From a virus: a DNA stretch of 37,592 nt. Positions 1 to 37,592 of the stretch are shown here, piece after piece. The translations under genes were made by a program, and so were the position numbers. The notes beneath the pieces were generated by a model. That model was not told the origin of the DNA. It ran no database searches and saw only the letters and a program-made list of their open reading frames with translations. Where the stretch lies: the IMG/VR virus record IMGVR_UViG_3300032342_000024, positions 1 through 37,592 of that record; one strand, 5' to 3'. Position 1 is the stretch's first letter; every line of letters begins with the position of its first letter.

Positions 1-127
1 GACCTCGGACCTTCGAGAATATATCTACTCGACCTCGACACGATGAGGGATAACCTGAAGGGAACTCCTGCAGGGATTGAAGAAGTTTCGAAGAACGGAA
101 CTGAAACGCCGAACGATGTCCGGGAGA
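1..127. repeat. Left copy of 127-bp exact terminal overlap
   Basis: Identical to 37466-37592. An exact 127-base overlap equals a common assembler k-mer length, so it is most simply the closing overlap of a circular contig. The unique genome would then be 37465 bp. A genuine short terminal repeat of the virion DNA is possible but less likely. Confidence 0.95.
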
Positions 128-132
128 GTTAG
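1..132 (+). CDS. 3' part of junction-spanning hypothetical gene
   Basis: This is the end of the gene that starts at 37280 and runs off the right end of the contig. Because 1-127 repeats 37466-37592 exactly, the frame continues into this copy and stops at TAG 130-132. The joined product is 105 residues, basic, rich in Arg and Trp in its middle, with no recognised domain. It directly follows the small terminase gene. The continuous frame across the junction supports a circular map. Function unknown. Confidence 0.75.
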   Translation, partial: DLGPSRIYLLDLDTMRDNLKGTPAGIEEVSKNGTETPNDVRES

Positions 133-170
133 CAAGACTTTCAAGAAATGGGGAAGGAAATCGAACAGGG

Positions 171-974
171 ATGGGATTCAGGATGGGGAACAGGAGATCA
201 CTGACGGCTGAGGACGCCCGCGTCATGCGGGCGATCGGGGACGGGAAGAAGCTGGTCGAGCTGTGCGGCGAGATGCCGAAGGCCGACAACGTGGAGGTCG
301 CGAGGGTGATCAATCGCCTCGTCGAGGAGGGGAGGCTCGACCGCTTCAAGATCGACAGGTACGAGTCGCCGACGTATGCGCTCTCGGAGTTGGGAGAATC
401 GGCGCTCGATGATTATCAGGATGATAAGGAAGGAGGACTGAACAAAATGGGATCGGGGAAGAAGCCGCTCGACCCGGAGAAGGTCGCGCGGATAAGGGAA
501 CTGAGCAGGCTCGGGAGAACGAACAAGCAGATCGCGAGGGAGATGAGGCTGAGCAAGTCGTGCGTCTACCGCTACGCGAAGGGCGTGTCGGTCAAGAGAT
601 TCGACGAACCCGAAAGGACGGTCACGGCGGGGCCGGGCGAGGTCATCTGCTCGTACAGGGCCGAGCCGCTCAAGAACGAGGACGGCACGCCGATGAAGGT
701 CAAGGACCTCGAGGCGCAGAAGGCCGAGGAGATTCCCGCGCCGTCGATCATGGACCTCGCAGAATTGTCGGCCGCGCTCGAGAAGGCGAAGCGGTGGCTC
801 GCGGGGAGGGTCTCGATAAGCGCGAAGGGATGGCTGTCAGTGAAGGACGTCCTGCTCGGGGAGGACGCGTACACGGCCATCTGCGGCGAGTGCGACAAGA
901 CGATCCGCGAGACGCTGCTGAACGGCGGGAAGATCAGGGGGACGCGTGATCGACGGGGAGTTCTGAAGCGATGA
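171..974 (+). CDS. DNA-binding protein with two helix-turn-helix segments
   Basis: 267 residues. Residues about 10-75 look like a winged helix-turn-helix (a helical stretch, then RVINRLVEEGRLDR and a short wing). Residues about 98-135 form a second, resolvase-type HTH (VARIRELSRLGRTNKQIARE followed by LSKSCVYRYAKG). The C-terminal part carries a CGEC pair and is otherwise unknown. A GGAGG at about 432-436 precedes an in-frame ATG at 447, so the C-terminal half may also be made separately. It could be a regulator of the following operon or a DNA-packaging accessory. The 183 ATG is an alternative start. Confidence 0.75.
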   Translation: MGFRMGNRRSLTAEDARVMRAIGDGKKLVELCGEMPKADNVEVARVINRLVEEGRLDRFKIDRYESPTYALSELGESALDDYQDDKEGGLNKMGSGKKPLDPEKVARIRELSRLGRTNKQIAREMRLSKSCVYRYAKGVSVKRFDEPERTVTAGPGEVICSYRAEPLKNEDGTPMKVKDLEAQKAEEIPAPSIMDLAELSAALEKAKRWLAGRVSISAKGWLSVKDVLLGEDAYTAICGECDKTIRETLLNGGKIRGTRDRRGVLKR

Positions 975-1108
975 AATGTGAATTTTGCCCGAAGGCGACG
1001 CTCGACGAGAACGGCGTCATCATCTGTCCGAGGGACGGACTGCCGAAGCGCCCGTGCGACGACTGCGAGATAGTGCTCGCCGTCGAGGAGGCGAGGGATG
1101 GCGCATAG
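971..1108 (+). CDS. Small zinc-ribbon protein
   Basis: 45 residues, starting at an ATGA that overlaps the upstream stop. Two cysteine pairs are visible: CEFC near residue 3 and CDDC near residue 31, with an extra Cys at about 20. This is the layout of a single zinc ribbon. It overlaps the following glycosyltransferase gene by 11 bases. Specific function unknown. It is the first of about 20 small Cys-rich products in this genome. Confidence 0.65.
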   Translation: MKCEFCPKATLDENGVIICPRDGLPKRPCDDCEIVLAVEEARDGA

Positions 1109-1775
1109 GGTGTTCCTCGGGATCCCGTCGAAGCGGGGAATATCGGCGAGGGTGTTCAACCACATCGACCTGAAGGCGTTCGAGGCCGTCAGGATGAACG
1201 ACTCGTTCGGGCTCGACGTGACGCTCAACGAGCTGGTCGCGGAGTTCCTGAAGACCGACTGCGAGTGGTTTCTGAAGATGGACGACGACATAGTGCTGAG
1301 GGGGGACATGATGAGCCTCTTCGACATCCCCGGCGCGCTGATGGTGGCGCCCTACAGCAACAGCTTCCACGACGAGCCGGTGATCTCCGTCTACCAGTGG
1401 ACGAACGGGGACAAGGAAGACCTGGGCACGATGCCGCACGAGGCGATGGCCGACGTGATCGACAGGTGCAAGGCGGCGGGAGTCAGGCCGGTCTACCCGC
1501 TCGCGGACGTCGTCGGCAACTGCTACGCGGTCAAGCGCGAGGTCTACGAGAGGACGCTCGACGAGGACGGCGAGTGGTACAAGCAGGTGTGGAGGGACAG
1601 GTCCGGGAGGGTCAGGCGCGGAGAGGACGCCTACTTCTTCAGGAGATGCACGGCGCTGGGCATCTGCGTCCACGTGGCGTTCGACGTCAGGGTGAGCCAC
1701 CTCAAGCAGGTGGACCTCGCGCAGCTCTACGACGCGGCTCACGGGAAGGAGCTGAGATGGGGGGACGAGAAGTGA
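1098..1775 (+). CDS. GT-A type glycosyltransferase (family 2-like)
   Basis: 225 residues. The order of motifs fits a small GT-A fold enzyme: an N-terminal strand (VFLGIPSKRG), then WFLKMDDDI at residues 57-65, whose DDD would bind the metal and nucleotide sugar, then a mid segment ending in GNCYAVKREVYE, then GEDAYFFRRC and a terminal SHLKQVDL resembling the metal-binding His of such enzymes. Such viral enzymes modify virion proteins, viral DNA or host surface sugars. Which applies here cannot be told. No signal peptide, so cytoplasmic. Confidence 0.8.
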   Translation: MAHRVFLGIPSKRGISARVFNHIDLKAFEAVRMNDSFGLDVTLNELVAEFLKTDCEWFLKMDDDIVLRGDMMSLFDIPGALMVAPYSNSFHDEPVISVYQWTNGDKEDLGTMPHEAMADVIDRCKAAGVRPVYPLADVVGNCYAVKREVYERTLDEDGEWYKQVWRDRSGRVRRGEDAYFFRRCTALGICVHVAFDVRVSHLKQVDLAQLYDAAHGKELRWGDEK

Positions 1776-1777
1776 CG

Positions 1778-1951
1778 ATGTTAGAATTTCCCGACGAACT
1801 GCCTCGACACATCGAGTTCGTCTGCAGGAATTGCGGAGGTCGCATGAAAGAAGTAGTGCTTCAAGCCACCCCGCAGGTCGATGGATGGCGCTGCATGAAG
1901 TGCGGTCATGTTCGGGTCGAGACGATGAAGCCGAAGGTGATGCAGATATGA
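1778..1951 (+). CDS. Small zinc-ribbon protein
   Basis: 57 residues. CRNCGG near residue 17 and CMKCG near residue 40 form a classical C2-C2 zinc ribbon, as in small archaeal transcription-related or adaptor proteins. It starts two bases after the glycosyltransferase stop, so it is probably co-translated. No further function can be assigned. Confidence 0.7.
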   Translation: MLEFPDELPRHIEFVCRNCGGRMKEVVLQATPQVDGWRCMKCGHVRVETMKPKVMQI

Positions 1952-2268
1952 CCATCTGCGTCAAGTGCGCGAGGAAGTACCTGCAGCAGTGCATGACGAG
2001 GATACGCGGCGACCCGAGGGCGTGCGTCGCGTGCAAGAGGGAGCTGAAGGGCGCCGACCGCGAGGCGAAGCGGTGGCGCAGGGACAGGCTCGAGCGGTAC
2101 TTCTGCGACGAGTGCGCGGAGACGATCCTGCACAGGCAGACGGACGCATGCTACTACTGCAGGGCGCCTTTGAATCCGAGGGGGATGCGGCTGACGAGGG
2201 CGGCGCAGAACAACCCGGCGGAAGGCCCGGCCTATCGGAAGAGGATGACGGGGAGGAAGGTAGCATGA
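1948..2268 (+). CDS. Cys-rich multi-zinc-finger protein
   Basis: 106 residues, starting at the ATGA overlapping the previous stop. Four cysteine pairs are visible (CVKC, CVAC, CDEC, CYYC), separated by a strongly basic helix-like segment around residues 38-56. Probably two zinc-binding units and nucleic-acid contact, but the family is not recognised. Start chosen by the overlap. Upstream in-frame codons exist but would run deep into the preceding gene. Confidence 0.7.
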   Translation: MTICVKCARKYLQQCMTRIRGDPRACVACKRELKGADREAKRWRRDRLERYFCDECAETILHRQTDACYYCRAPLNPRGMRLTRAAQNNPAEGPAYRKRMTGRKVA

Positions 2269-2483
2269 GCAAAGAGGAGAAGGACACGACGATGGAAGAG
2301 ATGGACGCCTCGATAATGAAGGCGCTGCGAGAAGCCGAGATGGCGTTCGACGACAGGATGGAGAAAGACGGTTGGGATGTCTGGGTGGTCGTAGATTTGA
2401 AGGCTGTCAGACTGCAAGACGACGGGACGCCGCTCAAGCAGTTCGAGATAAAGAACTCGGTGCAGGCCGACGGGAGGCCTTAA
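2265..2483 (+). CDS. Hypothetical acidic protein
   Basis: 72 residues, ATGA overlap with the previous gene. Highly charged N-terminus rich in Glu, Asp and Met, then a strand-like stretch (GWDVWVVVDLKAVRL). No recognised domain. It closes the first translationally coupled run: the next 240 bases have different composition and look regulatory. Confidence 0.6.
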   Translation: MSKEEKDTTMEEMDASIMKALREAEMAFDDRMEKDGWDVWVVVDLKAVRLQDDGTPLKQFEIKNSVQADGRP

Positions 2484-2725
2484 ATATGTTTCACGGATGC
2501 GAAAGGTATTTAAAACATTCACCAAAAGGTATCATACCAAAAGGTATCGAACGTCTACGGCGGGGTAGATGTTCGCGATATTATGACACGCTTTCGTGCG
2601 TGGCGCGATTTACACGCGCATACATATCCGTCGCCTTCAAGTACGGCATGCAATCTGAGATAGGGCAATATTTGTTAATCGCTTTTAAGCAATTGCTGAA
2701 AAGGGCACGTCCGCTAAAAAGGAAG
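2484..2725 (+). promoter_or_regulatory. AT-richer promoter/operator region
   Basis: The stretch has codon-unlike composition and several archaeal TATA-like boxes (TTAAATATG at about 2481-2489, GTATTTAAAAC at about 2507-2517). Around 2520-2550 the 13-mer ACCAAAAGGTATC occurs twice in tandem. The pair creates GGTATCATACC, a near-perfect inverted repeat of operator type. A further small inverted repeat (GCTTTTAAGC) lies at about 2680-2690. It probably controls the genes starting at 2726. An in-frame ATG at 2486 could instead make this coding. Confidence 0.5.
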
Positions 2726-2893
2726 ATGATCGAGATCGAGGCGCGTGCTCCGGTCGAGGTCAGGATCGTGCACGAGGAAATCGACTATGTGTGGGGGAAT
2801 TTCAGGGTTCATGAGATCACGCATCGGGTTTTCTATGACAACGGATTCATGGCCGGAGGCAGAACGATGCTGATGAGCGAGGTCGAGCCATGA
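2726..2893 (+). CDS. Hypothetical protein (start uncertain)
   Basis: 55 residues from ATG 2726, ending MSEVEP. The frame is open upstream to ATG 2486, which would give 135 residues, but the added part has unusual codons and covers promoter-like sequence, so the short form is preferred. Strand-rich, no recognised domain. Its stop overlaps the next start (ATGA at 2890). Confidence 0.5.
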   Translation: MIEIEARAPVEVRIVHEEIDYVWGNFRVHEITHRVFYDNGFMAGGRTMLMSEVEP

Positions 2894-3105
2894 TCGACTC
2901 GGCGATCGGCATACTCATCGGCGTCGGCACGGGCTTCCTCGGCATCGGATGGATATGCCTCTGGGACTGGCTCAGAGAGCGGAGGGCGAAGAAGGAGTGC
3001 TGCCCGACGTGCGAGTTCTACAGGGGACAGGACCCGTACAGGTGCGCGGACTGCGAGGACGACGCGGCGGACGGGAACGAGTATCCGCTGTGGAGGCGAT
3101 TATGA
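2890..3105 (+). CDS. Membrane-anchored zinc-ribbon protein
   Basis: 71 residues. Residues 4-26 form one hydrophobic transmembrane segment rich in Gly and Ile. It is followed by a basic stop-transfer stretch (RERRAKK) and a C-terminal zinc ribbon with CCPTC and CADC. The predicted layout is a short membrane anchor with a cytoplasmic metal-binding knob. Coupled by ATGA to both neighbours. Function unknown. Confidence 0.7.
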   Translation: MIDSAIGILIGVGTGFLGIGWICLWDWLRERRAKKECCPTCEFYRGQDPYRCADCEDDAADGNEYPLWRRL

Positions 3106-3545
3106 ATCCAACGTTCTCGGACATGATGAAGATCGCTAAGGTGTTCCGCGAGCATGCGAACGATGAGGACGTAGGGCCTGTGGTGGCGCTGATCATCGGG
3201 CTCCCGCCGATCAAGAGCGTGCCCGAGAAGCCGACGCAAGAAGTCGGAGAAGTGACAGAAGATGCCCCTCTGGACTTTCACTGGGAGGAGAGCATCGACA
3301 GGATAGTGACGAGCGAGTCCGAGACGACGAGCAACTCCGAATCGCTCGGTTGGATATGCTTCCAGAACAGGGAGCCGGTCAGGTGCGACCGTTGCGGGGG
3401 CATGATGCACACCGGGTTCTCCAACGACGACGGCGACGACGACCGCTCGTTCTGCTGGGATTGCATGGACATGATGTACATCGAGGGGAGGGTGCGCATG
3501 CTCAGGAAGGCGGTCAAGAAGTTCTTCTCGAGGGTGGACGCATGA
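3102..3545 (+). CDS. Hypothetical protein with C-terminal zinc finger
   Basis: 147 residues, ATGA start. Residues 1-50 are helical with a hydrophobic patch (VVALIIGLPP). The middle is acidic and Ser/Thr-rich. The C-terminal third carries CDRCGG and CWDC with an intervening Asp run, followed by a basic helix. Probably a metal-stabilised adaptor. Family not recognised. Confidence 0.65.
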   Translation: MNPTFSDMMKIAKVFREHANDEDVGPVVALIIGLPPIKSVPEKPTQEVGEVTEDAPLDFHWEESIDRIVTSESETTSNSESLGWICFQNREPVRCDRCGGMMHTGFSNDDGDDDRSFCWDCMDMMYIEGRVRMLRKAVKKFFSRVDA

Positions 3546-3820
3546 TCGAGCTGATCGGCTACGCGGGCATAGTCATCATCAACGCGGCGCAGTTCCCGCA
3601 GCTGTACAAGATGGTCAAGGTCAGGAAGACCGACCAGCACAGCGCCGTCTACTACTTCATGATCGCGCTCGCGATCGAGTTCTACCTCGCGTACGCGGTC
3701 CTCACGAACGACCCGGTGTTCATCGTATCGAACGCGCTCGGGCAGATCCAGCCGTGGGCGCTGATGTATCTCACGATCAAGTGGAAGAACGGAGATGGGA
3801 AGGAGGTTGAGAAGGCATGA
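3542..3820 (+). CDS. SemiSWEET-like (PQ-loop) small membrane transporter
   Basis: 92 residues with three predicted transmembrane helices (about 5-22, 36-55, 58-78), the size and layout of a SemiSWEET half-transporter. A PQ motif is visible at residues 19-20 (FPQLYKM), followed by the usual basic loop (VKVRKTDQHS). The third helix holds the conserved-type Asn (SNALGQ). SemiSWEETs dimerise and pass sugars or related small molecules through the cell membrane. A copy in a virus is unusual. It could supply the neighbouring glycosyltransferase with sugar, but that is inference. Confidence 0.7.
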   Translation: MIELIGYAGIVIINAAQFPQLYKMVKVRKTDQHSAVYYFMIALAIEFYLAYAVLTNDPVFIVSNALGQIQPWALMYLTIKWKNGDGKEVEKA

Positions 3821-3987
3821 TAACGAGGCGGTACTACTGGGTCACGTGCAGGGCGTGCGGAGGGAAGGGCTACATATCGTACGGGGCGGGGTCGCTCCCA
3901 TACTCGGGGACGACGGGGAACGCGGCCGAGACCTGCCCGGTGTGCGGGGGCTCCAAGACGCAGCTGATAACGGAGGAAGAGACATGA
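3817..3987 (+). CDS. DnaJ-type zinc-ribbon protein
   Basis: 56 residues, ATGA start. CRACGGKG near residue 12 and CPVCGG near residue 41 match the CxxCxGxG repeats of DnaJ zinc domains. The linker is rich in Gly, Ser and Tyr. No J-domain is present. Possibly a protein or nucleic-acid adaptor. Coupled to the phosphoesterase gene that follows. Confidence 0.7.
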   Translation: MITRRYYWVTCRACGGKGYISYGAGSLPYSGTTGNAAETCPVCGGSKTQLITEEET

Positions 3988-4730
3988 GAACTGGATTGTT
4001 CATCGGGGACATGCATGCGGAATCGAAGTTCGGGCTGACGTTGACGCCCGAGAGTGCGGCGCAGAGGAAGCTCAGCTCGCTGTGGAAGGAGATGGCGACG
4101 ACCGTCAAGCCGGACTTCGTCGTCGTGAACGGGGACTGCTGCGAGGGATGGAACCCGAAGGAGAAGGCGCGGTGGCTCATGACGAGCGACATGGCCGAGC
4201 AGGTCGATACCGCCGTCGAGTTCCTGAACATGATCAAGGGCGACCCGGACTTCGTCTTCACGGAGGGCTCGGGATACCACGTCGGGCAGAACATGAGCCT
4301 CGACGAGCTGGTGTCGAGGGACATGCGCGGGGAGTTCGGGACGGACAAGGCGATAGACCTCAAGGACGAGGGCATCAAGATTCACGCGTGCCACAACGTG
4401 GGGTACTCGGCGGTCCCAGCGTACAGGACAACGGCGATAGCGAGGGAGCTGATGGTCGCGACGATCAACGCGGACACGCTCGGGCAGTACGACATCCTGC
4501 TCAGGTCGCACGTGCACTATCACGTCTACGTCGAGTACGGGCACACGGCGGGGCATGTGCTGCCGTGCTGGAAGGTGCGCGACCCCTTCGCGATGAAGAA
4601 GGGACTGGCAATGAACCCAAAGGTCGGGTGGGTCGTGTACGAGTTCTACGACGACGGGACATTCCAGTACGATAGGAGGAAGTCGAAGCTGGTCGACGTC
4701 AAGAACCAGATCGGGAGGGTGATACTGTGA
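3984..4730 (+). CDS. Calcineurin-like metallophosphoesterase
   Basis: 248 residues. The metal-binding series of the family is visible: GDMH at 8-11, VNGDCCEG at 48-54, a GSGYH at 95-99 in place of the usual GNH(D/E), a mid His (IHACHN), and RSHVHYH near residue 175. Such enzymes hydrolyse phosphodiesters or phosphomonoesters with two metals. Substrate cannot be told: nucleotides, RNA/DNA ends or phosphorylated sugars are all possible. The altered GNH motif makes the substrate harder to guess. ATGA start, coupled downstream by GTGA. Confidence 0.8.
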   Translation: MRTGLFIGDMHAESKFGLTLTPESAAQRKLSSLWKEMATTVKPDFVVVNGDCCEGWNPKEKARWLMTSDMAEQVDTAVEFLNMIKGDPDFVFTEGSGYHVGQNMSLDELVSRDMRGEFGTDKAIDLKDEGIKIHACHNVGYSAVPAYRTTAIARELMVATINADTLGQYDILLRSHVHYHVYVEYGHTAGHVLPCWKVRDPFAMKKGLAMNPKVGWVVYEFYDDGTFQYDRRKSKLVDVKNQIGRVIL

Positions 4731-4939
4731 AGAAACACGAAGAGATATTCGTGCCGGAGTTGGAAGAAATACCGGACACGATCAGGTACAAGCCGTGGAC
4801 TGAGAAAGAAGACGAGGTCGTCAAGAAATACTATCCGACCAAGCCGACGGCGGCGATCGCGAAGTACCTCGACAGGACGAAGCACTCGATCGAGCAGCAC
4901 GCGAGGGAGATAGGACTCAAGAAGGGGGTTCAACTGTGA
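4727..4939 (+). CDS. Myb/SANT-like DNA-binding protein
   Basis: 70 residues, GTG start overlapping the upstream stop. Residues about 23-66 (WTEKEDEVVKKYYPTK, then AAIAKYLDRTKHSIEQHARE) show the Trp-led three-helix pattern of Myb/SANT-like domains found in phage regulators and terminase-associated proteins. The N-terminus is acidic. Likely a sequence-specific DNA-binding regulator. Target unknown. Confidence 0.7.
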   Translation: MKKHEEIFVPELEEIPDTIRYKPWTEKEDEVVKKYYPTKPTAAIAKYLDRTKHSIEQHAREIGLKKGVQL

Positions 4940-5319
4940 GCAAGAGACACAACAAGGAGAAGGTCAGCAAGGCGCAGGTCGATGAGGAGATCAAGCAGGG
5001 CAAGAGGCTGCCGAACGGGCACAGCCCCGGATGCAAGTGCATGGAGTGCTTCAAGATACGGGTGTCGTTCCTGATGCACGGGGTCCAGCTGACGCTCAAG
5101 GACGTCGACAGGCGGCTCACGGGAATCGAGGTCAAGATAGGGCTGACGCCGAGGCAGCCGGAGAAGCCGGTCATCGACCTCGTGCAGAAGAGTGATGTTC
5201 CACCGGCGGTAGACGCGGGGACGGGAGCCGAGGCGATGCCAGCAGGCACGTCGGTAAGTAGCCCATCTCCCAACTCAAACCCTGCGACCGACACCGGTGA
5301 GAAGGAGGCGGGCGGATGA
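4936..5319 (+). CDS. Hypothetical protein with CxCxxC motif
   Basis: 127 residues, GTG start. Basic N-terminus rich in Lys, then GCKCMECFK near residue 32, a helical segment (LTLKDVDRRLTGIEVKIGLT), and a long Pro/Ser/Thr/Ala-rich tail after residue 75 that looks disordered. No family recognised. Confidence 0.6.
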   Translation: MSKRHNKEKVSKAQVDEEIKQGKRLPNGHSPGCKCMECFKIRVSFLMHGVQLTLKDVDRRLTGIEVKIGLTPRQPEKPVIDLVQKSDVPPAVDAGTGAEAMPAGTSVSSPSPNSNPATDTGEKEAGG

Positions 5320-5459
5320 ATTGCCCGGTGTGCGGCAGATCATCGGACGGGAATCTGCCTCTCATGAAGGTCGACACAGACTTTCCTGAGAAGGTCCGGG
5401 CGACCGTCTGGATATGCCCGTGCGGAATCGTCTATGGGACGAAGAAGGAGGAGGCGTGA
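5316..5459 (+). CDS. Small zinc-ribbon protein
   Basis: 47 residues, ATGA start. CPVCG at residue 3 and CPCG near residue 34 define a zinc ribbon, and the C-terminus is Lys/Glu-rich. It overlaps the next gene by GTGA. Function unknown. Confidence 0.65.
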   Translation: MNCPVCGRSSDGNLPLMKVDTDFPEKVRATVWICPCGIVYGTKKEEA

Positions 5460-5626
5460 TCGCGCCCGGCGATCGACTCATGCCCGTGTGCTCCAGATGC
5501 GGAGTCAGGTACGAGTACGACGCCACGACGCTGGTCATGCCGGGCGACGACCCGCAGAAGAGCGGGACGTTCGTGCTGTGCGACAACTGTCAGGCGTTCA
5601 CGCGTCCGGCGGGGGTCGCGAGTTAG
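5456..5626 (+). CDS. Small zinc-ribbon protein
   Basis: 56 residues from GTG 5456, chosen for the GTGA overlap. ATG 5480 is an alternative. CSRCG and CDNC pairs about 28 residues apart form a zinc ribbon with a strand-rich loop between them. Function unknown. Confidence 0.65.
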   Translation: MIAPGDRLMPVCSRCGVRYEYDATTLVMPGDDPQKSGTFVLCDNCQAFTRPAGVAS

Positions 5627-5642
5627 AGGAAGGGAAGGGGAC

Positions 5643-6134
5643 ATGACGGAACTGAAAGACGAACCGATGGACCCGCAGGGGTACGAGCAGAGGGACGGAA
5701 AGCTCCACTGCACTACCTGCGGGTCGGTGCATGAAGTGTGGACGTGCAAGTGCGGGAAGAGCGGGACGAAGACGTTCATGCTCAGGCACTTGGAGGACAG
5801 GTGGGGGAAGAACGCGCCCTGGGCGGTCGCGGCGCACATGCTGGTCGGACCGAACCCGATGACAGCGTTCCACGGCGAACAGCTCTCTGAGGGCAGTATC
5901 GAGCAGAGGATAGTCCTGAGAGCGAAGGTCGAGGCGGCGCCGGAGCCGATCGCGGAGAGCCTTGTCGAGGAAGTTCTCTCGAAGATCGAGGTGCCATCTG
6001 CGGCGAAGGTCGGGGAGCCGAAGGCGGTCGTGATTGAACCTCTGCCGGGAACGACAGGACCGAGGAACATGGAACGGTCGCACAAGAAGACGACGCCCGC
6101 GAAGACGAAGAACCTCACGAGGGGGCAGGGATGA
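5643..6134 (+). CDS. Hypothetical protein with N-terminal zinc ribbon
   Basis: 163 residues behind a purine-rich Shine-Dalgarno stretch (GGAAGGGAAGGGG). CTTCG at about residue 23 and CKCGK at about 35 make a zinc ribbon. A helical part (LRHLEDRWGKNAPWAVAAHM) follows, and the last 60 residues are Pro/Ala/Lys-rich and probably disordered. Coupled by ATGA to the next gene. Family not recognised. Confidence 0.65.
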   Translation: MTELKDEPMDPQGYEQRDGKLHCTTCGSVHEVWTCKCGKSGTKTFMLRHLEDRWGKNAPWAVAAHMLVGPNPMTAFHGEQLSEGSIEQRIVLRAKVEAAPEPIAESLVEEVLSKIEVPSAAKVGEPKAVVIEPLPGTTGPRNMERSHKKTTPAKTKNLTRGQG

Positions 6135-6463
6135 CCGACGAGCAGCTCACGGAGCCGAGCAACATGACGGTCTCCTTCAGCGGGGGAGTCTTCGCGCCGG
6201 TCTCGAACAAGCCTCATCTGATCGTGGCGTACGTGAAGGGGAGGGAGCTCATCTACACGGACGTCGGCGACTGCGGGGACGTTCAGGCGGCCATGTGGCA
6301 GATGACCGGATGGGTCGAGAAGGTGTCGGCGGAGATGGGATACAAGCTCCTGATGGCGTCGCTCATCGACCCTGAGATCGAGGAGAAGGTGCGCACACAC
6401 TTCAGGATGATCGCGGCGGGCGCGAATCTGACGATGGTATGTCAGCCGGACTGGAAGGGATAG
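6131..6463 (+). CDS. Hypothetical protein upstream of terminase
   Basis: 110 residues, ATGA start. Strand-rich N-terminal half and helical C-terminal half (PEIEEKVRTHFRMIAAGAN). No Cys pairs. It overlaps the terminase start by 25 bases, so the two are probably coupled. A packaging-related role is possible from position only. Confidence 0.6.
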   Translation: MTDEQLTEPSNMTVSFSGGVFAPVSNKPHLIVAYVKGRELIYTDVGDCGDVQAAMWQMTGWVEKVSAEMGYKLLMASLIDPEIEEKVRTHFRMIAAGANLTMVCQPDWKG

Positions 6464-7932
6464 GCGACCTTTCCGGCGTGCTCAAGTCGTTCGCAGAGGA
6501 TGTCGTCCGATGCGATTGGCAGGGCACGCCCTACCGGATGGCACCGCACCATCTCGAGTGGCTCAGGCTGTGGTCCAGCGAGCGCCTTCTCCTCATCCTC
6601 GCGGCGAGGGGGCACGCGAAGACGGAGACGCTCGTAGTGCTGCCGACGCTGTGGATATGCGCGACGCTGGAGGACCAGCTCGTGTACATCATTAGCTCGA
6701 CGCAGGACCAGGCCAACAAGATTCTCGAACGCGTGAAGGTGATCATCGAGCGGGAGATGCCGAGGCTGATCGACCGGGCGAGATGGGCGACGCAGGAGAT
6801 ACTGACGACCACTCGGGTGAAGATAGTCGCGAAGGGCGCGGCGAACAGGATCATCGGGCCTCACCCTCAGTGGATATTCGTGGACGACATCATAGAGGAC
6901 CCGCAGACGGTGGCGGACTCGACGATCGAGGAGTGGTTCTTCGCGTCGCTGTTCCCCATGATGTCGAAGGACGGGCGCATGCTCGTCGTCGGGACGTACA
7001 AGCACTTCGGGGACACATATCACGCGATCGAGGAGAGGGGCATCTTCAAGGTGATGAAGTACCCGGCGCTGCTGCCGGACGGGAAGGAGCTGTGGCCGGA
7101 GTACTGGACGATCCCGATGCTCGAGGAGAGGCGGGCGGCGCTGGGGAACGTGCTCTTCGCGAGGGAGTACATGCTCAAGCCGGTCGACGACTCGAGCTCG
7201 CTGTTCCCGATGAGGCTGATCGCGAACGGGTTCGAGGACAGGCCGTTCGCGCAGTCGTACTCGGGCGAGAGGGACGTCTACGTCGGCGTCGACCCGGCGG
7301 CGAGCGGGGAGATCGGGGCGGACTACTCGGTCTTCATGGTCGAGGCGCACGACCCGAAGACGGACAGGCGGGAGATCATAAACATCATCCGGGCGAGGGG
7401 CGTGACGCTGCAGGCGCACGTGGACATCCTGCACTCGATCGAGGAGCGATACCGCCCGGTGCACGTGAAGATCGAGAAGAACGCCTTCCAGAGGTGGCTC
7501 GAGCAGGAGGCGGCGAAGGCGCTCAGGGACGTGCCGATCACGGGGCACGTGACGGGGAAGGAGAAGTCGGACCCGAGGGACGGCGTGGCGGGGCTCGCCC
7601 TGCTCATGGAGCGGGGGCTGCTGTCGATCCCGAGGGGGCTGACCGAGGAGGAGAAAGCGGCGGGCGTGAAGGCGTGGGAGAGCGAGGCGGTCAAGGCGAC
7701 GGACGTCCTCGTGCAGGAACTGAACGGCATGACGTGGAAGGCCGGGAAGGTCGAGAGCGTCGCAAAGCACGACGACACGGTGATGGCACTATGGCTCTGC
7801 AACATGGCAATCTCGGAAGGAAAAAAGGAGCGGGGGATCGGGATGGCATTGGTGGATACGTCGGCGTCGGCGAGGGGATCCATCACGAGGGCGTCGCAAA
7901 TCAGGAACCCGCGAGGGAGGCGGTTCGCGTGA
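6439..7932 (+). CDS. terL: Terminase large subunit (packaging ATPase-nuclease)
   Basis: 497 residues, usual length. The ATPase half shows a Walker A (AARGHAKTE, residues 55-63, Lys61) and Walker B (WIFVDDI, 145-151). The RNase H-like nuclease half shows GVDPAASG with Asp285, an acidic KIEKNAF with Glu346, and KHDDTVMALW with Asp445/Asp446, the expected metal ligands. It cuts viral DNA and drives it into the procapsid through the portal. The probable small subunit is at 36729, about 7 kb away on the circle, which is an unusual separation. Confidence 0.95.
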   Translation: MSAGLEGIGDLSGVLKSFAEDVVRCDWQGTPYRMAPHHLEWLRLWSSERLLLILAARGHAKTETLVVLPTLWICATLEDQLVYIISSTQDQANKILERVKVIIEREMPRLIDRARWATQEILTTTRVKIVAKGAANRIIGPHPQWIFVDDIIEDPQTVADSTIEEWFFASLFPMMSKDGRMLVVGTYKHFGDTYHAIEERGIFKVMKYPALLPDGKELWPEYWTIPMLEERRAALGNVLFAREYMLKPVDDSSSLFPMRLIANGFEDRPFAQSYSGERDVYVGVDPAASGEIGADYSVFMVEAHDPKTDRREIINIIRARGVTLQAHVDILHSIEERYRPVHVKIEKNAFQRWLEQEAAKALRDVPITGHVTGKEKSDPRDGVAGLALLMERGLLSIPRGLTEEEKAAGVKAWESEAVKATDVLVQELNGMTWKAGKVESVAKHDDTVMALWLCNMAISEGKKERGIGMALVDTSASARGSITRASQIRNPRGRRFA

Positions 7933-8126
7933 AGAAGGTGTGGTTCTGCAGAGTGTACATCGACAAGGAACTTGCCGATGCAATCATGGGGGCGAAGGCT
8001 ATGGAGAAGCTGAGGACGGATTACGAGAGGGAGTTCAGGCGCCCGGTGTCGAAGTCCGAGATCGTGACCCGCATCCTCTACCGATATGCGAAGACCGAAA
8101 GGCTGCTGCCAGAACCGCCGAAGTGA
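7929..8126 (+). CDS. Ribbon-helix-helix-like small protein
   Basis: 65 residues, GTG start overlapping the terminase stop. Pattern: an N-terminal strand (KVWFCRVYID), a helix, then RPVSKSEIVTRILYRYAKTE, which resembles the SKSEIVxxxL helix-turn-helix of CopG/Arc-like repressors. It lies immediately before an array of phased repeats at 8178-8254, so it is a good candidate for the protein that binds them and autoregulates the head operon. Fold assignment is by eye. Confidence 0.55.
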   Translation: MKKVWFCRVYIDKELADAIMGAKAMEKLRTDYEREFRRPVSKSEIVTRILYRYAKTERLLPEPPK

Positions 8127-8177
8127 CCGTATCTGCGATTGCATCTTTTATTAAAAGCCGACGGATAGGATGACATC

Positions 8178-8254
8178 TGACTGACACTTGTGTATATTAG
8201 TCCGACACTTGCGTCTTTTCGTCCGACAAATAGATAGTATCTGTCCGACATGAA
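8178..8254 (+). promoter_or_regulatory. Helically phased operator array with TATA-like boxes
   Basis: Four copies of a C(C/T)GACA-containing repeat begin at 8181, 8202, 8223 and 8245. The first two extend to CGACACTTG or TGACACTTG. Spacing of 21, 21 and 22 bp is two helical turns, so a bound protein would sit on one face of the DNA. A TATA-like TGTATATTAG (8191-8200) and TTTTATTAAAAG (about 8146-8157) are nearby. The array lies just upstream of the portal gene and probably regulates it. 8127-8282 holds no other gene. Confidence 0.65.
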
Positions 8255-8282
8255 CACTCCACTTAGATGCCGGAGGATTACT

Positions 8283-10715
8283 TTGAGTACGGGACCGTGC
8301 GGCTATCAAGTGATCGACGACCCTCGCGAGGTCTTTTCCATCGAGAAGGCGAAGGCGTCGAAGTCATCGACTGAGGACCCGACGACTCAGGACCGCCTTC
8401 CGAGGACGAAGGTGCCCCGCCTTGTGCGCGACCAGATGAGGACGAAGAAGCGCACGGTGCCCGAAGTCAGCTACGAACTGCTCTACGAGGTCGCCGAGAA
8501 GTCGTACATCGCGAGGATGGTCATCTGGGCGATCGTCAGGGAGTGCACGAGGAAGACCGTCGAGGGGCTGAAGACGTTCTGGGACTTCTATCCCAACTTC
8601 GCGCTCAAGTGCACGGCGTGCGGGGCTGAGTTTCAAGAGGAGATCGAGGCGTGCTACTGCGGGAGCACGACCTTCAGGGAGGCGGACTCGAAGCAGCTCG
8701 ACGACATCAAGGCGCTGTTCGCAAATCCGAACGTGACCTATACTTTTTCAGACATAGTCAAGCGGTGCATCTACGACGCGCAGGTCGTGGACGACTGGTT
8801 CATCTCGATAGGATATGACTACACGCACGACATCCCGAGGCAACTCTGGTACGAGGACCCGAGGACGATGGTCATCTGCGCCGATGACTTCGGCATGCTC
8901 GGCAACGACGAATGGTTCTGTCCGATCCACACGAGGATGAACCCCGAGGTCAGCTACGGGCCGGACAAGAAGACCTGCCCGGAGAAGACCGTGATCAACG
9001 GGAAGGCGCAGCCGTGCGGGGCGCAGCTCGTGCAGACGTCGTACCTGCAGATGATCGACGGCAGGGTGACGGCGAGGTTCGCGAAGGACGAGATGGTGCA
9101 CGGGACGACCTACGCGACCGGGACGAGGCTCTTCGGCAACTCGCCGCTGAGGTCGCTGATCATCGCGATCGCGACGCACATGGCGATCGACAACTACGGG
9201 TACGACGCGTTCACGATGCAGCGCGAGCCGAACTCGGCGCTCATCTTCATGGGGACGAACCAGGACAGCGTCGACCGGACGGCGGAGAACTTCAGGGAGG
9301 CGCGCATGTTGAACCCGCAGGCGCAGCTGTGGCTCGGGCTTCAGGAAGGGCAGACGCTCAACTACGTGAAGATGCTCGACAACATCACCAATGCGGGGAC
9401 GATAGCCGAGCGGGAATACTACCAGAAGGTCTTCTGCTCGGTCTACGGTGTCAGCCCCATCTTCGTCGCGATAGAGACGCCGGGAAGGCTCGGCAACTCC
9501 AACGATTTCCAGATACATGTCCAGAACAACACGACCGAGGCGAATCAGGACCAGATGGCCGAGCAGATCAACAGGGACCTGCTCCCGCTCTTCGGCGTGA
9601 CCGACTTCCATTGGGACTTCACCCCGTGCGAGCCGGACGACATCAAGCTCAAGGCGGACATCCTCAACGCGCAATCTATCGCCGCTAAAACCGCGGTGGA
9701 TGCCGGGTTCGAAGTGACATGGGACGACGAAGGACCGCACGTAATGAGCGCCAAAGATACATCTATTGTGCAACGCGAGAGAATGAAATCTCTCGTCATA
9801 CAATCGCTCGGATTCGCTGGGGCGGAAATGCAGATAGACCCCGCTCTCTTCAGTGGTATATCAATCACAGGATGGAGGCAAATTGGAGGAGGCATCGGTG
9901 GCAATAACGGGGCGCCATCCGCACCCAACGGTCCGAGTGCGGCAAGCGCCCCATCATTCTCCGATCAGGTGGCGAGCATATACAGCGGGAAGATGAGCCC
10001 GAGGGCGCCGGAGTCGGCGGCGGGCGCGAGGACGCTCGAGGACGACTTCTACGCGAACGCGGCGGGGGCGTACGAGGCTTCGATCGACAGGGTGATAAGC
10101 AGGATAGGCGCGGGCATGTCGGGCGCAGAGGTCAAGGCTCTGATCGACTCGGAGATGAGCACGCTCGACGTCAAGCTGAGCAGGCGGGCGAGGACGTTCG
10201 TCGAGGCGGTCTACAGGAAGGGACTCGATCAGGCGGCGAAGGACGCGCACATCAAGATCGCGTTCGACGCGAGGGACGAGGACGCGGTCGACTACCTGAT
10301 GACGAGGTGGTCCGGCGTGACGACGACTCTGCCGGAGTTCACTCAGGCGAACAGGGACAGGTTCTCGGAGATCATCGAGGGCGCCTACAGGGATCCCGGC
10401 AAGTTCAATCTTCAAGACATGACTAAGCAGATGCGCGAGGCGAGCGAGGCGGAGAGGTTCAAGCTTGAGCGCATAGCGAGAACTGAGACGACCGTCATCA
10501 GCAACAACGGGCGGATGAACGGGTACCTCAAGGCGCCGGGATATGCCGACATGAAGTACTCGTGGTCGTGCGCGCCGGACGCGTGCGAGCGCTGTCAGGA
10601 GATCGCGGGCATGGGTCCGATGAGCGTCGAGGAGCTCAGGCAGCTGACGGCGGGCTTCTGCGTGCACCCGAACGACAGGTGCACCCCGATTCTGGAAGTG
10701 GAGGGGATGCGGTGA
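8283..10715 (+). CDS. Portal protein fused to MuF-like head protein
   Basis: 810 residues from TTG 8283, preferred because GGAGG (8272-8276) sits six bases before it. ATG 8250 has no ribosome site and lies in the operator array. N-terminal about 470 residues resemble SPP1-type portals, the ring through which DNA enters the head. A zinc ribbon is inserted early (CTACG and CYCG, residues about 110-126), with more Cys at about 230-270. A Gly/Ala/Ser-rich linker follows. The C-terminal about 230 residues look like a MuF domain (ARTETTVISNNGRMNGY, CAPDACERCQ, HPNDRC). Bases about 9670-9960 use more A/T-ending codons than the flanks, suggesting recombination there. Confidence 0.85.
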   Translation: MSTGPCGYQVIDDPREVFSIEKAKASKSSTEDPTTQDRLPRTKVPRLVRDQMRTKKRTVPEVSYELLYEVAEKSYIARMVIWAIVRECTRKTVEGLKTFWDFYPNFALKCTACGAEFQEEIEACYCGSTTFREADSKQLDDIKALFANPNVTYTFSDIVKRCIYDAQVVDDWFISIGYDYTHDIPRQLWYEDPRTMVICADDFGMLGNDEWFCPIHTRMNPEVSYGPDKKTCPEKTVINGKAQPCGAQLVQTSYLQMIDGRVTARFAKDEMVHGTTYATGTRLFGNSPLRSLIIAIATHMAIDNYGYDAFTMQREPNSALIFMGTNQDSVDRTAENFREARMLNPQAQLWLGLQEGQTLNYVKMLDNITNAGTIAEREYYQKVFCSVYGVSPIFVAIETPGRLGNSNDFQIHVQNNTTEANQDQMAEQINRDLLPLFGVTDFHWDFTPCEPDDIKLKADILNAQSIAAKTAVDAGFEVTWDDEGPHVMSAKDTSIVQRERMKSLVIQSLGFAGAEMQIDPALFSGISITGWRQIGGGIGGNNGAPSAPNGPSAASAPSFSDQVASIYSGKMSPRAPESAAGARTLEDDFYANAAGAYEASIDRVISRIGAGMSGAEVKALIDSEMSTLDVKLSRRARTFVEAVYRKGLDQAAKDAHIKIAFDARDEDAVDYLMTRWSGVTTTLPEFTQANRDRFSEIIEGAYRDPGKFNLQDMTKQMREASEAERFKLERIARTETTVISNNGRMNGYLKAPGYADMKYSWSCAPDACERCQEIAGMGPMSVEELRQLTAGFCVHPNDRCTPILEVEGMR

Positions 10716-11071
10716 CGATCGAGGTCGAGTGGGACACGAAGGACGTTGAGATTTTTCTCAGCAATCTCGAAGCGGGCATCCCGGACGCGATCGGCGAAGT
10801 CCTAATCTCCCTCGGAGAGGCGACCTTCTCGTGGTCGCAGGACATCGTGCACGTCGTCACGGGCAACCTGAAGAAGTCGGGCGGCAGGGCGAGGACGGCG
10901 CAGATGGAGTTCACGATTTTCTACACGTCGCCGTACGCCGGGTACGTCGAGTGGGGCACGAGCAAGATGAGCCCGAAGCCGTACCTGCGTCCGGCGTGGG
11001 CGATAGTCAGGGGGAAGGCGAGGGCGATCGCGAAGGCGGCGCTGGAGAGGGTCATCAGGGAGGCGAAGTGA
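10712..11071 (+). CDS. HK97 gp10-like head-tail/tail completion protein
   Basis: 119 residues, GTG start overlapping the portal stop. The hallmark region VVTGNLKKSGG, then YAGYVEWGTSKMSPKPYLRP, is typical of the gp10-like neck/tail completion family. These proteins sit at the junction between connector and tail tube. Its place right after the portal rather than beside other neck genes is a small order change. Confidence 0.8.
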   Translation: MTIEVEWDTKDVEIFLSNLEAGIPDAIGEVLISLGEATFSWSQDIVHVVTGNLKKSGGRARTAQMEFTIFYTSPYAGYVEWGTSKMSPKPYLRPAWAIVRGKARAIAKAALERVIREAK

Positions 11072-11266
11072 ATGGCGAAGGATTCGGACACGCTGGGCAA
11101 GATGACCGTAACGGAGTTCCTGAAGTACAGGTGCCCGGAGTGTGCGCACTTCCTCATCCTGCACCCGGATCTCAAGCACGTGTGGGTCGTGAGGATGACA
11201 TCGCCGTTCGGGGAGTTCAAGTCGGAGCACATCGACCAAGAGAAGACGCTCGAGAAGTACGGGTGA
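11072..11266 (+). CDS. Hypothetical small protein
   Basis: 64 residues, ATG directly after the upstream stop. One CPEC pair (residue about 22) plus several His residues could bind a metal. Otherwise no recognised domain. It overlaps the protease gene by GTGA at 11263. Confidence 0.55.
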   Translation: MAKDSDTLGKMTVTEFLKYRCPECAHFLILHPDLKHVWVVRMTSPFGEFKSEHIDQEKTLEKYG

Positions 11267-12483
11267 TCAAGATGCCGATTAACGGGGAGACGGAGGGCAA
11301 GACGCTGATCGAGAGAGCAGCGGAGACGCCACACTCGGTCGGCTACTCGTGGAAGGTCGCGTTCGCGGTGAAGGCACTCGGAGGGACGGCGGACAGCGAG
11401 CACTTCTACATAGTCGGCGACGCGAGCGTCGAGATGGTCGACGGGGAGGGCGACATCATCACCGTCGCGGCCCTGCAGAGCGGGCTCGAGCAGCTACTCA
11501 GGAGAGGACGCATATCGTTCGCGCCGCCGGGCATGGGTCACACGGACATCCTCGTCGGGGAGATACTCGACGAGGTCACGGTCAACGGGCAGGTCTACAG
11601 GACGGAGGTCAGGGACGGCGCCCTGAAGTTCGTCGGGGACGTCTGGAAGGACTCGAACGCGTGCAGGCACGTCCGCGAGGGGATACTCGAGGGGACGTAC
11701 GACTCGCTGTCGATCAGCGGGGAGGCCCTGAGCCGCAACCAGTTCTGCGACGACAAGGGATGCTACACGACGATCAACCAGATGGACCTGTCGGCGGTCG
11801 CGATATGCGAGGAGGGGATGAACCCCGCCGCCAAGTTCACGCTCCTTAAGGCCGCGAAAGCGACCGATGCGAAGGAGACGACCGACAAGGGGGGACCAAC
11901 CATAGACGAGAAGGTCGAGAAGAAGGACGCACCAGTCGAGTCGGCGGTGGAGCAGAAGCCGGAGCTGAAGGCGGTCGAGCCGATCGTCGAGACTCCCGAG
12001 ACGAAAGTCCCGGAGGTCGCGAAGGAAGAGCCGAAGCCCGAGGCGAAGGTCGAGGCGAAGGCGGACGTGCCGGCGGACAAGCCGCAGGACGCACCGCCGG
12101 AGCAGGCGCCACCGCAGGGAGGCGAGCCCGCGAACGCGGACGAGGCGACCATCCAGGCCGTGCTGAAGAACATGGCGGCCAAGGTTGACTCGCTCACTCA
12201 GTCGGTCGCGACGCTTACCGCTCAAGTGGCTGCGATCCAGCAAGGGAAGGGAGGGGCCGCCGCCCCGGAGGCACAAAAGGCCGCCGAGCCGGCGATTGAG
12301 AAGAAGACCGAAATGCCCGAACCATTGCCCAAGAAAACCTTGGTCAAGGAAGCGGGCGGATCCCAGTGCGCGGCACCAAAGAGGGCGGCATGGGAACAGT
12401 TCGGCGAGAAGGTCAAGAAGGCCGGTGGCTTTACGAAGATCGCCTCGACCGAGCTCGGGAAGAAGAAGAGGGAGGTGAGGTAG
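11263..12483 (+). CDS. Prohead protease (XkdF-like) fused to scaffold
   Basis: 406 residues from GTG 11263 (GTGA overlap; ATG 11272 is an alternative). Residues about 20-200 match the layout of XkdF-type putative serine proteases: a strand-rich start, VDGEGDIITVAAL, GHTDILVGEI with a candidate catalytic His, and SLSISGEA. From about 205 the sequence becomes Lys/Glu/Pro/Ala-rich, with a helical coiled-coil-like segment (VLKNMAAKVDSLTQSVATL) typical of scaffold. The fusion and its place just before the capsid gene fit a self-cleaving scaffold that matures the procapsid. Confidence 0.75.
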   Translation: MIKMPINGETEGKTLIERAAETPHSVGYSWKVAFAVKALGGTADSEHFYIVGDASVEMVDGEGDIITVAALQSGLEQLLRRGRISFAPPGMGHTDILVGEILDEVTVNGQVYRTEVRDGALKFVGDVWKDSNACRHVREGILEGTYDSLSISGEALSRNQFCDDKGCYTTINQMDLSAVAICEEGMNPAAKFTLLKAAKATDAKETTDKGGPTIDEKVEKKDAPVESAVEQKPELKAVEPIVETPETKVPEVAKEEPKPEAKVEAKADVPADKPQDAPPEQAPPQGGEPANADEATIQAVLKNMAAKVDSLTQSVATLTAQVAAIQQGKGGAAAPEAQKAAEPAIEKKTEMPEPLPKKTLVKEAGGSQCAAPKRAAWEQFGEKVKKAGGFTKIASTELGKKKREVR

Positions 12484-13611
12484 ATGGCTTACGGGAACGT
12501 CGTTGATTTCATCAACGGCTACTACGAGGACACCTACGGGAAGGACGTGCTGCACCTCGAGGACGTGCTGCACAAGTCGGACGACCCTGCCATCTCGAGC
12601 GACACAGGAATGGGGACGAAGGTCGGGGGCGCAATCTTTTACGCGCTCGTGTACGACGCTCCGATATTCTCCATGCTGCCGCACGAGGAGTTCAAGGTCG
12701 AGAAGGTGAAGATCGTCACCACGGACTCGGCGACCACGGCGGGCATATCTGAAGGCGCGGCGAACGTCGACAGCGACTGTCCGGTGTTCGCAGAGTTCAC
12801 GATCGCCGAGAAGGAGATCGAGAGCAGGTGGCAGTTCACCGACAAGGCGGAGAGGGCGGCAAGGCACAGGCCGGACGGAGTCACGAACGCTGACTTCGCG
12901 GAGTACTTCAGGAAGTGGCACCCGAGGGCGATCGACGTCATGCTGATGAAGGACAGCAACACGCTCGCAGGGTACAACTTCGAGTCGCTCGACAGGATCG
13001 TGTCGAGCTACGCGGAGATCACCGGCGACGGGTACCACGCGGGCGACAGCGACCCGTGGACGGAGTCGGTCTCGAGCATCAACAGGGACTCGGCCGCGAG
13101 CCCGGTCTACGACTCGCAGGTGCTGGAGTACGACTCCACCCCGCAGGCGCTGACCATCGCGAAGATCGAGGAGCTCATCGAGACAACGAGGAGCTACGGG
13201 GCGAACCCCGACAGGCAGGTCTTCGTGACGGGGCAGGACACCTACAGGGTGTGGAAGAGCCTCGTGAGCCCGAACCAGAGGTTCGGCGAGTGGACCGGCG
13301 AGAAGAGCGTCGTCAACGGCATCCAGAGCGCCGGAGGCGCGGCCGGGGGATTGACCCTCAGGTCGTGGGACGGGGTTCCGATCGTCGTGACGGACACGGC
13401 GCTCATGCCGAAAGAGGCGAACGAGAAGAGCAGGATATTCCTGCTCGACTTGGAGAACGTCGCGTTCTGGCTGAGCATGCCGACGACCGTCTACACGTCG
13501 GACAACAGGATCGCGAACGACTTCCTCGGAGTCGACAACATCGTCGTAACCGCGGGAGAGCTGGCGTGCACGAAGTTCTGCTCGCAGGGCAAGATCAGGG
13601 ACATACTCTGA
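12484..13611 (+). CDS. Major capsid protein (HK97 fold likely)
   Basis: 375 residues with a strong ribosome site (GGGAGGTGAGG) directly before ATG. Length and place, right after protease/scaffold, fit the major head protein. The pattern is consistent with an HK97 fold: a helical N-arm, the strand region FKVEKVKIVTTDSATT, a long spine-like helix region around residue 130-150, and a C-terminal SWDGVPIVVTDTALMP typical of such capsid proteins. It would form the icosahedral shell. Confidence 0.8.
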   Translation: MAYGNVVDFINGYYEDTYGKDVLHLEDVLHKSDDPAISSDTGMGTKVGGAIFYALVYDAPIFSMLPHEEFKVEKVKIVTTDSATTAGISEGAANVDSDCPVFAEFTIAEKEIESRWQFTDKAERAARHRPDGVTNADFAEYFRKWHPRAIDVMLMKDSNTLAGYNFESLDRIVSSYAEITGDGYHAGDSDPWTESVSSINRDSAASPVYDSQVLEYDSTPQALTIAKIEELIETTRSYGANPDRQVFVTGQDTYRVWKSLVSPNQRFGEWTGEKSVVNGIQSAGGAAGGLTLRSWDGVPIVVTDTALMPKEANEKSRIFLLDLENVAFWLSMPTTVYTSDNRIANDFLGVDNIVVTAGELACTKFCSQGKIRDIL

Positions 13612-13641
13612 GCCATCGGGCTTCCTGAGGGGGAGAAAACG

Positions 13642-14337
13642 ATGGCAAGAGTACAGGCGCAGAACGCGTGTCCCATCTTCGGGAGCAGCGAGGGCGCTTA
13701 CCTCGCGAACAGCGTGCGGGTCGGGGCGCAGGGGGACGCGCTCGGCATCTCGATAGCTGCCGACGTGGACGGGAACACGAACTCCCTGATCGGCGTCTAT
13801 CCTGAGCTGAAGGCGGCGGACGCGATCCTCGCAGCGGCGGCGGTCGTGACGGGCTTCTACAGCAGGATGCTCGTCAACAAGGCGCAGACCAACGACTCGT
13901 CGATATTCGGCGCTGAGTTGCAGTGCCGGGTGAAGGCGAACATGGGCAACGGCGTCCATGCCGGCGCGTGGTGCTACTGGGAGCAGTCGGGCACGGCGAC
14001 GTGCACGGGAGAGGACGCGGCCGTTGCATGTGCGGTCGAGAGTGCGGCCGGACTGACGGCGACGCAGCTGTCCGGGGTGCAGATCGGCTCGTCGGTGCAC
14101 GCGAGCGCGACCGTGACGAACTTCTCGGCTGTCAGAGTGCAGACGGGCACGAGTGCGAAGCCGTTCGACTACCTCATCGACGTGGCCTCGGGCGGGGCGC
14201 CCGCGGTGGCGTTCGCGAGGTTCACGGCGGTGGCGAACGTGATCAACACGACCACGACCGTATCGACCACGCAGGCCGGGTACATACTGGTCAAGGTCGG
14301 CACGGTCTCGAAGCACATCCCGCTGTACAGCGTGTGA
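13642..14337 (+). CDS. Putative virion (capsid-associated) protein
   Basis: 231 residues, rich in Ala, Val, Thr and Gly and mostly predicted beta strand, lacking charged helices. It follows the major capsid gene with a clear Shine-Dalgarno (GAGGGGGAG). Composition and position suggest a decoration or second head protein. No family recognised. Confidence 0.6.
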   Translation: MARVQAQNACPIFGSSEGAYLANSVRVGAQGDALGISIAADVDGNTNSLIGVYPELKAADAILAAAAVVTGFYSRMLVNKAQTNDSSIFGAELQCRVKANMGNGVHAGAWCYWEQSGTATCTGEDAAVACAVESAAGLTATQLSGVQIGSSVHASATVTNFSAVRVQTGTSAKPFDYLIDVASGGAPAVAFARFTAVANVINTTTTVSTTQAGYILVKVGTVSKHIPLYSV

Positions 14338-14347
14338 GCGAACTGAC

Positions 14348-14539
14348 ATGATCGAAGACAAGGAAGTCGTGGAGATGACGCCCGACCAGTTGCAGGACGC
14401 GATAGCGAAGGCGCAGCCGAAGATGAGGCAACTCATCATCGAGACGGACGGGCAGATGGTCAGCATCGCGAAGAGCGAGCTGACGCCGCTCGAAGTGAGA
14501 GCGGTGTGCCAGATGCTCCTCGACCAGGGCAAGAAGTAA
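14348..14539 (+). CDS. Hypothetical small protein in head operon
   Basis: 63 residues, acidic and helical (MTPDQLQDAIAKAQPKMRQL, then SELTPLEVRAVCQMLLDQ). No recognised domain. Followed by the only clear hairpin in the structural block. Confidence 0.55.
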   Translation: MIEDKEVVEMTPDQLQDAIAKAQPKMRQLIIETDGQMVSIAKSELTPLEVRAVCQMLLDQGKK

Positions 14540-14551
14540 ACAACAACGCAG

Positions 14552-14579
14552 CGAAGGGCGGACTTTAAGGCGCCCCTCG
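14552..14579 (+). terminator. Possible hairpin after head genes
   Basis: GGGCG (14556-14560) pairs with CGCCC (14571-14575) across a 10-base loop, with a further CGA/TCG pairing outside one mismatch. No U-run follows. It may be an RNA processing or pausing site between head and fibre genes rather than a true terminator. Confidence 0.3.
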
Positions 14580-14620
14580 AAACGCTTTCAAATCACGATC
14601 AACGAGGGAGGCAGAACGAG

Positions 14621-15037
14621 ATGACAGCACAGATAGCCACCTATACGGTGAGCGATAACAGGGGCATGCCGGGAGGGCTCTGCACGGTCTACGTCAAGTG
14701 GACGAGCGCCAGCACGGGCGGCGGGACGGTCTCGCTTCAGATCACGGAGTTGCTCAGCGGGAAGATCATCGAGCTCGTCACGAATCCGGGGGCGACGGCG
14801 CCGACGGACAACTACGACATCACGCTGGTGTCGAGCCTGAGCGGGCACGACCTGCTCGAAGGGAACGGCGCCGACAGGGACACGGCGAACACGGAGCAGA
14901 CGCTCGTCTTCATGGAGAGGACGATCGGAACCAACGTGTACGGCGACAACCCCGCGATCAACGAGGCCGGGGCGGTGTTCACCATCGCGGCGGCGGGCGG
15001 AGAGAAGATCGGCGAGGCGTGGATAATCATCCAGTGA
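14621..15037 (+). CDS. Putative virion protein, beta-rich
   Basis: 138 residues starting after GGGAGGCAGAACGAG. Thr/Gly/Ala-rich and strand-dominated, with few helices. Located among fibre-like genes between capsid and connector. Could be a capsid decoration or fibre base. Family not recognised. Confidence 0.55.
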   Translation: MTAQIATYTVSDNRGMPGGLCTVYVKWTSASTGGGTVSLQITELLSGKIIELVTNPGATAPTDNYDITLVSSLSGHDLLEGNGADRDTANTEQTLVFMERTIGTNVYGDNPAINEAGAVFTIAAAGGEKIGEAWIIIQ

Positions 15038-15060
15038 GCTGAGTAAGGAGAGCCGGGACG

Positions 15061-16194
15061 ATGGCGACGAACACATGGAGTCCCACTTCGGGGAACAACT
15101 GGAGCACCGATGCCAACTGGTCACTCGGGCATAAGCCTACTACTGGCGAAGACGTTACGTTCGACCATGCGGTTTCTGATGGCAACTGCACGATAGACGA
15201 AGCGACCGCCACACTCGCGACTTTCGGTCTATTGACGGGGTACTTGGGTACAGTCACTAACGCGGCGAACGCGCACGTCACCACGACCTCGGACATAACC
15301 ATCTCATCGGGTACGACGACCTCCAGAACCGACTGCATGTGGACTTGCGGGGGGAGCTTCTTACAGACTGGTGGAACTATAACACAATCCGTTCTTAGCA
15401 TCACATTTTCGGGTTCTGGTAAAAGCATAACATGTTCGGTCAGCGGTAATGCGTTCTATAATTTGATTTTCAACGACGATACGACAATTGTTAGCACAGT
15501 TCAGGCCGTTCATGATTTGACCGTTTCCACTGGTAAACTTGTGACCGTGAGTTCAGGTAAAATATTGTATTGGAATCCAACCGCGACTTCGACATATACT
15601 AATCTCGGTGCATTAGGCGGACTTGGAACTCTTGAACTCTATAGTGATGCTGGGTCGGCTAATAAAGTCGTGACTTTTGGAACCGTGAACGTCCCCGTTC
15701 TCATATATGGGCAGGGAGGAATACCGGCAGACCGCGCGATAACGCTCGGCGCAAACACAGTGTTTGGCTCGACTCTCAATATCAATTCTGCTCACGCTTC
15801 TCGCACGATGTCCCTTCTCGCCGGAGCCAGCAACTATCAGCTTCAGGTCGCAGGGCTGGCAACGGTCGGAGCGACCGGGGTGGTGGCGCAGGGCACGGGC
15901 AAGTTCCAATACGACGGGGGCTTCCTCGTGAACGGCGCCGGCAACGGGTACACGCAGACGGGGACGATGCTCGACACGGTCGTCAACGGGACGATGCGGG
16001 TGTCGACGGACTTCGCTCCGACCGGGAGCTGGAGGGTGAGGCACCTGATAGTGGACGTGACGAAGACGCTGACGATAGCGGCGGGGCAGATCATCAGGTA
16101 CAATTCGATAGCGAACGCCGGCACGATAGCCGGGGCGGGGCGGGCGGAGAGATGGATCGACAAGAGGCCGAGGCCGAGGGCGAGGAGATGCTGA
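15061..16194 (+). CDS. Putative beta-solenoid fibre/decoration protein
   Basis: 377 residues. The N-terminus has a Trp-rich motif (WSPTSGNNWSTDANWS, then KPTTGEDVTF) also seen in looser form at the start of the 22277 gene. The body is Thr/Ser/Gly-rich repeats of short strands, as in beta-solenoid fibres that bind sugars. Codons in about 15115-15830 end in A/T far more than those in the last 350 bases. The change is sharp, so the gene is probably a recombinant of two sources. Likely surface exposed. Confidence 0.6.
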   Translation: MATNTWSPTSGNNWSTDANWSLGHKPTTGEDVTFDHAVSDGNCTIDEATATLATFGLLTGYLGTVTNAANAHVTTTSDITISSGTTTSRTDCMWTCGGSFLQTGGTITQSVLSITFSGSGKSITCSVSGNAFYNLIFNDDTTIVSTVQAVHDLTVSTGKLVTVSSGKILYWNPTATSTYTNLGALGGLGTLELYSDAGSANKVVTFGTVNVPVLIYGQGGIPADRAITLGANTVFGSTLNINSAHASRTMSLLAGASNYQLQVAGLATVGATGVVAQGTGKFQYDGGFLVNGAGNGYTQTGTMLDTVVNGTMRVSTDFAPTGSWRVRHLIVDVTKTLTIAAGQIIRYNSIANAGTIAGAGRAERWIDKRPRPRARRC

Positions 16195-16195
16195 A

Positions 16196-18025
16196 ATGAG
16201 CAACACCATATCGAACGATCCGAACGTGATCACACTCAGGGTCAGGGGAGCGAACGGTCAGGCGACGGACATGTTCGTCGTCGAGAAGTACGACGGGACG
16301 GACGTCTTCGTGGTCGACAAGGACGGGAATGTGACGACGGCCCTCGACGTGAGGGGCACGAGCTACGTCGTCTGGAAGAGCGGGACGACATGTTACGCAA
16401 AGAACGGGTCGAACGGAGGCATAACGTCGTCAAGCACGAGCATCGCGACGGTGCTCACGGCGGTCATCGCCGACATCTCGGCGGGCGGGAAGATCCTCGT
16501 CAGGAACGGCGCATACTCGGAGGCGGTCGCGACGCTTGTCACCATCAACAAGGCGAACGTCACGATCGAGGGCGAGGACAAGCTCGCGACGGTCTTCACG
16601 AACGTCAGCTTCAGCGTCGGAGCGAACGGCGTCACGCTGAGGAGGTTCACCGTCACGGGCACGGTGGCGTCCGCGGGCACGGCGATCAGCGTGGGCAACA
16701 CGCGCAACGACGCGACCTTCGAGGACGTGCGGGTGCAGACCCTCACGAGCTGCCTCTCGGCCTTCGGGCTTGGCGGCAACTGCGCGAGGATCAGGTACAC
16801 GCGCTGTGAGGCGATCGACATCGACGGCTTCGGATTCTACAACGTCTCCGACCACGGCACCGACGTCTTCGAGGACATCTGGTACGAGGGATGCCTCGCG
16901 AAGAACTGCGGCAGCGCGACATCGAACGCGTGGGCAACGGGTTACGACTTCTCGGAGAACCCGACGCTGAAGAACTGCTTCGTCAGCAACTGCAGGGCGG
17001 AGGGATGCTGGGAGTCGGGCTTCCACATAGAGCCGACCGTTCGGGAAAACGTCGTCATCTCGAACTGCACCTCGGAGGGAAACGGGCAGAAGCCGGGGTT
17101 CACATTCGGCTCGGGATTCTGCGTCTGCGGCGACATCAGACTCACCGGCTGCCATGCGAAGGACAACCTCGGGTCGGGGTTCTACTTCACGAACGACGTC
17201 GCTAATCACGCGGGCACGTTGATCATCGAGGGATGCGACGACGACGGCAGTGTCACCGGCATAAGCACACCGGGAACGACCGGCGGGCAGACCTTCATCA
17301 ACGACTTCGTCTCCATCGGCGCGGGAGAGCCGATACACATTCTGTCGGGCAAGAACATCCACGTCGAGAACCTGAGGGCGATCGACCCCACCGGCGGGAA
17401 CGTCGGGTCGGAGTACTGGTTCGCGATGCTCGGCTCGACCTCGTACCCGTGCGTGGACTGCGATTTCGATGTCCACCTGTCGTGCGACGATGCGCTCACA
17501 TACGGCATCTACATGGGGCAGGGGACGAGGGTCAGGTTCAGCGGGCACCTGCAGGTCCCGAACGTCACGGAGTGCGCCCTGCTAATCAACGGCGGGACGG
17601 ACATCGACGTGACCGACTTCAAGATAGAGACCCTGGTCAACATGGGCGTCTACGTCAAGAACGGCACGAGCTGCGCTCGGATAAAGGTGGCTCGGGGCCA
17701 TCTCGTCGACTCAGGCGGGGCCGCCCTAATCGGCATCAAGGGGCAGACGGCGGGCAACGTGGCGGTCGAGCGCGAGACGACCCGGCTGACCGGTTTCGTG
17801 ACCGGCTTCACCGGCTGCAAGTTCGACGAGAACGCGGGGAAGTCGACGGGGACGGGGGCGGAGCAGACGATCGCTCACCTGCTCACGGTCGCCCCGACGA
17901 TCGTGATGCTCTCGAACACGACCGCGCTCGGTTGCCCGCCCTATCAGAGCACCGCCGCCGATGCGACGAACATCTACGTCACCGGAGTCAATGGCAAGCC
18001 GTTCGCATGGGAGGCGAAGGTCTGA
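16196..18025 (+). CDS. Right-handed beta-helix spike protein
   Basis: 609 residues. After a short N-terminal attachment-like part (residues 1-70) comes a long series of strand turns with repeated Asn, Cys and Gly positions (NCFVSNCRAEGCWESGFHIE and similar), typical of pectate-lyase-type parallel beta helices in phage tailspikes. Residues about 85-130 (ISAGGKILVRNGAYSEAV, then NVTIEGED) mark the start of the helix. Such proteins bind or cut surface polysaccharides. Its position before the connector gene suggests it may decorate the head or neck rather than the tail tip. Confidence 0.75.
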   Translation: MSNTISNDPNVITLRVRGANGQATDMFVVEKYDGTDVFVVDKDGNVTTALDVRGTSYVVWKSGTTCYAKNGSNGGITSSSTSIATVLTAVIADISAGGKILVRNGAYSEAVATLVTINKANVTIEGEDKLATVFTNVSFSVGANGVTLRRFTVTGTVASAGTAISVGNTRNDATFEDVRVQTLTSCLSAFGLGGNCARIRYTRCEAIDIDGFGFYNVSDHGTDVFEDIWYEGCLAKNCGSATSNAWATGYDFSENPTLKNCFVSNCRAEGCWESGFHIEPTVRENVVISNCTSEGNGQKPGFTFGSGFCVCGDIRLTGCHAKDNLGSGFYFTNDVANHAGTLIIEGCDDDGSVTGISTPGTTGGQTFINDFVSIGAGEPIHILSGKNIHVENLRAIDPTGGNVGSEYWFAMLGSTSYPCVDCDFDVHLSCDDALTYGIYMGQGTRVRFSGHLQVPNVTECALLINGGTDIDVTDFKIETLVNMGVYVKNGTSCARIKVARGHLVDSGGAALIGIKGQTAGNVAVERETTRLTGFVTGFTGCKFDENAGKSTGTGAEQTIAHLLTVAPTIVMLSNTTALGCPPYQSTAADATNIYVTGVNGKPFAWEAKV

Positions 18026-19020
18026 TGTCGGCCAGTCTGGACCTGAACGGCACGACCCACACGATAGCGGTGGATGCCTCGGAGACGTATTTTCAGGTCA
18101 AGGACACGAGCGCGCTGAAGAACGGGACGCTGGTCATTCAGGCGGGGGCGAAGCTGCTCTTCGACGACGCGCTGGGGTCGGCGGGGGAGTCGCCCGGGTT
18201 CGCGGCGGACTGGGTCGGGACGCTCACGATCACGGGGACGGCGGCGAACCCGGTGGAGATCGCGTCCGTCGACGACATCCCGCACCACAAGTGGACGATA
18301 GCGCTCGGCGTCAGCGGGACGTGGACGCAGGTCAGGATCAGCGGCAACGGGGCGTACTCGACGACCGGGGCCGTCATCCACAACACGGTGGTCTTCGGGT
18401 ACGACACGTACTGCGGCGTCGACGACGTCAGACGGCTCACGGGCATCACCGTCGCACAGGTGTCGGACGCGGACGTCTCGGCGCTGATCGACATGGCGAA
18501 GGAGGAGATCAACGACTTCACCGGGAAGGAGTGGCTGACCGGGACGGTCGTCAACGAGGAGCACGACTACGCGGGCGGGGGATCCGTCCACCTCGACAGC
18601 TTCCCGGTGCAGAGCATCACGACGCTGCAGTATCGCGGCGGGGCCGTGTGGAGCACCAAGACGCAGGGAGCGGAGAGCGATTACTATGCCTCGCCCGAGG
18701 ACCTGAGGAAAGGCATCGTCAGGCTGCTCAAGGAGCCGTCCGAGGACCGTCAGGCGGTCAGGGTCACGTACATCTACGGCGAGCCGGTCATGTCGGGGAA
18801 GATAAGGAAGCTCTGCGCGGCGATCGCGGGCAGGGACGCTCTTCTCTCGACGACGCTGCCGCAGAAGGCGAGCGTGATCGACAAGCGGTTCGAGCTTCTC
18901 GGCGAGACCATCAAGAGTCTCAAGGGGCAGCTCGCTCCCATCAGGCCGTGGATCGGCGACAACGCGGACGAGTACAGGTACGGCAGCCGGAGCAGGGGCT
19001 TCACCGGGAGGACGATATGA
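18025..19020 (+). CDS. Head-tail connector with N-terminal beta module
   Basis: 331 residues, start overlapping the spike stop (TGATG). Residues about 1-125 are a Gly/Thr-rich beta module (NGTLVIQAGAKLLFDD, GTLTITGTAANPVEIAS) related in pattern to the front of the 22277 gene. From about residue 135 the sequence is a gp6-like connector (CGVDDVRRLTGITVAQVSDA, IDMAKEEINDFTGKEW), the ring under the portal. The added N-terminal module is unusual and may project outward from the neck. Confidence 0.7.
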   Translation: MSASLDLNGTTHTIAVDASETYFQVKDTSALKNGTLVIQAGAKLLFDDALGSAGESPGFAADWVGTLTITGTAANPVEIASVDDIPHHKWTIALGVSGTWTQVRISGNGAYSTTGAVIHNTVVFGYDTYCGVDDVRRLTGITVAQVSDADVSALIDMAKEEINDFTGKEWLTGTVVNEEHDYAGGGSVHLDSFPVQSITTLQYRGGAVWSTKTQGAESDYYASPEDLRKGIVRLLKEPSEDRQAVRVTYIYGEPVMSGKIRKLCAAIAGRDALLSTTLPQKASVIDKRFELLGETIKSLKGQLAPIRPWIGDNADEYRYGSRSRGFTGRTI

Positions 19021-19457
19021 GCAGCGTCAACGACCCGGCGCAGGCGATCGCGACGGTGCTGCTCGCGGGGTGGTCTACCGCGACCGGTGGGCTCAAGCCG
19101 AACATCGACAAGGAGTGGTACAGCGCGATCCACTCGAAGGTCGCGACGAACGACGGGCGCACGAGCGAGATAAGGCACGTCAGCGTCAGGGAGATCGCGG
19201 CGTCGCATGTCGTGTCGGGAGGGCTCGTCGAGACGGTGACGAACGAGCTGCAGATAGACATCTGGGCGGCGACGGACGCCGCCGCGAGGCAGATGAGGGA
19301 CGAGGTGAAGAGGATCCTGCGGGCGGAGGCGAACGACCCCGCGACAGGGATCCAATTCGTCACAGGCACGTCGTGGAGGGACTCGTCGGCGATCGACGAG
19401 GGCGACCAGCTATATCGCTACTCCGCCACGATTGAGCTCGAATACGAGGAGGCGTGA
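19017..19457 (+). CDS. Tail completion/terminator-like protein
   Basis: 146 residues, ATGA start. Mixed helix-strand protein with ELQIDIWAATDAAARQMRDE followed by a strand-rich C-terminus (YRYSATIELEYEE), the layout of small tail terminator proteins in siphoviruses. Position between connector and tail tube genes fits. Assignment is by pattern and order. Confidence 0.6.
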   Translation: MSSVNDPAQAIATVLLAGWSTATGGLKPNIDKEWYSAIHSKVATNDGRTSEIRHVSVREIAASHVVSGGLVETVTNELQIDIWAATDAAARQMRDEVKRILRAEANDPATGIQFVTGTSWRDSSAIDEGDQLYRYSATIELEYEEA

Positions 19458-19462
19458 GAAGG

Positions 19463-19747
19463 ATGGAAATAGAACTGATAGCGCTGACCGCGGGCGCGAT
19501 CGCGGGGGCACTCGGCGGGGCACTCTATTGGATTGTCCCGGCGCAGGACGAAACGGTCGAGCCGGACAGCATGCTCAAGAAGAGGATCGTCGCAGGCGCG
19601 ATAGTCGGCGCGATGGCGAGTCCGATCCTGATGAGCTTCGCGCTCGGTGTGGACTACGCGACGATGGCCGCTCTGACGGGCATCATGCTCGCGGGTTACG
19701 GGGCTATCGACACCTTGAAGGCGCTCCTTGGGAAGTTGAGGAGCTGA
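19463..19747 (+). CDS. Small three-helix membrane protein (holin candidate)
   Basis: 94 residues from ATG 19463, chosen because GGAGG lies about 10 bases upstream. GTG 19454 is possible. Three hydrophobic segments (about 4-22, 40-58, 62-80) rich in Ala and Gly, short charged loops and a basic C-terminus. This is holin-like, and it is next to another small membrane protein. Archaeal virus holins are poorly defined, so the role is inference. No endolysin is recognised in the window. Confidence 0.5.
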   Translation: MEIELIALTAGAIAGALGGALYWIVPAQDETVEPDSMLKKRIVAGAIVGAMASPILMSFALGVDYATMAALTGIMLAGYGAIDTLKALLGKLRS

Positions 19748-19762
19748 GAGGGGGGATCGACG

Positions 19763-20020
19763 TTGAAGATGCAAGACAAGAAACTCATGGACAGGATGGA
19801 GAAGTACAGCAAGATGCCGGACCATGACATACTCATCCTCAACGTCGCGATGACCGAGCAACTCGGCGACGTGTTGCTCGACGAGGGGGGCATCTGCGAC
19901 AAGGTGCAGGTGCTCGCCGAGGACAACGTGGCGATGAAGACCTACTGGAAGATAACCGCCACCATACTCATACTCATGGTTCCCGTGATCATCGGGATCG
20001 TGTGGGACTTGATGCACTGA
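19763..20020 (+). CDS. XhlA-like small membrane protein
   Basis: 85 residues, TTG start behind GAGAGGGGGG. The N-terminal 60 residues are charged and helical, and residues about 62-80 form one hydrophobic segment near the C-terminus. This matches the layout of XhlA-type lysis accessory proteins. With the preceding three-helix protein it could form a lysis pair, though both sit unusually inside the tail operon. Confidence 0.45.
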   Translation: MKMQDKKLMDRMEKYSKMPDHDILILNVAMTEQLGDVLLDEGGICDKVQVLAEDNVAMKTYWKITATILILMVPVIIGIVWDLMH

Positions 20021-20033
20021 AGGAAGGAAGGAC

Positions 20034-20963
20034 ATGACAATACTGGGATCGGAGGTCAAGAGGGCCTACTGGAGCGCGGAGACGAGCTACGGGGTCACGA
20101 CCACGGCGGCGCTGAAGGCGCTCGGCGATGTGTTCGACGTGAGCGGGAACATCAACCCGAACCCCGAGGAGGACTCGATCGAGAACCGGGCCTACTCGAA
20201 GGTGGGGTTCGGCGTCAACGAGGCGAGCTTCTCGCTGAAGGCGAAGGTGTGGCTGAGGTCGGGGACGACGTTCGTGCCGGAGAACTTCTGGGCGCTCTAC
20301 CCGCTGGGAGAGACGACCGGGAGGGCGACGGACGGGAGGCTCGACAGCTTCTCCTTCGTGACGAAGAAGACGTCGGGAGGCGTGGACTACTACGCGCTCT
20401 GGAACGGGTGCATGGTGGACTCGCTGACCATCTCGGCGCCGGGCGTCGGGAAGGCGATCATCTACGAGCTCGGGTGCAAGGCGCAGTACTGCACGAGGAG
20501 CACGACGAAGGCGTTCACGGGGATCCAGACGATAACGGTCGGGGCGGACCCGACGCTGCCGACGACGGACTACGACAGGTGGACGGGGACGCTGCCGACG
20601 ATCGACTACGGGAGCGGGGCGGCCGACATCGCCGGCGTCATCGACTGGAGCATGTCGATCAAGAACGGGCTCTCGGCGGAGTGGTACAAGAAGAGCACGA
20701 CCTACTACGTCGCGGAGGCGCACGACGAGGGTGGGTTCGAGTGCGACGTCGAGATCAACAGGTGGCACAGGGACGAGACGCACCTCGCGCAGATGCTCGC
20801 GAGGGTGACGACGGGGATCACGCTGACGCTGCCGATCAACGGCAAGACGTGGACGCTCTCGGGCGGCTACATGCCGGGCGGGGCGATGCCGGACCAGAAG
20901 AGCGGGAAGGACCCGCTGAAGGAAACGATCAAGCTGAAGTTCAATGCCATAGCGATCGCGTGA
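20034..20963 (+). CDS. Major tail tube protein
   Basis: 309 residues after a GGAAGGAAGG ribosome site. Begins SEVKRAYWSAETSYGVTTTA, a common start of siphovirus tail tube proteins, and continues as a strand-rich protein with a C-terminal PLKETIKLKFNAIAIA. Its position before the chaperone candidate and tape measure gene supports the role. It would polymerise around the tape measure to form the tube. Confidence 0.75.
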   Translation: MTILGSEVKRAYWSAETSYGVTTTAALKALGDVFDVSGNINPNPEEDSIENRAYSKVGFGVNEASFSLKAKVWLRSGTTFVPENFWALYPLGETTGRATDGRLDSFSFVTKKTSGGVDYYALWNGCMVDSLTISAPGVGKAIIYELGCKAQYCTRSTTKAFTGIQTITVGADPTLPTTDYDRWTGTLPTIDYGSGAADIAGVIDWSMSIKNGLSAEWYKKSTTYYVAEAHDEGGFECDVEINRWHRDETHLAQMLARVTTGITLTLPINGKTWTLSGGYMPGGAMPDQKSGKDPLKETIKLKFNAIAIA

Positions 20964-20971
20964 GGTGGAAG

Positions 20972-21598
20972 ATGACAGGGGAACAGCTGCCGCCTCTCCC
21001 GATGGAGTGGCACGAGAACCCGAACGACGTGATCGAGTCCGAACTCGTCGACGTGCGCCCGATCATGCAGGCGCAGTCGATGGTCGCGGCGGTGAAGACC
21101 TCGAAGGGAAAACTCCTCTTCAAGAAGATGAGGAGCCCGAGGCACCGCGCAGTCATGGCGAAGTTCGGCGCACTGCTCGCGGAGATAACGCAGATGCAGT
21201 CGAGGGTGCTCCCGCTGATCGAGAAGCCCGACGAGGAGAAGACGATCGACGACATCGCGCTCCTCGCGGACTTCATGGACAAGGGCAGGCCGTACAGCGA
21301 GGAGATGGTGTTCCAGAGCCTCTTCAGGCCGCAGATGGACAGGGACACGTTCGACGCGATGCTCGACGCCTTCGATGAGAAGGAGCGGCAGCAGATCATG
21401 CTCGCGGTCGCGAGGATATACGCGCCGACGGAGGCGGAGAAGGAAGCGGTGAAGAAGATCGTGAGGCTCGCGAAGGACTACGGTATCCCGCCCTTCCCCG
21501 GTGTGAAGAGCATCGAGGACGCGACACTCGAGCAGATGAATATCATGCAGGAGAACTCGAACGATGAGGCGAGGGAACTCCAGAAGATGCTGAAGTGA
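20972..21598 (+). CDS. Tail assembly chaperone candidate
   Basis: 208 residues from ATG 20972 (GAGGTGG directly upstream; GTG 20960 is an alternative). Mostly helical and charged, with no Cys. It sits exactly where siphoviruses carry the tail chaperone, between tube and tape measure genes. No slippery heptamer or second overlapping frame is visible near its end, so the usual frameshifted long form seems absent. Confidence 0.55.
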   Translation: MTGEQLPPLPMEWHENPNDVIESELVDVRPIMQAQSMVAAVKTSKGKLLFKKMRSPRHRAVMAKFGALLAEITQMQSRVLPLIEKPDEEKTIDDIALLADFMDKGRPYSEEMVFQSLFRPQMDRDTFDAMLDAFDEKERQQIMLAVARIYAPTEAEKEAVKKIVRLAKDYGIPPFPGVKSIEDATLEQMNIMQENSNDEARELQKMLK

Positions 21599-21608
21599 GG
21601 GTAACAAG

Positions 21609-22280
21609 ATGGCAGGCGGAGACGCTGAGGCGAGGCTGATTCTGAGAGGGGTCGATGAGAACGCCACCTCGACCATCAGGAACGTCAACAAGGAGACGAG
21701 GAGCCTCACGAGCCAGTGGAAGGAGCTCAAGAAGGACTCGCTGGAGTCGAACATCGCGTGGATCAAGTCGTCGCAGGCGCTGCATCAGGTGAGCGCCGGG
21801 CTCAACATGGCCGGCAACTCGATGGAGCGGCTCGGGCTGCTGACGAAGGACCAGGCCGCGGCGATGAACACCGGGCTCGCGATCATGAACCTGTTCGTCG
21901 GGGCGGCGATGGCCATACAAGGCATCATAGCGCTCGTCAACGCGCTGAAGACCTCCACGATCGCGCTCACGATAGTCCAGGCGCTGCAGACGGGGCTGAT
22001 ACCTTTCATAGGCCCGGCGCTCGTGATCGCGGCGATAGCGGCCGCGGCAGGGGCCGCCATCTTCCTCGCGACGGCGCAGACGTCGCCGGGGCAGAGCAGG
22101 ACGGTCACCGAGTCCGGGCCGGTCTACGCGCACAAGGGCGAGTCGATCGGTAGGGTGTCGCAGCCGGGGAGAGCAGGTGGGGGCTTCAACATCACGATCC
22201 AGACGGGGGCGCTCGACATAGGGAGCTTTTATGACCGAAGGGACCTCGAGAAGAGGATCAGCAAGGCGGTGAACGGATGA
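21609..22280 (+). CDS. Tape measure protein, very short
   Basis: 223 residues. It shows the compressed layout of a tape measure: a helical N-terminus (LRGVDENATSTIRNVNKETR), a hydrophobic transmembrane-like middle (residues about 95-155, Ala/Ile-rich), and a C-terminal segment with AHKGESIGRV, a Gly run and FNITIQTGALD, as in other tape measures. Most such proteins have 600-2000 residues. At about 1.5 angstrom per residue this predicts a tail tube of only about 30-35 nm. Confidence 0.7.
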   Translation: MAGGDAEARLILRGVDENATSTIRNVNKETRSLTSQWKELKKDSLESNIAWIKSSQALHQVSAGLNMAGNSMERLGLLTKDQAAAMNTGLAIMNLFVGAAMAIQGIIALVNALKTSTIALTIVQALQTGLIPFIGPALVIAAIAAAAGAAIFLATAQTSPGQSRTVTESGPVYAHKGESIGRVSQPGRAGGGFNITIQTGALDIGSFYDRRDLEKRISKAVNG

Positions 22281-22996
22281 CGGCATACACGAGGAACGCA
22301 TCGGGGACGTGGGCGGAGACGACGAAGTGGACGCCGAACGGGACGCCGGTGACGGGCGACACGGTCGCCGTAACGACCTACGCGGTGCAGGTGTCAGCGG
22401 ACATAGCCTTCAAGTCCGTCTATGTCCACACGGGAGGAACTCTCACAGTGGACGCCGGCGTGGACATGATCATGGATGACCACGCGGACGCGTATCTCCT
22501 CGTGGCGTCGACGGGGACGATCGCGGTCAACGGGACGTACGCGAGCCCGGTGACGCTCTCGCCGCCGTCCTCGCCGCCGACGAACAAACTCGACGTGAGG
22601 ATATGTAGCACGACATCGACCATCGCGCACTTCCACATCAGCGACGTGCAGGTGGCGATCGGGAAGACGGGGACGGACTACATCGGGGTCACGAGGACGC
22701 CGAGGATCGGAAACCTTCAGAGGTCGCCGCGGATCGACTCAGACCCATGCCTCGGGAGGTATCGGGGCAGAGTCCATTACAAGGGCAACGAGTCCGGGAT
22801 CCTCGACGTCGAGGGGACGTGGCGCGTGTCGGAGCTGCAGTGGGAGTACGTCGACGAGATGAAGGAGGCGGGGACGACCGGCTTCTTCGTGTCGCAGTAC
22901 GTCCAGATGCCAAACTGCAAGATCCTGTCGCATGAGATCGCGCCGTCGGACACGGACTACAGGAAGTACACGCTGACGCTGATCGAGGACGAGTGA
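22277..22996 (+). CDS. Tail protein with N-terminal beta module (distal tail-like)
   Basis: 239 residues, ATGA start. Residues 1-120 are a Gly/Thr-rich beta module with a W..TTKW..NGTPVTGD start and GGTLTVDAGVDMIMDD, resembling the fronts of the 15061 and 18025 products. Residues 150-239 form a separate strand-rich domain (DVEGTWRVSELQWEYVDEMK) likely to join the tail tip. Position after the tape measure supports a distal-tail role. Confidence 0.55.
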   Translation: MTAYTRNASGTWAETTKWTPNGTPVTGDTVAVTTYAVQVSADIAFKSVYVHTGGTLTVDAGVDMIMDDHADAYLLVASTGTIAVNGTYASPVTLSPPSSPPTNKLDVRICSTTSTIAHFHISDVQVAIGKTGTDYIGVTRTPRIGNLQRSPRIDSDPCLGRYRGRVHYKGNESGILDVEGTWRVSELQWEYVDEMKEAGTTGFFVSQYVQMPNCKILSHEIAPSDTDYRKYTLTLIEDE

Positions 22997-23000
22997 GCGC

Positions 23001-25289
23001 ATGAGCGACGAGCGCTTCGAGCTACAGGTCGCCACCGTCTCGGGGAAGTACCCGGGCGAAACTTCTTCCAACACGCTGACCTTCGCATACTCCACGGACG
23101 CGTCGAACAGGATCATGGACTACTCGCTCTTCAAGGCGGAGGGCTACTCGAAGCGGCTGACGGTTCAACTGAGGAACCGCGACGGGGAACTCGTCGGCGG
23201 GACGTACAGCGCGGCGCTCGGGACGGGGAACCTCGTCACGGGGCTGCAGGTCGACTTCTACGACTACCCGACGAGCACCGGCGCGAAGACCCTGCAATTT
23301 CACGGGAAGATCGCCGAGGTCTCGCAGGAGGAGGCGGGGCTGATCGAGATATTCTGCGTCTCGGAACTCGCCGCGATCGAGGAGCTCTACCGGGAGGCGT
23401 ACTACGCGGACACGTACCGCGAGGAGTATCAGGTCGCGCAGCGCGAGTTGGCGTGGCCGATCGCGCTCGACGGCGATGCGGACTGGGTGTCGCCGCCGTT
23501 GATGGCCGAGGCCGTGATCAAGAAGGAGCAGGGAATATTCGCCGAGATCGTGATCGCCGACGGATATTATCAGATGCTGGCGGTGGACACCATCTTCTCG
23601 CAGCCGTTCCCGAACAGGTCGAACTGGGTCAGCATGATGTACATGAAGATGAAGGGCGGGCCGACCAACACCGCGACCATCAGGGTGAGCATCCAGAAGA
23701 TCGACGTGGCGACGGGGTTTCCAGACGGGGTGAACGTCTGCTATCAGGATTTTGGGCCGTATACCGACGACACGGACAAGTTCAACTACTTCACTCCGGA
23801 CCTCGACACGGTCGGGCACCCCCTCGTGTGGGCGGACAAGTTCGACACGAATCAGGGATACGCCGTCATCATCAGGCCGGTGGGCGTCACGACGACGGTA
23901 GACATATCGGTCGGGACGGTCGCGGCGGGATGGAATCTGCACGCTCAGGCGTCGGTGGGGGGAGTGTTCGCGGAGCAGACCTTCTCGCTCGCACCGTTCA
24001 TGGTGTGGTACAGCGAATGGACCGATATGGACCTCGACGAGGCATACGACGCGCCGGTCGGGAACATCGGTTTTTCAGGGGTCAAGATGCGCGACAAGGC
24101 GCCGGACGGGGACTCGTCGGTGCACATCGCGAGGGGTTGCGCGACATACTTCTACGGCACGGTCGACGTGCACCTCATCATGGAGAACCTGATCAGTTTC
24201 GGGTGCGCGAGTGCCTTCGTCGATCCGGCGGGAGGGAGCGCGGTCGGGATATACAGGACATCGGGGAAGTCGATGATCGAGTGCCTCCATCAGCTCTGCG
24301 ACCGCTTCAGCGTCGGCAGCGTGAGGACGCAGGCGACCGTCTTCGACAATTATAACGCATCCACGCACGCCGCGAGCGTCTACGTGCTCGACAAGTACAA
24401 CACGACGACCGACTCGGCTGTAGCGACCTTCACGGACACGGAGGCCGACGACACGAGGAGGATCGTCGCGAGCGCCCTGAAGAAGGACTCGGCGCTGAAG
24501 ATCAACACGGTCGAGGTCGTCGGGGAGTCGAACAAGAAGCCGGTCTTCGCTCAGTCCGTCGACTGGGCGAGCAGGGCTGAGATCGGCCCGGTGGTCTACA
24601 AGGTGTCGGACAAGAACATCGCGAGCTACTCGGAGTGCAGGAGCGAGGCGCAGAGGATCAAGGACTCGCTTAATAGGACGGACTGGGAGGGCGAGATCAC
24701 GGTGCACGGCTGCTACTCGGACCTCGTCGACATGACGGCGGGGACGACCGGGCAGGTGCGCGGCGGGAATATCGTCGAGCTCACCATATCGACGCTGCAC
24801 GTCTCCGCGCAGAAGTTCAAGGTGCGATCAGTGACGACGACGCCGGGGAAGACGGTGATCGCGGTCACGAGCTACGACTTCACGAAGGAGCAGGACATCG
24901 AACTCAGGAGCAGCAGGTCGCTGATGGCGGAGAACTTCGTCGCGGACCTCGACGCGCTTAAGGAAATATACGTGCCGGTGCGGGAGGCGTCGGCATTCAC
25001 GACGGCGACGGTCTACATGGTGCTCGCGACGGCGGACGGGATCGCTCTGCCGGGGCAGACGAGGGTGCTCTGCACGAAGACGGCGGACGGAATCTACAAC
25101 GTCTACCACGCGACGTTCGAGCCGATGAACGCGTGGACGGTCTCGGGGACGAAGTGCGGGAGGATCGTGTTCTACGCGGCGGCGTCGGGCGGATCATCGA
25201 TACAGGACACCATCCTGACAGACGCAGAGCAATTCTACAAATTGAAGGTGAGTCGCGTGTCGGTCGACGCGTTCTTCAACCAGACCTAA
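23001..25289 (+). CDS. Tail hub/receptor-binding protein
   Basis: 762 residues, the second largest product. N-terminal about 130 residues are strand-rich and hub-like. The middle (about 170-360) looks like a carbohydrate-binding beta sandwich with many aromatic residues. A later part (about 400-620) resembles gp44/gp27-type hub domains. The C-terminus is another small beta domain. As the last structural gene it is the best candidate for host recognition at the tail tip. It ends just before a strong promoter. Confidence 0.6.
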   Translation: MSDERFELQVATVSGKYPGETSSNTLTFAYSTDASNRIMDYSLFKAEGYSKRLTVQLRNRDGELVGGTYSAALGTGNLVTGLQVDFYDYPTSTGAKTLQFHGKIAEVSQEEAGLIEIFCVSELAAIEELYREAYYADTYREEYQVAQRELAWPIALDGDADWVSPPLMAEAVIKKEQGIFAEIVIADGYYQMLAVDTIFSQPFPNRSNWVSMMYMKMKGGPTNTATIRVSIQKIDVATGFPDGVNVCYQDFGPYTDDTDKFNYFTPDLDTVGHPLVWADKFDTNQGYAVIIRPVGVTTTVDISVGTVAAGWNLHAQASVGGVFAEQTFSLAPFMVWYSEWTDMDLDEAYDAPVGNIGFSGVKMRDKAPDGDSSVHIARGCATYFYGTVDVHLIMENLISFGCASAFVDPAGGSAVGIYRTSGKSMIECLHQLCDRFSVGSVRTQATVFDNYNASTHAASVYVLDKYNTTTDSAVATFTDTEADDTRRIVASALKKDSALKINTVEVVGESNKKPVFAQSVDWASRAEIGPVVYKVSDKNIASYSECRSEAQRIKDSLNRTDWEGEITVHGCYSDLVDMTAGTTGQVRGGNIVELTISTLHVSAQKFKVRSVTTTPGKTVIAVTSYDFTKEQDIELRSSRSLMAENFVADLDALKEIYVPVREASAFTTATVYMVLATADGIALPGQTRVLCTKTADGIYNVYHATFEPMNAWTVSGTKCGRIVFYAAASGGSSIQDTILTDAEQFYKLKVSRVSVDAFFNQT

Positions 25290-25300
25290 ATCGTAGCAGA

Positions 25301-25310
25301 CTATATATAA
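25301..25310 (+). promoter_or_regulatory. Strong archaeal TATA box
   Basis: CTATATATAA with G next, in a short AT-rich gap. An archaeal start about 25 bases downstream would fall at about 25331, exactly at the first base of a 14-bp stem. A second TATA-like TTATTTAAG lies at about 25319-25327. This is the clearest promoter in the window and divides the late structural genes from the recombination genes. Confidence 0.75.
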
Positions 25311-25330
25311 GACATTAGTTATTTAAGATT

Positions 25331-25860
25331 CATGAAGAGCTCGGATGACGAAACGCAAAGGGAGTCAAACCCATCTAATCAAGAGAGCCCGAGTTCTTCA
25401 TGCGGATTCTCAGATGGGACCTCCCACCAATCATTTTCACAACATGAGACGGATAGGATAGAAGCGACGGAGAAGGGACCTGAACCGTTCGAAGTATCTC
25501 CGGAAATAGAAGGGCCCAGAAGCGACAGCGGACCTCGTGCCGGTACGGAGGCAACGAGTCAAAAAACGAGGTGTGTCGCCCGGACTTATCAGACTTCAGT
25601 GCACCGGATAAAGGAAACCCCTCTGAATAATCGACGGGTAGAAGAGCTCCGCTATGGCTCGTCGTCGTGCTTCCTGTCCGCCTCACCCAGTTCACGATCA
25701 CCACAAAGGAAGGGACGGTTCGCCATTTCCTCCATTAGTAATTCGAACCACCCACAAGTTTTTCGAACGAAAGGAACCGCGCCCTTCCACCAAACAAGAG
25801 AGGCCGACCGAGACATTCTGACAGGACGCACATCTCTTCGGAACGGTCCGGCCTCTCGCC
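25331..25860 (+). ncRNA. Candidate structured RNA (or long leader)
   Basis: Three long helices are visible on the + strand. (1) 25331-25344 pairs with 25389-25402, 14 bp with one G-U. (2) 25522-25527 plus 25532-25538 pair with 25574-25579 plus 25566-25572, 13 bp around a small internal loop. (3) 25798-25810 pairs with 25844-25857, 13 bp with one bulged base. Weaker 5-6 bp stems lie between, and 25370-25376 could pair with 25412-25418 as a pseudoknot. Codon bias of the rest of the genome is lost here. It could be a noncoding RNA or a regulatory leader of the 25889 operon. A competing open frame exists. Confidence 0.4.
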
Positions 25861-25892
25861 CAGATTCATTTCTCAGAGGTGTAGCGACATGA
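25332..25892 (+). CDS. Uncertain low-complexity ORF over structured region
   Basis: The frame stays open for 186 codons and ends in an ATGA overlap with the next gene, which favours coding. Against it: the product is rich in Ser, Arg, Pro, Thr and Gln with no domain-like pattern, codons lack the G/C third-base bias of neighbours, the ATG sits inside a 14-bp stem with no ribosome site, and other frames are also partly open. If real, it would be a leaderless, probably disordered protein. Kept as an alternative to the RNA reading. Confidence 0.3.
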   Translation: MKSSDDETQRESNPSNQESPSSSCGFSDGTSHQSFSQHETDRIEATEKGPEPFEVSPEIEGPRSDSGPRAGTEATSQKTRCVARTYQTSVHRIKETPLNNRRVEELRYGSSSCFLSASPSSRSPQRKGRFAISSISNSNHPQVFRTKGTAPFHQTREADRDILTGRTSLRNGPASRPDSFLRGVAT

Positions 25893-26230
25893 ACGGAAAC
25901 AACAAGAGCGACCTCGCAGGCGGGACAGTGGTCAAGCCGAGATACATCGAGCACGAGAACGCGAAGGAGTTCGTCCTCAGGCAGGACGACGGGACCGTGA
26001 TATACATCAGCAACCGGAAGGCGGCGGCGAAGACGTTCATCACGATCGAGGACTCGAGGAAGGCGACGAAAGCGTCGATCGCCATCTCGCAGGAAGCTTT
26101 CGCGGAGCTCGCGATCGCGGTCGACAAGATGACGGGCGGGATCCTGCACAAGGACTGCCCGAACTGCGATAATTGCGAGAGGATCGACCCGGAGAACGTG
26201 CCGGAGTCCGGCGACGGGATGGGTGGCTGA
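25889..26230 (+). CDS. Hypothetical protein with C-terminal Cys cluster
   Basis: 113 residues behind AGAGGTG. Strand-rich N-terminal half (VVKPRYIEHENAKEFVLRQD), then a helical part and a C-terminal CPNCDNC cluster. First gene of the recombination block. Function unknown. Confidence 0.6.
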   Translation: MNGNNKSDLAGGTVVKPRYIEHENAKEFVLRQDDGTVIYISNRKAAAKTFITIEDSRKATKASIAISQEAFAELAIAVDKMTGGILHKDCPNCDNCERIDPENVPESGDGMGG

Positions 26231-26231
26231 G

Positions 26232-26411
26232 ATGATCGCCGCCGTCAGGAAGATAGACCGCGCTATCGCGGAGAAGTTGGGCTGCCCCATCTGCCGGACG
26301 GTCGTCAAGGAACTCCCCGAGCAGATGGCGTTCTACATCAGTCCGGGCGACCACATCATCGGGAAGCACGAACTCAACGATATGCGGAAGAACGGGGTCG
26401 TGCTTCCATGA
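26232..26411 (+). CDS. Hypothetical small CxxC protein
   Basis: About 59 residues from ATG 26232. GTG 26223 would add three residues and overlap the previous stop. One CPIC motif near residue 19, a strand-rich rest, and ATGA coupling to the next gene. Function unknown. Confidence 0.55.
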   Translation: MIAAVRKIDRAIAEKLGCPICRTVVKELPEQMAFYISPGDHIIGKHELNDMRKNGVVLP

Positions 26412-26737
26412 TTCCAGATGAGAAGCTGATCGAGGGCAGGTACGTCGAGTTCTTCGACCAGAATCAGGCGCGCAGGTGGGGGCGCATCCTCAAGGCGATG
26501 CCGAGGGCCGGGGACTACATCGTCGGCATCTACGACCCTATGGCGAACTGCTACGGGACGCCGTTCCATCGGCAGCGCATCAAGCCGGAGAAGATCGTCG
26601 AGGCGCACGGCATGAGGAGGACGAGCAGCCCGTGGAGAGGGGGCGTCTTCGATGACAGCCTCCCGGAGGTAGGAGAGGACGAGCCGATGCTCGAAGCCCC
26701 GGAGGTGATCGCCGATGCTGCACGAGAAGACGCTTGA
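26408..26737 (+). CDS. Hypothetical protein
   Basis: 109 residues, ATGA start. The first 65 residues are strand-rich with aromatic residues (GRYVEFFDQNQARRWGRILK), perhaps a small SH3-like barrel. The rest is acidic and helical. It overlaps the next gene by 23 bases. No family recognised. Confidence 0.55.
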   Translation: MIPDEKLIEGRYVEFFDQNQARRWGRILKAMPRAGDYIVGIYDPMANCYGTPFHRQRIKPEKIVEAHGMRRTSSPWRGGVFDDSLPEVGEDEPMLEAPEVIADAAREDA

Positions 26738-26909
26738 GGACTTCTACGAGGAGTTCGACGTCAAGCCGAGCGGCAGAGGCGTTCAGAGAGGCGCCTTCGC
26801 CGGGAAGATGGCGACCAAGATTTTCGCCCATGCGCGCTGCTCGCTGTGCGGGGTGCGCGTGGGGCGTGACGCGGGCGAGTGCCCGTACTGCGGAGCGCGG
26901 TTGACATGA
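26715..26909 (+). CDS. Small zinc-ribbon protein
   Basis: 64 residues. CSLCG and CPYCG pairs 12-14 residues apart in the C-terminal third form a compact zinc ribbon. The N-terminus is acidic, followed by a Gly/Arg-rich stretch. Coupled by ATGA to the next gene. Confidence 0.65.
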   Translation: MLHEKTLEDFYEEFDVKPSGRGVQRGAFAGKMATKIFAHARCSLCGVRVGRDAGECPYCGARLT

Positions 26910-27154
26910 GCGCCGACAAGGAGGCGCTGCAGGCTCTGATCGACGCGCTCATGAAGAGCGACGTCGGCGAACTCGTGCGCCGGGCGATCAAGGCCGAGAC
27001 GGAGCGCAGCAGCGTCGAGTACGGGACGCCGGGCAAGGGCGGAGTCGTGAAGGTGTACGTCGACGCCGACGACCCGGTCGGTGCGAAGAGGAAGATCGAC
27101 AACGTGATGCAGGCGCGCGACCACCTGATCACGAAGTACGAAGGGTCGCAGTAG
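26906..27154 (+). CDS. Hypothetical protein
   Basis: 82 residues, ATGA start. A helical N-terminus (ALQALIDALMKSDVGELVRR), then a strand and a helical C-terminus. It lies just before the annealing protein gene and may belong to the recombination set. No family recognised. Confidence 0.55.
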   Translation: MSADKEALQALIDALMKSDVGELVRRAIKAETERSSVEYGTPGKGGVVKVYVDADDPVGAKRKIDNVMQARDHLITKYEGSQ

Positions 27155-27168
27155 GAGGACCGAACACG

Positions 27169-28062
27169 ATGGGAGATAAGGATGGAGCGCCACAGGCGCA
27201 ACAGGAGACGAGCCTCGCGAAGTTGGATCAAGCCGACTACGTCGAGATGGAGCGGAGGGACGAGCAGCAGATCACGCAGGAGCTCATGGGGCAGGTGGTC
27301 GAGGAGTGGGTGTACTACGTCGTTCGCAACGGCAAGAGGATCCCCAACCTCTCCTACGTCGGCATCAAGGGCATCATCCGCGAGATGGGCTGCGTAACGA
27401 TCTCGGAGCCGACAGTCGTCGAGACGAAGGAGGGTTCGCTGCGGGGGCCAGGCTTCCGCGCGATGGTCATGGCGACCGATACGAAGACGAGGCTGCAGGT
27501 GCCCGGAGTGTCGTGGGCGTCGCTGTTCATCAAGAATAGTACCGCAATCGACGAGTTCGCCGAGCAGAAGGCTGTCAGCAAATCGGTCCGCAACGCGGAG
27601 GGGCCGCTGATCCCGGCGAAGATGTCGGCGAAGGTCATCGACAAATGGCTGCAGGAGCACGGCATCAAGCCGGAGCCGAAGGAATCCGCAGGGTTCAGAG
27701 GAGCGAAGCCGGTCAAGGAATCGAAGCCGATTCAGACGCCGGGCGGCAAGCCCGTATCGGATACGCCCCTGCAGGATGCCTTCAAGAAGGGCGACGCGAT
27801 CGACGGCGACTTCAAGGATGCGTCGCAGGTCCCGAACCCGCCGAAGCAGGATGCCCCGAGGAAGGCGAGCGAGGCGCAGGTGAAGTACATCAAGGATCTG
27901 CTCGACGGCAAGTACGATACGACGAAGAAGATGCTCGCGAAGAACAAGGTCGCGAAGATCGAGGACATGAGCATCGAGCAGGCTTCCGAAGTGATCGATA
28001 TGATGCATGAGCTCGACCGGGCGCGTGCACCCGAAGCCGTTTCCGGTGGAGGTTCGAAGTGA
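27169..28062 (+). CDS. Probable single-strand annealing protein (Sak/Rad52-like group)
   Basis: 297 residues behind a GGAGG site. The core (WVYYVVRNGKRIPNLSYVGI, IREMGCVTISEP, GFRAMVMATDTKTR, DEFAEQKAVSKSVRNA, LIPAKM) has the order seen in virus annealing proteins of the Rad52-like type. After a Pro/Lys/Asp linker, residues about 235-285 form a small domain (SEAQVKYIKDLLDG, MSIEQASEVIDMM) commonly attached to phage annealing or RecT-like proteins. It would coat and anneal single strands produced by the Cas4-like nuclease encoded at 28952. Confidence 0.6.
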   Translation: MGDKDGAPQAQQETSLAKLDQADYVEMERRDEQQITQELMGQVVEEWVYYVVRNGKRIPNLSYVGIKGIIREMGCVTISEPTVVETKEGSLRGPGFRAMVMATDTKTRLQVPGVSWASLFIKNSTAIDEFAEQKAVSKSVRNAEGPLIPAKMSAKVIDKWLQEHGIKPEPKESAGFRGAKPVKESKPIQTPGGKPVSDTPLQDAFKKGDAIDGDFKDASQVPNPPKQDAPRKASEAQVKYIKDLLDGKYDTTKKMLAKNKVAKIEDMSIEQASEVIDMMHELDRARAPEAVSGGGSK

Positions 28063-28083
28063 AAGGGAAGACCGCCCTTGAAT

Positions 28084-28122
28084 TTTCTATTATGTATTAT
28101 TTCTTGTAATATGTAATAGAAA
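28084..28122. promoter_or_regulatory. Long AT-rich palindrome (operator or RNA hairpin)
   Basis: 16-base arms 28084-28099 and 28107-28122 flank a 7-base loop. Fourteen positions are Watson-Crick and the two central ones would be G-U in RNA. It lies 22 bases after the annealing gene stop and 19 before the next start. Either an operator/TATA site for the 28141 gene or a hairpin protecting the upstream mRNA end. Confidence 0.6.
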
Positions 28123-28140
28123 TATGACAGGTGGGATGGG

Positions 28141-28629
28141 ATGGGATTGAATCGAAGAGGAAGGAAGAGGAGATATATAGACGGCGGGAAGCCGAGGACG
28201 TTCTATTGTCCCACCGAGTTGAACATCCTACTTGATTCCATCCCGAACGCCTCGGAGTTCGTCGTCAATGCCCTGCAGATAGCCTTCGGGTGCGCAGGCA
28301 TCGAAGAGCTCGAACGTCAGAATATCACCCTCAACAAGGAGATCGCGGCGACCAAGAACCTTCTGTGCGACCTTGAGAGGCGCGTCGCCGAGGTCAGTCA
28401 TCAGCGCATGATGATCCTCGAACAGCAGGCGAAGCAGGCCGACCTCAGATTGGCGCTGCTCGAAAAGACGAAGGGATACCTGCGGAGCAGGGCGACGATG
28501 AGGGACAAGCCCAGGATCGACGACAGCTACTCCCGCGCATGGCTCGAAGGCCAGATGCAGGAGATTTCTATCGCGGGGTTCAAGGGCATCGACGATTTCG
28601 TGCAGTACGTCACGAAGGTGAGCAAGTGA
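28141..28629 (+). CDS. Coiled-coil protein with basic N-terminus
   Basis: 162 residues. A very basic N-terminus (NRRGRKRRYIDGGK) precedes a strand-helix part (TFYCPTELNILLDSIPNASE, then FVVNALQIAF) that resembles a ribbon-helix-helix unit. Residues about 60-118 are a long charged coiled coil. It could be a dimeric DNA-binding regulator acting on the palindrome just upstream. Fold assignment is tentative. Confidence 0.6.
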   Translation: MGLNRRGRKRRYIDGGKPRTFYCPTELNILLDSIPNASEFVVNALQIAFGCAGIEELERQNITLNKEIAATKNLLCDLERRVAEVSHQRMMILEQQAKQADLRLALLEKTKGYLRSRATMRDKPRIDDSYSRAWLEGQMQEISIAGFKGIDDFVQYVTKVSK

Positions 28630-28631
28630 GG

Positions 28632-28760
28632 ATGATCGAGAGGCGTACGGCCGCGGCAAGAACGCCGGACGGAGACTTTTCTGCGAAGGGTGCATCCCAT
28701 CCAGACTTGTCGCTACACCACGCCGGTGCTGCCAAAGCGGCCGCCGCCTCGACGAAATAA
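28632..28760 (+). CDS. Small ORF of doubtful frame
   Basis: 42 residues from ATG 28632, low complexity (Ala-rich C-terminus). The neighbouring frame from 28622 reads like a small Cys protein (YGRGKNAGRRLFCEGC, then RRCCQS) but has no start codon. Either the listed frame is real, or a frameshift or base error hides a zinc-finger gene here. Confidence 0.3.
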   Translation: MIERRTAAARTPDGDFSAKGASHPDLSLHHAGAAKAAAASTK

Positions 28761-28775
28761 GGAGGACCGAACAAC

Positions 28776-28955
28776 ATGGAAATTAATGCGTTGAAATGCC
28801 CCGAGTGCGGGGGGGAGATGAGCGTCCTCGTCCTGGGCGAGGAGACGACGATCGAGTGCCCGGAGTGCGGCTACGTCGTGCCGAAGGATGAGGTAGAGGA
28901 ACGGCAACCGGACGAGCAACCCGGACCAGACCCCGAGGGAGGCGACGGGCCATGA
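28776..28955 (+). CDS. Small zinc-ribbon protein
   Basis: 59 residues behind GGAGG. CPECGGE at residue 8 and CPECGY at about residue 30 are a textbook zinc ribbon. The acidic Pro/Glu/Asp-rich tail is probably disordered. ATGA-coupled to the Cas4-like gene, so it may be a partner of that nuclease. Confidence 0.7.
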   Translation: MEINALKCPECGGEMSVLVLGEETTIECPECGYVVPKDEVEERQPDEQPGPDPEGGDGP

Positions 28956-29650
28956 CCGTCGACGACTTGCCGAGGGTGATCAAGGAGCGGCTGATCAGGG
29001 ACGACATCGAGAGCCACGAGGCGCATGCGAGGACGGAGTCGCTGACGCGGTACTCGCTGAGCGAACTCAACTTCTGCCTGAGGAAGTCGTGGTTCGAGAG
29101 GACCGGCGAGTGGCAGGCGAAGCCCCTCGACGCCCTCTTCAAGATGAAGATGGGGTCGCTCCTCGACCAGTGGTGGTGCGCGCAGTTCCCGAGGCGGCAG
29201 CAGCGCGTGACGCACACGGTCGAGATCAAGGGCGACCCCGAGCACCCGAGCGTGACGGTGTCGGGCATCTTCGACGTCGAGGACGAGGACGGCGCGATCG
29301 CCGACCTCAAGTTCATGAGGACGCTCGAGCCGACGAGGGACAAGGGGCCGGGCGAGTACTACGTCGATCAGGTCGCGTTCTACTGCCACTGCGAGAGCAG
29401 GCTCGAGGGGAGGCTGCACGCGTCGAGCCACGGGGACTTCGAGCGCGTCGACATGCACTTCACGGCGGAGGACCTGAGGCAGAGGATGGCGCAGATCGAC
29501 GAGAGGGCGAGGGCGCTCTTCTGCGCGGTCAGGGACAGGTGCGCGCCGGAGGGGCCGAGGTTCAGGTGGGAGTGCGGCGGGTGCGGGTACCGGGGACTCT
29601 GCGACAAGATCAAGGCGGACGACGCGACGCAGGCCGGGGGCGGGGCATGA
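28952..29650 (+). CDS. Cas4/RecB-like Fe-S exonuclease
   Basis: 232 residues. PD-(D/E)XK motifs are visible: GIFDVE with Asp108, ADLK with Asp118 and Lys120, and YVDQVAFY with Gln140 (motif QxxxY). Cys42 (LNFCLRK) and C-terminal Cys208, Cys211 and Cys217 (CGGCGYRGLC) are the four ligands of the Cas4-type iron-sulphur cluster. Such enzymes resect DNA ends to give single strands. Next to an annealing protein it most likely serves viral recombination. No CRISPR array or other cas gene is present. Confidence 0.85.
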   Translation: MTVDDLPRVIKERLIRDDIESHEAHARTESLTRYSLSELNFCLRKSWFERTGEWQAKPLDALFKMKMGSLLDQWWCAQFPRRQQRVTHTVEIKGDPEHPSVTVSGIFDVEDEDGAIADLKFMRTLEPTRDKGPGEYYVDQVAFYCHCESRLEGRLHASSHGDFERVDMHFTAEDLRQRMAQIDERARALFCAVRDRCAPEGPRFRWECGGCGYRGLCDKIKADDATQAGGGA

Positions 29651-29685
29651 CGCGGAAGAGCGAGATACGGAGGACGGTTACATGA
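29647..29685 (+). CDS. 12-codon bridging mini-ORF
   Basis: Starts at an ATGA overlapping the Cas4-like stop and ends in an ATGA overlapping the next start. It holds twelve basic residues and an internal GGAGG that serves the next gene. It may simply keep ribosomes on the message between the two genes. Confidence 0.35.
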   Translation: MTRKSEIRRTVT

Positions 29686-30074
29686 ACCGCATCTACGGCC
29701 CGAAGATACGCTTCTCCGAGACGTGGGACAAGATCGACGCCGAGCACTTCAAGGTCGGTGCGGAGTTCTCGACCTGGCGCCCGGACAACCCCGAGCGGAT
29801 GGCGTACCACCGCGGCAACATCGGGAAGGCGTACATGGTCGAGAAGCCGGGCGGTCATCGCGATCAGTGCAAGGGGCGGGCGATGCTGATGAGCGTCGGG
29901 AAGGAGGCGAGGAACGCGATGGAGTTCACCGACGCGGAGATCGCGAAGGACACCTACGCCGACTGGACGAAGGCCGAATGGTCGGACTGGTTGCAGAAGA
30001 TGTACGGCCCGACGTTCGAGATACTGACGTTGCGTGAACTGACGTTCAAAATCGTCGAGGTGAACGGGCATTGA
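29682..30074 (+). CDS. Hypothetical protein (possible ASCH/PUA-like)
   Basis: 130 residues. The order of a strand-rich start (GAEFSTWRPDN), a Gly-rich middle, an acidic helix (FTDAEIAKDTYADWTKAEW) and a hydrophobic end (LTLRELTFKIVEV) is loosely like ASCH-type RNA-binding domains. The match is weak. TTGA coupling to the next gene. Confidence 0.45.
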   Translation: MNRIYGPKIRFSETWDKIDAEHFKVGAEFSTWRPDNPERMAYHRGNIGKAYMVEKPGGHRDQCKGRAMLMSVGKEARNAMEFTDAEIAKDTYADWTKAEWSDWLQKMYGPTFEILTLRELTFKIVEVNGH

Positions 30075-30208
30075 TATTCTGTCCCAAGTGCAAGCACGTC
30101 GTCAAGTGCGCTTCAGGAACGGGGATGTTCTGCGGGCACGCGAAGATCGGGATATACGTCAAGGCAGATGACACCTGCAACTATGCGGAGGAGAAGGTGG
30201 AGAATTGA
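30071..30208 (+). CDS. Small Cys-rich protein
   Basis: 45 residues, TTG start overlapping the previous stop. CPKC, then single Cys at about 14, 22 and 36, with two His, suggest a small zinc knuckle. TTGA coupling to the next gene. Function unknown. Confidence 0.55.
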   Translation: MIFCPKCKHVVKCASGTGMFCGHAKIGIYVKADDTCNYAEEKVEN

Positions 30209-30435
30209 AAATTTACGAATGGCATTTCGAAGGCTATGAATACTATGGCACGGACATCTGCGCAGTTGCTGAGAGCATCGAAGAAGCTCGCGCCGCAGTT
30301 CTTAAGACGATGAGAAAGGAAGAGTCGGGGGATTGGAACAAGAGTACCAGAGACGAGATTCGAGAAGTCATCAAGAAAGATCCCCTTCGCGTGCGTGATG
30401 TGCCCTGCGCGATATTCTATGGGCGGGGTGATTGA
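30205..30435 (+). CDS. Hypothetical protein
   Basis: 76 residues, TTG start with GGAGAAGGTGGAG upstream. A strand-helix start (IYEWHFEGYEYYGTDICAVA, then SIEEARAAVLKTM) resembles small regulatory folds found next to phage genes. Codons are more A/T-ended than earlier genes, marking the start of the AT-richer block. Confidence 0.55.
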   Translation: MKIYEWHFEGYEYYGTDICAVAESIEEARAAVLKTMRKEESGDWNKSTRDEIREVIKKDPLRVRDVPCAIFYGRGD

Positions 30436-30931
30436 CGTGGCCGAAGCCGACAAGACCGACGCATCCAACGAACTCTGGTTCGAGTGCATGGGAATCCCAG
30501 TAGGTCAAGGCTCTACTCGTGCGTTCATCAACCGCAAGACCGGGCGGCCTATCATCACGCACGAGCACGGCGGCGAACTCAGGAACTGGAGGCAGAGGGT
30601 CGCGAACGAGGCGGGGAAGGTCAGGCCGGAAGGATGGCCGATGGACGGGGTCGGGTATCAGGTCGGGCTTGAGTTCTACTTCGCAAAGCCCAAGAGCGCG
30701 CCTAAGAAGTTGATCCTGAAGACGACGAGGCCGGACATCGACAAGTTGATTCGCGCTGTATTGGACGGGCTGACGGGCGTGGTGTTCGATGACGATGCGA
30801 AGGTCGTCTGCGTCCACGCGAGCAAGGGATTCGCTGACGGGAAGTATGGCGACATGCAGACGCCGGGCGTGCGCGTGAGCGTGCTGTGGCAGGTGTCCGT
30901 TTCTTCTCAGGAACGGGACAGGGGTGATTGA
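30428..30931 (+). CDS. rusA: RusA-like Holliday junction resolvase
   Basis: 167 residues from GTG 30428 (GTGATTGA overlap; ATG 30419 possible). Motifs: GQGSTRAF near residue 27, a Trp/Arg helix (LRNWRQRVANEAGK), and RPDIDKLIRAVLDGL at 101-115 followed by VVFDDDAKVV. The Asp residues at 103, 105 and in the DDD group would bind metal. RusA dimers cut four-way DNA junctions, here probably made by annealing-driven recombination or before packaging. Confidence 0.85.
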   Translation: MIDVAEADKTDASNELWFECMGIPVGQGSTRAFINRKTGRPIITHEHGGELRNWRQRVANEAGKVRPEGWPMDGVGYQVGLEFYFAKPKSAPKKLILKTTRPDIDKLIRAVLDGLTGVVFDDDAKVVCVHASKGFADGKYGDMQTPGVRVSVLWQVSVSSQERDRGD

Positions 30932-31075
30932 ATGAACGACGATCCAAGATGCCCGAAATGCGGGCGGTTCGCAATAATGAATTATGCAACGGTCGACGGG
31001 ATCGAATATGAGGATTGTTGCACCTGTGAATACTGTATGCTCAATTTCAAGGATTCAGACATTGGAGGCGATTGA
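30932..31075 (+). CDS. Small zinc protein ending in DIGGD
   Basis: 47 residues, ATG directly after the RusA stop. CPKCG near residue 7 and CCTCEYC near residue 31 bind metal. The last residues DSDIGGD are encoded by the first copy of the repeated stop/ribosome-site module, which also starts the next gene. Confidence 0.65.
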   Translation: MNDDPRCPKCGRFAIMNYATVDGIEYEDCCTCEYCMLNFKDSDIGGD

Positions 31076-31080
31076 ATGAA
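31053..31080 (+). repeat. Coupling module copy 1
   Basis: Contains GACATTGGAGGCGATTGA followed directly by ATG. It ends one gene (DIGGD-stop), gives a GGAGG ribosome site and starts the next gene with no gap. Confidence 0.85.
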
Positions 31081-31354
31081 CGACTATGGAAGTGGAAATC
31101 CGGAGCCAGACCATCGAAACGAACCAGATGAAGAAAAAACTATCTGCGAGTTATGTAAACGAGCTTATCACGGAGAGGCTTGTTGGTCGGACATTTGTGT
31201 TGCCTGTATTCATAATCCTGACCCTAATGGATACAGAGGCTCTAATTTTATGCCAGTCCCTAAAACGATGCTCGAAGAAAGAAATTTGACTCTTGAAGAT
31301 TGGCAACGAGCAAGAGGAATCTATCAAGATGCTCAGAAGGAGAACGCACGATAA
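31076..31354 (+). CDS. Small Cys-rich protein
   Basis: 92 residues. CELCKRAYHGEACW and ICVACIH give two Cys pairs plus His, a zinc-finger-like group in residues 23-48. The C-terminal half is helical and charged. AT-rich codons unlike the structural genes, suggesting recent transfer. Preceded and followed by module copies. Confidence 0.6.
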   Translation: MNDYGSGNPEPDHRNEPDEEKTICELCKRAYHGEACWSDICVACIHNPDPNGYRGSNFMPVPKTMLEERNLTLEDWQRARGIYQDAQKENAR

Positions 31355-31360
31355 GAAAGG

Positions 31361-31390
31361 GTGAGTCAGACATTGGAGGGAGAAGATGAA
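31361..31390 (+). repeat. Coupling module copy 2 (variant)
   Basis: GTGAGTCAGACATTGGAGG followed by GAGAAGATG. Same left half as the other copies; the right half is GGAGAAG instead of GCGATTGA. Identical over 30 bases to copy 3. Confidence 0.85.
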
Positions 31391-31886
31391 ACCAAAATAC
31401 TATTGGCATATACATCATGGGGTATTGTTTGAACAAGCGACCGAGCCGATCAAGAACCGCATCGCACACATCAAGAGCGACAAGCCTGAATGCGAAGTAG
31501 CGTTGCGTCTGCGCCTCTTGAAGCCTGTCAAAGACCAGAAACGCCTGATTGCGATTCTGACGGCATACAAGAAGGTCGAGGCTCCTGCGTGGGAGGCATA
31601 CTTGAAGGTTGAGGCTACTGCGTTGGAGGCATACGAGAAGGCTAAGGCTACTGCGTCGGAGGCATACAAGAAGGCCAAGGATTCTGCGTTGGAGGCATAC
31701 GAGAAGGCTAAGGCTCCTGCGTTGGAGGCATACTTGAAGGCTAAGGCTCCTGCGTTGGAGGCATACAAGAAGGTCGAGGCTACTGCGTCGGCAAAGAGAG
31801 ACAAAGCCATCAACACGCTTCACGCAAAAGAATGTCCTAACTGTCCTTGGGACGGAGAGACGGTCTTCCCGAAGAGGAAAGGGTGA
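31386..31886 (+). CDS. Undecapeptide-repeat helical protein
   Basis: 166 residues. Residues about 60-136 are seven 11-residue repeats of the type EAYxKAKAPAL. Repeats of this size form long amphipathic helices. Similar repeat proteins of unknown function are known from phages. The C-terminus has CPNCPWDGE, which may bind metal. Preceded by module copy 2 and followed by copy 3. Confidence 0.65.
   Translation: MKPKYYWHIHHGVLFEQATEPIKNRIAHIKSDKPECEVALRLRLLKPVKDQKRLIAILTAYKKVEAPAWEAYLKVEATALEAYEKAKATASEAYKKAKDSALEAYEKAKAPALEAYLKAKAPALEAYKKVEATASAKRDKAINTLHAKECPNCPWDGETVFPKRKG
31563..31793 (+). repeat. Seven 33-bp tandem repeats
   Basis: Units begin GCATAC and keep the reading frame. They differ mainly at a few codons (AAG/GAG/TTG after TAC; GCT/GTC/GAT later). 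Copy number can vary without breaking the protein. Confidence 0.9.
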
Positions 31887-31912
31887 GTCAGACATTGGAG
31901 GGAGAAGATGAA
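31883..31912 (+). repeat. Coupling module copy 3 (variant)
   Basis: Same 30 bases as copy 2, including GTGAGTCAGACATTGGAGG and GAGAAGATGAA. Provides the ribosome site of the 31908 gene. Confidence 0.85.
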
Positions 31913-32171
31913 CGAAGATTGGAAATCTGAAAGAGAGAGAGTGAAGGCCGTTCTTGAAGAAGAGGATGCGTGGAATCATCTCGCATTCATCTATCTCATA
32001 CACATGGAGAATTCAGGGAAATATAATTTGATTTTCAAGAAAGACGGCACTCTCAATCGATCTTACAATATTCCCCGATTGATAGCGAAGCTTCGTGAGA
32101 CTATGGGTTTGGAGCCGATGGAGAGGTTGTCCATTCCCGATGCAGAATCTAAAGACATTGGAGGCGATTGA
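31908..32171 (+). CDS. Hypothetical protein ending in DIGGD
   Basis: 87 residues, charged helical N-terminus (NEDWKSERERVKAVLEEEDA) and an Ile/Leu-rich centre. The C-terminus LSIPDAESKDIGGD is made from two shared repeats, the CCATTCCCGATGCAGAA end repeat and the coupling module, so the last 14 codons are probably repeat-derived. Function unknown. Confidence 0.55.
   Translation: MNEDWKSERERVKAVLEEEDAWNHLAFIYLIHMENSGKYNLIFKKDGTLNRSYNIPRLIAKLRETMGLEPMERLSIPDAESKDIGGD
32127..32147 (+). repeat. Shared gene-end repeat, copy A
   Basis: TGTCCATTCCCGATGCAGAA, also at 33734-33753 and, with an indel, at 34859-34877. Encodes LSIPDAE here. Confidence 0.85.
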
Positions 32172-32176
32172 ATGAA
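32151..32176 (+). repeat. Coupling module copy 4
   Basis: GACATTGGAGGCGATTGA then ATG. Joins the 31908 gene to the first methyltransferase gene. Confidence 0.85.
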
Positions 32177-33233
32177 CTACGATAACCTCCCTTCGTGGTG
32201 GCCGTCCGACAAGCCGTGGATAATTCAGGATTGCTTGGAGGGGATGAAAAGTATTCCTGATAAGGCGGTCGATCTATTGATCGTAGACCCGCCTTACAAC
32301 GAAAACAAAGCCGAATGGGATAACGTTGACAATTACATTCACTGGTGGCAAGATTGTCTGAAGCAATTTGTGAGGATACTGAAACAGAATGGCGTTTTCT
32401 ATTTCTTCCAGATGAACATCGAAACGGCAATGAATATGCACCGCATCTGCAAGGAGAACGGTTTAATTCTTCGCCAGATGATAACGATAGATAAAGGACT
32501 CGCGAGTGTAGCTGGAAGAACATCGAATAGTCTACGGTCTTTTCCAAAAGCTACCGAATATCTATTCTATTACACATTTGAAGATACGACTGGTAGTGAA
32601 CAATTAAGCGATGCCTATCAAAAAATCAATCCGATGGCTAAATACCTCGAAGAAGAATTTATAAGGGCGGGAGTGACACAAGGCGATCTTAGAAAGCTCT
32701 TTCTGTCGAATACAAATAGAGAGACTGGATGTATTACTAATTGGGTCAAAGGGTATAATTTCCCCTTAGAATGGCAGTATGATAAACTTCGAGAATATCT
32801 GAACCGGGGTCAAAAGCAAATCACAGAGTTCCTCCGGCGGGACTACGAGGACCTCCGGCGGGACTACGAGGACCTCCGGCGGGACTACGAGGACCTGCGA
32901 TATACATTCAATCTGCCCTATGGCATTACAGATGTCTGGCAAATCAATTTCTATGAAGATATAATCCTTGAGCATGAGACTCCCAAGCCGACGAAAGTGA
33001 TTGAGCGCATTATATCAGCTTCTTCCAAAGTTAATGATCTCGTCCTCGACCCCTTCCTCGGCTCAGGAACAACGCTCTTAGCATGTCGCAAGACCGGACG
33101 CATAGGCTTAGGTTTTGAAATCAACCCCGAATGCGAATCAATCATCAGAGAGCGAAGCATGGCCGATGTTCCAGAATTGAAAGGAATCTTCGACTGGCGT
33201 AATGAACCAGAACCGGAGGTAGTTTCAAAATGA
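32172..33233 (+). CDS. DNA methyltransferase (DPPY type, probably N6-adenine)
   Basis: 353 residues. Catalytic motif IV DPPYN at 39-43 comes before the AdoMet motif DPFLGSG at 293-299, the beta-class order. The centre (about 130-240) is the target-recognition part, with ETGCITNWVKGYNFPLEWQY and three identical LRRDYED heptads at 221-241. The first 38 residues after LPSWW and the 44 residues from 290 are nearly the same as in the 35255 gene, but the centres differ. It transfers a methyl group to viral DNA. No partner endonuclease is seen, so an anti-restriction role is likely. Confidence 0.85.
   Translation: MNYDNLPSWWPSDKPWIIQDCLEGMKSIPDKAVDLLIVDPPYNENKAEWDNVDNYIHWWQDCLKQFVRILKQNGVFYFFQMNIETAMNMHRICKENGLILRQMITIDKGLASVAGRTSNSLRSFPKATEYLFYYTFEDTTGSEQLSDAYQKINPMAKYLEEEFIRAGVTQGDLRKLFLSNTNRETGCITNWVKGYNFPLEWQYDKLREYLNRGQKQITEFLRRDYEDLRRDYEDLRRDYEDLRYTFNLPYGITDVWQINFYEDIILEHETPKPTKVIERIISASSKVNDLVLDPFLGSGTTLLACRKTGRIGLGFEINPECESIIRERSMADVPELKGIFDWRNEPEPEVVSK
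32832..32894 (+). repeat. Three identical 21-bp repeats in methyltransferase
   Basis: Each unit encodes LRRDYED and the three are identical at the base level, so the expansion is recent. Gain or loss of a unit keeps the frame and changes the length of a coiled segment next to the recognition domain. Confidence 0.9.
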
Positions 33234-33265
33234 GATTCTTTATTTCAGACATTGGAGGCGATTGA
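33230..33265 (+). CDS. 11-residue mini-ORF ending in DIGGD
   Basis: Starts at ATGA overlapping the methyltransferase stop and ends with the module sequence DIGGD-stop. It seems to be a spacer peptide that carries ribosomes to the module's GGAGG and the next ATG. Confidence 0.4.
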   Translation: MRFFISDIGGD

Positions 33266-33269
33266 ATGA
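33243..33269 (+). repeat. Coupling module copy 5
   Basis: TTTCAGACATTGGAGGCG continuing to GATTGAATGA. Starts the 33266 gene. Confidence 0.85.
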
Positions 33270-33409
33270 CACGAAAGACTCATTGTAAGATATGTAAAAA
33301 AGAAGTAGATGAAGGAACTCGTCAAAGCTCGATTCAGGAGATTGGAGTTGTAGTATGCTCAATGAGATGCGCTGTGAAATGGTTTGAAATCCAAGCGATT
33401 TCGGAGTGA
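33266..33409 (+). CDS. Small zinc protein (TRASH/MYM-like layout)
   Basis: 47 residues. CKICKKEV at residue 7 and CSMRCAVKWFE near residue 33 resemble treble-clef fingers of the TRASH/MYM kind. AT-rich codons. Bounded on both sides by coupling modules, like a cassette. Confidence 0.6.
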   Translation: MTRKTHCKICKKEVDEGTRQSSIQEIGVVVCSMRCAVKWFEIQAISE

Positions 33410-33435
33410 TTGAGTCAGACATTGGAGGCGATTGA
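33406..33435 (+). CDS. 9-residue mini-ORF ending in DIGGD
   Basis: GTG overlaps the previous stop and the nine codons end with the module's DIGGD-stop, directly followed by the next ATG. Same arrangement as the mini-ORF at 33230. Confidence 0.35.
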   Translation: MIESDIGGD

Positions 33436-33440
33436 ATGAA
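33411..33440 (+). repeat. Coupling module copy 6
   Basis: GAGTCAGACATTGGAGGCG continuing to GATTGAATGAA. Starts the 33436 gene. Confidence 0.85.
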
Positions 33441-33816
33441 GAAAACCTGTAATAACTGCGGTCATTCTGACGGAATTTATTGTGAAGAACATGCCGGACT
33501 TTTCTGCCTTTTTTCCAATCCACGATGGTCGGGCGCATACGACCGTCTTCTGGAAAACTATGCTGTTGATTTATGGATCCCGAGACAGCGAACTCAGACA
33601 CGACAAATATCGCATACTTGGCAGAACGGACCTAATGGGAAGATTGTGGAGTTCGATGATTGCCATCTCTATCCCTGCAAGGATACGGCTCAAGGATGCC
33701 GTGCTTTCGGTCCGAGATTCTATTGTCCTCAGTTGTCCATTCCCGATGCAGAAACGACCAAGAGCGAAAGCCAGCACGACGGCATCAAACAGGAAAAGGA
33801 GAAAACGACTGGATAG
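33436..33816 (+). CDS. Cys-rich hypothetical protein
   Basis: 126 residues. CNNCG at residue 5, a Cys-His cluster (YCEEHAGLFC), and later CHLYPC and FYC suggest two metal sites. The end QLSIPDAETTKSE comes from the shared gene-end repeat. Function unknown. Confidence 0.6.
   Translation: MKKTCNNCGHSDGIYCEEHAGLFCLFSNPRWSGAYDRLLENYAVDLWIPRQRTQTRQISHTWQNGPNGKIVEFDDCHLYPCKDTAQGCRAFGPRFYCPQLSIPDAETTKSESQHDGIKQEKEKTTG
33733..33767 (+). repeat. Shared gene-end repeat, copy B
   Basis: Copy of the 32127 repeat extended to the right. Its last 23 bases (33745-33767) are identical to 34869-34891. Confidence 0.85.
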
Positions 33817-33837
33817 GAAAGGAGAGGGTGATGATGG

Positions 33838-34968
33838 ATGCTAACGATCGGTTCGCTTTTCAGTGGGATCGGAGGTCTCGAACTCGGCTTGGAAAGAGCC
33901 GGGTTAGGCCCGGTCAAATGGCAGGTGGAGAATGACCGATACTGCAACCGAATCCTCGAAAAGCATTGGCCGGCCGTCAAGCGATACGGAGACATCCGAT
34001 CGGTCAAGTGGCGAAATGTCGAACGGGTCGATCTCGTCTGCGGGGGCTTTCCCTGTCAGCCGGTCTCGAACGCGGGGAAGAAGCAAGGAGATAAAGACGA
34101 AAGGTGGCTCTGGCCTGAATTCGTTCGTTGCCTTCGGACGATACGACCGGGCTACGCGATCGTGGAGAATGTTCCGGGGTTGTTCTCTATTGACGACGGA
34201 AGGATTGCCGGACAAGTGTTCGGGGATTTGGCCGTACTCGGGTATGATGCTCAATGGGGTATCGTATCGGCCTCGGATGTCGGGGCTCCCCACCTCCGCA
34301 AGAGGATATTCATTCTGGCCTACGCCAAACGCCTCGGACTCTCACGGCCATCAATACCAATATTCCAACGGGAATCACGCGAAGAAAACGCTTACGCTCG
34401 TCGGGAAAGCTCGGAAGTGGCCGACGCCGAGGGTTCGAGGATTATTGGGGGGGACGGGTTCACAGGAGATGCTACTTTCCTTGGTGGCTTCGGGAAAGAT
34501 GACCAAAGAAGAATTTATGGCGATAGCGCAGAGAAAGACTTGGCCGACTCCAACGGTTCAAGATTCAAAAAACAAGGGTGGGCCGAGCCAGTTCAAGAGA
34601 AATTCAATTCCATTGAATGCGATTGTAAAGATGTTTCCGACTCCGAAGGCTCAGAACGCGAAGGCTCCCTGTCCGCATGGTCGGGGAGGGCCGGGACTTC
34701 AAGAGGCCGTATTCTCGGAGGAGAAGATCATTGGCCAACTGAACCCGGTGTTTGTCGAGTGGTTAATGGGATTCCCAATCAATTGGACAGAATCAGATGC
34801 CTCGGCAACGCCGTCGTCCCGCAAGTCGCGGAGGCGATCGGCTTGATGATAGCGCAAATGTCCCATTCGATGCAGAAACGACCAAGAGCGACGGTCAGGA
34901 CGACGACATCAAGGACTGAGAAAATGATAACGCACGATGTCCGCAACGACGACGGGGGAGACAGATGA
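33838..34968 (+). CDS. dcm: DNA (cytosine-5) methyltransferase
   Basis: 376 residues, ATG with GGAGAGGGTG upstream. All core motifs are visible: I (LFSGIGG, 7-13), IV with catalytic Cys73 (GGFPCQPVS), VI (ENVPG, 110-114), VIII (RKRIFI, 154-159) and X (LGNAVVPQV, 322-330). Residues about 165-310 are the recognition region, with repeated (V/L)(A/S)D(A/S)xGS motifs (VADAEGS, LADSNGS, VSDSEGS). It methylates C5 of cytosine in viral DNA, probably against restriction. Almost its whole recognition region overlaps a second open frame. The last 35 residues derive from the shared end repeat. Confidence 0.9.
   Translation: MLTIGSLFSGIGGLELGLERAGLGPVKWQVENDRYCNRILEKHWPAVKRYGDIRSVKWRNVERVDLVCGGFPCQPVSNAGKKQGDKDERWLWPEFVRCLRTIRPGYAIVENVPGLFSIDDGRIAGQVFGDLAVLGYDAQWGIVSASDVGAPHLRKRIFILAYAKRLGLSRPSIPIFQRESREENAYARRESSEVADAEGSRIIGGDGFTGDATFLGGFGKDDQRRIYGDSAEKDLADSNGSRFKKQGWAEPVQEKFNSIECDCKDVSDSEGSEREGSLSAWSGRAGTSRGRILGGEDHWPTEPGVCRVVNGIPNQLDRIRCLGNAVVPQVAEAIGLMIAQMSHSMQKRPRATVRTTTSRTEKMITHDVRNDDGGDR
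33932..34846 (+). CDS. Overlapping +1-frame WPTP-motif protein
   Basis: 304-codon frame lying wholly inside the cytosine methyltransferase gene. It has its own family-like features: SFVAFGRYDRATRSWRMF, GIWPYSGMMLNGVSYR, four (W/F)PTP motifs (FWPTPNASD, KWPTPRVRG, TWPTPTVQD, MFPTPKAQN) and LNPVFVEWLMGFPINWTESD. Proteins with these motifs are familiar to me from phage genomes next to cytosine methyltransferase genes, function unknown. No clear ribosome site is seen at the 33932 ATG, so the true start may differ. Confidence 0.55.
   Translation: MTDTATESSKSIGRPSSDTETSDRSSGEMSNGSISSAGAFPVSRSRTRGRSKEIKTKGGSGLNSFVAFGRYDRATRSWRMFRGCSLLTTEGLPDKCSGIWPYSGMMLNGVSYRPRMSGLPTSARGYSFWPTPNASDSHGHQYQYSNGNHAKKTLTLVGKARKWPTPRVRGLLGGTGSQEMLLSLVASGKMTKEEFMAIAQRKTWPTPTVQDSKNKGGPSQFKRNSIPLNAIVKMFPTPKAQNAKAPCPHGRGGPGLQEAVFSEEKIIGQLNPVFVEWLMGFPINWTESDASATPSSRKSRRRSA
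34859..34891 (+). repeat. Shared gene-end repeat, copy C
   Basis: Matches copy B, with a one-base length difference that moves the reading frame, so the same DNA encodes MSHSMQKRPRA here rather than LSIPDAETTK. Confidence 0.85.
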
Positions 34969-35258
34969 CCGAAGCAGACCGTCAGCTCGTCGAAGCCCGC
35001 ACGAAGAACGCCGAGTACAAGGAGATCATCGAGGCGCAGGGTCGCGCGCTGCTCGTCATCCAAAAGGGCATCGAACGCAAGGTGGACGACGTCAAGATAC
35101 ACAACTCGAAGCACCCGAACAAGCGCGAGGTCCCCCTGTACATGTACGAGTGGCTGAAGTACATCACCAGAGCGCAGACGAGGGCGGCGTGCATCTTAGG
35201 GGACCAGATGGAGAGGAAGCACGGCACGGAGCCGGAGCAGGGGAGATTGATACCGTGA
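34965..35258 (+). CDS. Hypothetical protein between methyltransferases
   Basis: 97 residues, ATGA start. Helical throughout and basic in the middle (IERKVDDVKIHNSKHPNKRE), with G/C-ended codons typical of the rest of the genome rather than the AT-rich cassettes around it. No family recognised. GTGA coupling to the next gene. Confidence 0.6.
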   Translation: MTEADRQLVEARTKNAEYKEIIEAQGRALLVIQKGIERKVDDVKIHNSKHPNKREVPLYMYEWLKYITRAQTRAACILGDQMERKHGTEPEQGRLIP

Positions 35259-35908
35259 GCGAACTTCCTTCGTGGTGGCCGTCAGAGAAGCCGTGGATTA
35301 TTCAGGATTGCTTGGAGGGGATGAAGAGCATACCTGATAAGGCGGTCGATCTGGTGCTGACCGACCCGCCGTATAACGTCGGCTTGGACTATGGAGATAA
35401 GGTCGATGACGAGCGAACCGATTATGGAGAGTGGGTCGAATCGTGGTTCTCCGAATGTAAGAGGGTGTCGAAAATTCTCTTGGTAACTCCCGGCGTCGCA
35501 AACGTCACCCTTTACCCCAAACCCCTTTGGATGGGGTGCTGGTTCAAACACGGTTCACCGTCAAGATGCCCGACCGGATTCAACGCGTGGGAACCAATCC
35601 TAATCTATGGAAAGAGAATCGGAGAACAAACCACCGACGTATTCGACGCGATATTGGAAAGCGACGACAAGGCACTTGGTCATCCGTGCCCTAAACCGGT
35701 TGTTCTCTTTAGGCAGATAATCGAATTGTATAGCGAACCCGGCGACATCGTCCTCGACCCTTTCCTCGGCTCAGGAACAACCTTACTCGCATGTCGCAAG
35801 ACCGGACGAATCGGACTCGGCTTTGAAATCAATCCAGATTATGAATCAATCATCAGAGAACGCAGTATGCAAGACGTTTCAAAGATAGACGAATGGGGGA
35901 TAGCATGA
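35255..35908 (+). CDS. Compact DNA methyltransferase (DPPY type)
   Basis: 217 residues, GTG start. DPPYN at 37-41 and DPFLGSG at 168-174 give the beta-class order, with only about 125 residues between, a minimal recognition region. The N-terminal 38 and C-terminal 44 residues of the catalytic flanks almost match the 32172 gene. The centre (DYGEWVESWFSECKRVSKIL, SPSRCPTGFNAWEPILIYGK) does not, so its target site should differ. Likely anti-restriction. Confidence 0.85.
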   Translation: MSELPSWWPSEKPWIIQDCLEGMKSIPDKAVDLVLTDPPYNVGLDYGDKVDDERTDYGEWVESWFSECKRVSKILLVTPGVANVTLYPKPLWMGCWFKHGSPSRCPTGFNAWEPILIYGKRIGEQTTDVFDAILESDDKALGHPCPKPVVLFRQIIELYSEPGDIVLDPFLGSGTTLLACRKTGRIGLGFEINPDYESIIRERSMQDVSKIDEWGIA

Positions 35909-36393
35909 CAAAAGGAAAAGGCGCGTTCAACGTGGACGGAATCTCGAAGGTCTCGGTGAAGGTCAACGGCGGCGAGTGGAAGGAGGTCAAGAGTCAAGCG
36001 GAGATGCAGGAGGCCATCCGCCCGATGATAGAGGACTCGCTGAAGTCCGTTCAGGAAGGCACCGACGAGGCCATGCAAATCATGAAGGGGAACCGCAAGG
36101 AGGCGAACGATATGGCGACTGGAAAGAAGAAGACGAAACAGAAGGACCTTGAGAACAAGGAGATAGTGGTCGACGATGTGAACGAGAACCGCGAACCGAT
36201 CGAGTACGTGAAGGTCGTCCTCGAGAACGACAAGTTCACGCTCACGGCGAAGGACACGCAGATCGACGGGCTCGACCCGAAAGGGCTTGAGCAGCTCGTG
36301 CGGAAGAAGATCCGCGCGAAGAAGGACGTCGAGGTGCACAGGGGAGAGATGGACGACTCGGCTGACAAGTTCATACGAAAGCTGACGGCGTGA
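35905..36393 (+). CDS. Hypothetical charged protein
   Basis: 162 residues, ATGA start. Strand-rich first 25 residues (SKVSVKVNGGEWKEVKS), then an acidic helix, a Lys-rich linker (TGKKKTKQKD) and a C-terminal mixed domain. No recognised family. Overlaps the next frame by GTGA. Confidence 0.6.
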   Translation: MTKGKGAFNVDGISKVSVKVNGGEWKEVKSQAEMQEAIRPMIEDSLKSVQEGTDEAMQIMKGNRKEANDMATGKKKTKQKDLENKEIVVDDVNENREPIEYVKVVLENDKFTLTAKDTQIDGLDPKGLEQLVRKKIRAKKDVEVHRGEMDDSADKFIRKLTA

Positions 36394-36404
36394 GGAGGAA
36401 GGAC

Positions 36405-36707
36405 ATGAAACTGAGAGAGAGACTGAGACTGATCGCAGGGTTGATCGTCGGGAAGAAGTACGGCGTGATCATCGACAGGGACTACGCGCAGTGGGGAACA
36501 CTGAAGACGGTGTACGGAGGTTGCTCGGACATCCAGTTGTTAGGGCCGACGAAGTTCGATGCGAAGGACGAGCGCAAGAAGTGGTACATCGGGTTCCTGA
36601 CGATGGGAGAAGGCACACTCACGCAGGACGACCTCGCCAGTTATTTCTTCAAGAGAGACCGCAAGTACGAGTTCGATGACGAGACCGGATTCAAGGACAG
36701 GACATAG
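36405..36707 (+). CDS. Hypothetical protein upstream of small terminase
   Basis: 100 residues from ATG 36405, chosen because GGAGGAAGG lies just before it. GTG 36390 would add five residues. Basic N-terminal helix, then a strand-rich part (TVYGGCSDIQLLGPTKF) and an acidic end. Function unknown. Confidence 0.6.
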   Translation: MKLRERLRLIAGLIVGKKYGVIIDRDYAQWGTLKTVYGGCSDIQLLGPTKFDAKDERKKWYIGFLTMGEGTLTQDDLASYFFKRDRKYEFDDETGFKDRT

Positions 36708-36728
36708 GTAACAGGATAGGTAGAGGAA

Positions 36729-37283
36729 TTGCCAACCAAGAGCGAGCCGTGGGAACGGAGGGACGACGAGTCGGCGAAGGCGTACGAGGCGTACCAACTC
36801 TATCGAGAATCGGGGGCGAAGCGGAGTACTGCGAAGGTAGCGGTATCATTACGCAAATCGAAAGGGCTGATTCAAAGATGGTCGCGGCGGCATCAATGGG
36901 GCATCAGGACGAGGGCGTACGACGAGAGGATCGCGAAGGCTCAGGCGGCGGAGGAGCTGACGTCGGCGGACAGGATGAACAAGAGGCACATCGCCGAGTC
37001 GCAGAAGATGCAGGAGACGGTGCTGCGCTACCTCAAGGACTTCGACCCGAAGAGGCTGCAGGCGAGGGACGTCCCGGCGTGGCTGAAGGTCGCGACGGAG
37101 ATGGAGCGCAAGTGCATGGGGCTCGACCAGGGCTCGCAGGTGAGCGTCGGCGTGCAGGTGAACATCGACGACCGGCAGGTGATCCTCGCGACGAAGCTCT
37201 ACCCGAAGGCCGTGTCGATGCTGACGGAAGGGCAGCGGGCCGAGCTTGAGGCGTACAGGAAGAGCGTGGAGGACGGCGGATGA
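36729..37283 (+). CDS. terS: Terminase small subunit (probable)
   Basis: 184 residues, TTG start behind GGTAGAGGAA. The start (EPWERRDDESAKAYEAYQLY, then KSKGLIQRWSRRHQWGIR) is the typical opening of one group of phage small terminases: a helix-turn-helix that recognises the packaging site. Residues about 70-184 are a helical oligomerisation part. Normally adjacent to terL, but here about 7 kb of small genes intervene on the circular map. Confidence 0.75.
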   Translation: MPTKSEPWERRDDESAKAYEAYQLYRESGAKRSTAKVAVSLRKSKGLIQRWSRRHQWGIRTRAYDERIAKAQAAEELTSADRMNKRHIAESQKMQETVLRYLKDFDPKRLQARDVPAWLKVATEMERKCMGLDQGSQVSVGVQVNIDDRQVILATKLYPKAVSMLTEGQRAELEAYRKSVEDGG

Positions 37284-37592
37284 CGATTAATCTTGAAGAG
37301 GACGGGAAGCGATTGATAGCCAACTGGCAACAACGACTGAAAAATAGGAGATATGAAGGATTTCCGATTATCTGGTCGGAATCGCAAATCATCAGGAACG
37401 CAAAGCCCTGGCGCAAGTTCAAGCGATGGCTGTTCCGAGTGAGGCGAATCAGATTCGGCGGACCCGACCTCGGACCTTCGAGAATATATCTACTCGACCT
37501 CGACACGATGAGGGATAACCTGAAGGGAACTCCTGCAGGGATTGAAGAAGTTTCGAAGAACGGAACTGAAACGCCGAACGATGTCCGGGAGA
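37280..37592 (+). CDS. 5' part of junction-spanning hypothetical gene
   Basis: ATGA start overlapping the small terminase stop. Reads 104 full codons to the contig end and continues in the same frame at the left end to TAG 130-132 (105 residues in all). Basic middle (AKPWRKFKRWLFRVRRIRFG). Possibly a packaging accessory from its position. Family not recognised. Confidence 0.7.
   Translation, partial: MTINLEEDGKRLIANWQQRLKNRRYEGFPIIWSESQIIRNAKPWRKFKRWLFRVRRIRFGGPDLGPSRIYLLDLDTMRDNLKGTPAGIEEVSKNGTETPNDVRE
37466..37592. repeat. Right copy of 127-bp exact terminal overlap
   Basis: Identical to 1-127; see the left copy. Remove one copy to obtain the circular genome. Confidence 0.95.

Follow-up and report, generated by a model that had tools for sequence, protein, structure and literature searches.

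A phage C5-cytosine methyltransferase locus with two conserved overlapping reading frames, the internal one most likely encoding target recognition and motif IX

The smaller gene of EcoHK31I reportedly lies inside the larger gene in another reading frame. M.EcoHK31I (YGGCCR) is a two-polypeptide C5-methyltransferase (C5-MTase) whose larger subunit carries motifs I-VIII and X and whose smaller subunit carries motif IX; its predicted target-recognition domain (TRD) was reported in the larger subunit (PMC3404938). M.AquI (CYCGRG) also makes one C5-MTase from two polypeptides, with motif X on the smaller subunit (PMC3404938). A search of one literature collection for overlapping methyltransferase genes in phages gave nothing beyond mentions of EcoHK31I and AquI.

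The window analyzed here comprises positions 1-37,592 of virus record IMGVR_UViG_3300032342_000024, a tailed phage contig with matches to portal/Mu-F, large terminase, and major head proteins. It encodes one polypeptide (alpha) that bears motifs I-VIII and X and another (beta) that bears motif IX, the second gene being coding and contained within the first in another frame, as in the nested architecture of M.EcoHK31I. The pair differed from M.EcoHK31I in that the evidence placed the TRD in the smaller polypeptide, and from M.AquI in that motif X was on alpha with beta nested inside it. As the TRD placement in M.EcoHK31I is itself a prediction, the window pair is said to work like that enzyme by architecture and not by subfamily membership. 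The two-polypeptide kind was already known; the new elements are the breadth of the family, the placement of the recognition domain, and the evidence for an onset of beta coding between motifs IV and VI. The features of the locus, in window coordinates, were:

33838..34968, + strand: alpha, C5-cytosine methyltransferase subunit with motifs I-VIII and X (PF00145, PHROG_363, fold)
33853..33876, + strand: alpha motif I (SLFSGIGG), AdoMet binding (sequence; conserved in alignment A2)
33932..34846, + strand: beta, the WPTP protein in the open +1 frame (PHROG_1008, permutation and substitution tests)
34051..34059, + strand: alpha motif IV (PCQ) with the catalytic cysteine (P71 and C72 invariant in A2)
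34165..34173, + strand: alpha motif VI (ENV; E109 and N110 invariant in A2)
34297..34305, + strand: alpha motif VIII (RxR; R153 and R155 invariant in A2)
34313..34738, + strand: probable target-recognition region of beta with four W/FPTP motifs at 34316, 34418, 34541, and 34634 (region test, PTP excess, homology)
34357..34755, + strand: alpha linker, residues 173-305, stop-free, weakly constrained, and predicted disordered, with VADA/LADS/VSDS shadow motifs
34739..34789, + strand: probable motif IX block of beta, LNPVFVEWLMGFPINWT, missing from alpha (identity, invariant residues, AF2 helix)
34801..34833, + strand: alpha motif X (LGNAVVPQVAE; G322 and N323 invariant in A2; predicted helices)

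Both the alpha open reading frame and the 915 bases of open +1 frame were exactly as given in the preliminary description of this DNA. Alpha is a 376 amino acid protein with an ATG start that matched PF00145 (1.2e-47) and PHROG_363 (3e-77) in profile searches and carried the C5-methyltransferase motifs I, IV (PCQ), VI (ENV), VIII (RxR), and X (GNAV) in their expected order. The attribution of all core motifs to alpha held for I-VIII and X, but motif IX was missing and was located in the +1 frame. The AlphaFold (AF2) model of alpha was mostly above pLDDT 90 for residues 1-172, together with the motif X helices, and its catalytic fold matched M.HhaI (Foldseek 1.9e-17 over about 168 columns). Residues 173-305 had pLDDT values mostly below 50 (about 30-50) and no secondary structure, the model contained no ordered recognition domain, and mean pair identity of this linker across relatives was 0.10-0.23. 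Alpha did not have the standard single-chain C5-MTase form, in which one chain also carries the recognition domain and motif IX, since residues 173-305 are variable, predicted disordered, and lack motif IX, and the IX block lies in the +1 frame. The M.AquI-type split was also not found in the window, as alpha reads through to motif X. A 45-nt repeat (89% identical) was present at 33744-33788, where it closes the gene at 33436-33816, and at 34868-34912, directly after alpha motif X and in a different frame, so that the last ~30 residues of alpha look duplicated rather than part of the enzyme.

Beta spans 304 codons from the ATG at 33932 and matched PHROG_1008 with 6.2e-30 over residues 13-293 and with 3.7e-22 for the part after 34244; no Pfam match was found for it. 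The PHROG_1008 label reads only "DNA methyltransferase" and does not identify the protein as a second subunit from an overlapping frame. The base-for-base correspondence claimed earlier between WPTP and VADA motifs was borne out, with four W/FPTP sites facing LAYA, VADA, LADS, and VSDS in alpha, respectively, where "at least three" had been counted. The IX block had a mean pair identity of 0.77, unmatched by any other part of the two frames, with E276, L278, and G280 of beta invariant and residues 272-279 forming a helix in the AF2 model. Apart from this helix, beta modelled alone gave a poor structure (pLDDT 62, pTM 0.26) with no fold match in the PDB, which could be expected for half a domain without its partner. 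Its sequence had no match among solved structures.

Comparison with permuted sequences upheld the earlier view that the overlap is unlike a chance one. When the synonymous codons of alpha were permuted in the window, the beta region was expected to hold 5.3 stops, and all 300 permutations contained at least one. With a profile built from diverged relatives, window beta reached 248 bits, compared to 97 +/- 15 for the permutations. Across 70 non-redundant relatives, scored with profiles from which close relatives had been left out, beta averaged 190 bits vs. 67 for permutations and all 70 loci beat all 60 permutations; the reverse test, permuting beta codons and scoring alpha, gave 216 vs. 45, again with every locus (70/70) above all permutations. 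The signal was strong in the WPTP recognition region (46.1 vs. 3.6 bits for relatives and null; 77.9 vs. 7.6 for the window) and in the block LNPxFVEWLMGFPxxW (59.4 vs. 8.3 bits for relatives and null). All 86 pairs found through beta had it in the +1 frame of alpha, and 84 of the 86 alphas read through to motif X. A sample free of beta bias was obtained by searching with the catalytic (N-terminal) domain of alpha alone and taking the best 80 of some 600 matches, and a beta-like open reading frame was present in +1 at 80/80 of these loci, a few of which match weakly and could be shadow. As the sample was drawn from the top of a list of some 600 matches, the claim covers this C5-MTase branch and not all C5-MTases. 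Within the same best 80 of some 600, the 72 loci with motif X in alpha included 49 with the strict motif IX pattern in +1 (0.5 expected) and contained 124 PTP motifs in that frame (10.5 expected); many of the remaining loci had the block variants ALMG, FLMG, or TLMG by eye. A sequencing frameshift artefact was ruled out by the number of loci sharing the same frames, and a standalone WPTP gene unrelated to methyltransferases was rejected, a C5 catalytic domain lying beside or over WPTP at the loci examined.

Relatives of the pair were found in several layouts. The single-chain actinophage enzymes of Gordonia phage Phinally (gp5), Mycobacterium prophage T49-1 (gp22), and Rothia phage Spartoi (gp40) have the same parts as the window pair but in one frame and one chain, namely motifs I-VIII, LPTP repeats, a WMMG block (FxEWMMGxPxGxVT-like), and motif X. 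They match both PHROG_363 and PHROG_1008 (to 2.8e-64), and Spartoi gp40, the shortest single-chain form, covers PF00145 positions 3-321 of 324. The LPTP-WMMG block being in frame with the catalytic domain in these enzymes, homology suggests that beta is most likely the target-recognition and motif IX part of a C5-MTase. In the split forms Eesa gp39/40, Lilbooboo gp32/33, Steamy gp77/76, Ovechkin gp69/70, and ArV1 67a/67b, alpha stops near motif VIII and a second gene carries LPTP, IX, and X, the genes being separate or overlapping and each having its own start; the partition in Eesa, Lilbooboo, Steamy, and ArV1 is M.AquI-like. Eesa gp40, which includes motif X, matched the beta profile with probability 97.9 and E 5e-13. 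The suggestion that WPTP proteins always overlap a dcm-like gene was therefore not sustained, as they also occur in adjacent split genes and within one chain. The nested layout of the window is shared by Paenibacillus phage Diva gp49/gp50, annotated as two DNA methyltransferases with the second named "g49 internal gene"; Diva beta matched PHROG_1008 at 1e-73 and is only ~30% identical to window beta.

The partition between frames was not fixed, a further layout with motifs IX and X both in the alpha frame and only LPTP in +1 being present at Gordonia phage CheeseTouch (L103) and at L141, L154, L165, L138, and L142. L123, in support of beta as the motif IX part, has a canonical motif IX (RRLTPAECERLQGFPDGW) in +1, and its motif X belongs to alpha. 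Loci L123, L149, L151, and L155 had another recognition type, in which the end of the catalytic domain is overlapped by a +1 frame encoding LSDILE...LSPKACxGILRRAxKRGKxLP, and a second C5-MTase branch may therefore also be overprinted. An architecture tree had nested labels in 125 of its 159 rows and at least 23 label changes, under an automatic classification with an arbitrary root in which several labels are doubtful (e.g., L127, L136, and L181 as "single chain"). In Mycobacterium phage Bipolar (L092), gp69 at 1865-2416, annotated "DNA methyltransferase," was the beta frame and the overlapping alpha was unannotated; in E. coli prophages L197-L200 alpha was annotated and beta was open and unannotated.

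The +1 frame might be open and rich in motifs only through the conserved residues and codon usage of alpha. This was true in part for its upstream third, where beta dSN/dSS before PCQ (motif IV) was 0.95 (0.71-1.30; 39 pairs, alpha catalytic domain) and beta before the first WPTP scored 92 vs. 62 bits for relatives and null, largely a shadow of alpha. However, neither the WPTP region nor the IX block arose in permutations that kept the alpha protein and codon usage, other enzymes have this block as an in-frame fusion, and substitutions that change beta only were depleted. Across 16 independent close pairs, rates per site in the overlap from TRD to motif X were 0.043 for changes altering both proteins, 0.130 for alpha only, 0.046 for beta only, and 0.283 for neither, such that beta-only changes were ~3 times rarer per site than alpha-only changes. 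For this overlap, the per-frame substitution check proposed beforehand gave a dNN/dNS of 0.33, indicating purifying selection on beta, and a dNN/dSN of 0.93, indicating that alpha amino acids are close to neutral. Homologues with an intact enzyme and a broken +1 frame, which would have spoken against a coding overlap, were looked for and not found among close relatives. A chance shadow is already refuted from about motif VI onwards and is vanishingly improbable for the locus, and it is nearly certain that beta is a conserved frame that truly codes for protein. Alpha and beta are both coding and conserved, in a fixed +1 relation, and the earlier statement that both are constrained stands in this respect; in the recognition region, it was beta that was constrained and alpha that was near-neutral.

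The recognition domain could instead be the VADA region of alpha, with the WPTP protein a younger overprinted partner in another role (e.g., a regulator), for which the TRD predicted in the larger subunit of M.EcoHK31I (PMC3404938) would be a precedent. The recognition region contained 130 PTP motifs vs. 16.3 expected given alpha (70 loci), but the 55 ADA motifs in alpha were no commoner than the 66.3 expected from beta, and VADA is thus a shadow of WPTP. In addition, the alpha stretch is variable, predicted disordered, and near-neutral, and split relatives are without it altogether while LPTP is kept. This placement of the TRD is consequently highly improbable, and the proposed overprinting of WPTP on a recognition domain in alpha is reversed in direction: the constrained frame in the recognition region is beta, and the VADA stretch of alpha is the overprinted side, if anything is. 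No alpha stops occurred across this region, vs. about 201 expected from the codons of beta, in a set of loci chosen for alpha reading through to motif X, as it does in 84 of the 86 pairs. A programmed +1 frameshift near the end of motif VIII, giving a fused alpha-beta chain while unshifted alpha provides motif X, would restore the domain order of the single-chain relatives. Against it, the fused chain would be without motif X, the genes of the split relatives have their own starts, and beta constraint begins well upstream, in PCQ-ENV, as for an independently started protein. In the 39 pairs, beta dSN/dSS was 0.67 (0.49-1.02) for PCQ-ENV, 0.37 (0.27-0.52) for ENV-GYD, and 0.41 (0.29-0.62) from GYD to motif VIII. 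The average onset of beta coding thus falls between motifs IV and VI, far ahead of the recognition region; this speaks for an internal start rather than a frameshift where the domains meet, and the latter is quite improbable.

With beta read as an independently started protein, its functional form is probably shorter than the 915-base open frame, because the frame before motif IV had no beta constraint across relatives. Candidate ATG starts in the window were at 33932, 34016, 34169, 34244, and 34247, with ribosome-binding sites that are at best moderate in strength, otherwise weak, and poorly spaced. At the GYD site, ATG was enriched (67 vs. 38.6) and TAT was favored over TAC; beta constraint begins upstream of this site.

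The C5 gene was flanked by two N4/N6-type DNA methyltransferase genes (32172-33233 and 35255-35908) that share similar stretches of 115 nt at 86% and 134 nt at 81% identity, marking a duplicated gene and making, with the C5 gene, a cluster of three DNA methyltransferases. The first of the two contained an in-frame 21-nt tandem repeat (~three copies, RRDYEDL) at 32826-32899. A 25-nt sequence, TCAGACATTGGAGGCGATTGAATGA, was present in four copies (31888, 32151, 33245, and 33415; 68-100% identical). The copies at 32151 and 33415 each finish on a start codon, that of the gene at 32172 and 33436, respectively, and the sequence therefore looks like a repeated ribosome-binding and start cassette. Searches of the window recognized no restriction endonuclease beside these genes.

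We propose that the locus specifies one C5-cytosine DNA methyltransferase made as two polypeptides from the same DNA in two frames, and alpha and beta very probably form one heterodimeric enzyme with recognition in beta. Alpha, in frame 0, would give the catalytic domain with its AdoMet site (motifs I-VIII) and the closing helix of motif X, while beta, from its own internal start in +1, would give the small domain with the WPTP-repeat target-recognition region and motif IX. Opposite that region, alpha would be a flexible stop-free bridge reaching motif X. The two chains are expected to co-fold into an M.HhaI-like enzyme methylating a specific sequence in the phage DNA, and this methylation would probably serve escape from host restriction. 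The idea of a WPTP partner survives in that the +1 protein accompanies the enzyme, although it is most likely the recognition domain and motif IX themselves rather than a separate protein.

The long same-strand overlap is unusually clean, as the two frames can be tested against each other across >150 diverged loci, and the location of the TRD in two-polypeptide C5-MTases becomes testable. The recognition half of many phage C5-methyltransferases has been missed or annotated apart from the catalytic half, and specificity predictions made from alpha alone would consequently read the wrong frame. On balance, we favor a widespread phage family in which the recognition half is encoded wholly in +1 relative to the catalytic half, the catalytic frame being there a stop-free disordered bridge, and in which the lineage moves between single-chain, split, and nested forms; it would then be the small subunit to which the TRD of the M.EcoHK31I kind has to be reassigned, and one subunit only would be annotated in many genomes of phages and prophages.
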